Shown: positions 1 through 64,000 of the stretch, in pieces
Layout of the letters: every line of letters starts with the position of its first letter
How positions within the stretch are numbered: the stretch's first letter is position 1
DNA from: Salinirubrum litoreum
GTDB taxonomy: Archaea > Halobacteriota > Halobacteria > Halobacteriales > Haloferacaceae
DNA: 64,000 nucleotides
Direction of reading: 5' to 3'
Assembly (NCBI RefSeq): GCF_020567425.1
Contig: NZ_JAJCVJ010000002.1
Span: 971,068-1,035,067, forward strand
Notes under the pieces: model-generated
What the model saw: the letters and a program-made list of their open reading frames with translations, nothing else
What the model was told of the DNA's origin: nothing
The model's database searches: none
Translations under genes and position numbers: made by a program

Positions 1-1437
1 AGTCTCCCGGCGACGGCGACCGACGAACAGTCTCCCGGCGACGCCACCGACGAGTCGCCGGTCAAGCCGAGCGCGTCGTTCGACATCGTCGACCTCGACA
101 CGGTCCGGCGGACCTACGCGCTGACGCCGACTACGTACCGTTCCGACGACGACGCACGGGTGGCACTCCAGTTCGCCCGCACCGGGACCGCCGACCACCC
201 GCCGGCAGTCGCGGTGAGCCTGACCAACGACAACGACTTCGCAAACACGTTTCGGCTGGACTGGCTCCCGCCGTTCGGCCGTCACGGGAGTCGGAACCCT
301 CACCGACTCGGCCGGCCGCGCGACCGGTACGAGGCCGCCTACCGCGCCACGCTGTACTTCGTCCCGACCGCGGCGCACCCGCTCGTCGACGACCCGCCGA
401 GCGTCGAGCGAGACACAGACGGTATCTGGCGACTGGCCGACGCCCCGAACACGGGCGAGTGGGGACCCGAGCAGTACCGACTCGCGCCCGGCGAGACGCT
501 CCGGGGGGAGTACGCGCTCGTCGGCCACCCGGACGGTGCCGGCACCGGCCGACCGACCGGCGTCTACGAGTTCCGAGGCGAGAGCGACCTCCGACTCGCG
601 GTGTGGGACACCGACCGGCCCGGTCCGACGACCGACTCGCGGTTCGCCGGCACCGACCTCCCGCCGGTCGGCCGCACCCGCGAGGGCGAGTCGGTGCCGA
701 CCGCGTGGGTCCACGACGCCGACGCGACGACGCCGAGTTACGTGCTTCCGGAGACCGAACGGGCGACACTCCCCGAGGGCATCGAGTTCGCGTTCGTCAA
801 CTCGAGCAGAGAGCCCACACAGTGCGGGCACTGGAACCTCTACAAACTCGTGGACGGCGAGTGGTTCCACGTCGCCCCGTCGGTCCACACCGCCGACTGC
901 CGGCTGGTACGACCCGGCGGGACGAAGACGTGGGACCTCCACGCCTACCCCGGCGAGGCGATTCCGAGTTACGGCGACCAGACGACTGTCGGCTTCCTCG
1001 GCGGCGGTCGCTACGGCGTCGTCGCCGGCTACGGCCACGCGACCCCGCAGTCTGGTGCGCTGGTCGAACTCGTCGGCCCGCCGGTCGAGGTCGTCCCGAC
1101 CGAGGACGTCGAGGCGTCTCGGGACGGCACGACCGTGACCGTCACCGCGCCGCAGTACGGCGACGCCGAGCACCCACCCGACGCCAGCCTCGTCGTGACC
1201 CGGACCGACGCCGATCCGGAGACGCGACTGATCCCCGAGCAGGTGATGCGCCGCCGGTATCGTGGGCTCCGGAACACGCTGTCGTGCTTCGACAGCGAGA
1301 CCGAGCGTGTCGTCCTCCGAACCGACCAGCACGTCGTGGACCGGACGGTGGGCTACGACGGCGACTCGCTGACCTTCCGACTCGCCGGGACCGTCTACGA
1401 GGCGGTCAGAGCGGGCGCGGTCGGCGTCGATCAGTAG
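1..1437 (+). CDS. Unrecognised protein, 5' end outside the window
   Basis: The frame is open from base 1, so the start lies upstream of the window; 478 residues are visible. I recognise no family. The visible part begins with a Ser/Asp/Pro-rich stretch, then has two beta-rich segments. The second (roughly visible residues 280-400) contains a TQCGHWNLYKLVDGEWFHV stretch that looks like an immunoglobulin-type beta sandwich, and a second Cys (HTADCRLV) could pair with the first. No membrane segment is visible in this part. The last seven bases overlap the convergent Fe-ADH-family gene. A secreted or surface beta-sandwich protein is a guess from composition only. Confidence 0.6.
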   Translation, partial: SLPATATDEQSPGDATDESPVKPSASFDIVDLDTVRRTYALTPTTYRSDDDARVALQFARTGTADHPPAVAVSLTNDNDFANTFRLDWLPPFGRHGSRNPHRLGRPRDRYEAAYRATLYFVPTAAHPLVDDPPSVERDTDGIWRLADAPNTGEWGPEQYRLAPGETLRGEYALVGHPDGAGTGRPTGVYEFRGESDLRLAVWDTDRPGPTTDSRFAGTDLPPVGRTREGESVPTAWVHDADATTPSYVLPETERATLPEGIEFAFVNSSREPTQCGHWNLYKLVDGEWFHVAPSVHTADCRLVRPGGTKTWDLHAYPGEAIPSYGDQTTVGFLGGGRYGVVAGYGHATPQSGALVELVGPPVEVVPTEDVEASRDGTTVTVTAPQYGDAEHPPDASLVVTRTDADPETRLIPEQVMRRRYRGLRNTLSCFDSETERVVLRTDQHVVDRTVGYDGDSLTFRLAGTVYEAVRAGAVGVDQ

Positions 1438-2693
1438 GCGTCCCGCAGGACACCCTCGATTTCCTCGCGGGTCGCTTCTAACTCGCTCGGCGCGTTCGCC
1501 ATGAAGGAGTCGTCCAGCACCGCCTGTGCGACCTCGGGGAAGTCGTCGGGGTCGGGACCGTCGACGTCCCGGAGTCGCGTCGGGAGGCCGAGCGCGTCCC
1601 GGACCGCTCCGACCTCGCGGACGACCGCTTCCGCCGGGTCGGCGGCGTCCGCGACGCCGAATGCCTCGGCCAGCAGGTCCCGCCGACCGTCACACTCGGC
1701 GAACAGGTACCGGAGCGCGTGCGGCGCGATGATGCCGTGGGCCGCCCCCTGCTGGACCGGGTAGGTCTTGGTCAGCGCGTGCCCGAAGGCGTGGATCACG
1801 GAGAGTGTGACGCCCTCGGGGCGAGAGACGCCGTACTGCACCAGTACGATCCCCTCCAGCACCGGGATCAGCGTCTCGGGATCGACCGTGCCGGCGCTCT
1901 CCGCTGTCGCACCCATCGCCCGGAGCGCGGGCGCGAGCACACCCAGCCCGTGACTCGCGGTCGCGTCGGTGATCGGCGTCCGGTTCCGGGCGTAGATCGT
2001 CTCCAGTCCTTTGTCGAAGCCGTTCATCGCCGAGGCCGACAGCACGCCGGTCGGCGTCGTCGCCACCAGGTCGGGGTCGTACACCGTCGTCGCCGGCATC
2101 AGTCGCGGGTCCGAGACTCCGCCGGCGGTCGCCGAGTCGACGATACCCCCCGCCGGATCGGCGGTGATGCCGGCGACCTGCGACAGTTCCGCGCCGGCCA
2201 GCGTCGTCGGCACCGCGACCACCGGCGGCAGGGCGGCGTCGGGTACCGTGAGCGTCCCCGTCTCCGCGAACTCCCGACCCACGGCGTCCGGATCGCGGTC
2301 GTCACCGGCCAGCAGAGCCGCGACGGTCGCCACGTCCAGACTGCTCCCGCCGCCGACCGCGACGAGGGCGTCGGCGTCCGACTCGCGCATCCGATCGCGG
2401 GCGGCCAGCGCGGTCGAGAGTCGCTTCTCGGGTGTCGTCTCGGCGAAGACGCCCGCGAGTCGGTCGCCGAGTCCCGCCCGGATCGGGTCCATCACGGCGG
2501 GGCTGGTCCCGACGGTCTGGCCGGTGACGACCAGCGCACGACTCGCGCCGAGGTCCGCGAGTTCGTCCGCGAGGGCGGCGGCGCTCCCGCGACCGAACCG
2601 GATCGTCGGCGGCCGGTAGTCGAACCGGAAGTCGCTGGCGGCGGCACGCGCGTCAAGCGTGCCGTCCGGCGCGTCGGCCGCGTCGTCGGTCAT
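1431..2693 (-). CDS. Iron-ADH superfamily dehydrogenase, maleylacetate-reductase-like
   Basis: This 420-residue protein belongs to the dehydroquinate-synthase-like/iron-ADH superfamily. It has the dinucleotide loop GGGSSLD (114-120), PTTLAGAE (162-169) and HGIIAPHAL (319-327). The PTT-AG-E and H---PHAL patterns resemble maleylacetate reductases more than ordinary iron-ADHs (PTTxGTGSE). Where iron-ADHs have the metal ligands D-x3-H, this protein reads N224-x3-K228 (NGFDKGLE), so metal binding is probably lost, as in maleylacetate reductases. The ATG overlaps the stop of the upstream ring-cleaving dioxygenase as ATGA, so the two are probably co-translated. Inferred role: NAD(P)H-dependent reduction of a maleylacetate-type product of aromatic ring cleavage. 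A generic iron-ADH role is the alternative. Confidence 0.85.
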   Translation of the reverse strand: MTDDAADAPDGTLDARAAASDFRFDYRPPTIRFGRGSAAALADELADLGASRALVVTGQTVGTSPAVMDPIRAGLGDRLAGVFAETTPEKRLSTALAARDRMRESDADALVAVGGGSSLDVATVAALLAGDDRDPDAVGREFAETGTLTVPDAALPPVVAVPTTLAGAELSQVAGITADPAGGIVDSATAGGVSDPRLMPATTVYDPDLVATTPTGVLSASAMNGFDKGLETIYARNRTPITDATASHGLGVLAPALRAMGATAESAGTVDPETLIPVLEGIVLVQYGVSRPEGVTLSVIHAFGHALTKTYPVQQGAAHGIIAPHALRYLFAECDGRRDLLAEAFGVADAADPAEAVVREVGAVRDALGLPTRLRDVDGPDPDDFPEVAQAVLDDSFMANAPSELEATREEIEGVLRDAY

Positions 2694-3667
2694 CGGTCGG
2701 CACCCGGGACCGCGTCGGGATCGAACTCCGCGAGACTCGCTTCGATCTCCGCGCGTTCGTCCTCCAGCCACTCCGGGAGGGTGAGCCGCGAGCCGAGGTC
2801 GTCGACCGACTCGTCGGCGGCGAAGCCCGGTCCGGTGGTCGCGATCTCGAACAGTACGCCGCCCGGTTCCCGGCAGTAGATCGCCGTGAAGTACTTCCGG
2901 TCGATGGGATCGGTGGCCTCCAGTCCGTGCTCGGCGTAGGCCTCGATGTACTGTTCCTGGTCGGCGACCGACTCGGCTGTGAACGCGACGTGGTGGACCG
3001 TGCCGACGCCCATCTGTCCTCTGCCGGCGTCGGTCTCCACGAGATCCACGACGGAGCCGGGACCGCCGTCCTGCGTGCGGAACCGGACCCGGCGCTTGCC
3101 GTCCTCTTCGATTTCGGCCTCCCGCTCGTAACCCAACACGCCGGTCAGGATCTCGGCCGTCGGGTCGACCTCGGCGACGGCGAGCGTCGCGCTGTGGAAG
3201 CCGCGCAGTTGGTGTTCGGCCGGTACGTCGCTGTCCGGCCACGGGTCGGCGGGGCTGTCCGCGGCGTCCGCGCTGGCGACGAGTTCGAGACCGATCCCGT
3301 CCGGATCGGCGAAGCGCAGGACGGTCTCGCCGAAGCGGTCGTCCTCCTCGACATCGACGCAGTGGTCGGCGAGGCGGTCGAGCCAGTAGTCCACCGAGTC
3401 GGGGCTGATCAGGTACGCCGTGTCGCGGGTCTGGCCCGCGCCGAACTGTCCCTGTCGGCCGTCGTCGGTCCACGGGAAGAAGGTGATGTTGGTCCCCGGC
3501 GTCCCGCGGTTGTCGCCGAAGTAGAAGTGGTAGGTGCCGGTGTCGTCGTGGTTGACGGTGCGCTTGACGAATCGGAGACCGAGCGTGCCGACGTAGAAGT
3601 CGGCGTTGCGCTGTGGGTCGCCCGCGATGGCGGTGACGTGGTGGAGTCCGGCGGTCGGTGGTGCCAT
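2690..3667 (-). CDS. VOC-family ring-cleaving dioxygenase (PcpA/MhqO type)
   Basis: This 325-residue protein has two vicinal-oxygen-chelate halves (about 7-130 and 155-280). GLHHVTAI (7-14), VHHVAF (224-229) and FEIATTG (273-279) give a 2-His-1-Glu iron site at H10, H226 and E274. The second-shell residues H9, T12, H225, R257 and Y264 match, with a one- or two-residue offset, those reported for PcpA (H10, T13, H226, R259, Y266). That points to ring cleavage of a para-hydroquinone rather than a catechol. The start ATG at 3667 is used because GLHHVTAI directly follows it, as in the family. The stop overlaps the reductase gene by ATGA. The actual aromatic substrate is not known. Confidence 0.9.
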   Translation of the reverse strand: MAPPTAGLHHVTAIAGDPQRNADFYVGTLGLRFVKRTVNHDDTGTYHFYFGDNRGTPGTNITFFPWTDDGRQGQFGAGQTRDTAYLISPDSVDYWLDRLADHCVDVEEDDRFGETVLRFADPDGIGLELVASADAADSPADPWPDSDVPAEHQLRGFHSATLAVAEVDPTAEILTGVLGYEREAEIEEDGKRRVRFRTQDGGPGSVVDLVETDAGRGQMGVGTVHHVAFTAESVADQEQYIEAYAEHGLEATDPIDRKYFTAIYCREPGGVLFEIATTGPGFAADESVDDLGSRLTLPEWLEDERAEIEASLAEFDPDAVPGADR

Positions 3668-3732
3668 ACTCGTGGTAGGTGCGCCGGCGATATGGGTGCT
3701 GTGGGCGTCGGCGTCACCGACCGACACGGGGG

Positions 3733-4107
3733 TTACCGGAGATACTCGATCCCGACGACGACTGCGACCGCCAGTAACCCGCCGGAGCCGAACGCCGTCA
3801 GTGGGGCGCCGATGCCCGGAACGAGTTGGACCGACCCCCACGCCACGGCAACGACGGAGGCGATGACGAGCGCCCGGCCGACGACGCCGATGCCCCGGAA
3901 CCACGTCCCGACGCGCTCTGCGACCCCGGTCGCCGACGCCGGACCGACCGCGAGTCCGAACACGAGAACGCCAGCGAGGAACCACAGCCAGTGGGTGCTG
4001 GCGACGGTCAGGAGAGACACGACCGCCGTCGCGCCCGCGATGACACCAAAAGCGAGGTCCAGTCGGGTCGGGTGTCCGTCGGGACTCCAGACGGACCAGC
4101 GACTCAC
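3733..4107 (-). CDS. Small four-helix membrane protein
   Basis: About 124 residues starting at GTG 4107 (MSRWSVWSPDG); GTG codons at 4116 and 4119 are alternative starts. There are four hydrophobic segments: a pair separated by a short HWLW turn, then a pair after the loop VGTWFRGIGVVGR. The protein ends in a helix closing with GIEYLR. It is a haloarchaeal-style integral membrane protein with no domain I can name. It lies 65 bases upstream of the dioxygenase on the same strand and could share its transcript. It is divergent from the lipoprotein gene that starts at 4237. Confidence 0.7.
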   Translation of the reverse strand: MSRWSVWSPDGHPTRLDLAFGVIAGATAVVSLLTVASTHWLWFLAGVLVFGLAVGPASATGVAERVGTWFRGIGVVGRALVIASVVAVAWGSVQLVPGIGAPLTAFGSGGLLAVAVVVGIEYLR

Positions 4108-4236
4108 GGGAGCCACCACCGGACTGTGAAGTGTCGAGTGTGGAGGGCGAACGGCATCGTCCGACCGCTGACACGCGACCGGTATCAAGCTACTGCCGCC
4201 ACCGCCCAGCACAGCCACAAACCACTCGGAGCCTCG

Positions 4237-5457
4237 ATGCCAACGACCGAGCGAATGCCGCCCACTCGTCGGTCCCTCCTCCGAGCGTCGGCAGTCGCGG
4301 GCACCGCCAGCCTCGCCGGCTGTGTCGGCGATTCGCCGCTCGCCGACTCGCCGCTCGCAGACCCGATTCCACCCGACCCCGACACGTGGCCGCTGGCGAA
4401 CTACGACCCCCAGCAGACCGCCGCGAACCGCGGTGCCAGTCCGCCGACCGACCCCACGGTCGAGACGTTCGACAGCACCGAGGACGCCTCGACCGTCGTC
4501 GTCGGCGGGGAGGGCGACGAGCGTCGCGTCGTTGTCGGCGGCTACGACCGCCTGACCGCCCACCGCCCCGACGGCTCGGTCGCGTGGCGTGCCGGCGACG
4601 CCGACGAGGTGGCGATCCGACCGGGGTCCGACATCTGCTACGCCACCGGCGGGAACGCCCCGTTCCGGGCACTCTCGCTCGCAGACGGCAGTCGGCAGTG
4701 GACGACCGAGGCACCGAACGGCTTCGCGGTCGTCCCCTCGACACGCGGGCCGTTTCTGCCGTTCAACGGCGGCGTCGACGCCTACGACCGCGAGGGCACG
4801 CGCCGGTATCGCGTCGCTCGCGGCGACGGACTCGGCTACGCCGGGGTCGCACTCGCCGACACAGTCTACGTGACCGACGTGGGGATGGCCGAGCGCCTCC
4901 GGCCGCGCGGGGCGATCCGGGCGTTCCGCGAGCGCCCCCCGGCCGCCGAGTGGCGCGTCGAACAGTCGCTGGGCTACAGCCACACGGTCGCCGTCGCCGA
5001 CGGGACCGTCTTCGTCACCGACGAGCGCACGGACGGCACCGGCGGGGTGCTGGCGCTCGACGCGGCGACAGGTGGGGTCGAGTGGCGGCGGGACCTCGGC
5101 CAGCGACCGGACGGGCTCGCGGTCGGTCCCGACCGACTCTACCTCGCTGTGTCGATAGACCGCGAGACCGAGGCGAATCTGTTGTTCGCACTCCGACGAG
5201 ACGACGGGGCGACCGACTGGACCGCAGCCGAGTACGGTCCCGAGTCGGGCTACTACGCCGATCCGGTCGTCGCCGGCGACAGCGTGCTCGTCGGCGGGAA
5301 GCAGGTGGATCGCCGGGCTGGCTTCCTCCAGTCGTTCACGCTCGCGGGCGACGAGCAGTGGACCGTCGAGTTCGAGACGGCGGTGCGTGCGGTCGCGCCG
5401 GTCGCGGATCGACTGTACGTCGCCACCGACGACGGGCAGTTGGCCATCCTGTCGTGA
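4237..5457 (+). CDS. PQQ-like beta-propeller lipoprotein
   Basis: 406 residues. The N-terminus has a Tat motif (TRRSLLR, 10-16), a short hydrophobic stretch and a lipobox LAGC with the acylated Cys at 29, so it should be exported folded and anchored on the outside of the cell. ATG 4255 is an alternative start that still keeps the twin arginines. The rest is built of propeller blades with recurrent G---ALDAATGGVEWRRDLG and V-DRLYVATDDGQL patterns typical of PQQ-like (PF13360-type) repeats. These proteins usually act as scaffolds or bind redox cofactors outside the membrane. No enzyme residues can be assigned. It converges on the MBL nuclease gene with an 8-base gap. Confidence 0.88.
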   Translation: MPTTERMPPTRRSLLRASAVAGTASLAGCVGDSPLADSPLADPIPPDPDTWPLANYDPQQTAANRGASPPTDPTVETFDSTEDASTVVVGGEGDERRVVVGGYDRLTAHRPDGSVAWRAGDADEVAIRPGSDICYATGGNAPFRALSLADGSRQWTTEAPNGFAVVPSTRGPFLPFNGGVDAYDREGTRRYRVARGDGLGYAGVALADTVYVTDVGMAERLRPRGAIRAFRERPPAAEWRVEQSLGYSHTVAVADGTVFVTDERTDGTGGVLALDAATGGVEWRRDLGQRPDGLAVGPDRLYLAVSIDRETEANLLFALRRDDGATDWTAAEYGPESGYYADPVVAGDSVLVGGKQVDRRAGFLQSFTLAGDEQWTVEFETAVRAVAPVADRLYVATDDGQLAILS

Positions 5458-5464
5458 ATCGAGA

Positions 5465-6505
5465 TCAGAAGTCGCCGAGCGCGGTCTGGTTCGCCCTGAG
5501 CGCCGTCGCGTCGTACCCCTCGGTCACGAGGTGGTCGGCGAAGGCGTCCGCCGACCCGTGTTGCGTGTAGACCTGTTCGGGATCGACCGCGTCTACGAGG
5601 TCGCACAGCTCCCGGAAGTCGCAGTGGTCGGAGAGGGGGAACGTCACGTCGTAGTCGCCGCGGAACTTGAAGGAGTCGTCGACGGCCCACCCGGAGAAGC
5701 CGGCCGTCACCGCGCCGGTCGACTCGACGAGGCGGTCGATCCAGTCGATGCGGGCTGTCGTCATCGGCAGGACGAGCGCGTCACCCGCGCCGAGATCCGT
5801 CTCCTCGGTGTACGCCGAGACGTCGAACCTCACGTCGCGGTGGGCTTCGATCTGCTCGTTCACCCGGCGGACCGCGTCGGTCGTGTAGACGGTTCTGTCG
5901 GCCTCGCTCGCGAGCAACTGGAGTTTCTGTGCGCGGCCGAGGGCGTAGCCGAAGAGGAGGACGGGGTCGTCGGTGTCGGTCAGCCAGTCCCGGATCTCGC
6001 CGGCGAGCGTCGCGTGGTCGGGGAAGACGTACTCCGGTTCGCCGTAGGTCGTCTCGACGATCAGTACCTCGGCCTCGGGCGGGTCGAAGCCGTCGAGGTA
6101 GAACCGCGAGCGCGTGGAGACGTCGCCGGTGTAGAGGTAACGCGTGCCGTCGGGGTCGGTGACGAGCGTGGCCCGAGAGCCGGCGACGTGGCCAGCCGGC
6201 AGGAGGGCGATCCGGTCGTCGGCGGTCGCGTGGAGTGGCGTCTCCTTCCGGGCGGTGGCGAGGTCGGCGGTGAGGTCGGAGCAGACGGCCGTGACCTCGG
6301 GTTCCGGCCAGTGGTCGCCGTGCGCGTGGGAGACGACCGCCACGTCGTCGGCCGAGTCGTCGGCGTCGCCCGCGTCGCTGGGATCGTCGGCGTCACAGAC
6401 GACCCGGGTCCCGTCCGAGAGGTGAATCTCGATCCCGTCGCGGTACTGAACCGTCACTGCGGGTCGTTGGGAGCGAGGGCGCAAGTCGGTTCCGGCGTCG
6501 ATCAC
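5465..6505 (-). CDS. MBL-fold exonuclease-like protein (SNM1/CPSF type)
   Basis: 346 residues with a metallo-beta-lactamase core: SHAHGDH (59-65), LLPAGH (101-106), GDVSTRSRF (127-135), ETTYG (151-155) and a late SDHCDF. The order and spacing resemble COG1236 (mRNA 3'-end processing factor-like and ligase-associated DNA exonucleases) rather than RNase Z or glyoxalase II. The GTG start at 6505 overlaps the stop of the small upstream gene as GTGA. GTG 6457 (MTVQYRDG) is a shorter alternative. The next gene but one upstream is DNA ligase, which suggests a role in DNA end processing; this is inference by analogy with bacterial ligase/MBL clusters. A role in RNA processing is the alternative. Confidence 0.85.
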   Translation of the reverse strand: MIDAGTDLRPRSQRPAVTVQYRDGIEIHLSDGTRVVCDADDPSDAGDADDSADDVAVVSHAHGDHWPEPEVTAVCSDLTADLATARKETPLHATADDRIALLPAGHVAGSRATLVTDPDGTRYLYTGDVSTRSRFYLDGFDPPEAEVLIVETTYGEPEYVFPDHATLAGEIRDWLTDTDDPVLLFGYALGRAQKLQLLASEADRTVYTTDAVRRVNEQIEAHRDVRFDVSAYTEETDLGAGDALVLPMTTARIDWIDRLVESTGAVTAGFSGWAVDDSFKFRGDYDVTFPLSDHCDFRELCDLVDAVDPEQVYTQHGSADAFADHLVTEGYDATALRANQTALGDF

Positions 6506-6888
6506 GGATCACAGGGGCGGACGTCGTCGCCGCCCTGTCGCTCCGTCCCACCGGGACCGACGACGTAGGTCGCCTCGCTGGCGGTGTCGGCGTAGACCGT
6601 CGTCCCGTCGCGGTCGACCGTGTAGGCGTACGGGACCTCGACCGAGACGACGACGCCTCGCGCCGTCACTCCGGAGACCGACGCGGCGTACCGTTCCGTC
6701 CCCTCGCGGACGCCCCAGTCGTCGAGACAGTCGGCGTCGGCCAGTCGCGTCTCGAGGTGGCGCTCCTCGGCGGTTCGGGCACGGCCTTCGGCGGCCGGGA
6801 CCGCGAGTCCGGCGACGAGGAGGAGACAGACGACGCCGACGAGGAGGGCGGTTCCCGGTCGGTCACGCGGGTCGAGACGGGCCAGCAT
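6502..6888 (-). CDS. Small N-terminally anchored extracytoplasmic protein
   Basis: 128 residues. One strong hydrophobic segment (about 13-32, GTALLVGVVCLLLVAGLAVP) follows a short charged N-terminus, so this is either a signal anchor or an uncleaved signal. The remaining 95 residues are polar, with two cysteines (DADCLDDWG and VRPCDP near the C-terminus) that could form a disulfide outside the cell. I recognise no family. It lies between ligA (73 bases upstream) and the MBL exonuclease (4-base overlap), so it is probably part of that transcript, although its export signal does not fit an obvious DNA-repair role. Confidence 0.7.
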   Translation of the reverse strand: MLARLDPRDRPGTALLVGVVCLLLVAGLAVPAAEGRARTAEERHLETRLADADCLDDWGVREGTERYAASVSGVTARGVVVSVEVPYAYTVDRDGTTVYADTASEATYVVGPGGTERQGGDDVRPCDP

Positions 6889-6961
6889 GTATCGTGTCGC
6901 ACCCCCGATTCCGAGGCGACCGGTAAACGTCTTCTGTCGGGCCGCCGGGCGACCCTACTCG

Positions 6962-8737
6962 TCACTGCGAGTCGTACAGCGACTGGACCCGGTCGAGACT
7001 GTCGGCGTCGGTCGGGGCGAGGTCCTCACGAATCCCGAGGAACCGCGGGAACCGCAGGGCGAACCCGGAGTCGTAGGTCGTCGACGACTGGATCTCCTCG
7101 TACTCGACTTCGAGCACGAGGTCGGGGTCGAGGGTCACGTCCCGGCCGTCGCGGGCGACGACCGACTCCTCCAGTCTGTCGGTCAGTTCCTGGAGTTCCG
7201 CGTCGGTGTAGCCGGTGGAGACGCGGCCGACCTCTCTGAGGGCGTCGGTCTCGGGGTCGTAGCAGGCGAGGTAGAGTCGGCCGAGCAGTTCCGAGCGCCG
7301 GCCCTCGCTGTAGGTCGCCCGCGAGACGACCAAGTCGAGTGGCTCCATCGTCGGCTTCAGTTTCAGCAGCCGGCCGACCCGACGGCCCGGTTCGTAGGTG
7401 GCGTCGGGGTTCTTCAGCATCAGGCCCTCGTGACCCGCGTCGAGCGCCTCGCGGTAGAGCGACTCGGCGGGGTCGTCGCCGTGTTCGCCGTCCCCGTCGT
7501 GCGCGGCGGGGTCACCATCGCCGGTGTCGGCCGGGACCCACTCGCTCCGAACCGGTTCGAGACCGGCGCGGCCGGCGTCGAGGTCGGGCGCGACCGACTC
7601 GTAGCTCTCGGCGAGGTGGGTCAGTCGGTCCCGGAGCGGGCGGTCCAGCAGTGTCTCGCCGGCCGCGAGGCAGTCGAACAGGTGGGCGACGACCGGCACC
7701 TCGCGGGCCATCTCGGCGACGCGGGACTCGCGTTTGACTCGCTGGGAGAGTCGCTGGAAGGCGACCGGGACACGGTCACTGGGGTCGGCGTGGATCGACT
7801 CGGGGGTGTAGCCGACGAGTTCCCCGTCGAGGAGCACGCTGTCGGCGGTGACCCCCTCGCGGACCGCCCGGACCACGTCGGGGAACTGGGCGGTCACGTC
7901 CGCCAGTCGCCGGGTGAACAGCCACACGTCGTCGCCGGCGACGTGGACCTGGACCCGGATGCCGTCGTACTTGTACTCACACCGACTCTCCCCGCTCTCT
8001 CCGGCCGCGTCGGCCAGCCCCGCGTCGAGGCGCTCGGCCTTCTCGGCGAGCATCGACTGCACCGGCCGACCGATCTCGACGTCGAGGTCGGCGAGTCCCT
8101 CGCGTCCCGCCTCGCGGGCGGTCCGGGCCACCACGCGGAAGTCGGTCGTCACCTGATAGGCGCGCTCGACCGCCCGGATCGACTCCTCGCTCCCGTCGAG
8201 GAAGGCGTGGGCGACGGCGTCCCGGATGGTCCCCTCGCCGACCCCGACGCGGAGGTGGCCGAGTGCGGTCCGGACGACGTACCGGGCCTCGCTCGTGTCG
8301 GCGTCGGCCAGCAAGCCCGCGATGGCGTCGACGCTGCGCCCCTGGCTCCCGTCGCCCGCGTAGGTGGCGACCTCCCGGAGCGTGTCGTGAACGCGGGCGA
8401 CCGTGAGGGGTTCGGAGAAGAGGGTCTGCTGGCCCCCGTGGTCGACCGCCCAGGCCGCCGCGTCGCCGAGGTCGCCGGTGGCGCGCCACTGCTCGCGGAC
8501 CTCGCTTTCGGGTGCGCCGGTCGCGGTGAGAATCGCGTCGAGGGTCAGGCTGGAGGAGACGCCGAGGTCCGGGCGGTCGTAGGCCGGGCCGAGACGCCCC
8601 CGGACCAGGGTGACGAGGCGGTCCAGCAGGTCGGGGTCGGCGTCGGCGAAGGTCTCGGCGAGGATGTCGCGCTTGGCGTTGGTCGAGTCGGTCCCGGCGA
8701 GGTCGTCGTAGACCGCGACGAGGCCTGCGTACTGCAT
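6962..8737 (-). CDS. ligA: ATP-dependent DNA ligase
   Basis: 591 residues, the usual length of archaeal/eukaryote-like ATP ligases. The N-terminal helical DNA-binding domain covers about 1-220. The adenylation motif I is EYKYDGIR, with the AMP-accepting lysine at K256. Further motifs include FTRRL, LLDGELVGY, EGLMLKNP and the lysine motif RLLKLKP, followed by the OB-fold domain ending FALRFPRFLGIRED. It seals nicks in replication and repair. An acidic insertion (WVPADTGDGDP and following) is a halophile-type loop. The ATG at 8737 is chosen because MQYAGLV is the expected family start. The 530-base region upstream holds a dispersed repeat rather than another gene. It reads towards the small membrane gene and the MBL nuclease, probably as one operon. 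Confidence 0.97.
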   Translation of the reverse strand: MQYAGLVAVYDDLAGTDSTNAKRDILAETFADADPDLLDRLVTLVRGRLGPAYDRPDLGVSSSLTLDAILTATGAPESEVREQWRATGDLGDAAAWAVDHGGQQTLFSEPLTVARVHDTLREVATYAGDGSQGRSVDAIAGLLADADTSEARYVVRTALGHLRVGVGEGTIRDAVAHAFLDGSEESIRAVERAYQVTTDFRVVARTAREAGREGLADLDVEIGRPVQSMLAEKAERLDAGLADAAGESGESRCEYKYDGIRVQVHVAGDDVWLFTRRLADVTAQFPDVVRAVREGVTADSVLLDGELVGYTPESIHADPSDRVPVAFQRLSQRVKRESRVAEMAREVPVVAHLFDCLAAGETLLDRPLRDRLTHLAESYESVAPDLDAGRAGLEPVRSEWVPADTGDGDPAAHDGDGEHGDDPAESLYREALDAGHEGLMLKNPDATYEPGRRVGRLLKLKPTMEPLDLVVSRATYSEGRRSELLGRLYLACYDPETDALREVGRVSTGYTDAELQELTDRLEESVVARDGRDVTLDPDLVLEVEYEEIQSSTTYDSGFALRFPRFLGIREDLAPTDADSLDRVQSLYDSQ

Positions 8738-8822
8738 CACTCGGGGGTTGGGTGGCTGGTGGCAAAAGCTGGTCGGGAAGATTGAGTCGGTGGTTTCTGG
8801 GTAGTGCTTGGCCGTGAGTGTG

Positions 8823-9012
8823 ATTCTGATAGGTACTGCACCGCAGACAACGACCGCGACAGCACCGCAAACCGCTCCAGCACCGCTACTCGTGCGAGCG
8901 CGAGGAACCGCAACCGCACAGCACAGCACCGCACCTCGTCCTCCCCAGCCTCGGCAGACGCTCTCCGCACCGCCCGCGTCTGCCTCCCTCGCGCGCGTCA
9001 GTCGCGCGCGCC
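8823..9012 (-). repeat. Dispersed structured element, type 2, copy 1
   Basis: Read on the minus strand, this has a 7-bp hairpin (arms 9003-9009 and 8991-8997), then a 9-bp hairpin (8976-8984 with 8953-8961) around a 14-base loop. Next is a core containing GGCTGGGGAGGACGAGGTGC, and then degenerate GCGGTGCTG-type repeats. The plus-strand copy at 34.03-34.30 kb has the same order. In the 9-bp stem three base pairs differ between copies and all are compensated, while the 14-base loop differs at one position. That pattern suggests selection on RNA or DNA secondary structure. Confidence 0.75.
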
Positions 9013-9089
9013 GGGTTCGATACCGAAAGCCCACGCCACCCGGTCACTCGATCACTGTTTCGACAGCCCGAACTCCGACAGGACGCGAT

Positions 9090-9159
9090 CTGCTGGCGAC
9101 CGAAACCGGGCAGTGTCCGAGCGACAGCGAGGACCTGCGCGCAGTTCGGTCGCCAGCAG
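9090..9159. other. Long imperfect hairpin with a perfect 15-bp stem
   Basis: CTGCTGGCGACCGAA (9090-9104) is the exact reverse complement of TTCGGTCGCCAGCAG (9145-9159). Inside, CAG-t-GTCC and GGAC-CTG form a second stem around a 12-base loop. No gene covers it. It could be a small structured RNA, a bidirectional terminator-like structure or a protein-binding palindrome. It has no long T run, so a simple terminator is less likely. Confidence 0.65.
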
Positions 9160-9267
9160 TCGGGGAGGCTCGGGGACCACTGCGACACGCGGAGTTCCAC
9201 CGGGCCGACGATACGCCGAGTGACCACCGGTGACGACACGAATTGAATTTGAATCCGGATCGTACGC

Positions 9268-11241
9268 TTACCCAGTCTTCCCTTCGTCCGCCCGGTGTTC
9301 GGAGATGATCTGATCGACCATCTCGGCCTTCTGTTCCTTCTGGCGCTCCTCGGCCCGCGCCTCCCAGTCGGCGATCACGCCGGCAACGTCGCTCTCGCGG
9401 GCGACCGCCAGTTCGTCCACCTCCTGTATCGTCACGTCCTCGGCCGGTCCCACGGGCACGTCGTTCTCGAACAGCACCTCGTCGGCCGCCTCCGAGATGC
9501 CGCCGTCCCGGATGACGACGCGTGGCTCCTTCTCGGCGAGCAGTTCCGCCGTGCTCCGGCCCGCACCGGAGGCGTCCCGGAGGTACACCACGTCGCCGGC
9601 CGCGATGCCGTACTGCTCGTGGGCCGACTGCACCCCGTCGCGGGTGAACTGCTCGACGACCTTCACCGGTACGAGGTCGCGGTCGCCGGCCACGTCCGCG
9701 AAGTTCGAGTGGTCGAGTTTCCACAGCGCCTTCAGCCGCTCCAGTTTCGACTCAAGTTCGTCGGCACGCTCCGTCTCGTCGGCCAACTCGCGTTCCAGCC
9801 GGTCGGTCTCGCGTTCGAGTCGGCTCACCTCGCGGCGCTCGCGGGCCTCCCGGCGCTCCTCGCGGCGGGCGTCGGAGAGTTCCTCCTTGTACTCCTCGAT
9901 GGTCTCGTCCTTCTCCGAGAGTCGGGCCTTCAGTTCGTCGACGTGCTCCTCCAGTCGCTCGACCTGCGACTCCAGCCGCTTGATCCGCTTCTCCTCGTCG
10001 GTCAGTTCGCGCGGTTCGTGGCTCGACTCCTCCTCCTCGTCGTCCTCCTCGTCCCGGAGGTCCCGCAGGGCCGCCTCGACCGACGACTCCTCGCTCAGGA
10101 CGTGCGCGATGACGTCCCCGCGGTCGAACTCCGGGGGCGTCTTGCGCGTGATCCGGGCGAACTGGTCCTCGTGGGCGTCGAAGGCGTAGAGTGCGGCCGC
10201 CAGCGCGTCGCGTTCGTGGTCGTTCTCGTAGGTCGCGTCCCGCGTCCGGTGGAGTTTCTCGTCGACCGGCAGGTCCGCCTCGGGTGCCCACCCGGCCGCG
10301 TCGAACGACCGCCGGAACTTCTCGACCGTCTCCGGCATCGGAGTCACGTCCGCCGCGATCAGCAGCGGGCGACCGCGCTCGATGATCCACTCGATCACGT
10401 CGGCGCTGTCGGCAGTCCTGCTGGAGAACGTCTCCAGTACGCCGCCGTCGAGATCGACGAGGCCGACGGCCGTGGTCGTGCCGGGGTCGATGCCGACGAT
10501 GACGCGGTCGCGGCGCTGGACGAGCGGTTCGAACTCGATCCCGTCCCGGCGCTCGCGGGTGAGTTCGACCCGCACGTCGCCGGCGCGCTTGTCCGAGACC
10601 GGGATGTCGCTCGGCGGTGCCGAGACGGTGAAGACCGCGTTCGCGTAGCCGCCGTACTTCTCGGTCACGTCCTGTTCGTACGCCAGATTCGCCTCGTCCA
10701 GCTTCGACGCGACGTTTCGCGTCTCCTTCCGGACGTTGCCGTGGATGCGCCGGGTGTAGCGGTCCGACGACCAGCCACCCTTCCCGGTGGATCTGCCCCG
10801 AGAGACCTTCACCTCGGTCGTGTCCGAGAAGGCGGTCACCTCGTGGCCGACGTTGCCAGCCGCGAGTCGCGCGGCGGCCTCGGCCTCCTTCATCGGATCC
10901 TTTCCGTAGGGGACGCCGTGCCTGCTGGCGACACGCGACAGGGGTTCGGGGCGTTCTGCGCCCGTCACCTGCACCAGTCGCGTGGTGTCCGGGAGCGACC
11001 GGAGGAAGCCGACCAGCGCGTCCTTGTCGGCCGCCAGTTCGTACATGTTGTCGGTGGCGACCATCGCCGGCTCCTCGGACTCGATCAGTCGCCGGAGCTT
11101 ACGGTGTGTCACCACGTCTCTGGTGATCTCACCGTCGTTCAGCATCACGAGCGCGTAGGAGGGGGAATCACCGCGCACGTCGCCGCTCTGGATGTCTACT
11201 CCGAACACGAGCGACCCGAGCGCAGTCGTCCGGCTGTTCAC
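9268..11241 (-). CDS. DUF460 (COG2433) RNase H-fold protein with coiled coil
   Basis: 657 residues. The N-terminal third and the VIVGIDPGTTTAVGLVDL region (about 255-272) form a RuvC/YqgF-like RNase H fold. The run ERDALAAALYAFDAHEDQF is the conserved family segment. Residues about 410-520 are a highly charged coiled coil of Glu/Arg heptads (RLESQVERLEEHVDELKARL). The C-terminal domain includes DGVQSAHEQYGIAAGDVVYL and VVIRDGG. The start is GTG at 11241 (MNSRTTALGSLVFGVDI). The family is widespread in Archaea and is annotated as an RNase H-like nuclease of unknown function. DNA/RNA structure processing is the usual guess. It lies between rnz and ligA on the same strand, with large gaps. Confidence 0.93.
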   Translation of the reverse strand: MNSRTTALGSLVFGVDIQSGDVRGDSPSYALVMLNDGEITRDVVTHRKLRRLIESEEPAMVATDNMYELAADKDALVGFLRSLPDTTRLVQVTGAERPEPLSRVASRHGVPYGKDPMKEAEAAARLAAGNVGHEVTAFSDTTEVKVSRGRSTGKGGWSSDRYTRRIHGNVRKETRNVASKLDEANLAYEQDVTEKYGGYANAVFTVSAPPSDIPVSDKRAGDVRVELTRERRDGIEFEPLVQRRDRVIVGIDPGTTTAVGLVDLDGGVLETFSSRTADSADVIEWIIERGRPLLIAADVTPMPETVEKFRRSFDAAGWAPEADLPVDEKLHRTRDATYENDHERDALAAALYAFDAHEDQFARITRKTPPEFDRGDVIAHVLSEESSVEAALRDLRDEEDDEEEESSHEPRELTDEEKRIKRLESQVERLEEHVDELKARLSEKDETIEEYKEELSDARREERREARERREVSRLERETDRLERELADETERADELESKLERLKALWKLDHSNFADVAGDRDLVPVKVVEQFTRDGVQSAHEQYGIAAGDVVYLRDASGAGRSTAELLAEKEPRVVIRDGGISEAADEVLFENDVPVGPAEDVTIQEVDELAVARESDVAGVIADWEARAEERQKEQKAEMVDQIISEHRADEGKTG

Positions 11242-11317
11242 AACCGTGGTAAGGCGTGACTGGATTTATACTCCACGGCGAGGTTGCCCGGCTGTCCTCG
11301 TGGAAAAATCGAGCGTC

Positions 11318-11416
11318 GGGGACCCGCTACGTCGACCGCACGTCGGCGTCGGGGACTCGCTACGTCGACCGCACGTCGGCGTCGGGGACTCGCTACGTCG
11401 ACCGCACGTCGGCGTC
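11318..11416. repeat. Three tandem 33-bp units at the rnz 3' end
   Basis: The units 11318-11350, 11351-11383 and 11384-11416 are 33 bp each; the first differs from the others at one base (CCGC for TCGC). On the minus strand each unit encodes PDADVRST, a stop and two more codons. The rnz stop at 11393-11395 lies in the first unit the gene enters, and the other two units are untranslated duplicates of its tail. There are no spacers, so this is not a CRISPR. Confidence 0.9.
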
Positions 11417-12337
11417 GGGGTACGGCACCTCGACCTTCTGCCCGTCGTCGGCGACGAACAGGTCGCCGTCGAAGACGCGGCGAGCCTCCTCGGCGAGTCG
11501 GGAGGCGTCACCCGCGTACCGCGAGGAGATGTGCGTCAGCGCCAGTTGTCGGACGTTCGCGTCCCGTGCGATCTCGGCGGCCTCGCGGGCGGTCGAGTGC
11601 CCGGTACTCCGGGCGCGACCGGTCTCGTCGCTGGCGAAGGTCGCGTCGTGGATCAGCAGGTCGGCGTTCTCGGCGATCCGGGTGGTACTGGACAACGGGC
11701 GCGTGTCGCCGGTGTAGACCAGCGTTCTGCCGGGGCGTGGCTCGCCCACGACCTGCTCGGGGTGGATCACGCGCCCGTCGTCCAGTTCGACCGACTCGCC
11801 CCGGTGGAGCTTCCCGTAGGCCGGTCCCGGCGGAATCTCCAACTCCTGTTCTGCTTTCTCGCGGTCGAACCGGCCCTTCCGGTCGTCCTCCGTCAGGACG
11901 TACCCCTGCGACCGGGTGCGGTGTTCGGTCCGGAACGCGCGCACCTCGTAGTCGTCGCCCGAGAGCGCGACCGCGCCGGGCTGAACCTCGTTGATCCGGA
12001 CCGGGTAGCTCGGCTGGTGGCCGCCGGCGTGGATCAGACTCTCGATGTGGTTGCGCGTGTTCGGCGGGCAGTGGATGGCGACCGGGTCGTCGCGGTCGGT
12101 GAAGTCCCACGACTGGATCAGCCCCGGAATCCCGAGAACGTGATCGCCGTGGAGGTGCGTGACGAACAGGTGGGAGACGCCGAAGCCGGTGCCGAATCGC
12201 ATCATCTGTCGCTGGGTCCCCTCGCCGCAGTCGAACAGCAGGTCGTCGCCCTCGCGGTTGACGAAGACGGCGCTGGGGGCACGCTCGGTGGTCGGCACCG
12301 CCGCACTCGTTCCGAGGAACGTCACGCGAAGCGACAT
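11393..12337 (-). CDS. rnz: Ribonuclease Z
   Basis: 314 residues, the short RNase Z form. MSLRVTFLGTSAAVPT begins the MBL fold. THLHGDHVLGIPGL (60-73) is the zinc-binding motif, FRTEHRTRSQGY matches the family's flexible-arm neighbourhood, YTGDTRP supplies the bridging Asp, and LTHISSRY supplies the last His. It removes the 3' trailer of tRNA precursors and works in the cytoplasm as a dimer. The ATG at 12337 gives the canonical start. The last codons, encoding PDADVRST, fall in a three-copy 33-bp tandem repeat, so the extreme C-terminus may have been reshaped by slippage. Neighbours are DUF460 downstream and a divergent surface lipoprotein upstream. Confidence 0.96.
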   Translation of the reverse strand: MSLRVTFLGTSAAVPTTERAPSAVFVNREGDDLLFDCGEGTQRQMMRFGTGFGVSHLFVTHLHGDHVLGIPGLIQSWDFTDRDDPVAIHCPPNTRNHIESLIHAGGHQPSYPVRINEVQPGAVALSGDDYEVRAFRTEHRTRSQGYVLTEDDRKGRFDREKAEQELEIPPGPAYGKLHRGESVELDDGRVIHPEQVVGEPRPGRTLVYTGDTRPLSSTTRIAENADLLIHDATFASDETGRARSTGHSTAREAAEIARDANVRQLALTHISSRYAGDASRLAEEARRVFDGDLFVADDGQKVEVPYPDADVRST

Positions 12338-12455
12338 GGTTCCCCGTGTGCGGGGCAGGGGTTTACCCGCTTCGGAACGCCGAGGGAGTGAGCCGCCAGC
12401 GACGACGACCGCATCCCGAACAACGCTTTTGCTCGCTGACGACGACGGTACTGCC

Positions 12456-13907
12456 ATGACCCGCCGTGCGCTCCTCCTCGCCCTGCTCGTGGTCCTCGCT
12501 GGCTGTGCCAACGTCTCGCCGACCGGGGAGTACCAGGACCCCGACGACTGGCAGTGGCCCGACGACCCCCCGACCGACCGCCTCGGCTGGGAGGCGGGCT
12601 ACTGGTACAACGAGTCCATCGACGTCGACCAGTCCGACGGCCTGAGCGAGGCCGAACGCGAGGCGTTCGTCGCCCGGACGATGGCCCGGATCGAGGTGAT
12701 CCGCGACCTGGAGTTCACCGAGACGGTCCCGGTCGAGGTCATCTCGCGGGCCGAGTACCGCGAGGAGTTCGACTTCGGCGCGAGCGACGACGAGGAGTTC
12801 GTGGCCTGGAACGACCAGGTGTGGGAAGCCCTGCTGATCGTCGGCGAGAACAGCCGAACCGACGACGAACTCGGCGAACTGTACGGCAGCTCCGTCCTCG
12901 GGTTCTACTCCTCCTCTCGCGACGAGATCGTGATCGTCAGCGACTCGCCGACGCCGGCCATCGACCGGGGGACGCTGGCGCACGAACTCGTCCACGCTCT
13001 CCAGGACCAGCAGTTCGGTCTCGGCGGGAGTTTCGAGACGCAGGACGCCCAACTCGCCAGAAACGGGATCGTCGAGGGTGACGCCCGCTACGTCGAGCGA
13101 CTCTACCTCTCGCGGTGCGGCGACGAGTGGGACTGCGTGCCGACTCCACAGTCTGGCGGCGGTGGCGGTGACGGGGATTCCGACGACAGCGGTGACACCG
13201 AGAGCGGCACCGACGACAGCAGCGGGAGCGACGGGGACGGCCAGCAGTCCCCCAGCCAGCCGAACCTCGGACTCTACCTGACGATCTACCAGCCGTACAG
13301 CGACGGGCCGAACTTCGTCCACACGCTCTACCAGCAGGGCGGCTGGGACGCCGTGAACGCGGTCTACGACGAGATGCCCGCGAGCACCGAGCAGACGATC
13401 CACCCGGCGAAGTACCCCGACGAGCGACCGGTCGAGGTGACGATTCCGGACCGTTCGGCGGCCGACTGGTCGCGGTTCGACCGCGACCCGGTCGGCGACA
13501 CGGTGGGCGAGGCGTCGCTGTACGCCACGTTCTGGTACCAGCGGTACACCGACCGGGACGACCTCAGACAGAACACCGGCGCGTTCTCCGATCTGAACTA
13601 CAACACCAGCGTCACGGCCGGGTGGGCCGGCGACCTCGTGGTCCCCTACCGGAGCGACGCGGGCGAGTACGGCTACGTCTTCCGGACCGAGTGGGACAGC
13701 CCCGCCGACGCACGGGAGTTCCACGACGCCTACACGACGACGCTGACGCTCATGCTCGGCGGCGAGGAGGTCCGCCCCGGCGTCTACCGCGTGCCGGACG
13801 ACCGGCCCTTCGGTGACGCCTTCCGCGTCACCCGCGACGGGACGACCGTGACCGTCGTGAACGCGCCCGAGGTCGGGCAACTGGACTCTGTCCACCGGGC
13901 GGAGTGA
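12456..13907 (+). CDS. Hvo_1808-like surface lipoprotein with HExxH motif
   Basis: 483 residues with a Sec-type lipoprotein signal MTRRALLLALLVVLAGC (lipid Cys at 17). AHELVHALQDQQF (175-187) has the HExxH zinc motif, and a Glu in NGIVEGDARY (207) lies 27 residues beyond the second His, as in gluzincin-like folds. A Gly/Asp/Ser-rich linker (about 231-265) separates this half from a second domain rich in Tyr and Trp. The family matches haloarchaeal Hvo_1808-type surface proteins as I remember them. Metalloprotease activity is plausible from the motif but unproven. A Cys pair (CGDEWDC) precedes the linker. It is divergent from rnz and followed by the nicotinate phosphoribosyltransferase gene. 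Confidence 0.85.
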   Translation: MTRRALLLALLVVLAGCANVSPTGEYQDPDDWQWPDDPPTDRLGWEAGYWYNESIDVDQSDGLSEAEREAFVARTMARIEVIRDLEFTETVPVEVISRAEYREEFDFGASDDEEFVAWNDQVWEALLIVGENSRTDDELGELYGSSVLGFYSSSRDEIVIVSDSPTPAIDRGTLAHELVHALQDQQFGLGGSFETQDAQLARNGIVEGDARYVERLYLSRCGDEWDCVPTPQSGGGGGDGDSDDSGDTESGTDDSSGSDGDGQQSPSQPNLGLYLTIYQPYSDGPNFVHTLYQQGGWDAVNAVYDEMPASTEQTIHPAKYPDERPVEVTIPDRSAADWSRFDRDPVGDTVGEASLYATFWYQRYTDRDDLRQNTGAFSDLNYNTSVTAGWAGDLVVPYRSDAGEYGYVFRTEWDSPADAREFHDAYTTTLTLMLGGEEVRPGVYRVPDDRPFGDAFRVTRDGTTVTVVNAPEVGQLDSVHRAE

Positions 13908-13968
13908 CGGTCGGCCCCGACGCGACCGAAGACGAATCCTCTTCGACGACCGGAACCGAACGGGAGAC

Positions 13969-13975
13969 CTTTTTC
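13969..13975 (+). promoter_or_regulatory. TATA-like box of the nicotinate phosphoribosyltransferase gene
   Basis: CTTTTTC lies about 28 bases before the ATG at 14000, the spacing expected for a leaderless haloarchaeal transcript. This supports the ATG at 14000 rather than an upstream GTG. Confidence 0.55.
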
Positions 13976-13999
13976 AGCGTCCCGGTCGAAGCGCGAGCG

Positions 14000-15166
14000 A
14001 TGACGGACTTCGACATCGTCGGGCCGGACGCCATCGCGTCGGGCCGTGCCACCGACGCCTACTTCGAGCGGACGGAGACCACCCTCCGGCACGCCGGCCG
14101 GAATCCGACGGTCGTCGCCGAGGTGACGGCCGACCAGTTCCCCGACGGCGACTACGAACTGCTCGCCGGGGTGAGAGACGCCGTCCACCTGCTCGAAGAC
14201 CTGCCGGTGGACGTGGACGCCGTCCCCGCAGGACGCCTGTTCGACGGCGGCCCGGTGATGCGCATCGAGGGCAACTACCTCGACTTCGCGCGCTACGAGA
14301 CCTCCTTACTCGGCTTCCTCTCGCACGCCAGCGGGGTCGCCACCGCCGCACTCGACGTGCGCCGGGCCGCCCCCGAGTCGTCGGTGCTCTCCTTCGGCGC
14401 GCGCCACGTCCACCCCTCCATCGCTGGCATGGTCGAACGCTCGGCACTGCTGGCGGGACTCGACGGCTTCTCCCACGTCGCGGCCGGAGACGTGCTCGGC
14501 CGGGAGGCCGGCGGCACGATGCCCCACGCGCTGGTGATCTGTTTCGGTCGTGGAAACCAGGAGGACGCGTGGGAAGCCTTCGACGAGGCGGTGCCCGAGG
14601 ACGTGCCGCGCGTCGCACTGTGTGACACCTACAGCGACGAGAAGGACGAGGCGCTCCGGGCGGCCCGGACGCTCGGCGACCGCCTCGACAGCATCCGACT
14701 GGACACGACCAGTTCCCGCAGGGGCGACTTCCGGCACATCCTCAGGGAGACGCGCTGGGAACTGGACGTGAACGGCTTCGAGGACGTGGACCTGTTCGTC
14801 TCCGGCGGTCTCGGCCCGGCGGACCTCCGGCACCTCCGCGAGTACGCCGACGGCTTCGGTGTCGGCGGCTACGTCTCGAACGCCGATCCGGTCGACTTCG
14901 CGCTGGACATCGTCGAGATCGAGGGCGAACCGGCCGCGAAACGCGGGAAACTCTCGGGCGCGAAGGAGGTCTACCGAACCGCCGACGGCGGCCACCACGT
15001 CGGCCTGCGCGGGAAAGCAGGCCCCGAGGACGGCGAGGCCCTGCTCCAGCCAGTGCTCCGTGACGGCGACCTCGTCGTCGACTTCGACCTGTCGCTGGAC
15101 GCCGGCATCGACCGGGCCGGCGAGGACGCGGCACGAACCGGCTACGGCGACGAGTTCGAGGCGTAG
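14000..15166 (+). CDS. Nicotinate phosphoribosyltransferase
   Basis: 388 residues, the short archaeal form. GPVMRIEGNYLDFARYETSL, SFGARHVHP (the phosphoribosyltransferase His region), DTYSDEKDE, VFVSGGL-type VDLFVSGGLGPADLR and GYVSNADPVDF match the NAPRTase/quinolinate phosphoribosyltransferase barrel. It converts nicotinate and PRPP to nicotinate mononucleotide in the NAD salvage (Preiss-Handler) pathway, coupled to ATP hydrolysis in characterised members. The ATG at 14000 follows a TATA-like box by 28 bases. It stands alone between a lipoprotein gene and a zinc-finger gene on the opposite strand. Confidence 0.93.
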   Translation: MTDFDIVGPDAIASGRATDAYFERTETTLRHAGRNPTVVAEVTADQFPDGDYELLAGVRDAVHLLEDLPVDVDAVPAGRLFDGGPVMRIEGNYLDFARYETSLLGFLSHASGVATAALDVRRAAPESSVLSFGARHVHPSIAGMVERSALLAGLDGFSHVAAGDVLGREAGGTMPHALVICFGRGNQEDAWEAFDEAVPEDVPRVALCDTYSDEKDEALRAARTLGDRLDSIRLDTTSSRRGDFRHILRETRWELDVNGFEDVDLFVSGGLGPADLRHLREYADGFGVGGYVSNADPVDFALDIVEIEGEPAAKRGKLSGAKEVYRTADGGHHVGLRGKAGPEDGEALLQPVLRDGDLVVDFDLSLDAGIDRAGEDAARTGYGDEFEA

Positions 15167-15181
15167 TCTGCGACCCGACTG

Positions 15182-15227
15182 CCGAGTCGGCGGCGGTCTC
15201 AGTACCGAGTCGGCGGCGGTCTCAGCA
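15182..15227. repeat. Two 23-bp direct repeats at a convergent gene end
   Basis: CCGAGTCGGCGGCGGTCTCA with a three-base tail occurs at 15182-15204 and 15205-15227, head to tail, with one mismatch near the end. It sits between the converging NAPRTase and zinc-finger genes and covers the stop of the latter. It looks like a slippage duplication. Confidence 0.7.
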
Positions 15228-15443
15228 GGCACACCCGGTCGACCCGGGTGATCGCTCGAACGTCATCGCGTCGCCGCACTCGGGGCAGTCCGGCGTCGCC
15301 TCGCCGTCGACCTCGAAGTCCGGAACGCGCTCCGCGCAGTCGTGACACCAGTAGGCCCCCGTCGACTCCTGTGTCCCCGTGCCCCGGTCGGTGGACTGCG
15401 TCGAGGCCGCCAGCGTCTCCTTCACCGTGCTGAACAGTCCCAT
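15222..15443 (-). CDS. Small zinc-finger protein
   Basis: 73 residues starting MGLFSTVKETL. WCHDC and CPECGD form a four-Cys zinc ribbon, the pattern of haloarchaeal small CPxCG-related zinc-finger proteins, and the C-terminus ends in a further Cys pair (GCAC). The start at 15443 is favoured because a TATA-like GTTTTATG (minus strand, around 15467-15474) lies 28 bases upstream; an ATG at 15470 would add nine residues. Such micro-proteins often act in regulation or biofilm and motility control. Nothing here shows which. Confidence 0.82.
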   Translation of the reverse strand: MGLFSTVKETLAASTQSTDRGTGTQESTGAYWCHDCAERVPDFEVDGEATPDCPECGDAMTFERSPGSTGCAC

Positions 15444-15539
15444 GTGACTATCTGCCGTGTTTTCGGTCATAAAACCCCGGACGGTCGTCCGTGCCGCACG
15501 CACGAGCGTCGACCCCGGCGGTCCAGTGAGAACAGGCGG

Positions 15540-15950
15540 CTACGTCACGTCGTCGGCCAGCGCGTCCAGTGCCCGCCGGAGTTCTCCCCGGCGTTTCCAC
15601 GCCGCGATCCGGTCGGTGACGACAGCGAGTGGAAGGCCGAGACTCACCGCCGACCGCGCGGTGACGACCGAGCCGTCGTCTTTCGGTGCGACAGAGAGCC
15701 ACGTCTCCATCGCGTCGAAGGGGCCGCCCGCGCCGGCCTGTTCGTAGTACCAGCCGTCCTCGCGTGACTCGAAGTGGAGCGTGAGTTCCAGCCCTCGCGC
15801 ACCGGCGGTGACGAGCGTCCCGTGCTCGGTGTCGGTCGTCTCCCGGACCGTGAAACTCCCCTCGTACTCGACCACGGCGGTCGGCGTGAGCGCCCGGCGG
15901 ACTGCTGTCGGCGTCGCCGGGACGAACCGCTCGACCGTCACCTCGCGCAT
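15540..15950 (-). CDS. SRPBCC (START-like) family protein
   Basis: 136 residues. MREVTVERFVPATPTAVRRAL, an antiparallel beta core (YEGSFTVRET, LELTLHFES, DGWYYEQAGAGGPFDAMETW) and a C-terminal helix (RRGELRRALDALADDV) give the helix-grip fold that binds hydrophobic ligands. It would be cytoplasmic. The ligand and function are unknown. It follows the small membrane gene on the same strand with a 46-base gap. Confidence 0.85.
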   Translation of the reverse strand: MREVTVERFVPATPTAVRRALTPTAVVEYEGSFTVRETTDTEHGTLVTAGARGLELTLHFESREDGWYYEQAGAGGPFDAMETWLSVAPKDDGSVVTARSAVSLGLPLAVVTDRIAAWKRRGELRRALDALADDVT

Positions 15951-15996
15951 ACCGGGCGGTGGGTGGCCGGGGTCAAAAAGCCGGAGCCTCCCGGCG

Positions 15997-16314
15997 TCAC
16001 AACAGCAGAGGGACCGCCAGCAGAATCGTCACCAGTGTCAGGAGGAGCGTGACGTAGAAGAGCTGTTTGAGCCGTGCTTCGGGAGGCAGTTCGCTCCTGA
16101 TCTCCGGGCGGGCGCGCCGGACGAGTCGGTGGTACGCGAGCGCAGTCGTGCCGACACAGACGACGCCGGAGACGACGAGACTCTCCCGCAGGGGGACGCC
16201 GAGTGCGCCGAGGTAGATCGGCCCGAAGGAGAAACAGACGAGAAACGCCGAGGCTCCGACGACGAGGAAGGGGACCGGATCGACCGCCGTGCCCTGGTCG
16301 TTGCGCAACTGCAC
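15997..16314 (-). CDS. Three-helix membrane protein
   Basis: 105 residues starting at GTG 16314. Two transmembrane segments lie near the N-terminus (about 14-37 and 43-62), then comes a charged cytoplasmic-looking loop (HRLVRRARPEIRSELPPEARL) and a C-terminal Leu/Val-rich helix (about 88-105). I recognise no family. It is divergent from the 59-residue membrane protein across 58 bases and probably shares a transcript with the SRPBCC gene. Confidence 0.7.
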   Translation of the reverse strand: MQLRNDQGTAVDPVPFLVVGASAFLVCFSFGPIYLGALGVPLRESLVVSGVVCVGTTALAYHRLVRRARPEIRSELPPEARLKQLFYVTLLLTLVTILLAVPLLL

Positions 16315-16372
16315 ACCGGAGCGTGGGACCGGATCACAAAGAAGCTAAGTGCCGGCGCGGGGCATCGCCGGT

Positions 16373-16552
16373 ATGGCCGACTCACAGGGCGACCCGCGCG
16401 TGCTGTTCGTGATGAACCTCGTGTTGTCGTCGGTGTTCGCCGGGGTGGTGATCTGGGGGCTGTCGTTCATCGACGTGGTCGCGTTCTCGTGGGTTCGGGT
16501 CGTCGGCCTCGCGCTTCTCCTGATGGCGATCACCTACGTCGTGACGCGGTGA
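16373..16552 (+). CDS. Small two-helix membrane protein
   Basis: 59 residues, [15 protein letters not shown] then two transmembrane helices (about 11-34 and 38-56) joined by a short DVVAFSWVR turn. It matches the many short haloarchaeal membrane proteins of unknown role. The ATG at 16373 is used because the in-frame ATG 24 bases earlier would fall at the predicted transcription start, with AGCTAAG about 30 bases upstream as a weak TATA box. The gene precedes upp by 85 bases, but upp has its own promoter. Confidence 0.75.
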
Positions 16553-16606
16553 CAGGTGTCGGCCGGGGAGCGCGAGACGCTCGCACGCGGCCAGCGTCCC
16601 ACACAG

Positions 16607-16613
16607 TTTTAAA
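16607..16613 (+). promoter_or_regulatory. TATA box of upp
   Basis: TTTTAAA is centred 28 bases before the upp ATG at 16638, fitting a leaderless transcript. Confidence 0.75.
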
Positions 16614-16637
16614 CGGTCGCACGCCGCCGGTTCGAGT

Positions 16638-17315
16638 ATGGCCATCGAAGATCGCGGCGAAGCGTACCTCGTCACCCACGCACTCGCCAAGCACACGCTG
16701 ACGAAGATTCGGGACGTGAACACCGCGCAGGTCGCCTTCCGGAAGGGCCTCGTCAAACTCGGCCGGATCGCGGGCTACGAGATCATCGACGGCGCGATGG
16801 AGACCGAGTACGTCTCGGTCGAGACGCCCCTCGCCGAGACGACCGGCGAGCAGGTCCGCGGACTGGACGACGTGGTCATCATCAACGTCCTCCGGGCCGC
16901 CACGCCGTTCGTCGAGGGTCTCCTGAAGGCGTTCCCGCGGGCGAAGCAGGGCGTCATCTCGGCCGGCCGCGACGAGGAAGCCGGGATGAACGACGACGGC
17001 GAGTTCCCGATCACCATCGACTACGTGAAACTGCCGGAGATCACCGAGGACGACACCGTGATCGTCGCCGACCCGATGCTGGCGACCGGGTCGACGATGT
17101 GTACCGTCCTCGACCACGTGACCGACGAACAACCCGACCCGGAAGACCTGTTCGTGCTCTCGGCCGTCTCCGCGCCCGACGGCCTCCTGCGCGTCGGCGA
17201 GCAGTTCCCGCAGGCCGACCTGCTGACGGTCGCCATCGACGACCACCTCGACGACGACGGCTTCATCGTCCCCGGTCTCGGCGACGCGGGTGACCGCGCC
17301 TTCCGGACGAAGTGA
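16638..17315 (+). CDS. upp: Uracil phosphoribosyltransferase
   Basis: 225 residues, the expected length. [19 protein letters not shown] carries the conserved Arg of the flexible loop. [14 protein letters not shown] (142-155) is the PRPP-binding motif. The C-terminal [10 protein letters not shown] holds the uracil-binding segment. It makes UMP from uracil and PRPP in pyrimidine salvage and is cytoplasmic. The ATG follows a strong TATA box at leaderless spacing. The neighbours (a zinc-finger protein and GAPDH) show no pathway link. Confidence 0.97.
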
Positions 17316-17412
17316 GCCGTGCCGACGACCGCGACTGGTGGCCGCGCTACCCGGACGACGGTCGTCTGACGCGGCACAAACGACTTTACACCCCCGCACG
17401 TCACGTGTCCAC

Positions 17413-17436
17413 ATGAACTGCCGGAGGCACCCGTGA
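17413..17436 (+). CDS. Seven-codon leader ORF overlapping the next start
   Basis: ATG 17413 opens MNCRRHP and ends at TGA, overlapping the GTG at 17433 as GTGA. Its codons contain GGAGG, a good Shine-Dalgarno sequence six bases before that GTG. An upstream TATA-like ACTTTACA is close to 30 bases before the ATG, so the transcript probably begins at or near this ORF. Reinitiation at GTG 17433 is an inference. Confidence 0.4.
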   Translation: MNCRRHP

Positions 17437-17639
17437 GCGACGACGACCCCTGTGACGCCTGCGGGAGCGCGACCACCGACGCGCTCTCGCGGACGGTTCG
17501 CCTGACGGTGGATCGCTCACAGATCGACGCCCAGCGACTCTGCCCGGAGTGTTTCGCCGACTGGATCGACCGCTACCAGGCCGAGATGCAACCCGATCGC
17601 AGTCCCGTCGACCCCGACTCCGAGATCATCGTGGACTGA
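17433..17639 (+). CDS. Small four-Cys zinc-binding protein
   Basis: 68 residues from GTG 17433. CDACGS and CPECF form two CxxC pairs about 28 residues apart, a rubredoxin-like or zinc-ribbon knuckle pattern. The rest is acidic and soluble. It has a clear Shine-Dalgarno GGAGG, which is uncommon among the largely leaderless genes here. No function can be assigned. It belongs to the group of haloarchaeal small zinc-finger proteins. Confidence 0.78.
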   Translation: MSDDDPCDACGSATTDALSRTVRLTVDRSQIDAQRLCPECFADWIDRYQAEMQPDRSPVDPDSEIIVD

Positions 17640-17961
17640 CGCTCGCCTGTTCGTGGGCGACCGACGTCGGTCGTCGAACCCCTTCCCTTCGACTCGAAAA
17701 CTACCTCCAGTGAGCGACCTCGCCGGTCGTCGCGGTCGTGGCGAAACAGCCCGCAGTGGGACTCTAGAGTGCTCTATAGTGGTCACCAACAGAAACGCCA
17801 CCGTTTCGGCTGGAGGTATGCTGTCGGCAGTCGATACGTACTCGGTCGGTATTCTGCCGGAACGTTCACGCAGAACTGCCGAAATCGCCGGACAGAGGGG
17901 CGGGAGCGACCGAAACACGGTTCCACCGAGATTTAAGACGGTGGGAGTGGACAACTCGAAT
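17640..17961. other. 322-base gap upstream of GAPDH
   Basis: No gene is supported here. The in-frame extension of the GAPDH reading frame back to 17653 lacks family sequence. The gap holds the GAPDH promoter near 17932. At about 17798-17816 there is a CCACCGTTTCGGCTGGAGG stretch that weakly resembles the ORB-like motifs seen near 46.8 and 48.2 kb. Its length compared with other gaps suggests regulatory sequence, but I cannot assign sites. Confidence 0.5.
17932..17937 (+). promoter_or_regulatory. TATA box of gap
   Basis: TTTAAG lies about 28 bases before the ATG at 17962, supporting that start over longer in-frame alternatives. Confidence 0.7.
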
Positions 17962-19008
17962 ATGAGTGAACGCTCGTATCTCGAAGCAGGGAGTGACGTG
18001 AGCGAGGACGAGGTCGTCCGGATCGGACTGAACGGCTTCGGTCGCATCGGGCGGAACGTCTTCCGCGCGGTACTGGAGACCCCGAACGTCGCGCTCGTCG
18101 GCATCAACGACGTGATGGACGACGACGACATGGCCTACCTCGCCAAGTACGACTCGGTGATGGGCCGGTTCGACGGCGTCGAACTCGAAGACGGCCACCT
18201 GACGGTCGGCGGGACCTCGGTCCCGCTGTACAACGAGCAGTCGCCCGCAGAACTGCCGTGGGACGAACTCGACGTGGACGTGGCACTGGAGTGTACCGGC
18301 ATCTTCCGCACCTACGACGAGGCCAGCGCACACCTCGACGGCGGCGCGGACAAGGTCATCATCTCCGCCCCGCCGAAAGGCGAGAAGGAGGTCAAACAGA
18401 TCGTCTACGGCGTCAACAACGAGGACTACGAGGGCGAGGACGTGGTGTCGAACGCCTCCTGTACGACCAACAGCGTGACGCCGGTCGTGAAAGTGCTCGA
18501 CGAGGAGTTCGGCATCGACTCCGGCCTGCTGACGACGGTCCACTCGTACACCGGGTCGCAGGCACTCATCGACGGCCCGGCCTCGAAGACCCGACGCGGG
18601 CGCGCGGCCGCCGAGAACATCGTCCCGACCAGCACCGGCGCGGCCGTCGCCGCGACCGAGGTCCTGCCGCAACTGCAGGGCAAACTCGACGGGATGGCGA
18701 TCCGCGTCCCGACCGTCAACGGCTCCGTCACCGACCTGACGGTCGACCTCGAGGAGGACGTGACCGTCGAGGAGATCAACGAGGCGTTCCGCGACGCCGC
18801 GAACGACGGCCCCCTGGCCGGCGTGCTGGGCTACACCGACGACGAGATCGTCTCGCGTGACATCCTCGGCCTGCCCTTCTCCAGTTACGTCGACCTGCAG
18901 TCCACGATGAGCCTCGAAGACGGCCTCGTGAAGATTCTGACGTGGTACGACAACGAGTACGGCTTCTCGAACCGGATGCTCGACATGGCCGAGTTCGTCT
19001 CCGCGTAA
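17962..19008 (+). CDS. gap: Type I glyceraldehyde-3-phosphate dehydrogenase
   Basis: 348 residues, the bacterial-type (class I) enzyme. IGLNGFGRIGRNVFR (21-35) is the NAD-binding fold, SNASCTTN (164-171) holds the catalytic Cys at 167, and the C-terminal WYDNEYGFSNRMLD is diagnostic. It oxidises glyceraldehyde 3-phosphate to 1,3-bisphosphoglycerate. In haloarchaea the class I enzyme is linked to sugar degradation (semi-phosphorylative Entner-Doudoroff), while the archaeal class II form serves gluconeogenesis; which forms this genome carries cannot be seen. The extra N-terminal 17 residues (SERSYLEAGSDVSEDEV) are longer than usual. It has its own promoter and a T-rich sequence after the stop. 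Confidence 0.96.
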   Translation: MSERSYLEAGSDVSEDEVVRIGLNGFGRIGRNVFRAVLETPNVALVGINDVMDDDDMAYLAKYDSVMGRFDGVELEDGHLTVGGTSVPLYNEQSPAELPWDELDVDVALECTGIFRTYDEASAHLDGGADKVIISAPPKGEKEVKQIVYGVNNEDYEGEDVVSNASCTTNSVTPVVKVLDEEFGIDSGLLTTVHSYTGSQALIDGPASKTRRGRAAAENIVPTSTGAAVAATEVLPQLQGKLDGMAIRVPTVNGSVTDLTVDLEEDVTVEEINEAFRDAANDGPLAGVLGYTDDEIVSRDILGLPFSSYVDLQSTMSLEDGLVKILTWYDNEYGFSNRMLDMAEFVSA

Positions 19009-19021
19009 GCCGGTCACACTC

Positions 19022-19040
19022 GCGCCGTTTTTTGCGCCGG
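19022..19040 (+). terminator. T-rich terminator after gap
   Basis: A run of six T (19028-19033) sits in a GC-rich context 20 bases after the GAPDH stop, the form expected of archaeal T-stretch termination. Confidence 0.4.
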
Positions 19041-19134
19041 TCGTCCCCCTGTCATCGAGAGCGACCGCCGCGGTCGTGACGTCGGGGTGTGAAACCTCCA
19101 CACGGAGGCGGGAGAGCCGGTGTGCTTCGAAGTA

Positions 19135-19140
19135 CTTATT
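19135..19140 (+). promoter_or_regulatory. TATA-like box of the L10e gene
   Basis: CTTATT is about 35 bases before the ATG at 19173, so a short leader of a few bases is expected. Confidence 0.5.
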
Positions 19141-19172
19141 GGAGCGGCGGGCCGAACCTCCGGCAACTAACC

Positions 19173-19703
19173 ATGTCAGACAAGCCTGCCTCGATGTACC
19201 GGGAGATCACGAACCCCGCGTACACCCGACGCGAGTACATCACCGGCATCCCCGGTTCGAAGATCGCCCAGCACAACATGGGGAACCTCCAGACGGGTCC
19301 CGACGACTACCCGGTGCACATCAGCCTCGTGGTCGAAGAGGAGTGTCAGCTTCGACACGGCTCGCTCGAGTCCTCGCGGCTGTCGGCCAACCGCCGCCTG
19401 CTGAAGCACGTGGGCCAGGAGAACTACAAGATGGTCCTGCGGAAGTTCCCGCACCACGTCATCCGGGAGAACAAGCAGGCGACCGGCGCGGGTGCAGACC
19501 GTGTCTCCGACGGGATGCGACAGTCCTTCGGGAAGGTCGTCGGCACCGCCGCCCGCGTCCAGCGCGGCGAGACCATCTTCACCGCCTACTGCAACCCCGA
19601 GGACGCCGACACCGTGAAGGACGCGCTCCGCCGGGCCTACAACAAGATCTCGCCGCCGTGCCGCATCGTCGTCGAGAAGGGCGAAGACCTGCTGATCGCG
19701 TAA
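19173..19703 (+). CDS. rpl10e: Ribosomal protein L10e (uL16 family)
   Basis: 176 residues, the expected length. [30 protein letters not shown] is the family start, and the [28 protein letters not shown] region carries the conserved central loop that contacts the tRNA-binding region of the large subunit. It is a core component of the 50S subunit. The gene stands alone with its own promoter. Its downstream neighbour is the convergent endA. Confidence 0.97.
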
Positions 19704-19795
19704 GCCGGTCGTTCTCCCCGTTTTGCCGTACTCGTGAGCGGTTGGTCCGTCGTGTCGGACCCGGGGCGCTCGTCGCGCCTCGTCTGTGACCGAAC

Positions 19796-20890
19796 TCAGG
19801 GAGTCACACGCCCGACCGACAGCCACTCGATCCCGTCGTCGACCAGCGCGAACACCATCTGCTTTCTGACGCCGCCGGCCAGTCGCACGTCCAGCGCCAG
19901 TTCACGCGGGTCGAACCGGTGGCTCGCCGGCAGCACGCGCACCAGATGCTCCGAGTGTGAGAGGTTCGAAACCGACTCGACCTCGGCGTAGGTCCGGAAG
20001 TCCGCCCCGAACTTGTAGCCGGTCTTCGGCACGAGTCCGTCCCCGCGAAGCCGGCGGTACACCCGCAGTCGGCGGTCGAACCGCTCGCCTTCGACGGCCC
20101 GCCCCCGAGCCAGAATGGCCGCGTAGTCGTCCTGCGGCCCCTCGCTGGTGTCGTCCCGTGGCTTCTCGCTGGTGTCGCCACTCTCGGCCACGGACAGCCT
20201 CAGTACCTCGTCGGCGACCAGCGAGGCGGCCTCGACCAGCGAGAGTTGGATCGCGGCCGGTTCGTCCGTCTCGCGGCCGGCCAGCGGTTGCCCGTAGAAG
20301 CCGTGTTCGTACAGGTCGGCCGGCGCGTCCCAGACCAGTACGCGGTCGTCGACCAGCAGACCGTCGAGACTCGCGGGCGGGTCGTAGTCGGTGCCGCCCG
20401 GCAGGTCCGGCGTCGTCGCGTCGAGGTAGGTGAGTTCACTCTCCTCGTCGACCACCGCGAGGACGTAGCCCGCCAGCGCCTCGGCCGCGACCGACTCGCG
20501 TTCACCGACGACGCGGACCCGGTGTTCGACCACGCCGTCGTCCGCGGTCTTCCCGCGCGGGTAGACCACGAAGTCGGCGTCGGGGTCGGCGGGACCGGGC
20601 CACTCGTTGTCGGCCGGCGAGAGGTAGAAGCCGCGTTCACGGAGGTCGGCGTAGACGAGAAACCGGAGGCCGAACCGGTCGCGGGCGCGCGTCGAGGCGA
20701 CGAAGAAGTCGCGGAAGTCCAGCCCGTCGACCGAATCGAGGTCCCCGCGAAATAGGAGGTGCGCCGCCTCGACACGGGAGAGTTCGATCTCGTTGCCCGA
20801 CAGCGGTCTGCCGTACCCCCGCGAGTCGTGGAACTGCTGGCGGGCGTTGCCGCCGAGTCGAACCACGCCGTTCTCCAGATGGCCGTCCAT
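19796..20890 (-). CDS. endA: tRNA-intron (splicing) endonuclease
   Basis: 364 residues, the long archaeal form with two fused alpha2-type units, the N-terminal one degenerate. Catalytic residues in the C-terminal unit are Y301 (GYKFGADFRTY), H312 (SHSEHLV) and K343 (GGVRKQM). The N-terminal unit has related KFGLRF-like and RVLVWD patterns without the triad. It cuts bulge-helix-bulge structures in pre-tRNA and pre-rRNA. An acidic, repeated linker (DTSEKPRDDTSEGPQDD) before the last domain is likely a halophile insertion. It follows the zinc-finger gene by 32 bases on the same strand, so the two are probably co-transcribed. Confidence 0.95.
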   Translation of the reverse strand: MDGHLENGVVRLGGNARQQFHDSRGYGRPLSGNEIELSRVEAAHLLFRGDLDSVDGLDFRDFFVASTRARDRFGLRFLVYADLRERGFYLSPADNEWPGPADPDADFVVYPRGKTADDGVVEHRVRVVGERESVAAEALAGYVLAVVDEESELTYLDATTPDLPGGTDYDPPASLDGLLVDDRVLVWDAPADLYEHGFYGQPLAGRETDEPAAIQLSLVEAASLVADEVLRLSVAESGDTSEKPRDDTSEGPQDDYAAILARGRAVEGERFDRRLRVYRRLRGDGLVPKTGYKFGADFRTYAEVESVSNLSHSEHLVRVLPASHRFDPRELALDVRLAGGVRKQMVFALVDDGIEWLSVGRVTP

Positions 20891-20922
20891 GCCTCACCGA
20901 CGCGCGCCGGCGGGCATAGGGG

Positions 20923-21783
20923 CTACGGTCCGGAGAGCCCCGAGACGCCCGGTCCGTTGTCGTCGTCTTCGTCCGCGCGGTCAGCCTCCGGCCGGTCACG
21001 CCCGTCTTCGGCCCCGTCCGTCGGGTCGTCGCCGCCGCTCTCGGCCCGTTCGTCGTATCGCTCGCAGGTGCCGTCGAGACAGCGCCGGCCACTGGCCGTC
21101 TCGAACACCGGGAGGCCGCAGGCACAGGTCCCGACGATCACGCCCGCCGGGAGCGAGAACGCGGTGTCGCAGTCGGGGTACGCCTCACACCCGGCCAGCA
21201 GGGTCCGGGTGCGCTTGATGCGGAGGTCGCTCCCACAGTCCGGACAGTCCCACTCGCGGTCGAACGTCTCCCGGACGTGGTCGTCCAGCGAGTCGCAGGC
21301 GTAGTCGAGACAGACGTCGAAGACGCGGCCGCGTTCGACGCGGAGGCGGGGGAGGCCACAGTCGCGACAGCGCCGGTCGGTGACGGTCGCGCCCGGCGGG
21401 AGCGGGAAGTCGTCCTCGCAGTCGAGACAGGTGACCGACCCGTCTGCCCGGATCAGCGCGCCGCCGCAGTCCGGACACTCCCCGACCGGGACGCCCGCCC
21501 GTGTCGCCGGGAACTGCCCGGTGCCGGAGACGCGGTGGGAGACGACCCGGAGTCGCTGGTCGCCGTCGCGGGCCGTGATCCGGAAGCCGTCCGCGTCGGT
21601 CGTCACGGACAGGTCGGTCGGTCGCGTCAACCACGCCGCAGGCTGGTAGCCGTCGGCGTCGTGGACCAGCACGGTGTCGTCGGGTTTGACGACCGTGACC
21701 ACGTGGCCCCGGTTGCTGTACTCCCGGCGACCCGTGAAGGTCGCCGTACACTCGCCGGCGAAGATGCGGATGTCGTCGCTCAC
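20923..21783 (-). CDS. NucS-like N-terminal domain plus topoisomerase-type zinc fingers
   Basis: 286 residues from GTG 21783. The first ~100 residues (IRIFAGECTATFTGRREY, HVVTVVKPDDTVLVHDADG, PAAWLTRP) match the N-terminal DNA-binding/dimerisation domain of NucS/EndoMS. Four Cys4 knuckles follow (CPDCGG/CLDCED; CRDCG; CPDCGSDL/CEAYPDCD; CACGLPVF/CLDGTCERY), of the topoisomerase I C-terminal zinc-ribbon type. The NucS nuclease domain is absent, so this is probably a DNA- or RNA-binding protein rather than an endonuclease. The last 50 residues are a very acidic tail. It is encoded just upstream of endA and is probably co-transcribed with it, which hints at nucleic-acid processing. Confidence 0.85.
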   Translation of the reverse strand: MSDDIRIFAGECTATFTGRREYSNRGHVVTVVKPDDTVLVHDADGYQPAAWLTRPTDLSVTTDADGFRITARDGDQRLRVVSHRVSGTGQFPATRAGVPVGECPDCGGALIRADGSVTCLDCEDDFPLPPGATVTDRRCRDCGLPRLRVERGRVFDVCLDYACDSLDDHVRETFDREWDCPDCGSDLRIKRTRTLLAGCEAYPDCDTAFSLPAGVIVGTCACGLPVFETASGRRCLDGTCERYDERAESGGDDPTDGAEDGRDRPEADRADEDDDNGPGVSGLSGP

Positions 21784-21857
21784 CTGCGACGGTGGTCCCG
21801 GTCTCGGGTTTCAACGCTCGTGCGAAGCTACTTGGCCGGTGGCGCTCACGGAGAGCT

Positions 21858-22499
21858 ATGGACGCGGTCTGTTTCGACATGGACGGGGTGATCGTCAACT
21901 CCGAGGAGTTCTGGCTGGCGTACGAGGAGGACACCATCTTCCCCCGGTCGCTCTCGGGCGAGTACCCACACACCGACGAGGTGACGGGGATGAACTACCG
22001 CGAGATATACGACTACCTCGCCGAGAACTACGCGGTGACGGTCTCCCGCGCCGAGTTCGAGGGTATCTACGAAGACGCCGCGAGCGACCTGTACGGCGAG
22101 CGCGTCGAACTGATAGACGGCTTCCTCGACGTGCTCGACGCGCTCCGGGAGCGAGAGGTGGCACTCGCCATCGTCTCCTCGTCGCCACAGGACTGGATCG
22201 GTATCGTCCGCGACCGGTTCGGACTCGATCCACTCGACGCGGTCGTCAGCGCCGACGACATCGACGCGCCCGGCAAACCCGAACCGCACATCTACGAACA
22301 CGCGGCCGACCGCCTCGGCCACGCACCGGCCGACTGCGTGGCCGTCGAGGACTCGGTGAACGGGACCGAGTCGGCCGACAGGGCGGGGATGACGGTCGTC
22401 GGCTACCGCGACGGACCGAACGCCGACACCGATCTGCCGGCCGCCGACCACGTCGCCGACGGCCCCGACGAACTGCGGCGACTGTTGCTCGACCGCTAG
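21858..22499 (+). CDS. HAD-superfamily hydrolase (beta-phosphoglucomutase-like)
   Basis: 213 residues. CFDMDGVIVNSEEFW (5-19) is motif I with the nucleophile Asp, IVSSS is motif II, GKPEPHIYEHAADRLG holds the motif III Lys, and VAVEDSVNGTESADRAGM is motif IV. A helical cap lies between motifs I and II, as in the beta-phosphoglucomutase/phosphatase group. It is a phosphatase or phosphomutase of unknown substrate. The ATG at 21858 is preceded only by a short gap shared with the divergent NucS-like gene. The stop overlaps the convergent small membrane gene. Confidence 0.9.
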   Translation: MDAVCFDMDGVIVNSEEFWLAYEEDTIFPRSLSGEYPHTDEVTGMNYREIYDYLAENYAVTVSRAEFEGIYEDAASDLYGERVELIDGFLDVLDALREREVALAIVSSSPQDWIGIVRDRFGLDPLDAVVSADDIDAPGKPEPHIYEHAADRLGHAPADCVAVEDSVNGTESADRAGMTVVGYRDGPNADTDLPAADHVADGPDELRRLLLDR

Positions 22500-22684
22500 A
22501 GTCGCTTGTAGATCGTCACGCCGACCGCGACGGCCGCGACACCGACACCGATCATCGTCGGCAGGTCGCCGCTGGAGCCACCGAACGACCAGCCGTAGAG
22601 GGCCGCACCGACGAGTGCGACCACGAAGACGACTGCGCCGACGAGTTGGAGGGTCGGCGAGTCGCTCCGACCGGCACCCGGCAC
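22496..22684 (-). CDS. Small two-helix membrane protein
   Basis: 62 residues from GTG 22684: a short polar N-terminus, transmembrane segments about 14-33 and 42-58, and a basic C-terminus (IYKRL). No family is recognised. Its last bases overlap the convergent HAD gene by four. It is separated from the Cys-rich gene by about 160 bases. Confidence 0.68.
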   Translation of the reverse strand: MPGAGRSDSPTLQLVGAVVFVVALVGAALYGWSFGGSSGDLPTMIGVGVAAVAVGVTIYKRL

Positions 22685-22842
22685 GCTACGCTCCCTCCGG
22701 AGCGACCACGAGTGTTTCTTTCGGTCGTTTCACACCTTGGAGTTCGATCATCAGTGTAATAAGTTATGTGGCGGCGTGACCCGGCCGCCGTGGGTCTCTG
22801 GCTGTCTACTCCGACTGTGCCGACCGTGTCGGCTCGGCGTGG

Positions 22843-24258
22843 TTACGCGCAGATACAACAGCCACAGCCACAGCCGCCGCCACAGCCGATGATACAACAG
22901 CCACAGCCACAACCGATCTCCGTCCCGAGGCAGATACTACAGCCACAGCCACAGTCGGAACAACAGCTGAGTCCACAACAGCCACACTCACAGCTGGTCC
23001 CTTCGGTCGTCACCGACTGGGTGGACGTGTCGGAGGTCGCGGTCGGCGACTCGACGTACCGCGACCAGTGGGGCACACTGGAGATGCCCAGCGTGTTCGT
23101 CACGGGCGTCGTCTCGCCGTCGACGGCGTCGACGAACTCGGGGGCGACCGCCGCCAGGCGGTTCGCCAGCGAACCGTAGAGGTCGGCCATCTTCGTGTCC
23201 TTCGCGCCGGCGTAGTAGTCGCCGAGTGCCTGCATCCCGACGACGTAGGCGTCCATGTGTTCGGCGAGGTCCGCCTCGTAGTCCGTCTCCAGTTGGAGGA
23301 AGTCGACCGTCTTCTCCGGCACGTCGTGGTGGATCTTCCCCGAGAGTGTCTCCTCGACGGCCGACTCGCCGTCGATCACCATCGGCCCACGACCGAAGTT
23401 GAGACTCAGCCCGAAGCGATCGCGGTCGTCGACGAGCCCGTAGCGGTCCATCCGACCGGTCGTCGTCTCCGTGTCGCCACTCACTTCGATGGCCTGCTGG
23501 AGGGCGTCGTTCGAGTGCTCCGGCGTCACGTCGAGGGTCGCCGTGCTGATCTGGTGTGCGCCGGTCGTCTCGATCTTCCCGCTGTCGGCCGGCTCCATCT
23601 TCGCGGGCTGTTTCTTCTGGCTCTGAACCATCGGATCTTTGTCCTTCGTGAACGTCCGGTCGCGGACGAGACTCGCGTCCTCGGTGACGCTGGCGGTGAA
23701 GCCGCCGTCACCGTCCGGCGTGATGCGCGCGACGCGGGTGGTCAGTCCGTTCGGGGGGCGTGCTTTGAGCTGTTTGCCCTTCTTCTCGGGCGGACTCGTC
23801 AGGTCGAGGAGCGGCGAGGCGACCGACAGGGCGGTCGCGGACATCCCACTGGAGAAGGTCCGCCGCGAGAGGAGACCCCCGTCGTCCGCGTGATCGTGAT
23901 CGTGGTCGTGGTCTCCACCGCAGTCGCTCCCCTGGGTCTTGTACTCGGCGTACTCGCGGACGAGTCCCGCGAGGGTTCGCGTGCCGACCAGCTTTCGGAG
24001 CTTCGGAAGCGCCCGCGCACCCTTCCGCACCGTGTCGTCTTCGACCAGATAGAAGTCGTGGTCGGGGTCGTCGTAGAACTGCCCGAGGAGTCGGTCCGCC
24101 TCCGGGTCGCTCAGCGCGACCAACGAGAGGTCGTCTGCCGCCTCCCGGAGCTGAAACGCGAGTCGGTTGCAGATCTGACACTTCGCGTCGTAGAGGAGCG
24201 TCGGCGTCGTCTGTCGAGTCGTTGCAGGCGTCGACTGCTGTCTGGTACTGCTTGCCAT
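22843..24258 (-). CDS. DCC thioredoxin-like/Tat protein with 20-Cys C-terminal tail
   Basis: 471 residues in three parts. Residues 19-105 match the DCC thiol-disulfide oxidoreductase-like family (DUF393): LLYDAKCQICNRLAF has a CxxC at C27/C30. A His/Asp run (114-124) is followed by a Tat-like motif SRRTFSSG (131-138) with a weak hydrophobic stretch, which is unusual so far from the N-terminus. A middle region (~165-420) has no family I know. The last 49 residues contain 20 Cys, with CGCGC repeated three times before short Ile/Cys-rich ends. The layout recalls the halocin C8 precursor (Tat signal, immunity part, Cys-rich peptide) but the Cys pattern differs. It is divergent from an HTH regulator across an AT-rich gap. 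Confidence 0.85.
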   Translation of the reverse strand: MASSTRQQSTPATTRQTTPTLLYDAKCQICNRLAFQLREAADDLSLVALSDPEADRLLGQFYDDPDHDFYLVEDDTVRKGARALPKLRKLVGTRTLAGLVREYAEYKTQGSDCGGDHDHDHDHADDGGLLSRRTFSSGMSATALSVASPLLDLTSPPEKKGKQLKARPPNGLTTRVARITPDGDGGFTASVTEDASLVRDRTFTKDKDPMVQSQKKQPAKMEPADSGKIETTGAHQISTATLDVTPEHSNDALQQAIEVSGDTETTTGRMDRYGLVDDRDRFGLSLNFGRGPMVIDGESAVEETLSGKIHHDVPEKTVDFLQLETDYEADLAEHMDAYVVGMQALGDYYAGAKDTKMADLYGSLANRLAAVAPEFVDAVDGETTPVTNTLGISSVPHWSRYVESPTATSDTSTQSVTTEGTSCECGCCGLSCCSDCGCGCSICLGTEIGCGCGCCIIGCGGGCGCGCCICA

Positions 24259-24294
24259 AGTTCGTGCCCGGAGAACAATTAGTAGGAAGAATCG

Positions 24295-24303
24295 TAATAT
24301 TAT
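24295..24303 (-). promoter_or_regulatory. TATA box of the Cys-rich gene
   Basis: AATATTATC/ATAATATT lies about 41 bases before the ATG at 24258 on the minus strand, in an AT-rich stretch that contrasts with the rest of the window. It implies a short leader of about 14 bases. Confidence 0.6.
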
Positions 24304-24337
24304 CGTCTGAGCATTAGATTGTATCGTGGGGTGGGCG

Positions 24338-24370
24338 GTCACGCCGTGACGCGGGGGTTCACATCGTGAC
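24338..24370. promoter_or_regulatory. Candidate operator between the Cys-rich gene and the regulator
   Basis: GTCACGCCGTGAC (24338-24350) is a perfect palindrome around one base, and CGTGAC recurs at 24365-24370. The sites lie upstream of both divergent promoters, where the product of the adjacent HTH gene could bind. Confidence 0.45.
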
Positions 24371-24384
24371 ATCGCTACCCAAAG

Positions 24385-24391
24385 TTTTATT
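24385..24391 (+). promoter_or_regulatory. TATA box of the HTH regulator gene
   Basis: TTTTATT predicts a transcription start near 24415. That is after the ATG at 24407 and before the ATG at 24431, so the second ATG is the better start. Confidence 0.55.
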
Positions 24392-24430
24392 CTTTGAAAC
24401 GTTGATATGGGTTCTAAGAGAGTGAATACA

Positions 24431-25210
24431 ATGGGCGACCTCACCACAGACGCACTGGATGCAGTCGTCACAGAGCGCGCCCGGTGTCTCCGGTCGCTGG
24501 TAGAGACTCCCCGGACGAAGCGGGACCTCGTCGACCTCCTCGGCTGTTCGAAGTCGACGGTCACGCGGGCACTCCGTGATCTCGGCGACGCTGGTCTCGT
24601 CGAACGCCGAGACGGGCAGTGGACGGCGACGCGGTTCGGTCGGTGTGTCGCCGGAACCAGACGCGCGTATCTCGATCGACTGTCGACGCTCTCGGACGCC
24701 GAGTCGTTGCTCGACGACGTTCCCGCCGACTGCCCGCTGGACTGTCGTGTCATCGACGAGGCCGACGTGTTCCTGGCCGACAGTTCGGTTCCGGACGCCG
24801 TCGTCCGGGAGTTCCTCGATCGGGTGGAGCCCAGCACCGACCTCCGGATCGCGACCCCGACGCTCCTCACCGGCTTCGCGCGTGAGTGTTACGAGCGACT
24901 GACGGCGACCGACGACTACGCGCTGGAACTCGTCGCCCCCGGATCGACGCTGGATCGTGTCGCCGGTGTCTACCCGGAGGTAGACGAACTGTTCACAGGA
25001 GACGACGCGATCGAGGTCTACCGTGGTGAAGTTCCGTTCTCCTTCGGCGTCTGGCTGGGGGACGACCACGTCGGCGTGTTGGTGTTCGCCGACCGGGGTA
25101 TCTCCGGGATCGTCGTCAACGACAGCGAGTCGGCGACCGAGTGGGCCGAACGACAGTACGACCGGGCACGCTCGACCGCGACACCGCTCACGCCACCACC
25201 GATCGAGTGA
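24431..25210 (+). CDS. Winged-HTH transcriptional regulator
   Basis: 259 residues. The N-terminal 70 form a winged helix-turn-helix (KRDLVDLLGCSKSTVTRALR, LVERRDGQWTATRFGR). The remainder (about 90-245) looks like the effector domain of haloarchaeal/methanogen FilR1-type regulators, with the conserved DLRIATPTLL and VYRGEVPFSFGVWLGDD patterns. Four Cys or His pairs are absent, so it is not a metal sensor of the ArsR type. It is divergent from the Cys-rich gene, and the shared 170-base gap contains a palindrome, so control of that gene is likely (inference). An ATG at 24407 would add eight residues but precedes the predicted transcription start. Confidence 0.85.
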   Translation: MGDLTTDALDAVVTERARCLRSLVETPRTKRDLVDLLGCSKSTVTRALRDLGDAGLVERRDGQWTATRFGRCVAGTRRAYLDRLSTLSDAESLLDDVPADCPLDCRVIDEADVFLADSSVPDAVVREFLDRVEPSTDLRIATPTLLTGFARECYERLTATDDYALELVAPGSTLDRVAGVYPEVDELFTGDDAIEVYRGEVPFSFGVWLGDDHVGVLVFADRGISGIVVNDSESATEWAERQYDRARSTATPLTPPPIE

Positions 25211-25252
25211 TCGCCGTCCGGACGCGGCCGGCCGCCACCGCGAGCGCTCGCC

Positions 25253-27592
25253 TCACTCCACCACGACCGACCGCGAGTCCCGCACCGGCAGGAGCGGCAG
25301 TTCGGGGAACGCGACCGAGACGGTGAACTCCATCTCGTCGCTCGTCCCGCCGAAGACACCGACCGGAATCGTCGTCTCGTCCGACAGGTAGCAGGTCTTC
25401 GTCGTCATCTCCACGTCGTTGACGGTCACCCTGATCCCGGCGCGGACGCCGCCGCCCCGGTTCCGGATCGTCACCTCCCGCATCTCGTTCTCGCCGGTCG
25501 CCACGCTGTCGGGGAAGGCACCCCACTCGATCTCGATCCGGGGGAGGCTCTCGGCCGACTCGACGACGCGTTCGGCGACACCCTCCGTCAGGCCGGCCCG
25601 CGTGAGTTCGGCGGTCCCGGCGTCCAGCACGTCGGCCGGACTGCGCAGGCCGCCGGTGGCGAGCGTTCCTGCGCGCCCCGAACCGATCCCGTCGATGGCC
25701 GTCAACCCGACCGCGTCGCGGCTGACGCCGTGTTCGACCCGGGCTTCGACGCGCGCGGCGAGGTTCGCGGCGTCTGGGCCGGAAAAGCGGTCCAGGAACT
25801 CCCGGAGCGCCGCGAGGAGTCGAAGCGCGTTCTGCCGGATCACCCACGCGTCGCTCCGCAGATCGGCCGGGGTAGAGCCGGTCATCGCCGCCCGGAGGAT
25901 GGCGAGCACCTTCCGGGGCCCGTCTTCGAGGTCGGTGTCGGTGCCGACGAGCATCGAGTCGACCGCGTCCGCCTCGTTCGACCGGGCCGACACCGACCGG
26001 AACTCGACGGCCCCGGCGACCGCCTCCAGCACCGCGTCGGTCGTGATCCGGTCGCGCTCACAGAGGTCGGCGAAGCGCCGGGCGGTGTCCAGTCGGAGGT
26101 AGTACTTCGAGGCGAGTCGGCCCAGCGTGGTCGCCTCGATCCGGAGGTCCTCGCCGGTCTCGACGAACCCGCCGTCGACGAGCGATTCGAGCGTGTCCCG
26201 CACGCGCTCCCGCAGGTTCTCGTAGCCGTACTCCTCCGGCTTCGATCTGGCCCGGACCGCGTAGAAGGTGGTGTCGAGCCACGACATGACGTCGTCCAGA
26301 TCGCGGATGGTGCCCATCGCGATCTCGGCGTTCAGGTGCGAGTCGAGGTCGGCCGCGAGTCGTGACTCGATCTCTTTGCCCTCCCGCAGGAGACGCCGGT
26401 ACTTGTCGGCCTCCGACCGGTCGCAGATCACCCAGCCGTAGCCCACGTCGTCGTAGCCCGGTCGCCCGGCCCGGCCGAGCATCTGGAGCACGTCCAGCGG
26501 GGAGATGTCGGTCTCGCCGTCGAGCGGGTCGTGGTACTTCGTGTCCCGGATGACGACACAGCGCGCCGGGAGGTTCACGCCCCACGCGAGCGTCGAAGTC
26601 GAGAAGAGGATCGAGATCTTCCCCTCTTTGAACCACTGCTCGACCTTGTCGCGGTCACCCTTCGACAGGCCGGCGTGGTGGAAGGCGACCCCGTCGAGTA
26701 CCGACTTCCGAAGGGTGTCGTTCGAGAGCTCTTTCGCGTCGGTGTGGAAGTCGTAGTCGCCGCGTGCGCCGATCGGGACGTCGCGTTCTGCCAACTCGTC
26801 GCGGGTCTTCTTCGCGGCCTGCACCGTATCCTGTCGGGACGAGACGAACACGAGCGCCTGCCCCTCCTCGCGGACGTGCGGTTCGGCCGTGTCCAGCGCC
26901 CGGTAGAGCCGGCGGTACTTGTCGGCGAAGGAGTTGTCGCCGTGGGTGTAGGTCTTCACCCCGGCGTGCAGGTCCACGGGGCGGTAGTCGTCGCCGAAGG
27001 CGAAGGTCGACTCCGGGGGTGCGTCCAGCCACTCCGCGACGTCGCCGATGTTCGGCATCGTCGCCGAGAGCGCGACGACGCGCGGGGCACAGAGCCGCCG
27101 CAGGCGGGAGACGGTCACTTCGAGGACGCCACCGCGTTCGTCCGAGTCCAGCAGGTGGACCTCGTCGATGACACAGCAGTCGACGTCGGTGATAAACTGG
27201 TAGCGCGGCGAGTCGTGTTTCCGGGTGGCGGAGTCGGCCTTCTCCGGCGTCATCACGAGGATGTCCGCACGCTCCGCCCGGCGGGGGTTCAGGTCGCGTT
27301 CGCCGGTGACGACGTACACCGAGTAGCCGAGCGACTCGAAGCGTTCCCACTCGGCCTCCTTCTCGTTGGTCAGCGCGCGCATCGGCGCGACGAAGAGCGC
27401 GGTGCCGCCGTCCCGCAGGGTCTTGCAGATGGCGAGTTCCGCGAGGGCCGTCTTCCCGCTGGCGGTCGGCGCGCTGGCGACCACGTTCTCGTCGGTCTCG
27501 AGGATGGCCGGCAGCGCCTCGCGTTGCATCCGGTTGAACTCCTCGAACCCGAAGGCGTCGGCGAACTCCGGCACGGCTTCGGCGACTCTCAT
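25253..27592 (-). CDS. Hel308/Ski2-like superfamily 2 helicase
   Basis: 779 residues. Q-motif FNRMQREAL, Walker A APTASGKT (41-48), DEVH (143-146), SAT (176-178), FSTSTLAWGVNLPA and QMLGRAGRPG place it in the Hel308/Ski2/Brr2 helicases. A winged-helix and ratchet region follow, and a helix-hairpin-helix (LTAIDGIGSGRAGTLA) lies near 640. The last ~100 residues (about 680-779) form an extra beta-rich domain (IEIEWGAFPDSVATGENEMR to the C-terminus) not typical of Hel308, similar to the immunoglobulin-like end of Brr2-type Sec63 modules. Expected role: ATP-driven unwinding at stalled forks, or RNA remodelling. The ATG at 27592 gives a canonical MRVAEAVPEF start. Confidence 0.92.
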   Translation of the reverse strand: MRVAEAVPEFADAFGFEEFNRMQREALPAILETDENVVASAPTASGKTALAELAICKTLRDGGTALFVAPMRALTNEKEAEWERFESLGYSVYVVTGERDLNPRRAERADILVMTPEKADSATRKHDSPRYQFITDVDCCVIDEVHLLDSDERGGVLEVTVSRLRRLCAPRVVALSATMPNIGDVAEWLDAPPESTFAFGDDYRPVDLHAGVKTYTHGDNSFADKYRRLYRALDTAEPHVREEGQALVFVSSRQDTVQAAKKTRDELAERDVPIGARGDYDFHTDAKELSNDTLRKSVLDGVAFHHAGLSKGDRDKVEQWFKEGKISILFSTSTLAWGVNLPARCVVIRDTKYHDPLDGETDISPLDVLQMLGRAGRPGYDDVGYGWVICDRSEADKYRRLLREGKEIESRLAADLDSHLNAEIAMGTIRDLDDVMSWLDTTFYAVRARSKPEEYGYENLRERVRDTLESLVDGGFVETGEDLRIEATTLGRLASKYYLRLDTARRFADLCERDRITTDAVLEAVAGAVEFRSVSARSNEADAVDSMLVGTDTDLEDGPRKVLAILRAAMTGSTPADLRSDAWVIRQNALRLLAALREFLDRFSGPDAANLAARVEARVEHGVSRDAVGLTAIDGIGSGRAGTLATGGLRSPADVLDAGTAELTRAGLTEGVAERVVESAESLPRIEIEWGAFPDSVATGENEMREVTIRNRGGGVRAGIRVTVNDVEMTTKTCYLSDETTIPVGVFGGTSDEMEFTVSVAFPELPLLPVRDSRSVVVE

Positions 27593-27775
27593 CGGGGGAC
27601 CACCACGCCGTGTTGCATCTGTCGGAAGCCGGCACCGCGTCGGCAAAGGCGTTTCCTTCCCGGTGCGTGGCGGGCGGTAGCGACACGGGACCGAGCGAGC
27701 GCGACAGCGGCCACCGGCGCACCGCGACCGCACGACCCCGGTCGATTTATCCGGCACTCGCCCCTACCACTGTTC

Positions 27776-28480
27776 GTGAGTACGACGACCGAGTCCGACC
27801 TCGTTTCCCTCTCGGCGGACTACCTCGGTGCGGTCAGACGCGGCCAGCCGACCGAGGAACACCGCACCCGACTCGCCGGGACGAGTTTCACCGACCTCCG
27901 GCAGGGCCTGCCGGACGACGACCACCGACTCGCCTTCTGGCTGAACGTCTACAACGCCGCCGTGCAGGACGTGTTGACCGACGACCCCGGCCGGTTCAGT
28001 CGCTGGCAGTTCTTCCGCAAGCCACTGCTGGTCGTCGCCAACCGAGAACTGTCGCCGGACGACATCGAACACGGCATCCTCCGGCGGTCGCAGACCGCGT
28101 GGGGACTCGGCTACGTCCCGAACCCACTGCCCTCCGGCTTCGAGCGCGGCCTCCGCGTCGAGTCGGTCGACCCCCGGATCCACTTCGCGCTGAACTGCGG
28201 GGCCAGCAGTTGCCCGGCCATCGAGGCGTACTCGGCCGAGACCATCGACGCGGAACTCGACCTGGCCGCCGAGACGTATCTGGCGAGCGAGGTGGCGTAC
28301 GATCCGGACCGGAACGTCGCTCGCGTCCCACGACTCTGTCGCTGGTATCGCGGCGACTTCGGCGGTCCCGAGGGCGTCCGCCGCATGCTCCGGCGCTACG
28401 ACGTGATCCCGGCGGAGGCCGACCCGAAACTGACCTACGCCGAGTACGACTGGGACCTCTCGCTCGGCAACTACCGGTAA
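27776..28480 (+). CDS. DUF547 domain protein
   Basis: 234 residues from GTG 27776, with TATA-like ATTTATCC about 28 bases upstream. Conserved DUF547 features are LAFWLNVYNAAV, FRKPLLVVANRELSPDDIEHGILR, DPRIHFALNCGASSCPAIEAYS (the family's Asn-Cys-Gly-x-Ser-Cys core) and the late LCRWYRGDFGG. The family is found in bacteria, archaea and plants and its activity is unknown; the conserved Cys/His suggests an enzyme. No signal peptide is visible. The methyltransferase gene follows 57 bases downstream with its own promoter. Confidence 0.9.
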   Translation: MSTTTESDLVSLSADYLGAVRRGQPTEEHRTRLAGTSFTDLRQGLPDDDHRLAFWLNVYNAAVQDVLTDDPGRFSRWQFFRKPLLVVANRELSPDDIEHGILRRSQTAWGLGYVPNPLPSGFERGLRVESVDPRIHFALNCGASSCPAIEAYSAETIDAELDLAAETYLASEVAYDPDRNVARVPRLCRWYRGDFGGPEGVRRMLRRYDVIPAEADPKLTYAEYDWDLSLGNYR

Positions 28481-28537
28481 CCGCCGACCCGCCGTGTCTG
28501 ACGGATAGCTTTTCCCTCCACGGACCCACCTCTCGGT

Positions 28538-29746
28538 GTGTCAGACTTCGCCGACGCCGACGCCAGTTCGCCCGACGACTACGCCTTTCGGCGCTACCTG
28601 ACGGCGAAGACGACCGTCGACGACCGGGCGCTCCACGGCCCGACCGAGGCGCGCCTCGAAACCGAACTGGCCGACCTGTCGGCGGCGCGGGACCGCGAGA
28701 CGCCGGTTCGGGTGCTGGAGGTCGGTGCCGGCGTCGGGACGACGCTCCCCCGACTGCTGGCGCGCGACCGCCTGCCGGGGCGGGTTCACTACACGCTGCT
28801 GGACCGCGAGGCCGGGAACGTCGAGCACGCCCGCGAGCGTCTGCGGGCGTGGGGTGATCGGGCCGACACGCCGGTCGACCGCGCCGAACCGGACGACCCG
28901 GCCGACGACCTGCGACTCTCACACGACGACGGCATCGTGACGGTTCGGTTCGAGACGGCCGACGCCTTCCGGTTCGTCGCCGACCGCGCTGTCGACGACC
29001 CGGCGTACGACCTCCTGCTCGCACAGGCGTTTCTCGACCTGATCGACCTCGACGACGACCTGCCGCGCCTCCTCTCTGTCGTCGCCGACGGCGGACTGAT
29101 CTACGCGCCGATCACCTTCGACGGCGAGACGGTGTTCGAGCCGACCCCCGCCGGCCTGCGGGACGAGGCGGTGCTCGACCTGTACCACGCGACGATGGAC
29201 GCGCCGGACCGGCCGGGGTCGAGTACGACCGGCCGCGAGTTGCTGACCGCACTTCCCGCGTGTGGCTGTGCGATCCTCTCGGCCGGTGCCTCCGACTGGC
29301 TCGTCTACCCGCAGGGCGGCGACCGCCCGGAGGCGGTCGCCGAGGGTGACGACGCGAGTACCGACAAACGGTCGGCCGACGCGACCGCCGACCAACCACC
29401 GCAGGACGCGACCGAACTCGAACAGGGCGGCGACGAGCGACGCGAGGAGCCGCCCGTCCCGGGCGTGACGGCGACGGAGATCCCCGAGGTCGAAACACAG
29501 CGACCCCCGACCGACGAGAGCCACTATCACGCCGACGAGGCGTACTTCTGCCACCACATCGTGAACACGGTCGAGTCGGCGGTCGCCGAGGTGCTGGCCG
29601 GCGAGACGAGCGTCGATCCGACGAGCGCCGACCTCACCCGCGAAGACCTCCGGACGTGGGCCGAGACGCGCCACCGACAGATCGACGCCGGCGACCTGCT
29701 CTACCTCGCGCACAACCTCGATCTACTGGCGCGCGTCCGGCGGTAA
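28538..29746 (+). CDS. Class I SAM-dependent methyltransferase
   Basis: 402 residues from GTG 28538, with TAGCTTTT about 28 bases upstream. VRVLEVGAGVGTTLPRLL (57-74) is the SAM-binding motif I, YTLLDRE motif II, and YDLLLAQAFLDLIDLDD the motif IV region. A disordered acidic linker (about 268-325, rich in Asp, Ala and Thr) separates the methyltransferase from a C-terminal helical part containing HADEAYFCHHIVNTVESAV. The substrate is unknown. It converges on a CDP-alcohol phosphatidyltransferase gene (6-base gap), so a lipid substrate is possible but only a guess. Confidence 0.88.
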   Translation: MSDFADADASSPDDYAFRRYLTAKTTVDDRALHGPTEARLETELADLSAARDRETPVRVLEVGAGVGTTLPRLLARDRLPGRVHYTLLDREAGNVEHARERLRAWGDRADTPVDRAEPDDPADDLRLSHDDGIVTVRFETADAFRFVADRAVDDPAYDLLLAQAFLDLIDLDDDLPRLLSVVADGGLIYAPITFDGETVFEPTPAGLRDEAVLDLYHATMDAPDRPGSSTTGRELLTALPACGCAILSAGASDWLVYPQGGDRPEAVAEGDDASTDKRSADATADQPPQDATELEQGGDERREEPPVPGVTATEIPEVETQRPPTDESHYHADEAYFCHHIVNTVESAVAEVLAGETSVDPTSADLTREDLRTWAETRHRQIDAGDLLYLAHNLDLLARVRR

Positions 29747-29752
29747 CTCGGC

Positions 29753-30562
29753 TCACGCTTCGTCGGCCGACAGGCGACCCGAGACGTACAGCCAGTCCCG
29801 AGCGAAGCCGACGAGCAGTGGCACACCGACGAGCAGGGCACCCAGTCCGGCGACCGCGGGCGAGACGACCGGCGTCAGCGCGACCGCGACGAAGCCCATC
29901 TGCGCGCCGGCCAGCAGCCGGCGACTCGACTTCGGCGGGAGGTCGTGGACCACGAGTTCCCGGTGCTCGCGCAGGCGAATCCCGCCGACGAACAGGTAGC
30001 GCGCCACCCCGATCGCGAGATACCACGCCGGTATCTGCCCGGCGACACACCCGACGAGTGGCGCGACCAGCAGACCGAGGGCGTCGAACTCCACGTCCAG
30101 CGTCTCGCCCAGCACCGTCACCCGGTCCCGAGCGCGAGCGACCGCGCCGTCGATGGCGTCCAGCAGGGCCGACAGCCCGTAGCCCAGCGCCGGGAGCCAC
30201 GCCAATTCGGTCCCGATCCACGGCACCGCGAGAAATCCCGCGACCCAGGCGAGCAGGACGCCCCGCGTCAGCGTGACGAGGTTCCCCGCGCCGAGCGTCG
30301 GCAGGAGTCGGTCGGCGTCGTGCCGACGATTCGTGTCGAGGTGTCGCTGGAGGAGAAACAGTTCCGCACCGAGGACGATTCCCGCGACCGCGAGCCATCG
30401 GGTGGCAGTCTCGGGGATCACCCACCAGAGGAGGCCGTAGCCAGCGAGCGTCAGGGTCACTGCGACGACAGCGTGGAGGGTCGCCCGGCGTCTGAGTGTC
30501 GCCAGCGCCGAGGCTCGTTCGTGGCGGTCGCCGTCGCGGCGCAGGCCGTCGAACCGACTCAC
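29753..30562 (-). CDS. CDP-alcohol phosphatidyltransferase family protein
   Basis: 269 residues and about seven transmembrane helices. LDAIDGAVARARDRVTVLG followed by ETLDVEFDALG fits the family signature D-x2-DG-x2-AR-x8-G-x3-D-x3-D in full, so it should be catalytically active with divalent metal. It transfers a phospho-alcohol group from a CDP-activated lipid in the membrane, for example in archaeal phospholipid head-group synthesis. Which alcohol it uses cannot be told. The helix layout of two N-terminal helices before the motif is longer than minimal members. The start ATG at 30562 gives MSRFDGLRRDGDRHER. Confidence 0.92.
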   Translation of the reverse strand: MSRFDGLRRDGDRHERASALATLRRRATLHAVVAVTLTLAGYGLLWWVIPETATRWLAVAGIVLGAELFLLQRHLDTNRRHDADRLLPTLGAGNLVTLTRGVLLAWVAGFLAVPWIGTELAWLPALGYGLSALLDAIDGAVARARDRVTVLGETLDVEFDALGLLVAPLVGCVAGQIPAWYLAIGVARYLFVGGIRLREHRELVVHDLPPKSSRRLLAGAQMGFVAVALTPVVSPAVAGLGALLVGVPLLVGFARDWLYVSGRLSADEA

Positions 30563-30646
30563 GATGGGAGACAGGGCACGGATCGGCTTAGTTCTACTCG
30601 ATGGACGACAGATCGAGCGACGGCGATCACCGGGAAGTGAGACGAG

Positions 30647-31066
30647 TCAGAGCAGCCCGCGCACCGCACCGGCCGCGAGGATCGGCAGACCGAGCGCGCT
30701 GGCGACCGTCAGCACGAACAGTTGCCCGGTCGTCGGCCACGTCAGAAGCGCGCCCTGCCACGCCAGCCAGCCGGCGAAGCAGACCAGCACGAACAGTCCG
30801 AACGAGAAACCGTTGACGACCGCCCGCCGGAGCGAGTGCGAGACGAGGCCGACGAGCGCACCGCCGAGGATCAGCCCGCCCCAGTGGACCGCGCTGACGG
30901 CGACACCCACGAGGACTGCGACGAGCAGTGCCGGCTCTGCGTACCGACCCCGACGGACCGGCGCGAGTGCGGCGTCGATCCGAGCGCGCCCCGCGAGGTG
31001 GTCGGTGTCGTCGGTCGCGTCGGTCGGATCGCTGTCGGTGTCGTCCGGCGCGGTAGCGACGCTCAT
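30647..31066 (-). CDS. Membrane protein downstream of penicillin acylase
   Basis: 139 residues: an acidic N-terminal tail (DDTDSDPTDATDDTDH), then four transmembrane segments (about 45-60, 64-80, 88-104 and 115-139), with HSLRRAVVNGFSFG in a cytoplasmic loop. The pattern matches short haloarchaeal membrane proteins of unknown function. The start overlaps the acylase stop as ATGA, so the two are translationally coupled and possibly work together. Confidence 0.75.
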   Translation of the reverse strand: MSVATAPDDTDSDPTDATDDTDHLAGRARIDAALAPVRRGRYAEPALLVAVLVGVAVSAVHWGGLILGGALVGLVSHSLRRAVVNGFSFGLFVLVCFAGWLAWQGALLTWPTTGQLFVLTVASALGLPILAAGAVRGLL

Positions 31067-33555
31067 CCGGCACCCTCCTCGCCCGCATCGGTGAACACCA
31101 GATCCGGTTCGCCGGCGGGGGCGGTCATCGACAGTCGCTTGTAGTCGCCGTCGGCCCACATACCGAGTTGGTCGTGGTAGTGGTCCGACCAAAAGACTCC
31201 CGACTGGCCGCCGGGGACGACGCCGCCGGAGGCCGACTCGTTGCCGAACGCGACGACCATCCGCCAGCTACTCCCGGCCTGCCGGCCCTCGGCGTACCGG
31301 AAGTTGAAGACGGTGAAGTCGCCGCCCGACATCCCGCGCTCCGGGAGGTTCAGGAACGACTGGTCGAACGGGTGGTCCAGATCGAGACGGTTGTAGTCGC
31401 CGTACGTCTCGTAGTCCTGCTCGGCGATGCGGTCTGCGGTGCGGTTCATCGCGCGGGCCGCGATGTCGGCTCGCGTCTCGCGTTCCCGTGTTCGCCGGTC
31501 GTCGAACCACTCGCTGTCGGCCGGGAGCGTCTGGAGGACGTGGTGCTTGGGGTAGTAGCTCTCGTCCAGTCCGTTCGGGCGGAACTCGTCGCCGAACGTC
31601 TGGTTGCGGAAGGATTCGAGCCAGAGGCGGTAGACGAGCGCCCCCTCCGAGTCGGCGGCCATCCGGCGGTCCCAGTCGGCGACCGTGTCTGCGTGGTTCC
31701 GGGCCTCGGGACGCATCTCGGCGCGTGCCCGCTCGCTGGTCGCGTACGGGACGAACCGGTCGGCGTCGGCGGTGCGGGTGTCGCGCTGGAGGTCCTTCAC
31801 GAACTGGGGGTCCATCGGCTCGTCGCTCTCCGCGCGGGCGTCGAGTCGCTCGTAGATTCGCTGGCCGCGATACGGGTCGGCGTAGGTGTCGCTGGTCCCG
31901 ATGTAGAAGTCGGGATCGTCGATCGTTCGCTGGTTCGCGGTGGCGAGGTAGTCGGGGTTCTCGACGTGCGGGATGGACTCGAAGGGGACGAAGCCGGACC
32001 ACGTCGAGGTCTCGTAGGGGCGGTAGCCGGGCCACTCGCCCTCGCCGGCGGAGCCGTCGAAGAGCTGATCGCCCCGGACGACCTCGCCCTCTGTTCGGCG
32101 GACCGGGTACTTGCCGGCGGGGTAGAACAGCGTCTCGCCGGATCGGCTGGCGAGCACGAAGTTCTGCGCGGGCACGTCCCAGATGCGGAGTGCGTCGCGG
32201 GCCTCGGCCATCGACTCGGCGCGGTTGAGGCGGAAGACGCCCAGCGACTCGTTGGTCGCCGAGAAGCCCGGCCACGCGACCGCGACCTCTCTGCCCTCGC
32301 GTTCGATGACCGGCCCGTGGACCGTCTTCCGGACTTCGACGGTCTCCTCGCGCAGGTCGCCCGCGTCGGTCTTCACCGGGATGGTCTCGGTCGTCGTCTC
32401 GAAGTCGCGAAACGCGCCCTCGTAGCGGTACTGGTCGTCGCGCGTCTCGTAGGTGTAGAGGTCGGTGAAGTCGCCGCCGACGTTGGTGACGCCCCACGCC
32501 ACGTCGTCGGTCCGGCCGATGACGACCATCGGCACGCCGGGGAAGGTGACCCCCCGCGTGTGGGTGTCGGGCGCGTCGAGGTGCATCTCGTACCAGACGC
32601 CCGGGACGGTCAGCGCGAGGTGCGGGTCGTTGGCGAGGATGGGTTGGCCGGACGCGGTCTCGTCGCCGGAGATCACCCAGTTGTTCGAGCCGATGCCCGG
32701 TTCGTGGTCGTAGGCTTCGACCCAGTCGTAGAGCGCGGTGTAGTCGCCGGTCGCCGAGTCGGTCCCACCGGCCCACGGCTGGTCGGTCTGGGCTGCCGAC
32801 GCGTCGCCGGCGTCCGGTTCGAAGGTCGCGTCGACGCTCGCCGGATCGAACGGCGCGGCGTCGGACTCGCCGCGGACGACCGGCGTGTCGTGGGCGAGGC
32901 GGTTCGGATACAGGTCGCTCGCCTCGGGACCGAGTCGGTCGCGGACGGTCGCCCGGCGCAGGTCGGCGAAGTTGCCCGACAGTTGCCACGCGATCTGTTT
33001 CCCGATCAGGAGCGTGTCCACCGGGGTCCACTCCTTCGGCGTGTACTCGAGCAGTTCGAACTCCGGCGGGAGTGGCTGGGTGTCGCGGTAGTGGTTCACC
33101 CCGGCGGAGAACGCCTCCACCGAGGGGCCGGCCTCGGTGTCCTCGATCGAGCGCCACGAGGCTTCGGCCGCGCCCCGGAAGTCCATCTGCCGGTGGAAGC
33201 GGTCGGAGTCGAGCGCCTGCTCGCCAAAGGCCCCGGAGAGGTTCCCGCCGATCAGGCGGCGCTGGAGGTCCATCTGGAACAGTCGGTCGCGCGCCTGGAC
33301 GTAGCCGACCGCGAAGTAGAGCGCCCGGTCGTTCTCGGCGGAGACGTGCGGGACGCCGTGGGCGTCGTAGGTGACGGTCGCCTCGCCGTAGGGGTTCTCG
33401 ATCTGCTGGCCCCCGCCGGGTTGGGAGACCCCGGCGTACACGTCGCCGGAGAGTGGCGCGGCCAGTCCGAGGTAGGTGGGCGCGAGCGCGGAGACGGCGA
33501 CGAGGGCGAGCGCGAACCCGACGGCGAGAACGGGTTCGAGTCGGTTCCGGACCAT
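31063..33555 (-). CDS. Penicillin acylase family Ntn-hydrolase
   Basis: 830 residues, the usual length for the unprocessed precursor. An N-terminal hydrophobic segment (about 10-33) serves as signal or anchor. YDAHGVPHVSA, GYVQARDRLFQMDLQRR and GIGSNNWVISG are the family landmarks. After self-cleavage, S290 in GSNNW becomes the N-terminal nucleophile of the beta chain; the preceding acidic stretch (about 230-285) is the expected spacer. NDPHL and the later SGGVVPGGQSG region also fit. It hydrolyses amide bonds of an unknown substrate outside the membrane; acyl-homoserine lactones or N-acyl amino acids are possible. The gene start adjoins the 800-base repeat region. Confidence 0.94.
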   Translation of the reverse strand: MVRNRLEPVLAVGFALALVAVSALAPTYLGLAAPLSGDVYAGVSQPGGGQQIENPYGEATVTYDAHGVPHVSAENDRALYFAVGYVQARDRLFQMDLQRRLIGGNLSGAFGEQALDSDRFHRQMDFRGAAEASWRSIEDTEAGPSVEAFSAGVNHYRDTQPLPPEFELLEYTPKEWTPVDTLLIGKQIAWQLSGNFADLRRATVRDRLGPEASDLYPNRLAHDTPVVRGESDAAPFDPASVDATFEPDAGDASAAQTDQPWAGGTDSATGDYTALYDWVEAYDHEPGIGSNNWVISGDETASGQPILANDPHLALTVPGVWYEMHLDAPDTHTRGVTFPGVPMVVIGRTDDVAWGVTNVGGDFTDLYTYETRDDQYRYEGAFRDFETTTETIPVKTDAGDLREETVEVRKTVHGPVIEREGREVAVAWPGFSATNESLGVFRLNRAESMAEARDALRIWDVPAQNFVLASRSGETLFYPAGKYPVRRTEGEVVRGDQLFDGSAGEGEWPGYRPYETSTWSGFVPFESIPHVENPDYLATANQRTIDDPDFYIGTSDTYADPYRGQRIYERLDARAESDEPMDPQFVKDLQRDTRTADADRFVPYATSERARAEMRPEARNHADTVADWDRRMAADSEGALVYRLWLESFRNQTFGDEFRPNGLDESYYPKHHVLQTLPADSEWFDDRRTRERETRADIAARAMNRTADRIAEQDYETYGDYNRLDLDHPFDQSFLNLPERGMSGGDFTVFNFRYAEGRQAGSSWRMVVAFGNESASGGVVPGGQSGVFWSDHYHDQLGMWADGDYKRLSMTAPAGEPDLVFTDAGEEGAG

Positions 33556-33639
33556 AGATCATGCGGGACCGCGCCGGTGTTAACTGTTGTGACACCGAGA
33601 GGACCGAGACTGATACGTGGATTCTGTCGATGTCGGCGG

Positions 33640-33995
33640 GAACTCGGTCGAATCGGTCGCAGACGACGAGAGGTGAAAGCCCCCGGCCGCTCGACCTCCC
33701 GCGACTCGCTGTGCTCCTCAGTCAGGCGAGCCGGCTTGCCGGCTCGCCTTCCTTCCGGTGCTGACGGGCGAGCCAAGCCTCGCCCGTCTGCTCGCGAGAC
33801 CTTCGGTCTCGCCCTGCTTGCGTCGTCGGGGGAGGATCGACCGGCCGGCCCCTTTCAGTCCCACCCGGAGATTTCGCGGGGACGCATGCGACTCCCGGTG
33901 GACCAGTCGCTTTCAGCGTGTGTGCCTACCTGCGACCGTCGGCGCGAGATGAACTCGCGCCAGCCCGGTCGACTGGTGCCTGTGTCGTGAGTCGG
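33640..33995 (+). repeat. Type 1 structured element, copy A
   Basis: About 356 bases matching the minus-strand copy at 38248-38597. Conserved blocks include GGTGAAAGCCCCCGGC (33672-33687), GGCCCCTTTCAGTCCCACCC, GACCAGTCG and the last 55 bases. TGAAAG/CCGGC in the first block can pair with GCCGG/CTTTCA in the second, closing a domain of variable hairpins: 33725-33748 (11-bp stem), 33763-33788 (10-bp stem) and 33794-33812 (stem with a CTTCGG tetraloop). ACCAGTCG (33902-33909) pairs with CGACTGGT (33969-33976), closing a domain that holds an 8-bp hairpin, GGCGCGAG-ATGAA-CTCGCGCC. This is suggestive of a structured RNA. Confidence 0.8.
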
Positions 33996-34029
33996 AGGTT
34001 CAGTTCAGTTCAGTTGTCGCAGTGCTCTG

Positions 34030-34300
34030 CGGTCGGCGCGCGCGTCTGGCGCGTGCGAGGGAGGTCGGCGCGGGCGGTGCCGAGAGCGCCGACCGAGGCT
34101 GGGGAGGACGAGGTGCGGTGCTGTCGCGGGTGCGGTCGTGGCAGAGGTGCGCTAGCAATCGTAGCGGTGCTGGTGCTGTGGCGGTCGCGGTTGCAGTTCG
34201 GTGCTGTCGCGGTTCCGCTGGTAGGTGCGCTAGATAGAGTAGCGGTCCCGGTGCTGTCGCGGTCTGCGGTGAGACCGCAGTTTACGATGCGGTAGTTGTC
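34030..34300 (+). repeat. Type 2 structured element, copy 2
   Basis: Same order as copy 1 near 8.8-9.0 kb: a GC hairpin around 34036-34058, a 9-bp stem (34063-34071 with 34086-34094) around GGGCGGTGCCGAGA, the core GGCTGGGGAGGACGAGGTGC starting near 34097, then degenerate GCGGTGCTG repeats to about 34300. The stem sequence differs from copy 1 at three pairs, each compensated. Confidence 0.75.
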
Positions 34301-34360
34301 GCAGTCGCAGTTTTCGGTGTCGTCTCAGTCCGAGTCGCGTCCAACACCACCACGACAGTA

Positions 34361-34909
34361 TCAGAGTAACCCGTCTTCGTGCGCCAGTAGAATCCCCTCC
34401 ACCGTAGCGTCGTTCGTCGGCTGTGCTCGCGCCACGTCCAGCGCCTCGTCGACCGGCACGGTTTGCGGCGTCAGAAACTCGTTCGAGTCCAGTTCGCGCT
34501 CGGCCGGTTCCAGCCCCTCCGCGAAGACGAACCCGCGCCGGTGCCGGAGCAGGCCGGTGGAACACCAGAACTCCTGGATCAGCGAGGTCCCACTCGGCGC
34601 GAAGCCCGTCTCCTCCTGTAGTTCGCGGGCCGCCGCCGTCGTGAACGACTCGCCTCGCTCGACGATGCCGGCCGGCAGTTCCAGTTGCGTCTCCCGGATC
34701 GTCGGCCGGTACTGTTCGACGAACAGCAACTGGTCGTCCGTCCGGGCGACGACGACCACCGCAGTCGCCAGTTCGGCCCAGTAGTACTTCTTCCGGCTCC
34801 CGTCCGGCTGTTCGACCAGATCGTAGCCGCCGGTGAACCAGCCGGTCTCGTACTCCGTCTCCGACTCGATCACCGGCCACTCGGGGTCAGCGAGAGACTC
34901 GTGGCGCAT
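34361..34909 (-). CDS. Nudix hydrolase (ADP-ribose pyrophosphatase-like)
   Basis: 182 residues. GIVERGESFTTAAARELQEETGF (81-103; G-x5-E-x7-REL-x-EE-x-GF) is a complete Nudix box. The upstream QLELPA and downstream FWCSTGLLRHRRGFVFAE match ADP-ribose/ADP-sugar pyrophosphatases. It cleaves nucleoside diphosphate-linked substrates using Mg2+. The ATG at 34909 is chosen because MRHESLADPEWPVIES is the first sequence with family character, although the frame is open to 34981. It heads the segment bracketed by inverted type 1 elements. Confidence 0.92.
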   Translation of the reverse strand: MRHESLADPEWPVIESETEYETGWFTGGYDLVEQPDGSRKKYYWAELATAVVVVARTDDQLLFVEQYRPTIRETQLELPAGIVERGESFTTAAARELQEETGFAPSGTSLIQEFWCSTGLLRHRRGFVFAEGLEPAERELDSNEFLTPQTVPVDEALDVARAQPTNDATVEGILLAHEDGLL

Positions 34910-34981
34910 TCGTCCGAACCTGCGGTCGGTGACTACTTCTGCCTGCCGGCGACCGTCGCCTGACACACCCGCTTTCCGCAC

Positions 34982-35395
34982 TCAGCCGGCCTGTGTCACC
35001 TGCACTCGGTAGTAGTCGCCGTCCACGACCACGAGGATCGAGCCGTCGCTCCGGGCGTCCGGGTTCTGCGCCACCAGCGCGTCGAACTCGTCGAACGGCG
35101 AGTGGGAGAAGGCCTCCTTCAGTCCGAGTGCGCCCTCCTGGTACCCCTCGGACCGACCGTCGTCGCTCGCCAGCGCGCTCGTCAGGTACGGGTACCGGCG
35201 CTCGGAGTAGCCGGTCATGTTCACCGCCTGCGTCTCGTTCGGACTCGCGTCGGACGTGTCGGCCGTCGCCACCGGTTGTACAGTGAGGTAGTACGGATCG
35301 CCCGACCCGAGGTAGCTCGGCACCGCCCCCAGCGCGAGCAGGAGGACCACGATCAGACCGAGACCGAGCAGGAAGTTGCGGGTGACTCGTCGCAC
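34982..35395 (-). CDS. Secreted or anchored protein of unknown function
   Basis: 137 residues from GTG 35395. MRRVTRNFLLGLGLIVVLLLALGAVPSYLG is a basic N-terminus and one hydrophobic segment, so the polar remainder is probably outside. It includes NMTGYSERRYPYLTSALAS and ends ILVVVDGDYYRVQVTQAG. No Cys is present. I recognise no family. It lies 72 bases downstream of the MBL gene's end and 72 bases upstream of the Nudix start, so all three may be co-transcribed. Confidence 0.68.
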   Translation of the reverse strand: MRRVTRNFLLGLGLIVVLLLALGAVPSYLGSGDPYYLTVQPVATADTSDASPNETQAVNMTGYSERRYPYLTSALASDDGRSEGYQEGALGLKEAFSHSPFDEFDALVAQNPDARSDGSILVVVDGDYYRVQVTQAG

Positions 35396-35467
35396 GACAC
35401 GCGGTAGGGTCGGCGCTCGGTTAGCGGTTTCGTTGCGGGCGGAGCGAGGGTGTCACGGTCGCCGGGG

Positions 35468-37201
35468 CTACCGGTCGAACTCGGGGACGATGCGCACCCC
35501 GACCTCGTCGCCGTGCTCCAGTCCGGCCGGCACGTCGGCGAGTCTGAGCAGTGTCACGTCGTCGCCCGCGTCCACCACGGTCGCGTCGTGGACCTCGCCG
35601 TCGAGTGCCGCCTCCAGTCGGGCCAGTCGCGCGAGGACGACTCGGGTACTCGGCCCGTCCGCGCTCGACGCCGGTGGCGAGTCGTCGCCGGACTGGCCAC
35701 CGGAGCCGTCTGCCGCGCTCGTCGAGTCGCTCGCCGGCGCGGCGCTGTCTCCGGTGCTGGTCGGGACACTCCCCACCTCGCTCCGGGTCGAGTCGGCCGA
35801 GGTCGCCTCGCGCACGGCGGCGCGGTCCGCCCCCGCGTCCGCGTCAGAGCCGGCGGTGTCGCTGTACTCCCGCCGGAAGCGTGCCACGTCGACGCCCTCA
35901 GCGGCGAGGTCCGGCGTGTCGACCCGGCCCGGCGTCGGCAGGTCGTCGCCGCTCTCCACGACCCGAGGGCCGTGCTCTCTGCGGTGTTCCCAGACGAGTC
36001 GCTTCGTCTGTTCTGTCACCCACGGCGGGGCGGTCCAGCCCGTGTCGTCCCGGAGCGTGTAGGCGCGTTCGTCGCTCGGTGCCCAGACGTAGCTCCGGTA
36101 CTCGTCTTTGTAGCGATCCGCCCCCCGGCCGGTCTGGTGGTTGACGACGACGTGGATCGGCGCGAGAGTGGTGACCAACTCGTCGACCGTCTCGCGGGTC
36201 GGATGGTTGCTGAGGACGTACCGCGCCGTCGTGCAGGCCGTGCCGGTCACGTCGTCGGTGCCGCCACCGGTCAGTTGGACGAACGTCGCGTCGGGATCGT
36301 CCGCGATCTCGCGGTACAGGACGGCGGTGCTCCCGCCGACCGGGACCTCCGGACCGGAGACGGTGACCCCGCCCGGTTCCAGTACGTCGTCGGCGTCCGC
36401 GAACGTCGGGACCCACTCGACGTTCGGCACGTCGTAGTCGAGTGTCTCGGCGAGTCTCGCGGCCTGCCCGACGACGCGGATCGGGAGGTCGACGTCGAGG
36501 TCGTCGGCGAGGTGGCCGAGTTGGTAGGCGATCTGCACGCCGCGAAGCCCGCTGGTGGCGGCGACGACCCGCGACCCGGCCCGTGCCCGCGACAGGAGCG
36601 TGTCGAGGGCGTCGTCGAGCGTCTCGGCGTACTGCTCGCGGGTGACGGCGTTGACGACCAGTACGTCCACGTCGACGGGGAGCGTGCCGGGCATCGGTTC
36701 GTAGCCGGCGGTGTGGCGACGGGTGAAGTCGCCGGTGACGAGGACGGTGACCGTCTCGTCGTCGTCTTCGATCCGGAGCAGGAAGCCCGCCGCGCCGAGC
36801 GTGTGACCGGCCGGGAGCGGGGAGAGTTCCAGCCCCTCGACGATCGTCGTCCAGTCGGCGACCGGTTCGAGCGCGTTCCGGACGGCGTCCACGTTCGAGA
36901 GGTCGTACTCGCCGACACCCAGATCGAGCACACGGTCGAGGACGGTCGCGGTCGGGGTGGCGGCGTAGATCGGTGCGCCGTCGACGAGGTTCTCGCCGAG
37001 GCTTCGGTAGTGGTCGAGATGGGCGTGCGTGAGGAGGATACCGGTGAGATACTCGTCGGGCCCGAGCGCGTCGGCCACGTCCACGCCGGCCCCTGCGTCC
37101 ACGAGCAGGCAGACCGGTTGGTCCGGGAGCAGTCCGTCGATCCGGAGGATCGTGGACTCGTTGCCGGCACCGGGGTTGGCGTGTTGAAAGCTGAGTTCCA
37201 T
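35468..37201 (-). CDS. MBL-fold protein with C-terminal acidic linker and small domain
   Basis: 577 residues. The MBL core (about 1-400) has LLTHAHLDHYRSLGE (57-71, HAHLDH), LPAGHTLGAAGFLL, GDFTRR and a C-terminal VLSNHPTRETV and IHVVVNHQTGRG region like the beta-CASP nuclease group. Residues about 435-520 are a Ser/Asp/Gly-rich low-complexity linker. The last ~60 (TRVVLARLARLEAALDGEVH to IVPEFDR) form a compact helix-plus-beta domain, perhaps OB-like. The likely role is nucleic-acid processing by analogy with RNase J/CPSF-type proteins, but key beta-CASP residues cannot be confirmed by eye. The ATG at 37201 is canonical. Confidence 0.82.
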   Translation of the reverse strand: MELSFQHANPGAGNESTILRIDGLLPDQPVCLLVDAGAGVDVADALGPDEYLTGILLTHAHLDHYRSLGENLVDGAPIYAATPTATVLDRVLDLGVGEYDLSNVDAVRNALEPVADWTTIVEGLELSPLPAGHTLGAAGFLLRIEDDDETVTVLVTGDFTRRHTAGYEPMPGTLPVDVDVLVVNAVTREQYAETLDDALDTLLSRARAGSRVVAATSGLRGVQIAYQLGHLADDLDVDLPIRVVGQAARLAETLDYDVPNVEWVPTFADADDVLEPGGVTVSGPEVPVGGSTAVLYREIADDPDATFVQLTGGGTDDVTGTACTTARYVLSNHPTRETVDELVTTLAPIHVVVNHQTGRGADRYKDEYRSYVWAPSDERAYTLRDDTGWTAPPWVTEQTKRLVWEHRREHGPRVVESGDDLPTPGRVDTPDLAAEGVDVARFRREYSDTAGSDADAGADRAAVREATSADSTRSEVGSVPTSTGDSAAPASDSTSAADGSGGQSGDDSPPASSADGPSTRVVLARLARLEAALDGEVHDATVVDAGDDVTLLRLADVPAGLEHGDEVGVRIVPEFDR

Positions 37202-37429
37202 TCGTTACCCTGTGATACCACAGTATTGTAGGGCGGACCACCTAAACAACGGGGGTTCGAACGACCGACTCGAGGGTCGAACCGAACTTCGTCTCGCGGT
37301 TCGGGACCCCGAACTATCGGTCGGAGGAGACGCTCGGCTTCGAGGCGTGTTCCGGGCACACACGGCCGATCCAGGGCGAACTGTCCCGGTTCTGCACGCC
37401 CGTTTTCAGCGCTGTGGAATCGGGTCCGG

Positions 37430-37436
37430 TTTATAA
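37430..37436 (+). promoter_or_regulatory. TATA box of the DoxX gene
   Basis: TTTATAA is about 44 bases before the ATG at 37477, leaving a leader of roughly 17-20 bases that contains the Shine-Dalgarno GAGGTGA (37464-37470). Confidence 0.75.
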
Positions 37437-37463
37437 CGGGGTACAGTGCAAACTCGCAAGTGT

Positions 37464-37470
37464 GAGGTGA
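37464..37470 (+). promoter_or_regulatory. Shine-Dalgarno of the DoxX gene
   Basis: GAGGTGA lies six bases before the ATG at 37477. A strong Shine-Dalgarno on a leadered transcript is a minority pattern in this window. Confidence 0.7.
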
Positions 37471-37476
37471 CGGACG

Positions 37477-38004
37477 ATGTCCACGAAACAGGCTGAACTC
37501 CTCGGGAACCAGATCGAGTTCGACTACGCAGAGAGTGTCGCGGGGTACGTCACGGTGGCGTTCCGCCTGATCACCGGCTGGTGGTTCTTCATGGCCGGGT
37601 GGGGGAAGCTGACCGCCGCAGAGCCGTTCAGTGCCGCCGGCTACCTGGCGAACGCGCCGGCCGCGAGTCCCCTGCAAGGGTTCTTCGCGTTCGCGGCGAA
37701 CACGCCGTGGCTGCTGGAGTTCACGAACTTCATGATCCCGGTCGGCGAGGCGCTGATCGGGCTCGGCCTGCTCGTCGGGGCGCTGACTCGGCTGGCCGCC
37801 TTCTTCGGCGGGTTCCTGATGACGATGTTCTACTTCGGGAACGCGTCGTGGAGTCACGGCTACGTCAACGGCGACCTGATGGGTCTCATGCTGTTCGTGT
37901 TCGTCGGCGTCTTCGCCGCCGGCCGCATCATGGGGCTGGACAGCATCCTCGAGGACACGAAGTTCGTGCAGGAACGCCCGAAGCTGAAGTACCTGCTCGG
38001 CTGA
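37477..38004 (+). CDS. DoxX family membrane protein
   Basis: 175 residues with four transmembrane helices. RLITGWWFFMAGWGKLTA is the DoxX signature start (R-x2-G-x2-F). It continues with a TPWLLEFTNFMIPVGEALIGLGLLVGALTR segment and GGFLMTMFYFGNASWSHGYVNGDLMG. The family has been tied to quinol or thiosulfate oxidation and to membrane redox systems; the actual partner is unknown. It has its own TATA box and Shine-Dalgarno and is the last gene before the second type 1 element. Confidence 0.92.
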   Translation: MSTKQAELLGNQIEFDYAESVAGYVTVAFRLITGWWFFMAGWGKLTAAEPFSAAGYLANAPAASPLQGFFAFAANTPWLLEFTNFMIPVGEALIGLGLLVGALTRLAAFFGGFLMTMFYFGNASWSHGYVNGDLMGLMLFVFVGVFAAGRIMGLDSILEDTKFVQERPKLKYLLG

Positions 38005-38120
38005 CGTGTCTCGGGTGACAGACTTCGCGGAGCCGACTTCCCTTCTGTGACGTGCCGACCTGTGAGGTCTAACGACGTGACGACATCGACCAGTTGCTGG
38101 TGACGGCAGACCGACCAGCC

Positions 38121-38246
38121 ACTGCCGACAGCACACCGACCAGCCACTGCCGACAGCACACCGACCAGCCACTGCCGACAGCACACCGACCAGCCACTGC
38201 CGACAGCACACCGACCAGCCACTGCCGACAGCACACCGACCAAGCC
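38121..38246. repeat. Five tandem 25-bp units
   Basis: Units of 25 bp containing ACTGCCGACAGCACACCGAC start at 38121, 38146, 38171 and 38196 with no differences. A fifth copy at 38221 has one inserted A, and a decayed half-unit precedes the array. There are no spacers, so it is a minisatellite and not a CRISPR. It abuts the end of the type 1 element. Confidence 0.92.
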
Positions 38247-38247
38247 A

Positions 38248-38597
38248 CCGACTCACGACACACGCACCAGTCGACCGGGCTGGCGCGAGTTCATCTCGCG
38301 CCGACGGTTTCAGGGAGGCGCTCGCGCTGAAACCGACTGGTCAACCCGGTGTTGCACGATGGGTCGCAGACTCCACCGGGTGGGACTGAAAGGGGCCGGC
38401 GGTCTCGTGAACGAAGTGAACGAGACGTTGGAGAGCTTCGCTCTCCAGAGTCTCGATCCCGCCCCGACGCACCAAGCACCGCAGGGAGGGAGAGCCAGCT
38501 TGCTGGCTCGACCGACTGAGGCGCGCAGGAAGTCGCGGCGGGTCGAGACGCCGGGGGCTTTCACCTCTCGTTCTCGGCGACCGATTCGACAGAGTTC
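38248..38597 (-). repeat. Type 1 structured element, copy B
   Basis: This is the inverted counterpart of 33640-33995, about 350 bases. The outer blocks, the long-range TGAAAG/CTTTCA and ACCAGTCG/CGACTGGT pairings and the GGCGCGAG hairpin are all conserved. The internal hairpins have changed sequence but remain hairpins. GAGCCAGC-AA-GCTGGCTC replaces GAGCCGGC-TT-GCCGGCTC with a compensated A-T/G-C pair. TGGAGAGC-GAA-GCTCTCCA and a GTCTCGT/ACGAGAC stem replace the other two hairpins. Confidence 0.8.
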
Positions 38598-38634
38598 ACA
38601 TAGCAGGCCGATTCGACAGAGTTCACATAGCAGA
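38581..38634. repeat. Two tandem 27-bp units
   Basis: CCGATTCGACAGAGTTCACA plus seven bases occurs at 38581-38607 and 38608-38634 with one mismatch at the end. It overlaps the outer end of the type 1 element and extends beyond it. Confidence 0.85.
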
Positions 38635-38718
38635 CCGCCTCACCAGAATCCACGCCGACAACGATCACAGAGTCCGAACCACGAAGCGTAAACCACCAGC
38701 TACGAAACACCGAGTACG

Positions 38719-39510
38719 ATGCCGACAGCGAGCAACGGGGGCGTCTCCCTCTACTACGAGACCGACGGCGACGGCGAGACCGTCGCGTTCGTCGGGGACG
38801 CGGGGTACGGCGGCTGGCAGTGGGGCTGGCAGTACGGCGCGGTCACCGGACCGTTCCAGAGCCTCGTCTACGACCATCGCGGCACTGGGCGCTCCGACAC
38901 ACCGGGCGGACCCTACAGCGTCGGCCTGCTGACGCAGGACTTCGAGTGCGTGCTGGCCGACGCCGGAATCGGGTCGGCGCACGTCGTCGGGGCCGGACTC
39001 GGCGGGATGGTCGCCCTGCAGGCCGCGCTGACCACCCAGCGCGTCGAGAGTCTGGCGCTGTTCGGGACCGCCGCCTCGGGTGCCGGACTGGACCTCGATC
39101 CACTGTACGCCGACCCCGGGGACCGGGACGCGCTCCACGCCGCGACCGAGGCCGCAGTCGGCGAACGGTTCCGGGAGCGCCACCCCGACGCCATCGACCG
39201 CATCGCCCACTGGCGGAGCGAGGAGGACGCCGGCCCCACGGGGTGGGAAGCGCAGACCGCCGCAGTCGCCGACTTCGACGTGCGGGACCGCCTCTACGAG
39301 ATCACCCAACCCGCGCTGGTCTGTCACGGCACCGAGGACGCGGTCTGGCCGGTCGAACGCGGGGAGGCACTGGCCGAGGACCTCCCGCGCGGCGAGTTCC
39401 ACGCGCTGGAGGGCGGCGGTCACCTCGCGCACGCCGAGCAGTCGAAGGTCGTCGAGGACTACCTGCTGGCGTTCCTCGGCGAACAGGCCGACGCCGAGTG
39501 GCGATCGTAG
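38719..39510 (+). CDS. Alpha/beta hydrolase homologue lacking the nucleophile Ser
   Basis: 263 residues of alpha/beta-hydrolase fold: VYDHRGTGRSDTP (50-62), the nucleophile elbow region VVGAGLGGMVALQ (89-101), an acid residue in GTEDAVWP and the His in GGGHLAHAEQ. At the nucleophile position the usual G-x-S-x-G reads G91-A-G93-L-G95, so the Ser (or Cys/Asp) is replaced by Gly (codon GGA). Unless another residue serves, it is not a standard hydrolase; a non-catalytic or cofactor-free role is possible. It begins 84 bases after the repeat region. Confidence 0.88.
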   Translation: MPTASNGGVSLYYETDGDGETVAFVGDAGYGGWQWGWQYGAVTGPFQSLVYDHRGTGRSDTPGGPYSVGLLTQDFECVLADAGIGSAHVVGAGLGGMVALQAALTTQRVESLALFGTAASGAGLDLDPLYADPGDRDALHAATEAAVGERFRERHPDAIDRIAHWRSEEDAGPTGWEAQTAAVADFDVRDRLYEITQPALVCHGTEDAVWPVERGEALAEDLPRGEFHALEGGGHLAHAEQSKVVEDYLLAFLGEQADAEWRS

Positions 39511-39584
39511 CCGCGTCACTGGCACCGCGAGTGTCGCGGTCGTCACCACCGAGAGACCGGCAGGCACCGACGCGAGCGCAAGCG

Positions 39585-39591
39585 TCTTTAC
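39585..39591 (+). promoter_or_regulatory. TATA-like box of the glutamine amidotransferase gene
   Basis: TCTTTAC is centred about 26 bases before the ATG at 39614, fitting a leaderless transcript. Confidence 0.55.
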
Positions 39592-39613
39592 GCACACTCT
39601 ACTGCCTGCTGGT

Positions 39614-40321
39614 ATGAACCGACCTCGCCTCGCACTGCTCGTCGCGGCCCACGACGACCCGGGGACGCGCCGGAACTTCCGTCGGGAACTCGACGCCGAC
39701 CTCGTGGAGTTCGACGCGACCGGCGGCCACCTGCCCGACTCCTTCGACTTCGACGGTGTGGTCGTCACCGGATCGAGTTCCTCCGTCTACTGGGACGAAC
39801 CGTGGATCCACGCTCTGACCGACTGGGTCGCCGACGCGGCGGCCCGCGACCTGCCGATTCTCGGGGTCTGTTACGGCCACCAGGTACTGGCCGAGGCGCT
39901 CGGCGGCACCGTCGCGGACATGGACGGCTACGAGATCGGCTACCGCGAGGTCCGCCACGCCGGCGACGACATCTTCTCGGGGATCGACGAGTCGTTCACC
40001 GTCTTCACCACCCACGGCGACACCGTGACCGAACTCCCGCCGGGGGCCGACCTGCTCGCCGAGAACGACTACGGCGTCCACGCCTTCCGGAAGGGCCACG
40101 CGGTCGGCGTGCAGTTCCACCCCGAGTACGACCGCGCGACCGCAGAGCGCATCACGAAGAGCAAGGAGTACCTCGGGGAGACGCGCATCGAGTCGGTGCT
40201 CGACGGGATCACCGACGAGAACTACGCCGCCGCCTGCGAGGCCAAACAGTTGTTCGACAACTTCGTGGGCTACGTGAACCGACTCCGCGAGGACCGCGAG
40301 AACCGCTCGTCTGCGTCCTGA
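39614..40321 (+). CDS. Type 1 (class I) glutamine amidotransferase
   Basis: 235 residues. LGVCYGHQVLAEALGG carries the catalytic Cys (C86), and VGVQFHPEYD holds the His (H169) and Glu (E171) of the triad. VVTGSSSSVYWDEPW replaces the usual SGGP loop. It is the GMP-synthase-like/gamma-glutamyl peptidase type of stand-alone GATase found widely in haloarchaea. It hydrolyses glutamine or a gamma-glutamyl bond; the acceptor is unknown. The C-terminal helix is longer than the minimal domain. It converges on the RecA-like ATPase gene. Confidence 0.92.
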   Translation: MNRPRLALLVAAHDDPGTRRNFRRELDADLVEFDATGGHLPDSFDFDGVVVTGSSSSVYWDEPWIHALTDWVADAAARDLPILGVCYGHQVLAEALGGTVADMDGYEIGYREVRHAGDDIFSGIDESFTVFTTHGDTVTELPPGADLLAENDYGVHAFRKGHAVGVQFHPEYDRATAERITKSKEYLGETRIESVLDGITDENYAAACEAKQLFDNFVGYVNRLREDRENRSSAS

Positions 40322-40352
40322 CGTCCGACTCTCTCCTGTCGACCGCGCCGAC

Positions 40353-41003
40353 TCACTGCTCCGACGCTGCCAGCGAGTGCCACTCGCCGGTCTCGCCGCC
40401 GGTGTCCAGCACCCGGACCGATCGGCCCGCCTCGTCGTCCCGAATCTCCACCCGACTGTCGAACAGCGAGGTGAACGCGGCGACCACGCGGTCGTCGTGC
40501 GCCTCCGAGTCGAGGACGAAGACGCCCGTCCCGCCCGTCGCGGCCGTCCGCCCGGTGAGGACGTGCAGGAAGCGGTACACCGGCCGGAACTCGGTCAGCG
40601 GGAGTATCGTCGAGATGGAGACGACACCGATCCGGGAGCGGTAGCCGGCGTCGGCCAACTCCCCGAGGTGGCGGTCGGCGTGCATCCCGATACCCGTCAG
40701 GTCCGAGGGACTGCTGACCGACGACACGTTCGGTTGTTCGCCCGCCGGATCGCGTGCGCAGTCGATGCCACGGAGCCGCGTCGGTGCCGCGCCGGTCGCC
40801 GACTGGAGCGCCGACAGCGACTCCGAGACCGGTCGCATCGTGGAGACGAGCAGTGCCGCGTCGTCCGCGTCGAACGACGCCGACAGGAGGTCCAGCGCCA
40901 GCGACCGCTTGCCCGTCATCGGCGGCCCGGTCAAGAGGACGGTCTGTCCCGGATCGACCGTCAGGCCGGGGACGACGTCGGTCGCGTCGATCCCCTCAGT
41001 CAT
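40353..41003 (-). CDS. RecA/KaiC-like P-loop protein (DUF7504 type)
   Basis: 216 residues. LLTGPPMTGKRSLALDLL (23-40) is a Walker A motif; GVVSISTILPLTEFRPVYRF and TGVFVLDSEAHDDRV form the Walker B-like core strands. It resembles short haloarchaeal RecA-superfamily proteins of the DUF7504 group, which accompany sensory genes. The start overlaps the upstream GAF-domain gene by eight bases (ATGACTGA), so translation is coupled. The likely role is an ATP-dependent signalling partner; this is inference. Confidence 0.85.
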   Translation of the reverse strand: MTEGIDATDVVPGLTVDPGQTVLLTGPPMTGKRSLALDLLSASFDADDAALLVSTMRPVSESLSALQSATGAAPTRLRGIDCARDPAGEQPNVSSVSSPSDLTGIGMHADRHLGELADAGYRSRIGVVSISTILPLTEFRPVYRFLHVLTGRTAATGGTGVFVLDSEAHDDRVVAAFTSLFDSRVEIRDDEAGRSVRVLDTGGETGEWHSLAASEQ

Positions 41004-41865
41004 CGAATCCACTCCTGTACCGGAGTTGGTCCGTGGCCTCCTCGGCGAACAGGCGCAGGTGCCGGCGGTCCTCGGCGTCGAACGCGACGGGGTCGTCGTG
41101 TGCGAGACAGAAGGTGCCGACCGCCCGACCGTCCAGTTCGATCCGGGTCCCCGCGTACCACTCGACGCCGAGGTCGTCGTACGGCCCGTCGTGGAACCGT
41201 GGATCGCCGGGCACGTCCTCGACGACGAACACGTCGTCCTCCCGGAGCGTGTAGGTACAGATCGTCTCCTCGCGTGGTGTCGGCTCTCCGCCGAACCCGT
41301 GACAGGCGAGGAACTGCTCGGTGTGGGCGTCGAGCACACCGACGAAAGCGTAGGCGACGCCGAACCGGGCGGCCGCCAGTTCCGTGAGGCGGTCGAAGCA
41401 CTCGACCGCAGTGGGGTCGTCCAGCATCGTCTCCAGTGCGAGTCGCTCGACCGCGTCGAGGCGGCTCTCCTCGTCGGTCGGGAGCGGGTACGCGGTGTGG
41501 CTCCGACGCCGGATCGACTCACGGAGCAGGCCGATCAGTCGGTCGGTGGCCGCCTCGCGGCCCCGGTCGAGGTAGTTCGGCACCGTCGGCGCGTCGGCGG
41601 TCGTCATCTCGTCGAGTGCCGTCTCGGTGAAGACGACACAGACCGCGTCCGGGTGGCGTCGTCTGACCGCCCCGAGCAGCGACAGACCGTCCCCGTCCGG
41701 CAGGTCGTGTTCCGTCACCACGGCGTCGGTGGTCGCGTCGAGCGCCGAGCGCGCGTCGCCCGCAGTCGTGTGGTGATCGACGGCGAAGCCCGCACGCCGG
41801 AGTGCTGCGACCGCCTCGTCGGCCTCGCCGGTCGGATCGACGTACACCACCGTCGCCTCGTCCAT
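40996..41865 (-). CDS. Receiver-like plus GAF domain signalling protein
   Basis: 289 residues. Residues 1-115 have receiver topology (VVYVDPTG, AVVTEHDLPDGDGLSLLG, AVCVVFTETALDEM). The phospho-acceptor position holds Glu (E52) instead of Asp, and only one acidic residue remains at the N-terminal strand, so phosphorylation is doubtful. Residues about 135-285 form a GAF domain (DRLTELAAARFGVAYAFVGV, ETICTYTLREDDVFVVEDV and the late LRLFAEEATDQL). It could sense light, redox or a small ligand. It is coupled to the RecA-like gene by an eight-base overlap. Confidence 0.88.
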   Translation of the reverse strand: MDEATVVYVDPTGEADEAVAALRRAGFAVDHHTTAGDARSALDATTDAVVTEHDLPDGDGLSLLGAVRRRHPDAVCVVFTETALDEMTTADAPTVPNYLDRGREAATDRLIGLLRESIRRRSHTAYPLPTDEESRLDAVERLALETMLDDPTAVECFDRLTELAAARFGVAYAFVGVLDAHTEQFLACHGFGGEPTPREETICTYTLREDDVFVVEDVPGDPRFHDGPYDDLGVEWYAGTRIELDGRAVGTFCLAHDDPVAFDAEDRRHLRLFAEEATDQLRYRSGFDD

Positions 41866-41931
41866 ACCGCCCAGTACCGCGCACGCCGGGTAAGTCCGCC
41901 GGTCGGTGTGGCAATACTTGCGAACGAATCG

Positions 41932-41937
41932 CTTTTG
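41932..41937 (+). promoter_or_regulatory. TATA-like box of the acyl-CoA dehydrogenase gene
   Basis: CTTTTG is centred about 27 bases before the ATG at 41962. Confidence 0.5.
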
Positions 41938-41961
41938 AGGGGAGGGTGCCGAGAGTCCGTC

Positions 41962-43125
41962 ATGCTCGATTACGTGGAACTGGAGGCCGACCTGGACCGC
42001 GAGGAGCGGATGATCCGGGACACCGCCCGCGAGTTCGTCGCAGACCGCGTGAAACCCGATGTCGGCGAGTGGTTCGAAGACGGCGAGTTCCCGCGAGAAC
42101 TGATCGGCGAGATGGGCGAACTGGGGTTCTACGCGCCGAACCTGGAGGGGTACGGCTCCCCCGGCGTCTCGGAGACGGCCTACGGTCTCCTGATGCAGGA
42201 GTTGGAGGCCGGCGACTCCGGCGTCCGGTCGATGGCGTCGGTGCAGGGCGCGCTGGTGATGTATCCGATCCACGCCTTCGGCTCCGAGGCACAGAAGGAA
42301 CGCTGGCTCCCGGCGCTCGGCGAGGGCGAGGCGGTCGGCTGTTTCGGCCTGACGGAACCGGACCACGGCTCGAACCCGTCGGCGATGGAGACGACCGCCG
42401 AGCGAGACGGCGACGGCTGGGTGCTGAACGGCTCGAAGACGTGGATCACGAACGCCCCCATCGCGGACGTGGCGGTCGTCTGGGCGAAGGACGCCTCCAG
42501 CGAGGGCCGGCCGGTTCGCGGGTTCCTCGTCGACACCGAGACGGACGGCGTGACGACGAACCACATCGACGGGAAGCTCTCGATGCGCGCCTCGGTCACG
42601 GGCGAGATCAGCCTCCAGAACGCCCGCGTGCCCGAGGACGCGGTGCTGCCGGACGTGACGGGGATGAAGGGGCCGCTGTCGTGTCTCACGCAGGCGCGGT
42701 TCGGCATCGCGTGGGGGGCGGTCGGCGCGGCCCGCGACTGCTTCGAGTCGGCACGCGAGTACGCGACCGACCGCGACCAGTTCGGCGGCCCCATCGCCCG
42801 GTTCCAACTCCAGCAGGACAAACTGGCGGAGATGGCGACGGAGATCACGACGAGCCAACTACTCGCGTACCGGCTCGCAGAGTTGAAAGAGCGCGGCGAC
42901 CTGCGGCCCCAGCAGGTGTCGATGGCCAAGCGGAACAACGTCCGGATGGCCCGCGACCAGGCGCGGGTCGCCCGGGAGATGCTCGGCGGCAACGGCATCA
43001 CGCGCGACTACCCGCCGATGCGCCACCTGGCGAACATGGAGACGGTCTACACCTACGAGGGCACCCACGACATCCACTCGCTGATCCTCGGCGAGGACCT
43101 GACCGGCATCGCCGCGTTCGACTGA
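41962..43125 (+). CDS. Acyl-CoA dehydrogenase (glutaryl-CoA dehydrogenase-like)
   Basis: 387 residues. CFGLTEPDHGSNPSAMET and WITNAPIADVAVVWAK are the FAD and substrate signatures. RDQFGGPIARFQLQQDKLAEM and LGGNGITRDYPPMRHLANME follow. The catalytic Glu lies in YTYEGTHDIHSL, the position shared by short-chain, medium-chain and glutaryl-CoA dehydrogenases. The GS-x-SAMET-like loop and the overall pattern fit glutaryl-CoA dehydrogenase best. The reaction is FAD-dependent alpha,beta-dehydrogenation, possibly with decarboxylation. No electron-transfer partner gene is adjacent. Confidence 0.95.
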   Translation: MLDYVELEADLDREERMIRDTAREFVADRVKPDVGEWFEDGEFPRELIGEMGELGFYAPNLEGYGSPGVSETAYGLLMQELEAGDSGVRSMASVQGALVMYPIHAFGSEAQKERWLPALGEGEAVGCFGLTEPDHGSNPSAMETTAERDGDGWVLNGSKTWITNAPIADVAVVWAKDASSEGRPVRGFLVDTETDGVTTNHIDGKLSMRASVTGEISLQNARVPEDAVLPDVTGMKGPLSCLTQARFGIAWGAVGAARDCFESAREYATDRDQFGGPIARFQLQQDKLAEMATEITTSQLLAYRLAELKERGDLRPQQVSMAKRNNVRMARDQARVAREMLGGNGITRDYPPMRHLANMETVYTYEGTHDIHSLILGEDLTGIAAFD

Positions 43126-43141
43126 GCTCCCGACCGTCGGC

Positions 43142-45043
43142 TCACACCGGGCCCGCGAGCAGGTTCGTCAGTGCCAGCAGGTACGCCCCGACCTCGTAGC
43201 TCCCCTTGAACTGCTGGTCCGGGACGTCGATCCGACCGTCGACCGTCAGTTGCCGCATCGGGACGCCGATCCCGCTCAGTGCCGTCAGATCGACGCCGAA
43301 CTGGTTGTCTCCGAAGATCCAGCCCATCGCCCGCCGGACCTCGCGGTCGTAGGAGCGCTCTCCGCCGGCGGCGTAGTACTCCGCCACCGCGTCGACGAAG
43401 AACGTCTGGTGACACTCGTAGAGGAAGTCCCAGTAGGGCGGCCGCCAGCCGAATCGCCGGAGCAGGTCGCGCTTCGCGCGCCGCGCCGGTCCCACATCCT
43501 CCCAGAGAAACGCGCCGTCCGACCGCATCCGGTGCTCGATCGTGTAGTCCAGCACGCGCTCGACCGTGTCGAGGTAGCCGGAGCGTCCCGTGACGCGGAT
43601 CGCCCGACAGAGCCCCCACAGCGCGTACATCTGGTTCTGGTGACGGCGCGTCGTCCCGTTGTCGAACGCGAACAGGCCCTCCCACGACACCCGGTCGGTG
43701 ATCTGCCACAGTGCGTCCTCGATGTCTGCGAGGAGCGCCTCCCGGTCCGCGTTCGAGACCGCGTCGGCCCCCGACTCGGTCACGTCCCACAGCGTCGCCC
43801 AGCCGAACGGGAGCAGGCAGTCCTCGGCGTGTGAGAAGTCGAACGCCGCGGTCGCGTGCCTGGAGAGTCGCCACGCCGTCGCCAGATACTCCCCGGTTTC
43901 GCCGGCGGAGCCGAACACCCGACTCGCCCGCGCGAAGGCGTCGATCAGCGGGCCGACCCCGTAGCTCGGCATCTCGGCGAGCGTCGCGTCGTCGGCCACC
44001 TGCCGTGCGAAGTAGTCCAGTTCCGCCCGCAACTGCAGGTCGTACTCGTCGGTCCCGAGCGACGAGTCGCGCCAGTGCATCGCGCCGAGCAACGCGAAGG
44101 GCGCGTAGCGCCACTGGGTCGTGTCCTCGACCGACCAGTCGAGCGGGAGCGGCCCGCGACCGCGCCGACTCTCCCGGCCGTGACCACCCTCCCGACTGCC
44201 GCCGTACTCGCTCGAGTCCGGATCACCGCGCACCTCGTAGGTCAGCGCGCGGACGATCCGCTCGTCGCCCGCGTGCCAGAACCCGTCTCTGCTCGTCGGT
44301 CGGAAGAGACAGTCCAGTCCCTCCCGGAGTCGGCGGTCGAAGGGCATCGGTTCGGCACCGAAGACGAGATACGAGGCGTCGTGCCAGCGACCACGGTCGG
44401 TCAACTGGTCGGAGCACCACCACGCCAGGTCGACGAACGGTTCCTGGAGACGGTCGGGGAGGTGGTTGAGGAGGTAGTGGACCCGGCCGGGGTACTGAAA
44501 GAGGAGGTCGTAGTCCACGATCCGGAAGTCGGGCGACAGCAGGTCGAGCGCCTGCTCGGGCGAGACGTAGCGGAATCGGTTGTGATAGCGCGTGGCGTAC
44601 GGAGACCGGGGGGTCGGCACCGAGACGACGACCAGACCGGTCGTGGCTCGCGCGAGTTCGGCGGCCAGTCGGTCGACGTCGAGGAACTTCCAGTCGAAGG
44701 GGCCGATGGAGACCGCCGCGTCGAACTCGTCGGTCTCGAACGGGAGCGTCGGGTCGCCCGGATCGACCCACTCGTAGCGATCGACCCGGTCACCGAGCGT
44801 CTCGCGGGCGTAGTCGCGTGCGTCGGGGGAGAAGTCGAGTCGCGTGACCCGGTCGGCGTCCAGTCCGGCCGTGACCGTCGACTCGGAGGCCACGTCGAGC
44901 ACGTGCTCGCGGTGGCCCAGTTGATCGAGTGCGGCCAGTCGCTCCGCGTCGCGGAGATACTGCACGTTGGGGCCGGCGGGTGGCTGGCGCACCCACCGCG
45001 TCAGAATCTCGTCGCGCACGGTTGCCGGAGTCGCGTGGGGCAC
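43142..45043 (-). CDS. Methyltransferase fused to an alpha/alpha-toroid-like domain
   Basis: 633 residues from GTG 45043. The N-terminal part (about 20-230) is a class I methyltransferase: EHVLDVASESTVTAGL is the SAM motif, LDFSPDA motif II, and FDAAVSIGPFDWKFLD motif IV. After a Gly/Arg-rich linker (~300-320), residues ~330-620 show a repeated pattern of paired helices (RYAPFALLGAMHW, TRRHQNQMYALWGLCRAIRV, DFLYECHQTFFVDAVAEYYA) as in glycan-processing toroid folds. GTG 45019 is another start and sits about 27 bases after a TATA-like CTTATCC (45046-45052), so it may be the true one. The neighbouring flippase suggests a role in surface polysaccharide (inference). Confidence 0.85.
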   Translation of the reverse strand: MPHATPATVRDEILTRWVRQPPAGPNVQYLRDAERLAALDQLGHREHVLDVASESTVTAGLDADRVTRLDFSPDARDYARETLGDRVDRYEWVDPGDPTLPFETDEFDAAVSIGPFDWKFLDVDRLAAELARATTGLVVVSVPTPRSPYATRYHNRFRYVSPEQALDLLSPDFRIVDYDLLFQYPGRVHYLLNHLPDRLQEPFVDLAWWCSDQLTDRGRWHDASYLVFGAEPMPFDRRLREGLDCLFRPTSRDGFWHAGDERIVRALTYEVRGDPDSSEYGGSREGGHGRESRRGRGPLPLDWSVEDTTQWRYAPFALLGAMHWRDSSLGTDEYDLQLRAELDYFARQVADDATLAEMPSYGVGPLIDAFARASRVFGSAGETGEYLATAWRLSRHATAAFDFSHAEDCLLPFGWATLWDVTESGADAVSNADREALLADIEDALWQITDRVSWEGLFAFDNGTTRRHQNQMYALWGLCRAIRVTGRSGYLDTVERVLDYTIEHRMRSDGAFLWEDVGPARRAKRDLLRRFGWRPPYWDFLYECHQTFFVDAVAEYYAAGGERSYDREVRRAMGWIFGDNQFGVDLTALSGIGVPMRQLTVDGRIDVPDQQFKGSYEVGAYLLALTNLLAGPV

Positions 45044-45090
45044 GGATAAGTATGGCCCGGCTTCTCCAGAGCCGACGGGGCGGGCTGTTC

Positions 45091-45135
45091 TCCCGCAGAT
45101 TCGACGCGGTGGGCTACGCTCCCGCAGATTCGACG
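45091..45135. repeat. Direct repeat between the flippase and methyltransferase genes
   Basis: TCCCGCAGATTCGACG occurs at 45091-45106 and 45120-45135, 29 bases apart in the same orientation. It lies just upstream of the methyltransferase gene and could be an operator or a duplication scar. Confidence 0.7.
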
Positions 45136-45159
45136 GGGAGGGTGTCCCGACCGCTCGAC

Positions 45160-46578
45160 TCACCCCCACGGGACCGCCCGCACGACCCGCGTCCGGATCT
45201 TCGCGTGCCCGAGCAGACAGCCGCCGTACACGGCCGCGGCGAACAGCACCAGGCCGACCACGCCGACCGCCGAGTCGGTCGGAACGGCGGGGCGGACCGC
45301 CACGAGTGCACCACCCATGACCGTCGCGGAGAGCACCTGCCAGCCCAGGGTGTCCCACGCGACCCGGAGTCGGAGGTGTCGCCGGAGGACGGCCACCTGC
45401 GAGACGGCCGCGATACCGGCCGTGACGACCGTCGCGGTCGCCGCGCCGAGCATCCCGTACTCCGGAACGAGCAGGAGGTTCCCGGCCACGTTCCCGACGA
45501 GCGTCAGCAGGTTGGTCCAGAACACCGGCGCGGGCCGGTCGATCCCGAACAGCGTGTTCTGCGTGACGTTCTTCACCGCCTGCGGGACCTGTCCGACCAC
45601 GAGGACGAGGAAGATGAGCCCCCCGCTCCCGAAGCCGTACAGCGCGCTGATGATCGCGTCGCCCAGCAGGAATGCGCCGACGAGCGCCGGGATCACCAGC
45701 GCGACCGCGGCCGTCACCGCCTCGGAGAACGCCGACTCGATCCGGTCCCAGTCGCCGTCCTCGTGCCAGCGCGTCACGCTCGGGGCGAGGGCGACCCCGA
45801 CGACCTGCGCACCCAGCAGGGGGACGACGCTCAGCTTCCAGGCCGTCTCGTAGACCCCGACGGCCGCCTTCGTCGCGAACGCCGCGAGGACGAGCGTGTC
45901 CCCCCAGTTGTACGCCAGCGCGCTGACCTCCATCCCGGCGGTGTACTTCGAGAAGTCGAACAGACTCGCCACGTCGGCCCGCGTCGGCCGGGCGACCCGC
46001 GTGTCGAGGACGAGGTACCCGACGACCGCCTGCGAGACCGGGCCGGCCGCCAGCCCGTAGATCAGTCCGAGGACGCCGAAGCCGGCGAGGAGGAGGCCGA
46101 CGCTCACTGCGACGCGAGCGACCTGCCCGAGCAGTTCGATACCGGCACTGCTCGCGATCCGACGCTCCCCGCGCAGGGCCGTGACCGCCAGTCGGGCACC
46201 GGCCCGGACCGCCAACACGAGGACGAGTAGCGGGACGACGACCCCGAGGTCGGCGTAGGCGACGACTGTCGGTTCGACGACCACGAGTGCGGCGGTGACC
46301 AGCAGAAACGGCGGGACGAGAAGCAGGAGTGCGGCAGCGAGGTACGCCCCACGCTGGCTGGCCGACTCGGACTGGCTGATGCGCTTGACGGTCGCGCCGG
46401 GGATGCCGAGTTTGGTGAAGACGCCGAGGACGCTGGCGAGCGTCTGGAAGGTGAAGAAGACCCCGAGACCGGTGGCTCCGAGCGTCCGGGCGAAGTAGAT
46501 CAGGCTGACGAAGCCGATCAACTCGGAGACGATGCGGGTACCGAACAGCGTGAGGCTCCCGCGGTCGAACTCGGCCAT
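45160..46578 (-). CDS. Polysaccharide flippase (Wzx/MATE-like)
   Basis: 472 residues with 12-14 transmembrane helices. The early GTRIVSELIGFVSLIYFARTLGATGLGVFF is the polysaccharide-biosynthesis/oligosaccharide-flippase signature. The repeat TKLGIPGATVKRISQSES and the later FSKYTAGMEVSALAYNWGDTLVL fit the same family. It should move lipid-linked oligosaccharides across the membrane for S-layer or exopolysaccharide assembly. A TATA box lies 33 bases upstream. Apart from the adjacent methyltransferase-toroid gene there is no glycan cluster in view. Confidence 0.92.
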   Translation of the reverse strand: MAEFDRGSLTLFGTRIVSELIGFVSLIYFARTLGATGLGVFFTFQTLASVLGVFTKLGIPGATVKRISQSESASQRGAYLAAALLLLVPPFLLVTAALVVVEPTVVAYADLGVVVPLLVLVLAVRAGARLAVTALRGERRIASSAGIELLGQVARVAVSVGLLLAGFGVLGLIYGLAAGPVSQAVVGYLVLDTRVARPTRADVASLFDFSKYTAGMEVSALAYNWGDTLVLAAFATKAAVGVYETAWKLSVVPLLGAQVVGVALAPSVTRWHEDGDWDRIESAFSEAVTAAVALVIPALVGAFLLGDAIISALYGFGSGGLIFLVLVVGQVPQAVKNVTQNTLFGIDRPAPVFWTNLLTLVGNVAGNLLLVPEYGMLGAATATVVTAGIAAVSQVAVLRRHLRLRVAWDTLGWQVLSATVMGGALVAVRPAVPTDSAVGVVGLVLFAAAVYGGCLLGHAKIRTRVVRAVPWG

Positions 46579-46607
46579 CTCGGGGTGATTCGCGTCGACC
46601 GGATATG

Positions 46608-46614
46608 TTTATAC
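46608..46614 (-). promoter_or_regulatory. TATA box of the flippase gene
   Basis: TTTATAC (plus-strand reading TTTATAC; GTATAAA on the minus strand) is centred about 33 bases before the ATG at 46578. Confidence 0.7.
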
Positions 46615-46767
46615 TCCGGCTACCGCCACGGAGTCGCGAGACACGAGTGCGGTCGCCGTCGTCGACCCGAGTAGGCACCCGATTACGGCCGGACGAGTCG
46701 AGACGCTCTCCCGGCGCGGAAACTCCGGACGGGCCGCTCCACGACACGCCTCGGAAACACGGCCCGT

Positions 46768-47784
46768 CTACGCCACGGCGGGCGTTCCAGTCGAAACGCT
46801 GGTGTGAGCCCCGCTGACACGCACGGCGGACGACTCGGCGGGATGGTGAACCCCTCCGTTTCTACTGGAAACAATCGTTGAGAACTGTAAACGCCGAGCG
46901 TGTTTCGGTTCGTCACCGACCTCGGCCTGCGTCGCGGTGGCGAACCCGAGACGGACGTAGCCGAGATACGGCACGCGGACGCGGGCGACGCCCGCGATGT
47001 CGCGCTCCTGGACCGGGGCCGCGATGCCGCTGACCTGGTCGTACTGCGGGTTCGCGTCACCCTTCGTGATGAACCCGGCGTAGGGTGCCGGGCAGTACTG
47101 CAACTGCTGGCAGTTGCTGGCGTCCATGTACTCCGGGTTCGCCCGGTCGTACCAGTTCTCACCGTCTTCGACGTGGAGGCGAGCGCGGTGGATCACCGGC
47201 GGCCCGAACCGGTCCGGCCGGTCGTAGATGATCACCGATCCGTGGTCGCCGAACGTGCGGTACCCCGTCTGGACGCCCGTCTCGTGGGTCACGACGCCGG
47301 TGTCGCCGACCGCCGCGTCCGGGGCGTAGCGACCCGGTTCGGTGATGAAGACGAGGTCCCCACGCGACATGTGCGGTTCCATACTCCCGCTCTCGACGGC
47401 GACCATCGGCGGCCAGACGCCGCTGATCGCGAACAGCAGGAGGCCGACGGCGACGACCGCGAGGACGCTCGTCAGCACCTCGCGGACGAACATCAGTGGG
47501 CCGTCCTCGGCGTACCAGAACCGGCGGAGGAGGTTCTCGTCGCTGGAGTCCGATGGCTCGGAGGCGCGTCGAGGGGGTGGTGTCTCCCGACCCGTCGGAT
47601 CGGCGTCGGCCGGCCGGTCCGACTCGCTCCGGGCGTCCGTCTTCGACTCGGCCGGTCGGTCCGACTCGTTCCGGGCGTCCGTCTTCGACTCGGCCGGTCG
47701 GTCCGACTCGTTCCGGCCGGCGTCGCTGCCCGCGCTCGATCCAGTTCCGTCGTCACCCGAGGGCGGGCCGTCGCCGGCGCTCAT
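46768..47784 (-). CDS. Signal peptidase I (Sec11 type)
   Basis: 338 residues. A charged, low-complexity N-terminus (1-80) contains a 14-residue tandem repeat (ESDRPAESKTDARN, 26-39 and 40-53, plus a partial third). A transmembrane helix (about 103-122) precedes VESGSMEPHMSRGDLVFI, with catalytic S134. VIHRARL gives H199 and KGDANPQYD gives D243, the archaeal/eukaryotic Ser-His-Asp arrangement. It cleaves Sec signal peptides outside the membrane. The last ~40 residues (after about 298) are not family sequence and are encoded across two ORB-like motifs. In Haloferax volcanii a Sec11 gene lies between orc1 and the DP1 gene; here it is again beside DP1. Confidence 0.92.
   Translation of the reverse strand: MSAGDGPPSGDDGTGSSAGSDAGRNESDRPAESKTDARNESDRPAESKTDARSESDRPADADPTGRETPPPRRASEPSDSSDENLLRRFWYAEDGPLMFVREVLTSVLAVVAVGLLLFAISGVWPPMVAVESGSMEPHMSRGDLVFITEPGRYAPDAAVGDTGVVTHETGVQTGYRTFGDHGSVIIYDRPDRFGPPVIHRARLHVEDGENWYDRANPEYMDASNCQQLQYCPAPYAGFITKGDANPQYDQVSGIAAPVQERDIAGVARVRVPYLGYVRLGFATATQAEVGDEPKHARRLQFSTIVSSRNGGVHHPAESSAVRVSGAHTSVSTGTPAVA
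46785..46803 (+). promoter_or_regulatory. ORB-like motif in the sec11 3' end (forward)
   Basis: TTCCAGTCGAAACGCTGGT resembles the archaeal origin recognition box (TTCCAG-GAAAC followed by a G-rich tail). It lies 48 bases from an inverted partner at 46851-46872. Binding by Orc1/Cdc6 is an inference. Confidence 0.4.
46851..46872 (-). promoter_or_regulatory. ORB-like motif in the sec11 3' end (reverse)
   Basis: On the minus strand it reads GTTTCCAGTAGAAACGGAGG followed by GG. This is the best ORB match in the window, with the central dyad GTTTCCAGTAGAAAC and a G-rich extension. Confidence 0.5.
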
Positions 47785-47883
47785 CGGTCCGTCGTTTGCC
47801 CGGCCCGGCTTTGAAGCTTCTGACTTCGTGGGTCGGCCGCCGCCCACCGATTGCGTCACCCGGCAGAGCCACCCTTCCGGCAC

Positions 47884-47890
47884 CTTTTTC
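47884..47890 (+). promoter_or_regulatory. TATA-like box of the DP1 gene
   Basis: CTTTTTC is centred 27 bases before GTG 47914, supporting that start over an ATG at 47851. Confidence 0.6.
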
Positions 47891-47913
47891 GCCGCCGACT
47901 CCCTTCGCTCGCT

Positions 47914-49530
47914 GTGCCTCTGGAGACCCCGGTCCGCGTCGCCCAGGAACTGGCGAGACGCGGCTACAACGCCGAGCGCGAGGCCGTGACGCTGCTCGCG
48001 GGCGCCGCGGACCCCGCGAGCGCGCTGGACCGGGCCGTCGAGGCCACGCCGGACGACGCGCTGCGGCTCACGACCGACCACGTCCGGGCCGCCCTCGACG
48101 CCGAGACCCCCCCTGCTTCCGGTGGAGATGTCGGGGGCGACACCCCCGGCGAAGACCCCTCCGTTTCGACTGGAGAGGCAGGGACGAGATCGCAGGACAC
48201 GGGCGGTGGCGCTGCAGTCGAAACGGCGGGGGGGACTTCCGGTGGCGGCCGGGCGGCGGGTGCCGGCGGTCCGGCCGACGCGAGCGAGTCGGGCGACTGG
48301 GCCGGTCGGTCGGTCGAGCAGGCGCTCCACGAGATCGAGATCGCGGGCGACATCACCGGTCGGTCGACCGGGACCGGCGAGTACGACGACTTCGTGACCG
48401 TCTTCCGGGACCGCTACGAGCGACTCGCGGGCCAACTCCGCGGTCGGGTCAACCACCGCCCGGCCGAGGCGATTCAGGCGATGGGCGGCGGGAGCGACGC
48501 CGAGATGATCGGCCTCGTCAACGACATCAGATCGACCGCCAGCGGCCACTGGCTGATCGAACTCGAGGACACGACCGGCGTCTTCCCGTGTCTCGTGATG
48601 AAGGACCGGGACATCGCCGAGTTGGTAGAGGAGTTGCTCTTAGACGAGTGTATCGCCGTGCAGGGGACGCTGGCGGACGACGCCGGCATCATGTTCGTCG
48701 ACGCCATCCACTTCCCGGACGTGCCGCGGACCCACCGCCCCTCGACCGCCGACCGCCACGTGCAGGCCGCGCTCATCTCCGACGTCCACGTCGGGAGTCA
48801 GGAGTTCATGGCCGAGGCGTGGCACGACTTCGCCGACTGGCTTCACACCGAGGAGGCCGAACACGTCGAGTATCTGCTCGTCGCGGGCGACATGGTGGAG
48901 GGGGTCGGCGTCTACCCGAACCAGGACGAGGAACTGGACATCGTCGACATCTACGACCAGTACCGCCGGTTCGCGGAGTATCTGAAGGAGGTACCGGGCG
49001 ACATGGAGATCGTCATGATCCCCGGCAACCACGACGCGGTGCGACTCGCCGAACCGCAACCGGCCTTCGACGAGACCCTCCGGGAGATCATGTCGGTCCA
49101 CGACGCACAGGTCACGGGCAACCCTTCGACGGTGACGATAGAGGGCGTCTCGGTGCTGATGTACCACGGCGTCTCGCTGGACGAGGTGATCGCGGAACTG
49201 CCCGAGGAGAAGGCGAGCTACGACGAGCCACACAAGCCGATGTACCAGTTGCTGAAGAAGCGCCACGTCGCGCCGCAGTACGGCGGCAAACTCCGCGTCG
49301 CCCCCGAGGAGAAGGACTACCTCGTCATCGACGAGGTGCCCGACATCTTCCACACCGGCCACGTCCACAAACTCGGCTGGGGGAAGTACCACAACGTCCT
49401 CGCGGTCAACTCCGGCTGTTGGCAGGCACAGACCGCCTTCCAGAAGTCGGTCAACATCGACCCCGACGCCGGCTTCGCGCCGGTCGTCGACCTCGACACG
49501 CTCGACATGACGGTGTACGACTTCTCCTGA
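47914..49530 (+). CDS. polB: DNA polymerase D small subunit (DP1)
   Basis: 538 residues from GTG 47914 (MPLETPVRVAQELARRGYNAE). A short N-terminal domain (1-60) is followed by a disordered Gly/Ser/Thr linker (62-130), an OB-fold (about 150-290) and the calcineurin-like phosphoesterase domain: ISDVHVGS, LVAGDMVEG, IPGNHD, YHGVS and HTGHVHKLG give the metal ligands of the 3'-5' proofreading nuclease. With DP2 it forms the archaeal replicative polymerase PolD. The linker is partly encoded by two ORB-like motifs (48156-48174 and 48214-48234), so the repeats may have spread into permissive coding sequence. Signal peptidase lies upstream on the opposite strand. Confidence 0.96.
   Translation: MPLETPVRVAQELARRGYNAEREAVTLLAGAADPASALDRAVEATPDDALRLTTDHVRAALDAETPPASGGDVGGDTPGEDPSVSTGEAGTRSQDTGGGAAVETAGGTSGGGRAAGAGGPADASESGDWAGRSVEQALHEIEIAGDITGRSTGTGEYDDFVTVFRDRYERLAGQLRGRVNHRPAEAIQAMGGGSDAEMIGLVNDIRSTASGHWLIELEDTTGVFPCLVMKDRDIAELVEELLLDECIAVQGTLADDAGIMFVDAIHFPDVPRTHRPSTADRHVQAALISDVHVGSQEFMAEAWHDFADWLHTEEAEHVEYLLVAGDMVEGVGVYPNQDEELDIVDIYDQYRRFAEYLKEVPGDMEIVMIPGNHDAVRLAEPQPAFDETLREIMSVHDAQVTGNPSTVTIEGVSVLMYHGVSLDEVIAELPEEKASYDEPHKPMYQLLKKRHVAPQYGGKLRVAPEEKDYLVIDEVPDIFHTGHVHKLGWGKYHNVLAVNSGCWQAQTAFQKSVNIDPDAGFAPVVDLDTLDMTVYDFS
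48156..48234. repeat. Inverted pair of ORB-like motifs inside the DP1 linker
   Basis: CCCCTCCGTTTCGACTGGA (48156-48174) and GCAGTCGAAACGGCGGGG (48214-48231, running on to 48234) are inverted versions of the same motif, 40 bases apart. CTTCCGGTGG occurs on both sides (about 48117-48126 and 48236-48245). The motifs encode PSVSTGE and AVETAGG in the variable linker. Confidence 0.5.
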
Positions 49531-49586
49531 GCCGGGGCCACGAGAGACGGACAGCGCCGAGCGACTCGGGGTGAGGACGACGGTAC

Positions 49587-50015
49587 TCAGTTCGGTTTGA
49601 GTCGGTACCGCACGGTCCGGGTTCCCTGGAACATCGGCCCCGAACCCCGTTTCGTGAAGCCGGTCCGGTCGGCCGCCGTGCGACCTGTCTCGTCGTCGGC
49701 GGGGACGAGCAGTTCCACGTCCATCCCCTCGTTCGCGGCGAACCGGATCGGCTCCCCGAGCAGGCGTTCACAGGCCTCGACGGAGCCGCCCAGTTGCGTC
49801 ACGTGGACGGTCCTGTCGCGGGCGTCGAAGCTGACGAACCCCAGCACCTCCTCTTCCGTGACCTCCGTGTCGACGTTCGGGTCCGTCTCGGGTCGCCGCC
49901 GCTCGGCGATACGGGTCGTCCGGTCGTGGACCACGTTCCGCATCACGTCGGCGGGCGCGTCGGCGATGGCCGCCAGTGCCTCGGCGTCGGACTCGACCGC
50001 GTCGCGGACCTCCAT
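49587..50015 (-). CDS. GNAT-family N-acetyltransferase homologue
   Basis: 142 residues starting MEVRDAVESDAEALAAIADAP, the typical N-terminal strand and helix of GNAT proteins. The central LGFVSFDARDRTVHVTQLGG strand is followed by CERLLGEPIRFAANEGMDVELL and a C-terminal GFTKRGSGPMFQG. The acetyl-CoA P-loop (Q/R-x2-G-x-G/A) is weakly conserved, so binding of acetyl-CoA is not certain. Substrate unknown. It converges on the DP1 gene. Confidence 0.8.
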   Translation of the reverse strand: MEVRDAVESDAEALAAIADAPADVMRNVVHDRTTRIAERRRPETDPNVDTEVTEEEVLGFVSFDARDRTVHVTQLGGSVEACERLLGEPIRFAANEGMDVELLVPADDETGRTAADRTGFTKRGSGPMFQGTRTVRYRLKPN

Positions 50016-50176
50016 GTGTGGTACCAAGTGTGCCGGGTACAAAAGCCTACAGTGGTCGGTGTGGCGGCGACGAAGTCGACAGCGGTCGTCGGGGCGATCC
50101 GACAGTGCCGGTTCGGGCCGACGCCGGAACGACCCGAATCTAGATAGTTCGACTTCTGTACCGACCGCCAGCGGCA

Positions 50177-50183
50177 TTTAATA
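50177..50183 (+). promoter_or_regulatory. TATA box of the DUF7344/HalOD1 operon
   Basis: TTTAATA is centred 26 bases before GTG 50206. Confidence 0.7.
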
Positions 50184-50205
50184 CGAAACAGCGCGTCTCT
50201 CTGTC

Positions 50206-50664
50206 GTGCACGACGAAAATGAAAACGAGTCGGTAGGTGCCGAGCGCCGTGCGGCGGTCGGCACCGACGAGGGGGAGGTGAGAACCGACCTCGACCTCGG
50301 TGCGGTGTTGCGAGTGCTCGACCACCCGCGACGTCGCTACCTCGTCACGACACTGGTCAACGGGCGAAGCGAGGCACCGCTCGCCGAGTTGGCGACCGAG
50401 ATCGCCGCGAGAGAGCGCGACAAGCCGGTGACGGACGTGACACCACGGGAGCGTGCGAGCGTCCACACGTCGCTCCACCACTCGCACGTCCCGCGACTCG
50501 TCGATCTCGGAATCGTGACCTACGACGCCGACGACGAGTCGGTCGTCAGTGCGACGAACGCCGACAGAGTCCGGTCGGTCCTCCACAGCGCCGGCGTCGC
50601 GTTGACCACCGAGTCCGACGAGAGCCACACGGAAGACCGCCCGGCACCCTCGGACGGCGAGTGA
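50206..50664 (+). CDS. DUF7344-type winged-helix protein
   Basis: 152 residues from GTG 50206. An acidic N-terminus leads into LRVLDHPRRRYLVTTLVNG, then an A/E-rich helix and VHTSLHHSHVPRLVDLGIVTYDADDESV, the winged-helix recognition and wing region of the haloarchaeal DUF7344 family. It is a likely DNA-binding regulator. The next gene, six bases downstream, encodes a HalOD1 domain, a common pairing in haloarchaeal regulatory loci. Confidence 0.85.
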   Translation: MHDENENESVGAERRAAVGTDEGEVRTDLDLGAVLRVLDHPRRRYLVTTLVNGRSEAPLAELATEIAARERDKPVTDVTPRERASVHTSLHHSHVPRLVDLGIVTYDADDESVVSATNADRVRSVLHSAGVALTTESDESHTEDRPAPSDGE

Positions 50665-50670
50665 GGAACG

Positions 50671-51012
50671 ATGACCAGCGAGATTCACGACGATCCGCTG
50701 TCTGCGAACGACGGCCTCCGGCTCGCCAGCCAGCGCTACTACGACCGGGCTAGCGGCGACGAACTGGTGACGACACTCGTGTCGAGTATCGCCGACGTGC
50801 TGGACGTCGATCCCTTCGACAGCACCCGGATGCCGCCACTCTTCTACTATCTCGATCCGGAGCTGTTGGAGTCGGTGTTGTTCGAGTCCACGCCGACGGA
50901 GATCGGCTACGATCCGGACAAGACGATGATCTTCGACTACGTCGGCCTGACGGTCGCCGTTCGCAACAACGGCTGGGTGTTCGTCTACGAACCGACCGAC
51001 CGCAACAACTGA
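50671..51012 (+). CDS. HalOD1 domain protein
   Basis: 113 residues consisting almost only of a HalOD1 (halobacterial output domain 1) domain: ELVTTLVSSIADVLDVDPFD, MPPLFYYLDPELLESVLF and a final VAVRNNGWVFVYE strand. The domain is found as an output module in haloarchaeal two-component proteins and alone. Its target is unknown. It is cotranscribed with the winged-helix gene six bases upstream and is followed by 99 bases before the lysC leader. Confidence 0.88.
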   Translation: MTSEIHDDPLSANDGLRLASQRYYDRASGDELVTTLVSSIADVLDVDPFDSTRMPPLFYYLDPELLESVLFESTPTEIGYDPDKTMIFDYVGLTVAVRNNGWVFVYEPTDRNN

Positions 51013-51082
51013 CCCGACGTGGCTGTCTGGAGACCGGGTCCGCGACCGGTGGGACCGGCAACGGTTGAACAAGAGGATACAG

Positions 51083-51111
51083 TTATCCGCGACCCCGCGC
51101 TAGACGGGGTC
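51083..51111 (+). promoter_or_regulatory. lysC promoter with hairpin or operator
   Basis: TTATCC (51083-51088) is 27 bases before the leader ATG at 51112. Between them GACCCCG (51091-51097) and CGGGGTC (51105-51111) form a perfect 7-bp inverted repeat. Its position between TATA and transcription start suits a repressor site. Confidence 0.5.
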
Positions 51112-51162
51112 ATGCCACGTCTGTCTGCGGACGCGCTCCGGGTGATCGCCCGATGCGCGTGA
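51112..51162 (+). CDS. 16-codon leader ORF overlapping lysC
   Basis: ATG 51112 encodes MPRLSADALRVIARCA and stops at 51160-51162, inside the first codons of lysC (ATG 51153). The predicted transcription start coincides with this ATG, so a leaderless transcript would be translated here first. GGGTGAT near 51141-51147 could serve as a Shine-Dalgarno for lysC. The peptide has no run of Lys, Thr or Met, so ordinary amino-acid attenuation is not supported; translational coupling is more likely. Confidence 0.4.
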   Translation: MPRLSADALRVIARCA

Positions 51163-52331
51163 TCGCCAAGTTCGGGGGCACCAGCCTCGGCAGCGGCGAC
51201 CGGATCAACCGAGCGGCCGACTCCATCGCGGACGCGGTCGCACAGGGTCACGAGATCGCGGTCGTCGCCTCGGCGATGGGGAACACGACCGACGAACTGT
51301 TAGACGACATCAAGTTCGAGACCGACGACCGCGACCGCGCGGAGATCGTCTCGATGGGCGAGCGCACCTCGGTCCGGATGCTGAAGGCCGCACTCGTCTC
51401 CCGCGGCGTCAACGCCATCTTCCTCGAACCCGGCTCCGAGGAGTGGCCGATCATCGCCAACGACGTCGGCGAGGTGAACGTCGAGGAGACCGCGAAACGC
51501 GCCGCCGCACTCGCCGGGAAACTCGACGGCGTCGTCCCGGTCATCACCGGCTTCCTCGCCGAGAACGAGGCCGGCGAGATCACGACGCTCGGTCGCGGTG
51601 GCTCCGACACCACGGCCGTCATGCTCGGCAAGTACATGAACGCCGACGAGGTCGTCATCGTCACCGACGTCGAGGGCGTCATGACCGGCGACCCCCACGT
51701 CGTCGAAGGCGCGCGCAACGTCGGTCGGATCACGGTCGACGAACTCCGGAACCTCTCGTTCCGCGGCGCGGAGGTGGTCGCGCCCTCGGCGCTGTCGTAC
51801 AAAGACGAGACGCTCGCGGTCCGGGTCGTCCACTACCAGCACGGCGACCTGCTGACCGGCGGGACGAGCATCGAGGGACAGTTCCGCAACCTGATCGACA
51901 TGCAGGAGGAACGCCTCTCGTGTCTCACCGTCGCCGGCCGCGCCATCCGGAACCGGCCGGGCATCCTCGCTGAACTGTCCGACGCGCTGCGCGACGCCGA
52001 AATCAACGTCGACGCGGTCGCCAGCGGGATGGACTCCATCACCTTCTACGTCGACGAGTCGATGGCCGAACAGGCCGAGACCGTCCTCCACGACGAGGTC
52101 GTCACCGTCGAGTCGCTCTCCTCGGTGACCGTCGAAGACGACATCGCGGTCATCCGCGTCACCGGCGGGGAACTGCCGAACCGACCGGGCGTCCTGCAAG
52201 ACATCGTCTCGCCGATCTCGGACGCCGGGATCAACATCCACGACCTGATCACCTCGGCGACCTCTGTCGCCATCTTCGTCGCGTGGGACGACCGCGAGGA
52301 GACGCTGGACATCGTCCAGCAGAAGTTCTGA
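51153..52331 (+). CDS. lysC: Aspartate kinase
   Basis: 392 residues. KFGGTSLGSG (6-15) is the kinase signature, TGFLAENEAGEITTLGRGGSD and VIVTDVEGVMTGDPH complete the catalytic domain, and two ACT domains occupy about 258-392 (AGRAIRNRPGILAELSDALR and TGGELPNRPGVLQDIVSPIS). It phosphorylates aspartate in the first step to Lys, Thr and Met, and the ACT domains indicate feedback control by an end product. Its ATG at 51153 overlaps a 16-codon leader ORF. No other gene of the pathway is in view. Confidence 0.96.
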   Translation: MRVIAKFGGTSLGSGDRINRAADSIADAVAQGHEIAVVASAMGNTTDELLDDIKFETDDRDRAEIVSMGERTSVRMLKAALVSRGVNAIFLEPGSEEWPIIANDVGEVNVEETAKRAAALAGKLDGVVPVITGFLAENEAGEITTLGRGGSDTTAVMLGKYMNADEVVIVTDVEGVMTGDPHVVEGARNVGRITVDELRNLSFRGAEVVAPSALSYKDETLAVRVVHYQHGDLLTGGTSIEGQFRNLIDMQEERLSCLTVAGRAIRNRPGILAELSDALRDAEINVDAVASGMDSITFYVDESMAEQAETVLHDEVVTVESLSSVTVEDDIAVIRVTGGELPNRPGVLQDIVSPISDAGINIHDLITSATSVAIFVAWDDREETLDIVQQKF

Positions 52332-52345
52332 CCGAGGCGCAGAAC

Positions 52346-52352
52346 GTTTTTG
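52346..52352 (+). promoter_or_regulatory. TATA-like box of the HAD gene at 52378
   Basis: GTTTTTG is centred about 29 bases before GTG 52378. Confidence 0.5.
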
Positions 52353-52377
52353 GTTCCGAATACCTGACACGTCGAAC

Positions 52378-52983
52378 GTGAGAGCGATCTGTCTCGACCT
52401 CGACGGCACACTCCTCCAGTTCGACCGCGAGTACGCCGACCTCCTCCGGAACGCGGTCGCCGACGGCCTCGACGACCCGGAGCGCGCCGACCTCGCGGGC
52501 TACGACGCGGCGTTCTTCGAGGCCTTCGAGGACCACGAACCGAACCCGGTTCGCCGAGGGTTCGAGGCCGCAGTCCCGGACGCGACCGACGACGAACTCG
52601 ACGCACTGGCCGACGCTCTCTTGCGCCACGAGGCAGACGCCTGTTCGCCACCGGCCGGCGCGGCGTACGACCTCGCGCGACTCCGCGAGGAGTACCTGCT
52701 CGGTGTGGTGACGAACGGCGTCGGCGACTGGCAACGACAGAAACTCGCCGCGTCGGGACTCGACCAGTACTTCGACACGGTCGTCGTCTCCTACGAGGTC
52801 GGCGCGCACAAACCCGACACCGCGGCCTTCGAGGCGGTAGAGGAGCGACTCGCGGCCGACGAGTTCGCGATGGTCGGCGACGCCGAGGCCGACGTGGCGG
52901 GCGGCGAGTCGGCCGGGTGGGCGACGTACCGGTACGAGGGAGAACGGATCGCCGACCTCCCGGATGCCATCGACTGGGGCTGA
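52378..52983 (+). CDS. HAD-superfamily phosphatase-like hydrolase
   Basis: 201 residues from GTG 52378. CLDLDGTLLQFDREYADLL (5-23) is motif I, GVVTNGVGDWQRQKL motif II, GAHKPDTAAFEAVEERL the motif III Lys, and AMVGDAEADVAGGESAGW motif IV. A helical cap sits between motifs I and II. This layout matches small-molecule phosphatases such as phosphoglycolate phosphatase-like proteins, but the substrate is unknown. It converges on the metallophosphoesterase gene. Confidence 0.9.
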   Translation: MRAICLDLDGTLLQFDREYADLLRNAVADGLDDPERADLAGYDAAFFEAFEDHEPNPVRRGFEAAVPDATDDELDALADALLRHEADACSPPAGAAYDLARLREEYLLGVVTNGVGDWQRQKLAASGLDQYFDTVVVSYEVGAHKPDTAAFEAVEERLAADEFAMVGDAEADVAGGESAGWATYRYEGERIADLPDAIDWG

Positions 52984-53004
52984 TCGACGACCCGCAGTCC
53001 TCGA

Positions 53005-53664
53005 CTACCGACCGTCGTAGAGCCGACTGCCGATCTTCTCCGGAAGCCCCGCCTCGCGGACCGCCTCGACGACGCGGTCGACGTCGTACTCGACGCGGCG
53101 TTCCTCGACCGTCGTCGCGTCCAGATCGACGACCGCGTAGGCGGCACGCGGGTCGCCGTCGCGGGGTTGCCCGACGCTGCCCGGGTTGAGGACGATTCCC
53201 TCGTCGTAGATTTCGTGGTGCTGGACGTGCGTGTGGCCCATGACCAGCACGTCCTCTTCCGCCAGCAGGTCCGGGCCGAACTCGTCGGGGTAGGTGTAGT
53301 GATCCGGGTCGTCCGGGTGGCCGTGGACGAGTTTCACGCGGTCGTCGGCCACCAGTCGCTCGTCGGGGAGTCGGCGGAGCCACGCCAGATCGAGGTCGTT
53401 CAGTTCGGATCTCGCGTGGTCGACCCCCGCCTGTGCCATCCCGTTGAACCGGAAGCCGGTGGTGCTGGCGACCGCCCGGTCGTGGTTGCCCATCACGCAG
53501 GGCACCGACCGATCCCGGAGTTCCCGGAGACACTCGGCGGGCCACGGGTTGTAGCCGACCACGTCGCCGGCACAGACGAGGCGGTCGACCGGCGGCATGT
53601 CGTCGAGCACCGCCGACAGCGCCACGCGGTTGCTGTGTACGTCGGAGACGACGCCCAGTCGCAT
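53005..53664 (-). CDS. Calcineurin-like metallophosphoesterase (YfcE/MJ0936-like)
   Basis: 219 residues starting MRLGVVSDVHSNRVAL. VSDVHSN, CAGDVVGY, VMGNHDRAV, LVHGHPDD and LVMGHTHVQHH supply the five metal-binding motifs, and LNPGSVGQPRDGDPRAAY is the family hallmark of YfcE/MJ0936-type phosphodiesterases. Characterised relatives hydrolyse phosphodiester bonds in vitro; the physiological substrate is unknown. It lies downstream of purO on the same strand with a 100-base gap. Confidence 0.93.
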   Translation of the reverse strand: MRLGVVSDVHSNRVALSAVLDDMPPVDRLVCAGDVVGYNPWPAECLRELRDRSVPCVMGNHDRAVASTTGFRFNGMAQAGVDHARSELNDLDLAWLRRLPDERLVADDRVKLVHGHPDDPDHYTYPDEFGPDLLAEEDVLVMGHTHVQHHEIYDEGIVLNPGSVGQPRDGDPRAAYAVVDLDATTVEERRVEYDVDRVVEAVREAGLPEKIGSRLYDGR

Positions 53665-53764
53665 GGCTCGGGGTAGTAACCGGCGAGGCAAGAACCTGTG
53701 GCCGACGCGGAGAACTGCGTCGCTGTCGTCGCCGACGACCCAGCGTCGGTCGGAGCTAGTCGAA

Positions 53765-54385
53765 TCAGTCGCCGTTCCGGATCGCGGTCTCGACGCCGTC
53801 GTCGCCGACCCGCACGCCGGCCGCACAGACCGCGTGCTCGAAGTCCAGTTCGTACGCGTCGTCGGCGGCCGCAGTCGCGGTCGCGGCGTCGAAGTCGAAG
53901 TCGGTCGGCGTGTCCAGTTCGTAGGTCGCCACCAGCGTCGGCTCCGACACCTCTCGGACGAGGAGTGCGTCTTTCCGGACCGTACCGATGTACGCAGACC
54001 GGTCGCGCTCACCGGCCTCGCTGCCCTCGCCTGCGGTCCGGCCGGCGACGACGCCCGCGACACGCGGCGTGTCGTAGTCGTCCTTCTCGTAGTCCAGGGC
54101 GAGCAGACTCTCGGCGAGGGCGTCCCGCGCGGGGTAGCCCAGATCGAGTTTCTCGGCGATCGGATCGACGTGTGAGCCGTTGCCGACGACCGCCGACTGG
54201 CCGCCGTCGGCGGGTCTGACGCAGTTGTACGAGATGTAGGGGTTGTCCGACTCCGGGGCGTCCGGCGTCGGCGTGACCGTCAACTGGTCGTCGCGCGCGA
54301 CGACCTGCCGGTTCGGGAACGACCGAGAGGAGACACGGTACGCCGCCAGTTCGGGTCCGACCACGACGAATCGACCGATGTACAT
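53765..54385 (-). CDS. purO: IMP cyclohydrolase, archaeal PurO type
   Basis: 206 residues. [52 protein letters not shown] and a terminal [11 protein letters not shown] region are typical of PurO. It closes the imidazole ring of FAICAR to give IMP, the last step of purine synthesis, in archaea that lack the bifunctional bacterial PurH. The predicted start codon ATG follows an AT-richer stretch. Neighbours are a phosphoesterase and the end of the contractile-tail operon. Confidence 0.95.
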
Positions 54386-54558
54386 ACACGACCCTGTGCA
54401 AGTCGGATCAAAATACCTGTCGTTCTATCCACGGTCGTCCAGCAAGCGACGGGTCGGGACGGTCACGCGGCCGGACGTCGAAAGTGTGGGTCGGTCAGGC
54501 AGTCGGAGTGGGAAGCCGTGGGTCGATCAGTCGACCGAGTGGCGCAGGCGCGCGACGG

Positions 54559-56379
54559 TCACTCGATCACCAGTTGTGACACCTGGATACAGTCGGCGGC
54601 ACTGGTGACGAGTTCCTGGGCCATCGCCGCCTCGACGGCGCGTTCCTCCTCGGTCAGGTCGCCGTCTCTGAGCACGCGTTCGAGACGGTCGAGCGTGCGC
54701 TTGTACCGTTCGAGGCCGCGGACGGTCTGGCCCTGTACCGCGTCCGCGTCCGAGAGGACGTCGAGCAGTCCCATCTCCAGGTCGAGGAGCGTGAACATGG
54801 CGTCGACGACCTCCTCGGCGATCACCTCGCCGTCGTCGGTCAGATACTCCTCGTCGGCGACGACGTCGTCCGCCTCCCGTCGGATGCGGATGCTGATCTC
54901 ACGGTGTGGCGGGGTGTCGAAGTCGTCGTCGTACTCCACGTCGAGGCGACTGATGCGGTCGAAGGTCGCACACTTCCCGTAGAGTGCGGTCTCGATCACG
55001 TGCCGACCGAACCGGGTCTCGGTCGGCACCGGTTCCTCGGGTTCCGGTACCTCCGGACTCTCCGCCTGGATCGTGACGACTCCGTCGCCCTCGTTCACGT
55101 CGAAGGTCACCCCGTCGCCCTGGAGTTCGACGATCGCACCGAGTTCGACGTCGTTCACCCGGAGGATCGACCCGATCTGGTCGGCGGTGACCTCGTGGGG
55201 GTTGTCGGTGTCGGTCACGTGCGCCTCGAACTCTCCGACGTGCGTGTCGAAGTCGTCGACGTGCTCCTCGAACTCCTGTACGTGACCGGGGTACTCGTCC
55301 AGTCTGTCCCGGTAGACCTCGATCAGGTCGAAGGTGACGCCGTCGCCGCTGTCTGCCGGTCCGGGGACGCCAGCGATGTCGAGACTGCCCTCCGGCGACC
55401 GGAGTTGGACGTCGCCCGGCGAGAACGCCTCGGGGGCGGCCGGGCCGTCCGCGGTCCTGACGATGGGGTCGTCGACGCCGTCGATCGACTCGGCGTCCAG
55501 CACCGACAGCAGGACCTCGTGGGGGTTCCCGAAGTCGGTGACGTGCCGGGCGAGACCGGCGTGCAGGAAGTCGGTGGTGTAGACGTAGGGGCGCTCCGGG
55601 CGGTCGGGACCTCGGCGTTCGGTCCACGTCGCCCCCTCGTCGTCGGTGGCGAACGCGCCGAGGAAGACGGTTCGGTCGTCGTCCGGAAACGCCGCGAGGT
55701 CGCCGTGCGGTCGCGGGTCGCCGTTCTCCGAGGCACCCCCCTCCTGGGACTTGTCGCCGTCGCCGACCTCGTAGTACGACCGAGCCATCCGGTGGAGCGC
55801 GGCGAACTCGTCCGCCTCGGTCTCCGCGCCGGTCGGGAAGGCGACCTCGGGCACCGGTTTCCCGTCTCTCGGGAGGTCGGCCGGGTCGGTCCCCGGCAGG
55901 ACCTCGCGGTAGTGGAGTTCGAACTGCTCCAGTACGCGGTTGTACTCGCAGTCGTCCGCACAGCCGTTCTCGGAGCCGAGCGCCGGGACGGTCTGCTTGT
56001 AGCAGTCGTCGTACGAGAGGTAGAGGTAGACCAGATCGGTCGACGGGGGTGTGGACTCGCCGGAGTCGGCGTCCGTCACCGGCTGAGAGCCGGCAGACTC
56101 GGGGACGACGAGCAGTCGACCGCAGGAGTCGAGGGCGACCCCGGCGGCGACCTCGGCGGTGAAGTCGGTGTCCGTCGCAGTGACCTCGGTCACGTCCAGC
56201 CCCCGGACGATGCCCTCGCCGAGTGTGGTCCGGGCGAGGGTGTTCGCCCGGTCCACGTGGTAGCCTTGCTCGGCGAGCATGTCGCGGGCGGTCATCAACT
56301 TCCCGTTGAAGTACCGGTTGCGCTCGAAGCCCGCGAGTCGGCAGTCGTCGTCGTTCACCGAGCCGTCGATGCCACTCAT
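54559..56379 (-). CDS. Contractile-tail cluster conserved protein with RYFNGKLMTARDM motif
   Basis: 606 residues. The N-terminal FERNRYFNGKLMTARDMLAE to IVRGLDV segment (about 18-65) matches proteins that recur in eCIS/tailocin clusters (typically reading RYFDGKLLTARDL and GWGVVCGL). A Cys pair (NGCADDCEY) and a helical middle region carry LDEYPGHVQEFEEHVDDFDT and FEAHVTDTDNPHEVTADQIG repeats like tail-fibre or spike attachment proteins. The C-terminal third is helical and acidic. Its molecular role is unknown. The start overlaps an upstream 44-residue ORF as ATGA, and it is the last gene of the operon in this window. Confidence 0.8.
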   Translation of the reverse strand: MSGIDGSVNDDDCRLAGFERNRYFNGKLMTARDMLAEQGYHVDRANTLARTTLGEGIVRGLDVTEVTATDTDFTAEVAAGVALDSCGRLLVVPESAGSQPVTDADSGESTPPSTDLVYLYLSYDDCYKQTVPALGSENGCADDCEYNRVLEQFELHYREVLPGTDPADLPRDGKPVPEVAFPTGAETEADEFAALHRMARSYYEVGDGDKSQEGGASENGDPRPHGDLAAFPDDDRTVFLGAFATDDEGATWTERRGPDRPERPYVYTTDFLHAGLARHVTDFGNPHEVLLSVLDAESIDGVDDPIVRTADGPAAPEAFSPGDVQLRSPEGSLDIAGVPGPADSGDGVTFDLIEVYRDRLDEYPGHVQEFEEHVDDFDTHVGEFEAHVTDTDNPHEVTADQIGSILRVNDVELGAIVELQGDGVTFDVNEGDGVVTIQAESPEVPEPEEPVPTETRFGRHVIETALYGKCATFDRISRLDVEYDDDFDTPPHREISIRIRREADDVVADEEYLTDDGEVIAEEVVDAMFTLLDLEMGLLDVLSDADAVQGQTVRGLERYKRTLDRLERVLRDGDLTEEERAVEAAMAQELVTSAADCIQVSQLVIE

Positions 56380-56510
56380 CTCGAAGCCTCCCTCGCTGGG
56401 TCGTCAGCCGCCGGGCGCTCCCGGTGTGTCCGGCGTCGTCGCCGTGATCGTCTGTCGTCGGCTGATCGGTGGTCGGTGCAGTCCGTCGAAGTGTCGTGTC
56501 GGATCGTCAT
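56376..56510 (-). CDS. 44-residue Arg-rich micro-ORF between tail genes
   Basis: The ORF encodes MTIRHDTSTDCTDHRSADDR followed by an Arg-rich run (RRSRRRRRTHRERP) and ends with TGA overlapping the next ATG as ATGA. It starts two bases after the upstream gene's stop (TGACCATG). The fit to both neighbours suggests it is translated and couples them. The composition is unlike the acidic proteins around it. It could be a real basic micro-protein or only a translational relay. Confidence 0.5.
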   Translation of the reverse strand: MTIRHDTSTDCTDHRSADDRRSRRRRRTHRERPAADDPAREASR

Positions 56511-56512
56511 GG

Positions 56513-58858
56513 TCACGAGAGTCGCGCCTCCCTGTCGAGTCGCCCGGCGAGGCCGAGTTGGCCGTCCGGTTCCCGGCCGCCGAGGACCGAGTCCGCGCCG
56601 AGCAGTGCGTCCTCGACGACGAAGGCGCGGTCGCCGAGGTAGCTGTTCACGCCGAGGTAGCCGTTCGCGCCGAGTCGCAGCCACGGCCGGAGTTCGACCG
56701 CCTGGCCGACCGCGTGGGCCGGCGTCGCCCACGCGACGATGCGGTCGACGGCCGCCATCGCCTCGCTGCCGACCCCCGGCGGGACCAGCAGGAGGAAACA
56801 CTGCGGGCACTCGACCAGTCGCCGCCAGTCGCACAGCACCTCGGGGTCGTCGATGCAGTCGAACGACGAGAACTCCCAGAGGTACACCGGGAGGTCGCCG
56901 TCGTCGGTCGGTTCGTGCGGTTCGGCACCGCCAGTCGTGGCCGCCGACTCCGCCGTTCCACCGGAATCTTTGGGGTCGCTCGTTCCAGTCGCGCCACCCG
57001 AACCGGCGGTGGCCGTCGTTCCAGTCGAAGCAGTCGAAGCCGAGGATCCACCCGAAGCAGTCGAACCTACCGAAGCGGTCGGACCTACCGAAGCGGTCGG
57101 GCCGGTCGTGCCAGCCGAACCGGTCGAACCGGCCGACCAACGGGGCGTACTCGGACCGGCCCCGCCGGTCGTCATCGCCGCCCCCGGCCGCTCGCGGAAC
57201 CAGTCCGGCACGTCGGTCTCGGCGTGCCGGAGGTAGATGCGGACCGTCTCGACCAGTCTGGCGGGTGTCCCGCGCAGGCGGTACAGTGCCGGCGCGCGGG
57301 CGAGGAACTCCCGCCGGGCGGCGGTCGGCCACGCCGAGTCGGTCTCGCTGGCCAGCCACGACCCGAGCCACCCGACGAACTCGGGGGGGACGCCGCCGGG
57401 GTCCAGCACCTCGGGCACCGACTCGATGCCGGCCTCCACGTCCACGAACACCGACTCGAAGACCGACAGGTACCGTTCGAGGAACGACCGGTCCTCGGAC
57501 TCGGTGTCGTAGATGGCCGGCAGATACCTGAGATACGACTGCCGGGGCAGGTACGCCCGGAGCGACGAGACGCGCGGACTCGTCGCGTCGGTGCCGACGA
57601 GTTCGAGGTCCAGTCCGAGATACCGCCCCTCCGCGTCGTCCAGCAGGGCGTCCGCGGGGTCGCGGGCGGTCTGCCAGTCGGACTCGCTCGGGGGCTGCGA
57701 GGAGTCCGGCGGGTCGTCGGTCGCACAGTAGCGCACCGTCACGCCGGTACCGGGGTCGTCGGCCGACAGCGACAGGCGCGTCCGGTGCCACTCGACCCCG
57801 CGCTCGCCCGAGTCGAACCACCGGCGCGCAGTGCCGGCGTACCGACCGGTCTCGGGGTCGGCGGTGAACCGCCGGACCGCAGTCGAGAAGCGAAGTGTCC
57901 CAGTGTCGTCGAGGACGTACACCCCCGCCGGGTCGTGCCGGCGGGCCAGCAGTCGGGCGGTCGGGTGGCGGAACCCCGGTACCGTCTCGACGGTGCGGGA
58001 GCCCGACTCTGCGCCGCCACCGGCCTCGCTGTCGGTGAACGCCGGCGTGAACCGGACCAGCGTCTCGCCAGCGGCGAGTCCGACGACGAGACTGTCGGCG
58101 TCGGCCGTCAGACAGCGCGGCGGGACGACCTGTCCCTCGCGTCTGACGGTCGGTGGTCGCCAGTCGGGCACGTCCTCGCCGTCGGTCATCACCGCCACAC
58201 TCCCGTCGTCGGTCAGGACGACGATTCTGTCGTCCCCTGCGAGCGCCGCGTCGCGCGGCGCTCGCAGTCCCGTTCGGATCGTCGGGCCGACCCCACCGCG
58301 GACGAGGCGCGCGAGGACACCGGTCGTCTCCGGCGGCGCGGTGTCGGAAGCGAGGCGCTCGGTCAAGAGGAAGACGCGCCGGTCGTCGTCCAGCAGTCGG
58401 ATCGGGGTGCCGACGCCCTCGGTGGCCACCCACCGCGTCTGTAACAGGTGTTTCGAGAGCGCGTGGAGTCGGCCCGGCGGACTGTCGGGCGGTGCACTCG
58501 CTGGAGTCGTCAGCGTCTCGGCGATCACGACGTCGTCGCGCGTCACCGCCATGTCGACCGGTTCGTAGCTGTCGTCGGGGTCGGCGTCCGCGACACAGCA
58601 GAGGTGTGTCAGGCGGTCCTCGACGTGGTGGTAGCGGTAGAGGTCGCCTTCGCCGGTGAGGAGGTAGCAGACGCCGCAGTCGTCGGTGTCGAACGCCCGG
58701 ATCGTCAGGTCCGCGTCGGCGAGCGCGGGGAGTTCCGCACTGCCGACGTTCGTCCCGTGACTCCCGAGCGTCAGCACGCCCTCGTCGCTCGTCAGATTTC
58801 GGAGGGTCCAGTCGTCCCAGTCGGCTCCCTCGCTCGTGCCGACGAACGCGAAGTCCAT
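56513..58858 (-). CDS. Phage-tail-protein-I-like baseplate protein with N-terminal propeller
   Basis: 781 residues. Residues 1-~330 look like a repeated beta (propeller-type) domain. Residues about 440-545 (SYLRYLPAIYDTESEDRSFL, VEAGIESVPEVLDPGGVPPE, APALYRLRGTPARLVETVRI) match the tail-protein-I domain (TIGR02242-like) of contractile injection systems. A Gly/Ser/Thr linker with TASVGPTASVG repeats (about 560-650) follows, then a C-terminal domain (PVYLWEFSSFDCIDDPEVLC, LLVPPG). It is expected to be a baseplate or wedge component. The start follows the Shine-Dalgarno GGAGGTG by seven bases, inside the preceding 23-residue ORF. Confidence 0.85.
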   Translation of the reverse strand: MDFAFVGTSEGADWDDWTLRNLTSDEGVLTLGSHGTNVGSAELPALADADLTIRAFDTDDCGVCYLLTGEGDLYRYHHVEDRLTHLCCVADADPDDSYEPVDMAVTRDDVVIAETLTTPASAPPDSPPGRLHALSKHLLQTRWVATEGVGTPIRLLDDDRRVFLLTERLASDTAPPETTGVLARLVRGGVGPTIRTGLRAPRDAALAGDDRIVVLTDDGSVAVMTDGEDVPDWRPPTVRREGQVVPPRCLTADADSLVVGLAAGETLVRFTPAFTDSEAGGGAESGSRTVETVPGFRHPTARLLARRHDPAGVYVLDDTGTLRFSTAVRRFTADPETGRYAGTARRWFDSGERGVEWHRTRLSLSADDPGTGVTVRYCATDDPPDSSQPPSESDWQTARDPADALLDDAEGRYLGLDLELVGTDATSPRVSSLRAYLPRQSYLRYLPAIYDTESEDRSFLERYLSVFESVFVDVEAGIESVPEVLDPGGVPPEFVGWLGSWLASETDSAWPTAARREFLARAPALYRLRGTPARLVETVRIYLRHAETDVPDWFRERPGAAMTTGGAGPSTPRWSAGSTGSAGTTGPTASVGPTASVGSTASGGSSASTASTGTTATAGSGGATGTSDPKDSGGTAESAATTGGAEPHEPTDDGDLPVYLWEFSSFDCIDDPEVLCDWRRLVECPQCFLLLVPPGVGSEAMAAVDRIVAWATPAHAVGQAVELRPWLRLGANGYLGVNSYLGDRAFVVEDALLGADSVLGGREPDGQLGLAGRLDREARLS

Positions 58859-58929
58859 CAGCGAGCACCTCCGGGGCCCGTGGTCGCCGGACCGGGGACG
58901 GGCGTCTGCCGGGCGACAGCGACGATCAT
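58858..58929 (-). CDS. 23-residue micro-ORF bridging two baseplate genes
   Basis: ATG 58929 overlaps the upstream gpJ-like stop as ATGA, and the ORF's own TGA overlaps the next gene's ATG as TGATG. It encodes MIVAVARQTPVPGPATTGPG and three more residues. A perfect Shine-Dalgarno GGAGGTG lies within it. Both overlaps together argue for a translational relay; whether the peptide itself has a function is unknown. Confidence 0.45.
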   Translation of the reverse strand: MIVAVARQTPVPGPATTGPGGAR

Positions 58930-61040
58930 CGCCGCCTCCGGCAGTCCGCGTCGTCGGTCAGCACGGTCACGTCGTGACCGGCGCTGTAGACCAGCGCGGT
59001 CGGGTCGATCACCACGGTCCCCTCGTCGGTGACGCGTGCGCCGTCGGCCGACACCGACAGGTTCCGGACGCAGTCGATGCCGGCGACACCGGCGATCTGT
59101 TCGTACAGTTCCGCCCGGTAGACCGGTCGGCCGAAGGGCCACCCCTCGCCGTCGAAGCCGGTCAGTGGATCGAGGAAGTCGTCCAGCACCGTCTCGACCG
59201 CCGCGATCCGCCCCTCGGCGGTGAACCCCTCGTCCAACTCGACGCCGACCGCGACCCGGACGCCGGCGTAGGTCGGCCCGGCGACCGAGACGCGATCCGT
59301 GAGGAGTCGGTGTCGCTGGAGGTGCGCGTCCACCGCGTCCAGCAGGCCAGCACTCGGCTCCGGTGGCGTCGACTCGGGGAGTGTGCTGTGGGGGACGACG
59401 ACCACCCGGACCGCAGTCACGGGGTCGCAGTCGCCCGGTCCCGGCACCTCGTGGGTCGTCGCGGTCGCCCGCGCGACCCGGACGCCGGGCGTCGAGCGCG
59501 CCAACTCGCGGTAGTCCTCGCCGGTCACGGCCCGCGAGGTGTCGAGGAGTCCGCGTCGGATCCGGACGAGCGCGTCGTCCACCGACTCGGCGTCCGTGCC
59601 GCCGGCCGCCGGTCCGAGTGTCGACACCGCTACCTCGTCTGCCACGGGCGAGTCGGTCACCAGCGACCACTGCGCCTCCTGGGAGACGTTCCCCGCGACG
59701 CCCCCGCCGGCGACGTACCGACTCGCCACGACCTCGCTCCCGGCCGGCGGCACGCGGCCGGTCACGCCGTCGCCGAACCGGATCACGCCGGTCGTCGCCT
59801 CCCGGACGTAGTGGTTGTCGGTCGGTCCCGACGCGTCGAGGTCGCCGACCTCGGTCCACTGCACCGGTGGGTCTCCGGGTTCCCGAACGTGGATCGTCGC
59901 GTCGAGCACCGGGGCGTCGGGGAGGAGGAACGCCTGTCCGGGCAGGTCGGTGGTGCGGGTCTCGTCGGTCGGTCGGGGGCGCGCTCCCGCGTCGCCGACA
60001 CTGGCGGGAACAGCACTCTCGCCGCCGACAGCACCGAGTCGTCGCTCGGCGCGGACCAGCACCGCGGCGTCGGCGCTCGCCGCGTCGACCGGCCCGACGG
60101 TCCTCTGGTGGACCGCCGGGACGCTGTTCACCCGGACCGCGTCGAAGACCGGCGGAATCTCGTAGCCGCCAGCGACCACGCGACACCGGAGCCAGTAGCG
60201 TCCGCTGGGGGAATCGAAGACCCGGCCCAGTCGGTCCACCGCCGCCCAGTCGGCCGGGTCGGGTGCGGACAGTCGGACGTGTCCACCCCGGTAGAACCGG
60301 TCGGTCGTGTCCACCGGGTCGCCCGCGTCGTCGGTCGCCGGCGAGAGGGGGTCCCACGCGTCGTCGTCGAACCACCGGCCGGCGTCCGTGAGATACTCCC
60401 ACTGGAGTTCGACGGTCGGCCGGAAGGTCCCCGTCTCGTCGCGGTGAGCACCGACCGGCGGGAGGTCCGCGTCGTGGAAGTCGAACGCCACGTCCAGCAC
60501 GTCGCCCGCGAACGGGTCGCCCGCGAAACCCAGGTTGAGAGTCGCACCGCGTTCTGCACGCGGGCCGAACCCGAGGAAGTGCATCGTGTCCTCGCGGTTC
60601 GCGGTGGTGTTGTCGGTCCGCCCGCGCCGGTGGTCGACCACCACGTGGGCCAGTTCGGCGTCGGTCACGGCAACGGACCGGGCCGTCTCGAACCCGACCG
60701 TGGTCCCGCCCACCGCCGCGCGGACTGTCGTCTCGTTCGGCACGACCGCACCGTCTGCCAGTGCCGAGGGCGACAGCGACAGGTCGACACGCGCCGGGCG
60801 CGGCGGTGTCGGCGTCTCGCCGAGCAGTCGGAGGTACTTCCGGACGTGGTCGTCGGTGATCTGGTCCAGTTGGTAGCCGTAGGTCTCGGTGAGCCACGCC
60901 AGCAGTTCCAGCACCGTGATCCCCGGGTCGTGGACGTTGTGGTCGGTCCACTCGTCGGTGTACGCCGGGAGCAGTTTCCGGGCGTCGGCCAGCAGGTCGT
61001 CGAACGTCCGGTCGTCCAGCGTCGGCGGGTCGAGGCTCAC
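58926..61040 (-). CDS. gpJ-type baseplate assembly protein
   Basis: 704 residues. DDLLADARKLLPAYTDEWTDHNVHDPGITVLELLAWLTETYGY (14-56) is the N-terminal hallmark of the putative baseplate assembly (TIGR02243/gpJ) family. NHYVREATTGVIRFGDGVTGRVPPAG, SRYVAGGGVAGNV and AVTGEDYRELARSTPGV are the later landmarks. It is a wedge-type component at the tip of contractile tails. The four bases at its start overlap the upstream paralogue as ATGA, so the two are made in tandem. The C-terminus is a short Arg run. Confidence 0.92.
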   Translation of the reverse strand: MSLDPPTLDDRTFDDLLADARKLLPAYTDEWTDHNVHDPGITVLELLAWLTETYGYQLDQITDDHVRKYLRLLGETPTPPRPARVDLSLSPSALADGAVVPNETTVRAAVGGTTVGFETARSVAVTDAELAHVVVDHRRGRTDNTTANREDTMHFLGFGPRAERGATLNLGFAGDPFAGDVLDVAFDFHDADLPPVGAHRDETGTFRPTVELQWEYLTDAGRWFDDDAWDPLSPATDDAGDPVDTTDRFYRGGHVRLSAPDPADWAAVDRLGRVFDSPSGRYWLRCRVVAGGYEIPPVFDAVRVNSVPAVHQRTVGPVDAASADAAVLVRAERRLGAVGGESAVPASVGDAGARPRPTDETRTTDLPGQAFLLPDAPVLDATIHVREPGDPPVQWTEVGDLDASGPTDNHYVREATTGVIRFGDGVTGRVPPAGSEVVASRYVAGGGVAGNVSQEAQWSLVTDSPVADEVAVSTLGPAAGGTDAESVDDALVRIRRGLLDTSRAVTGEDYRELARSTPGVRVARATATTHEVPGPGDCDPVTAVRVVVVPHSTLPESTPPEPSAGLLDAVDAHLQRHRLLTDRVSVAGPTYAGVRVAVGVELDEGFTAEGRIAAVETVLDDFLDPLTGFDGEGWPFGRPVYRAELYEQIAGVAGIDCVRNLSVSADGARVTDEGTVVIDPTALVYSAGHDVTVLTDDADCRRRR

Positions 61041-64000
61041 GCGCCACCTCCCGTGCCGGCGTCTGTCGTACTCGTCGCGCCAGCGTCGGCGGCGGTGGTG
61101 CTGTCAGCCCCGGTCGTCGCAGTGGCGGGAGACGCCCGACTCGCCCGCACGTCGTGTGTCCCGGCGAAGACCAGGACGTCCTCGCTCACGCCGGGCACCT
61201 CGTCGCCGTCGCCGACGCGGGCCGTGGTCTCGTCACCGTGGAACGTCACCGTCAGGTCCGCGACGTGATCCACGCCCGCCACGCCCTCGGCGACCGCGAA
61301 CAGGTCGGCCGGACACGGCAGGGTGCCGAACGCCCAGCCCTCGCCCGATTCGCCACCCGAGAGCGGGTGGAGGTAGGCGGAGAGCGCGTCGTCGACCGCG
61401 CGCTCGACCGCCGAGACGCTCTCGACGCCGGGCGTGGCGACGACCCGAACCGCGACGGTCGCCTCGACGTAGGCCGGTCCCCGGACGATCAGTCGATCCG
61501 GCGTGACGACCGTGGTCGGCGCGTGGTCGGCGACTCGCTCCGCGACACGCTCCCGGAGACTGGCAGACGGGACCGGCTTCCGGGCACTGCTCGCCGGGAC
61601 GACGATCAGTGTCACGAAGCCCGCCCGACGCCGCCCGGCGGCGTCGGTCGCCGGGAGACAGCGCGCCCGTGCCAGTTTCCGCGTGGTGGTCGTGGCGACG
61701 CGCTCGAAGTCGACCGGCGTCACGGCGCGGTCACCGTCCCGCAGGGTTCGGCTGGCGCGCGTGACCGCCGACTCGGTGGACTCGGCGTCCGCGCCGCCGT
61801 CGCCCGCGATGGGGTTCGTCACCTCGTCCACGAGCGCGATGGCACTCTCCAGTTTCGTGACGGTCTCCCTCGGCACGTTGCCGGCGCTCCCGCCGCCGGT
61901 CTCGTAGCTCGCTCGGACGGTGTCCCGGCCGCGCGGCGGGATACGTCCCCGGCGACCGTCGCCGAACTGGATCTCGCCGGAGAGTCGGTCGACGGTGTAG
62001 TGGCGGTCGTCCGGCCCGGAGCCGAGGAAGTCCTCGACTGCGGTCCACCGCACCCAGACCGCGTCCGGGGCGGAGTCGGTGTCGCCGGTCGCTCCGCCAC
62101 CGACGACCTCGACCTGTTCGGGAGCGTCGGCGACCAGACCCTCGCGGTCGGCAGTCGAGAGGGTTCGCGCTTCGTCGACCCAGACCGACTCGGCGACCAC
62201 CGGCGGCGAGGCGACCGCGAACGTCTGATCTGCGGTGCCGTCGCTCCCGCCGAGTAGTTCGTCGGTCACGCTCTCCACGTTCGTCGCCCACCCGGCGTTG
62301 ACCGCCAGCACCTCCACGACCGGCGGCGTCTCGGTCGGATCGCCGACGCTCGATTCGGTGGGGAGGGTCGTCTCGCAGGGGTCGCTGTCGGCGTGGCCGG
62401 GGCGACCGCAGTCGGCGTGGTCGTCGCCTGCGTGCCCGCCACAGCCGCAGTCGTGGCCGGATTCGTCTGTCGAGTCGCCACCGGTGTCGGCGTCGCTGTC
62501 TGCGCCGCGTTCGTCGGTCTCCTCGCTCGCCTCCTCGCCCGCGACCGGGCCGCCGCCGACAGCGACCGGATCACCACTCGGCGTCAACAGCGCGACCTCG
62601 TCGGGCACCGTGTCGTTCAACACCGGCGCGCGGAAGTCGAACCAGACGTCGGCCGGTCCCGGCGAGAGGCGGCCGCTGGCGACCGTCAGGGTCCCACCCG
62701 CGTCGATCACCGTGCCGCCGGGGAGCGCCCGGTGCTGGTCGACGTCGAGGTTGCCGTGTTCCACGTCGACCAGGTACCCCGAGAGGTCGAGACTCCGGTC
62801 GCCGGTGTTCCGGAGTCGGATCGTCTCGCGGGGCGCGTCGATGCGGTCGATCCGGATCGCCAGGTCGGCGGGACCGGTCGCCGGCGGCGGCGTCTCGAAC
62901 GCCCCCTCGACGACACTCGCCCGGAGCCAGTGTCGCGCCGCGCCGAACAGCCCGACCGCCTCGCTCGCGTCCGGGAAGACCACCGAGATGAGCCCGCGCG
63001 TCAGCAGACGTTCGGTCCCGTCGGCCACGTCCGGCACGGCCCACTCCGTGACCTCGCCGCCGGCCCCGGCGTCGGTCGCCTGTCGACTGTACGTCCACGC
63101 CAGTCGCGGGTCGAAGTCGGCCGGCGTCGCCCGGTCGGTCGGCGACCAGAGCAACTGGATCGGCCCGTCTTCGAGTCGCCGGTCGAACCCGAGCGCGAGC
63201 GTCTGGCCGTCTGCCGGCAGTCGTCGGAACGGGCGGGTGCGCTCCCGGAGCGCCAGCGACACGTCGCGTGGCGCCTCGCCGTTGTCCGCAGCGAGCAGGT
63301 GGTCCGGACGCTCCTCTTTGCCGTACTGGAGGCGCAGCATCGAGAGCTTCGGCGGGGTCACGCCGTCGGTCTTCGTCGTCCACGTCTCGGTGTTGTTGGA
63401 GGTGTCTTCGGTCCGGACGTACGCGACAGAGCCGTAGTCGCCGCCGACGAGTCGCGCCCTGATCCAGTGGCCGTCCTCGCCCGCCACCGCCGTCTCCGCG
63501 AGGTCCGGCGGCACGTCGAAGACGACCGTGCCGCTGTCGGTGAACCGCCGCGCGTCCGGGTCCGTCTCGTCGCGGAGCGGGAGTCGCGTCCACGCGTCCC
63601 CGTTCCAGAACTCCCACGAGACCGACGGGCCACCGGCGTCCGACATCGCGTCGGCGTTCGCCAGCGTGAGCGAGAGGGTGACGGTCGCCCCCGGCGTCGT
63701 CAGCGCGTCACCCGACGCGATGGCGAACGTGTCGCGGTGTCGGGGGTGGTCGCCGAAGGGGAGCACTGGCTCGCTGGCGGTCGGATCGGAGAGTGGGACG
63801 TCGTTTGCGAACAGCGCGTCCGCAGCGCGGCCGACCGCGCCGCCGCCGAGTGCGGTGTCGCTCCCCTCGCCCACCGCACGTCGGTCGCCGGCCGCGAGCG
63901 TCACCGGGCCGACGGCGAGTTCGAATACGTGTGCTGGATCGCAGTTCCGGTTGGTCGTCGCCCGGAGCCAGCGACTGGTCCGCCCGCCGACCGTCGTCTC
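61037..64000 (-). CDS. gpJ-type baseplate protein with lamin-tail-like insertion, start beyond window
   Basis: 987 residues are visible and the frame is open to base 64000, so the N-terminus lies outside the window; a GTG at 63904 is only an internal candidate. RTSRWLRATTNRNCDPAHVF and RHWLRASVVEGAF are gpJ-type repeats, and DDRHYTVDRLSGEIQFGDGR, ASYETGGGSAGNV and AVTPVDFERVA repeat the landmarks of the next gene. Between them, at about 62555-62866, lies a lamin-tail-like domain (RIDRIDAPRETIRLRNTGDR, SGYLVD, LPGGTVIDAGGTL). An acidic Cys/His segment follows (62375-62455, HDCGCGGHAGDDHADCG). It overlaps the second gpJ gene as ATGA. Confidence 0.88.
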   Translation of the reverse strand, partial: ETTVGGRTSRWLRATTNRNCDPAHVFELAVGPVTLAAGDRRAVGEGSDTALGGGAVGRAADALFANDVPLSDPTASEPVLPFGDHPRHRDTFAIASGDALTTPGATVTLSLTLANADAMSDAGGPSVSWEFWNGDAWTRLPLRDETDPDARRFTDSGTVVFDVPPDLAETAVAGEDGHWIRARLVGGDYGSVAYVRTEDTSNNTETWTTKTDGVTPPKLSMLRLQYGKEERPDHLLAADNGEAPRDVSLALRERTRPFRRLPADGQTLALGFDRRLEDGPIQLLWSPTDRATPADFDPRLAWTYSRQATDAGAGGEVTEWAVPDVADGTERLLTRGLISVVFPDASEAVGLFGAARHWLRASVVEGAFETPPPATGPADLAIRIDRIDAPRETIRLRNTGDRSLDLSGYLVDVEHGNLDVDQHRALPGGTVIDAGGTLTVASGRLSPGPADVWFDFRAPVLNDTVPDEVALLTPSGDPVAVGGGPVAGEEASEETDERGADSDADTGGDSTDESGHDCGCGGHAGDDHADCGRPGHADSDPCETTLPTESSVGDPTETPPVVEVLAVNAGWATNVESVTDELLGGSDGTADQTFAVASPPVVAESVWVDEARTLSTADREGLVADAPEQVEVVGGGATGDTDSAPDAVWVRWTAVEDFLGSGPDDRHYTVDRLSGEIQFGDGRRGRIPPRGRDTVRASYETGGGSAGNVPRETVTKLESAIALVDEVTNPIAGDGGADAESTESAVTRASRTLRDGDRAVTPVDFERVATTTTRKLARARCLPATDAAGRRRAGFVTLIVVPASSARKPVPSASLRERVAERVADHAPTTVVTPDRLIVRGPAYVEATVAVRVVATPGVESVSAVERAVDDALSAYLHPLSGGESGEGWAFGTLPCPADLFAVAEGVAGVDHVADLTVTFHGDETTARVGDGDEVPGVSEDVLVFAGTHDVRASRASPATATTGADSTTAADAGATSTTDAGTGGGA

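Follow-up and report, generated by a model that had tools for sequence, protein, structure and literature searches.

A haloarchaeal protein family combining a DCC1-like domain, an internal Tat signal and a cysteine-rich tail, with a possible role as peptide precursor

A single reading frame of Salinirubrum litoreum encodes a DCC1-like, oxidoreductase-like head, an internal twin-arginine (Tat) signal and a cysteine-rich tail, and the 471-residue product belongs to a small, apparently undescribed family of haloarchaeal proteins. The gene (hereafter the Cys gene) lies in the stretch of 64,000 nucleotides that was analyzed (the window), where it starts with an ATG at 24258 and reads 24258→22843 on the minus strand; the coordinates given in the preliminary description, which left the strand unstated, are correct. 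No second copy is present in the S. litoreum genome, and PHROGs and PADLOC searches with the protein gave no match. We tentatively propose, as a reading just short of probable, that the protein is a Tat-exported precursor of a secreted Cys-rich peptide, in which a cytoplasmic thiol domain would act in cis, the released tail would be antagonistic, and the adjacent two-transmembrane (2TM) protein would serve as immunity factor or membrane partner.

Table 1. Features of the Cys gene and its surroundings (positions in the window unless a locus is named)
Feature	Position	Strand	Basis or relation
Whole Cys gene, 471 aa: DCC head, Tat signal, middle domain, Cys tail	22843..24258	(-)	six full-length members
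DCC1-like thioredoxin/glutaredoxin-fold domain, residues 19-104	23947..24204	(-)	PF04134 match and fold search
Linker with invariant C113 and His-Asp run, residues 105-130	23869..23946	(-)	family alignment
Internal Tat signal, residues 131-165, aligning to halocin C8 precursor Tat signals	23764..23868	(-)	alignment and profile comparison
Middle (propeptide-like) domain, residues 166-418, beta sheet and two long helices	23005..23763	(-)	predicted structure, family alignment
Cys tail, residues 423-471, 20 Cys, strong purifying selection	22846..22992	(-)	codon comparison with G167
2TM protein, 62 aa, sole copy in genome, 158 bp downstream of Cys gene	22496..22684	(-)	neighborhood comparison
Divergent HTH regulator	24407-25210		neighbor of Cys gene
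Small Tat lipoprotein near 2TM gene	L047 7570-7929; L049 7104-7496; also L085, L089, L115		

Family members and the cysteine tail

Family searches covering as many as about 1,880 genome entries (the searches overlap), together with two pattern scans across 84,980 species genomes, revealed five more full-length members and one remnant, all of them haloarchaeal. The full-length homologs, from Haladaptatus sp. DYF46 (G167), G293, the Halobacteriales MAG QS_1_68_20 (G008), an uncultured Halobacteria MAG (G397) and G488, are 32–52% identical to the S. litoreum protein and keep its layout; the order claimed in the preliminary description (DCC-like domain, internal RR, middle part, Cys tail) recurs in all six full-length members, which are spread over several haloarchaeal families. 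Tail Cys spacing separates two subfamilies, the first comprising the S. litoreum gene, G167, G293, G008 and the remnant in G394, and the second G397 and G488. Homologs keeping the DCC domain and lacking the tail, which the preliminary description had named as evidence against its claim, did not turn up, both parts being present in 6/6 full-length members. The sole partial copy goes the opposite way: the G394 remnant (L049, 8767-9144) consists of the last 120 residues only, without a start or DCC domain, and retains the Cys pattern intact next to a ribbon-helix-helix ORF. The earlier remark that no described family has this layout also stands, and neither the middle domain nor the tail falls within a Pfam or NCBIfam family.

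A single-protein pattern scan of genome contigs yielded 0 matches, an alignment-based scan of genome contigs returned three members only, all already found, and the viral contigs and plasmids scanned held no family member. When a CGCGCC DNA pattern was used to scan for other proteins with a similar tail, this family alone was recovered among plausible coding frames. One weak, tail-only match (L024, 1501-1959, minus strand, in G155) was rejected as a relative of the tail and is a different small Cys-rich protein; this short reading frame ('FTTQGSGIDCWVNC...') has no Pfam or NCBIfam match. In G209, a sister species of G293, the locus has flanks of 92-96% identity and lacks nothing but the Cys-gene segment. 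This empty site, at which no direct repeats were seen, marks the Cys gene as an accessory gene that has been gained or lost at a fixed locus.

The tail is the best-conserved portion of the protein. Its 49 residues, with 20 Cys and three CGCGC runs, are 94% identical to those of the closest homolog, G167, compared with 45–56% for the DCC and middle regions of the same pair. Codon differences from this Haladaptatus homolog within the tail comprise 26 synonymous and 3 non-synonymous changes, with 4, 3 and 26 substitutions at codon positions 1, 2 and 3, a pattern that excludes a chance or wrong-strand reading and therefore identifies the tail as a real, selected protein segment. Across the six full-length members the tails harbor 20, 20, 20, 26, 14 and 14 Cys, and 12 Cys positions are invariant in the family. 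Every count is even and the middle domain is free of Cys in every member, as expected if disulfides are confined to the tail.

DCC head, Tat signal and middle domain

The N-terminal 85 residues are a candidate relative of DCC1-like oxidoreductases (PF04134), with which they would share a DxxCxxC motif and a glutaredoxin-type fold. PF04134 matches residues 21-99 with E=2.6e-4 and 22.6 bits, below the Pfam gathering score of 27.8, and Foldseek places the head among glutaredoxin/NrdH folds with a probability of about 0.9, yet with all E-values above 0.02. The CxxC is formed by C27 and C30 within 'YDAKCQICN'. C30 is invariant across the family, and the full DxxCxxC motif is present in 5/6 members, C27 being replaced by Tyr in G167. 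In contrast to PF04134 relatives, the first Cys is thus not invariant in this family and a third, C113 in the linker, is. The usual haloarchaeal PF04134 proteins also differ in being mostly stand-alone proteins of about 150-200 residues that have no Cys tail. The His-Asp run of the linker is found in three members and is lost in G167 and subfamily 2 according to the family alignment.

The RR of the Tat signal (residues 132-133) is invariant in the family. The signal aligns to the Tat signals of HalC8 but sits behind a domain of 130 residues, and the placement of a Tat signal behind a folded domain of this size is unusual. The full-length protein is predicted with low overall confidence (pLDDT 63.6), its tail being disordered; the middle domain of ~250 residues is better predicted when modeled alone (pLDDT 77.8) and carries the conserved residues D278, R281, N287, H311 and D312. 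A structure search of the middle domain against the PDB gave no match.

Neighboring genes and comparison with halocin C8

A 2TM gene adjoins the Cys gene in 5/5 subfamily-1 loci, all of which have readable flanks. The encoded proteins are 61-67 residues long, and their genes lie 129-455 bp from the Cys gene in at least four arrangements (downstream or upstream in tandem, divergent, or convergent). In 4/5 subfamily-1 genomes the 2TM gene is single-copy, and G167 has one additional distant copy elsewhere. This adjacency, which is absent from the preliminary description, is in our view the strongest argument from gene context for reading the protein as bacteriocin-like. Specificity of the 2TM gene for Cys-rich loci is rejected, since 122/294 haloarchaeal genomes carry the 2TM family, nearly always without a Cys-rich neighbor, and inspection of 40 2TM loci disclosed no related neighbor; both subfamily-2 genomes lack it. 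The 2TM proteins beside Cys genes form no clade and are scattered over the family tree, which is a rough one, the proteins being short. The wide spread of the family without a Cys-rich gene may point to another job for the 2TM protein.

The 2TM family (60-67 residues) has a GW.F/W motif, and no curated family name was found for it. In several families, the vicinity of the 2TM gene includes a small Tat lipoprotein carrying 'NPDVVVFNRT' or a similar motif, whether a Cys gene is present or not. The HTH regulator divergent from the Cys gene was dropped as a part of the system because it is not conserved near other family members. In G488, a member of subfamily 2, an ABC-2 ATPase/permease pair is located directly upstream in tandem, and the best matches to this permease in seven congeners are just 39% identical.

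Halocin C8 is made as a 283-residue precursor that is exported by the Tat system and matures into HalI and HalC8 (PMC11509114). As the preliminary description proposed, the layout is shared: both families have a Tat signal, a propeptide or propeptide-like region and a C-terminal Cys-rich segment, and 18 Tat-signal columns align to halocin C8 precursors in a profile-profile comparison (P=0.001). That comparison gave no match of the middle domain or tail to the HalI propeptide or Cys core, and homology to halocin C8 outside the Tat signal is accordingly rejected. The TIGR04449 profile (halocin_C8_dom) matched the HalC8 peptide at 1.1e-16, and matched neither the 471-residue protein nor its tail. 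The difference in Cys spacing noted earlier also holds, halocin C8 having about 10 Cys over about 76 residues, no CGCGC runs and no DCC domain.

Among 28 halocin C8-like loci from a sample of 146 genomes, 12 have a ~60-residue 2TM ORF within 300 bp, compared with 2/59 and 0/30 loci in two control sets (Fisher p=1e-5 relative to the first set; leaving out near-duplicates raises p to about 3e-3 to 2e-4); an often adjacent small membrane-protein gene is thus a further shared feature. The 2TM proteins of the two groups are in general not homologous, with one weak match (E=1e-4). This common layout with an adjacent 2TM gene, in the absence of sequence homology, indicates two systems that are organized alike and are not homologous. 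The halocin C8-like precursors L156, L164, L167 and L176 carry an N-terminal extension ahead of the Tat signal, as do members of the present family; these extensions span 40-65 residues and have a 'GGGC.E.W'-like motif. Halocin C8-like genes (L151-L178) usually stand beside a small membrane-protein ORF of either two helices (about 60 residues) or four helices (120-136 residues). A pre-core 'V[ST]TQ' motif, chosen post hoc and to be read as a lead, is enriched ahead of halocin C8-like cores (10/25, compared with 4% of background windows) and occurs in 3/7 members of the present family. Another secreted haloarchaeal precursor, HapP/HFX_0892 of Haloferax, becomes antagonistic after proteolysis and has its active part in the helical N-terminus, with no mention of cysteine, disulfide or Tat signal in the text of the paper (PMC12893001).

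Possible roles of the cysteine tail

In the peptide-precursor reading, the DCC/glutaredoxin-fold domain would stay on the cytoplasmic side and handle the tail thiols in cis, oxidizing or protecting them via C30 together with either C27 or C113. Export of the middle domain and tail by the internal Tat signal would follow, the tail would become a compact, probably fully disulfide-bonded peptide, and this peptide, freed by proteolysis, would inhibit related haloarchaea, with the adjacent 2TM protein as putative immunity or membrane partner. Consistent with this proposal are the preserved layout, selection on the tail, the invariant RR, the linkage to 2TM, the halocin-like context, the accessory nature of the gene and the transporter pair in G488. 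Several observations speak against it. The tail has diverged less than its carrier, which is not the behavior of a fast-evolving toxin; G167 lacks C27 of the CxxC; the position of the Tat signal behind a folded domain is unusual; and the 2TM family often occurs alone, is absent from subfamily 2 and is in general not homologous to the 2TM proteins of halocin loci.

The composition of the tail is matched about as well by an exported metal-thiolate protein, the main alternative, which we consider unlikely though deserving of attention. In the cytoplasm the tail would fold around a soft metal, be it Cu(I), Zn(II) or another, in the manner of a metallothionein; the DCC domain and the His-rich linker would assist, and Tat would export the folded protein to sequester or deliver the metal. 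Tat does export proteins that fold with cofactors, and the Cys content of the tail (20 of its 49 residues), its CxC and CC spacing and its lack of aromatic residues are typical of metallothioneins; the strong conservation of the tail and the His-Asp run in three members fit as well. The Tat signal, the 250-residue middle domain and the DCC head are nonetheless foreign to metallothioneins, and the tail matched no metallothionein profile, sequence or PDB structure. The metal account is disfavored mainly because the His run is missing in G167 and subfamily 2, no consistent metal gene is found near any member, and the context is halocin-like. We judge it improbable that the protein is a structural or redox-relay component of the cell surface, with a tail that disulfides would crosslink internally or to partners at the surface, and a middle domain that is a functional ectodomain and not a propeptide. 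Such a role would agree with the conserved residues and fairly good prediction of the middle domain (pLDDT 78) and with a tail conservation above that expected of a diversifying toxin, but not with the rare, patchy distribution, the clean absence in a sister species and the lack of any known surface-protein fold. Gly-Cys repeats resemble azole-modified cores, and the tail with its repeats could be the core of a ribosomal natural product, into which a dedicated enzyme would introduce thiazoles or thioethers. This account is very improbable: no cyclodehydratase lies beside the Cys gene, as one does in YcaO-modified natural products, the single YcaO gene of the genome is on another contig and belongs to the same family as one in Haloferax volcanii, and no modifying enzyme is encoded in the flanks of any member.

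The peptide-precursor reading can be taken further, to a more doubtful proposal: the DCC domain would oxidize and proofread the 14-26 Cys of its own tail before Tat export, and the products would constitute a new class of disulfide-rich peptides with the 2TM protein as target or immunity factor. If the precursor reading is right, the family would add a second, unrelated architecture to the very few sequenced archaeal precursors of Cys-rich peptides, and would provide a test case for the folding of a disulfide-dense peptide ahead of Tat export, in which a putative oxidoreductase, an export signal and a cargo are carried on one chain and are separately mutable. It would also offer a possible function for a 2TM family present in ~40% of the haloarchaeal genomes searched.

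Follow-up and report, generated by a model that had tools for sequence, protein, structure and literature searches.

Modular fold-back repeats across haloarchaea: exchangeable near-perfect hairpins, probably working as DNA, with plasmid copies upstream of an RPA-like gene

The closest described systems are REPINs, PATEs and the Frpo/ssi hairpins. REPINs are bacterial REP doublets accompanied by a RAYT transposase and predicted to adopt a hairpin or clover fold in single-stranded DNA (accessible part of PMC3116915). As described in that part, they are extragenic and occur in dozens of copies as inverted doublets with a short spacer, with singlets alongside the doublets, and the element analysed here shares these properties. 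It differs in that each of its halves (105-350 bp) carries an exchangeable hairpin of its own, as against the short REP, and in that no RAYT/Y1 gene lies nearby, Y1 being missing from many carrier genomes. PATEs and SMR-A of Haloquadratum walsbyi are palindromic mobile repeats that are free of a transposase (PMC3119063, accessible part); the element resembles them in these traits as well as in being haloarchaeal and in the occurrence of elements inside the palindromes of others; that part of the source reports no target duplication for them. PATEs are, however, linked to the ends of IS605, a link not found for the element, the two being compared by description and not by sequence. Frpo/ssi hairpins lie immediately upstream of SSB genes in bacterial leading regions and are promoters on single-stranded DNA, according to the accessible part of PMC11541004. 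The shared features are a DNA hairpin, its place upstream of a gene for a single-strand-binding protein, the common strand and the transfer region; unlike them, the element is archaeal, is also dispersed in chromosomes and has no -10/-35-type or archaeal promoter motif shown. The parallel is positional only. Searches of the open-access literature returned no description of this abundant, order-wide element.

Both inverted, non-coding copies of about 350 bp that the original prediction had placed in the window (the whole analysed stretch of 64,000 nucleotides) were confirmed in place and strand (Table 1). Its proposed pairings were also recovered: copy 1 contains TGAAAG (33674) and CTTTCA (33852), both of which recur in inverted form in copy 2; the CCGG-type stem is accompanied by nested hairpins that vary from copy to copy, each of them perfect; and ACCAGTCG at 33902-33909 with CGACTGGT at 33970-33977 closes a second domain. 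The CUUCGG tetraloop, in turn, is present in copy 1 and is not a conserved feature, since the 17 instances of that hairpin in host copies comprise 8 TCC, 6 TTC closed by G-C, 2 GGA and a single C(UUCG)G (copy 1), which rules out a conserved UUCG tetraloop. The window copy folds more stably than 100 of 100 dinucleotide shuffles (z -5.4, RNA parameters). A coding relic was also considered and rejected, the frame translation of copy 2 being without a relative in viral contigs.

Table 1. Features of the two window copies (positions are those of the window).
Feature	Position	Strand	Evidence or remark
Copy 1, monomer form	33640..33995	+	Covariance-model match G000:C2:1004735-1004938, 93.9 bits; BLAST
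5' cap (GAGGTGAAAGCCC)	33670..33682	+	GAAAG at 33675-33679; GAAAGC invariant in 30 aligned copies
Covarying main stem, 5' arm	33683..33705	+	Covariation
Nested perfect hairpin 1, differing between copies	33725..33748	+	Sequence
Nested perfect hairpin 2, then TGCT	33763..33788	+	Sequence
Nested perfect hairpin 3, C-UUCG-G loop in copy 1 only	33794..33812	+	Sequence, loop comparison
Covarying main stem, 3' arm	33822..33848	+	Covariation
3' cap GGCCCCTTTCAGTCCCACCC, most conserved part	33847..33866	+	Aligned copies
Second domain, ACCAGTCG/CGACTGGT closing GGCGCGA/TCGCGCC hairpin (33941-33961)	33902..33977	+	Seen in host-genome copies
Copy 2, monomer form, inverted	38248..38597	-	Covariance-model match G000:C2:1009440-1009636, 62.2 bits; BLAST
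Copy 2 core	38378..38566	-	GAAAG at 38562-38558; 3' cap ends 38378; extra hairpin within 3' arm

Short repeats adjoin these copies. A 25-bp tandem repeat (5.8 copies, 97% match) at 38102-38248 directly adjoins the inverted copy, and a 27-bp tandem repeat (2.2 copies) lies immediately upstream of it at 38579-38637; short tandem units like the latter also precede other copies in the host genome. A second recurring piece (GAGGCTGGGGAGGACGAGG...) is found 3' of copy 1, at about 34040-34130, and its reverse complement comes directly after the 3' cap in other genera (e.g. L032, L047).

The core has a constant order, namely GAAAGCCCC, stem, variable top, stem and GGCCCCTTTCAGTCCCACCC. Between the conserved caps stands a near-perfect Watson-Crick hairpin with a stem that can vary freely in sequence, and the variable top may contain additional perfect hairpins, which are nested and differ between copies. 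Copies in the host genome continue from the core into the second domain (ACCAGTCG/CGACTGGT) or into another type of 3' domain. Such a different domain (CACTGGTCGTCACCCGGCG ... CCTCCCCGACTGCTGGCGAC) stands in place of the ACCAGTCG domain in the host loci L243-L246, L251, L254, L256 and L258-L261. Further, a nested module of the form TGTCGTTCGA-stem-TCGTGATGACGA-stem-TCGAACCACGC, with covarying stems of its own, recurs inside the core across genera (L042, L020, L021, L030).

The genome-wide covariance-model search suggested with the original prediction was run with a core model (R1) built from 30 copies. It gave at least 65 core matches in the host genome (G000, 4.06 Mb), where BLAST found 82 matching pieces of the element, so the predicted number of two copies holds for the window and not for the genome. 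The core was located by the model in 238 of 293 sampled Halobacteriales genomes, the copy numbers there being lower bounds as at most 11 candidates were scored per genome. A phylum-wide sample of 294 genomes had the core in 48, all 48 listed being Halobacteriales, with no match outside this order. Carriers include records of Haloarcula, Halobaculum, Haladaptatus, Halopiger, Halosimplex, Haloglomus and others. A search across 85,000 species for a 16-mer from the 3' cap located it in at least 80 stretches, 76 of them with haloarchaeal titles among the matches listed; the other four (L320, L322, L376 and L382) are non-haloarchaeal and lack a model match to the core, so that the 16-mer matches there are due to chance. 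A viral element was rejected as well, for none of four sixteen-mer matches in IMG/VR is a core by the model, and phage records held no match to the element. The copies are intergenic. At 93 loci with both neighbours resolved, the flanking genes are convergent in 27, divergent in 24 and tandem in 42 (orientations come from an acidic-ORF heuristic, and some host copies are counted twice, as L064-L093 overlap L001-L030); a chromosomal transcription terminator or gene leader was rejected on this near balance. At eight loci (one of which was fetched twice) this heuristic predicted an ORF running across the core.

The element occurs singly or as tail-to-tail inverted pairs. Outside the host genome, a core faces a partner core in 33 of 89 loci in other genera, and all 33 adjacent pairs are tail-to-tail. 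Among 32 distinct pairs the spacer measures 18-30 bp in 31 and 49 bp in one. The outer ends of a pair read AACA(G/C)CNN-GAAAGCCCC, and both ends of a pair agree although NN varies between copies: end-to-end identity is 0.91-0.97 at outer positions -1 to -5, of which -1 and -2 are highly variable between copies (32 pairs). Terminal inverted repeats of MITE type are therefore present in pairs, while monomers lack a second end. Since the outer ends are also complementary, a pair can fold into one long hairpin or into a cruciform with four arms, the latter being possible because the facing C-runs of one core are fully complementary to the G-runs of its partner. For one pair folded as DNA, the minimum-energy structure is one long hairpin (z -10.3).

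The explanation that we consider probable is that of modular, haloarchaea-wide fold-back DNA repeats. Their working form would be an extruded or single-stranded DNA hairpin. Stems would stay perfect because each hairpin is copied, swapped or flipped as one unit, and template-switch correction of imperfect palindromes probably helps to keep them so. The dispersed copies would be non-autonomous passengers, moved by some enzyme or by errors of replication or recombination, and the plasmid copy would be a cis-acting site that serves during the single-stranded phase of the plasmid, by analogy with the bacterial Frpo/ssi. Against this explanation stand the failure to find a mobilising enzyme, the excess of G-U over A-C in the second domain and the exceptions on the plasmid side (15 of 30 RPA loci, together with PHS2).

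Cores on haloarchaeal plasmids were found by BLAST in 10 and 70 records. Sixteen plasmids were inspected (H1-H3, H5, H7-H10, H14, H17, H26, H32, H33, H38, H44, H49), and 15 of them have the core on the same strand as an RPA-like gene and upstream of it; the exception, PHS2 of Halobacterium, has no RPA-like gene within 2.5 kb. The encoded protein (about 290-300 aa) is annotated as a DNA-binding protein, OB-fold protein or replication factor A. It matched OB-fold/SSB-like Pfam models only below the cut-offs, so the term "RPA-like" rests on annotation and similarity. The distance from cap to start is 425-595 bp, readable in 17 of 20 loci, the remaining three being without an exact cap. Starting from the protein instead (30 RPA loci from 117 genomes), a core was found in 15 loci, in all 15 upstream and on the strand of the protein, and the other 15 showed no core at E 0.001. 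A T4SS/primase operon adjoins the core, on the stretch before it, in all five plasmids examined further; an ATP-binding protein, a DNA primase and a primase-associated protein are annotated in four of the five, and VirB4 or conjugal transfer in three. Separately, the haloarchaeal plasmid loci L432-L435, whose plasmids MOB-suite classifies as non-mobilizable, show a conserved operon of xseAB, small genes, VirB4, ATPase, DNA primase and primase-associated protein, with the xse genes in two.

Judged by its position, the copy on plasmids may serve as a hairpin of single-stranded DNA while the plasmid is being transferred. If it is indeed a single-strand DNA site, it would offer a way into the question of how T4SS plasmids of haloarchaea become established in a new cell. 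The rival that survives best, rather unlikely as it is, would turn this role into the origin of the whole family. Under it, an archaeal site of Frpo/ssi or oriT type, in the form of a DNA hairpin bordering the transfer region, would recruit an RNA polymerase, primase or relaxase-like enzyme on the incoming strand, and the chromosomal copies would be its scattered derivatives. The position and strand relative to the RPA-like gene in 15 of 16 plasmids, at a transfer region with adjoining T4SS-ATPase-primase-primase-associated genes, agree with such a site, as do the pairing kept as DNA and the placement of bacterial Frpo immediately upstream of SSB genes (PMC11541004, accessible part), the archaeal protein having only a weak OB-fold match. 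It is countered by the dozens of chromosomal copies that are not near such genes, by the MOB-suite classification of these plasmids as non-mobilizable and by the fact that no promoter motif, nick site or relaxase was identified. A bolder form of the idea, unlikely in our estimate, would make the element the archaeal counterpart of the single-stranded-DNA promoter or initiation sites of conjugative plasmids, a hairpin placed ahead of the RPA-like gene and active as the plasmid arrives in single-stranded form. The exchangeable, self-complementary stem of the element would then have spread through haloarchaeal chromosomes, giving rise to modular fold-back elements of a new class, with whole hairpins swapped like cassettes.

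The covariation of the core is very strong, yet not RNA-like in kind. Its score is 0.537; 500 shuffles gave 0.130 +/- 0.006, and sliding gave no more than 0.088. The single compensated base pair reported earlier is real as compensation and far too low as a number, since two-sided change is seen at 18 of 26 pairs among 30 sequences and at 23 of 26 among 128. Across the 128 copies 705 stem changes are two-sided and 10 one-sided; nearly all changes are thus compensated, and the uncompensated stem changes that the original prediction had named as evidence against itself were rare. The 21 stem pairs of these copies comprise 2352 Watson-Crick, 12 G-U and 51 A-C among 2653 cells, and after removal of register-ambiguous columns 9 G-U and 18 A-C among 2145 cells, with one-sided to two-sided changes at 8:584. 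The same counting in SRP RNA, the sole RNA control (28 sequences from genomes of the same order, two of 30 loci having been dropped as close to contig ends), gave 144 one-sided and 307 two-sided changes, and G-U makes up 10.9% of its standard pairs as against 0.4-0.5% of the stem pairs of the element. G-U is no commoner than A-C in the main stem. Within the host genome, the best 40 copies have 818 Watson-Crick, 2 G-U and 13 A-C among 840 cells, and all 58 copies 16 G-U and 22 A-C among 1168. G-U is rewarded by the covariance model, so its absence is not a product of the search. The near absence of G-U and of one-sided changes, relative to the SRP control, therefore argues that the pairing is kept in DNA, equally for both strands.

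These counts weigh against a structured RNA family, in which the element would be transcribed and its folded RNA would be the functional form; we hold this to be quite improbable. Very strong covariation, conserved cap and loop sequences and the stability of the fold (z -5.4) would suit it, and the second domain leaves some room for RNA: 29 host copies have 36 G-U (17 of them in one weak pair) and 7 A-C among 597 cells there, an excess of G-U that is a poor fit to a pure DNA reading. The main stem, with A-C not rarer than G-U, speaks against it, as do the whole hairpins swapped, flipped or deleted, the UUCG loop in one of 17 instances and the missing preference in gene orientation. The element shares with Rfam structured RNAs a conserved fold with covariation and differs from them in having almost no G-U and no match: Rfam gave no match in the window at the gathering threshold, and only five chance-level matches, none on the copies. 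The predicted folded RNA family, as opposed to a coding relic, hence stands as something real, conserved, folded and non-coding, and is unsupported as RNA. More generally, strong covariation is no proof of RNA by itself; here DNA palindromes carry it, and their covariation can be told apart from that of RNA by the G-U test.

The modular DNA repeat preferred here looks REPIN-like in layout and PATE/SMR-like in kind, but shows the transposase association of neither. The neighbouring proteins are 112 ordinary host genes with no family in more than three, and no transposase was found among the 25 commonest families near them. Movement in trans by an IS200/IS605-type Y1 transposase, as for REPIN/MITE or PATE-type elements, is very improbable. 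The extragenic, hairpin-forming inverted doublets with short spacers recall REPINs (PMC3116915, accessible part) and haloarchaeal PATEs/SMRs are likewise palindromic, transposase-free mobile repeats (PMC3119063, accessible part), but Y1 transposases do not track the element: the core is at none of 30 Y1 loci within the fetched flanks, which also sets it apart from the near-terminal palindromes that PATEs have in common with IS605-type transposons, and 11 of 18 genomes with at least eight core matches have no Y1_Tnp match, so RAYT/IS605 was rejected as the driver.

The element is missing from most orthologous sites, which it gains or loses from one species to another. Among the 32 genomes of one genus, those of two sister species hold a pair between two genes (430-442 bp); of the 28 species in which both flanks could be located (30 loci given), 26 have no pair and measure 49-122 bp at this site. 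The arms A of the two sisters are identical up to the 3' cap but for 1 of about 106 positions, while arm B and the spacer hold a wholly different hairpin between the same caps. Another genus (13 genomes) has a core at five of 12 sites read and none at seven. Two relatives there, with right flanks 96% identical, carry the same hairpin stem on opposite strands at an orthologous site, the flipped hairpin belonging to a single core in one and to half of a pair in the other. Reading of the target site was attempted at these intergenic flanks, which are too diverged for the exact insertion target to be read from empty sites. Among host cores, the hairpin is gone or partly deleted in L243-L246, L248, L249 and L028 (deleted in L243, L244 and L249). 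Replaced, flipped and deleted hairpins at the sites compared thus indicate that hairpins change as whole blocks, changes that recombination and template switching between palindromes would drive. The L146 locus is less clean, its orthologues in five genomes having differing stems under the same caps, some of them mismatched.
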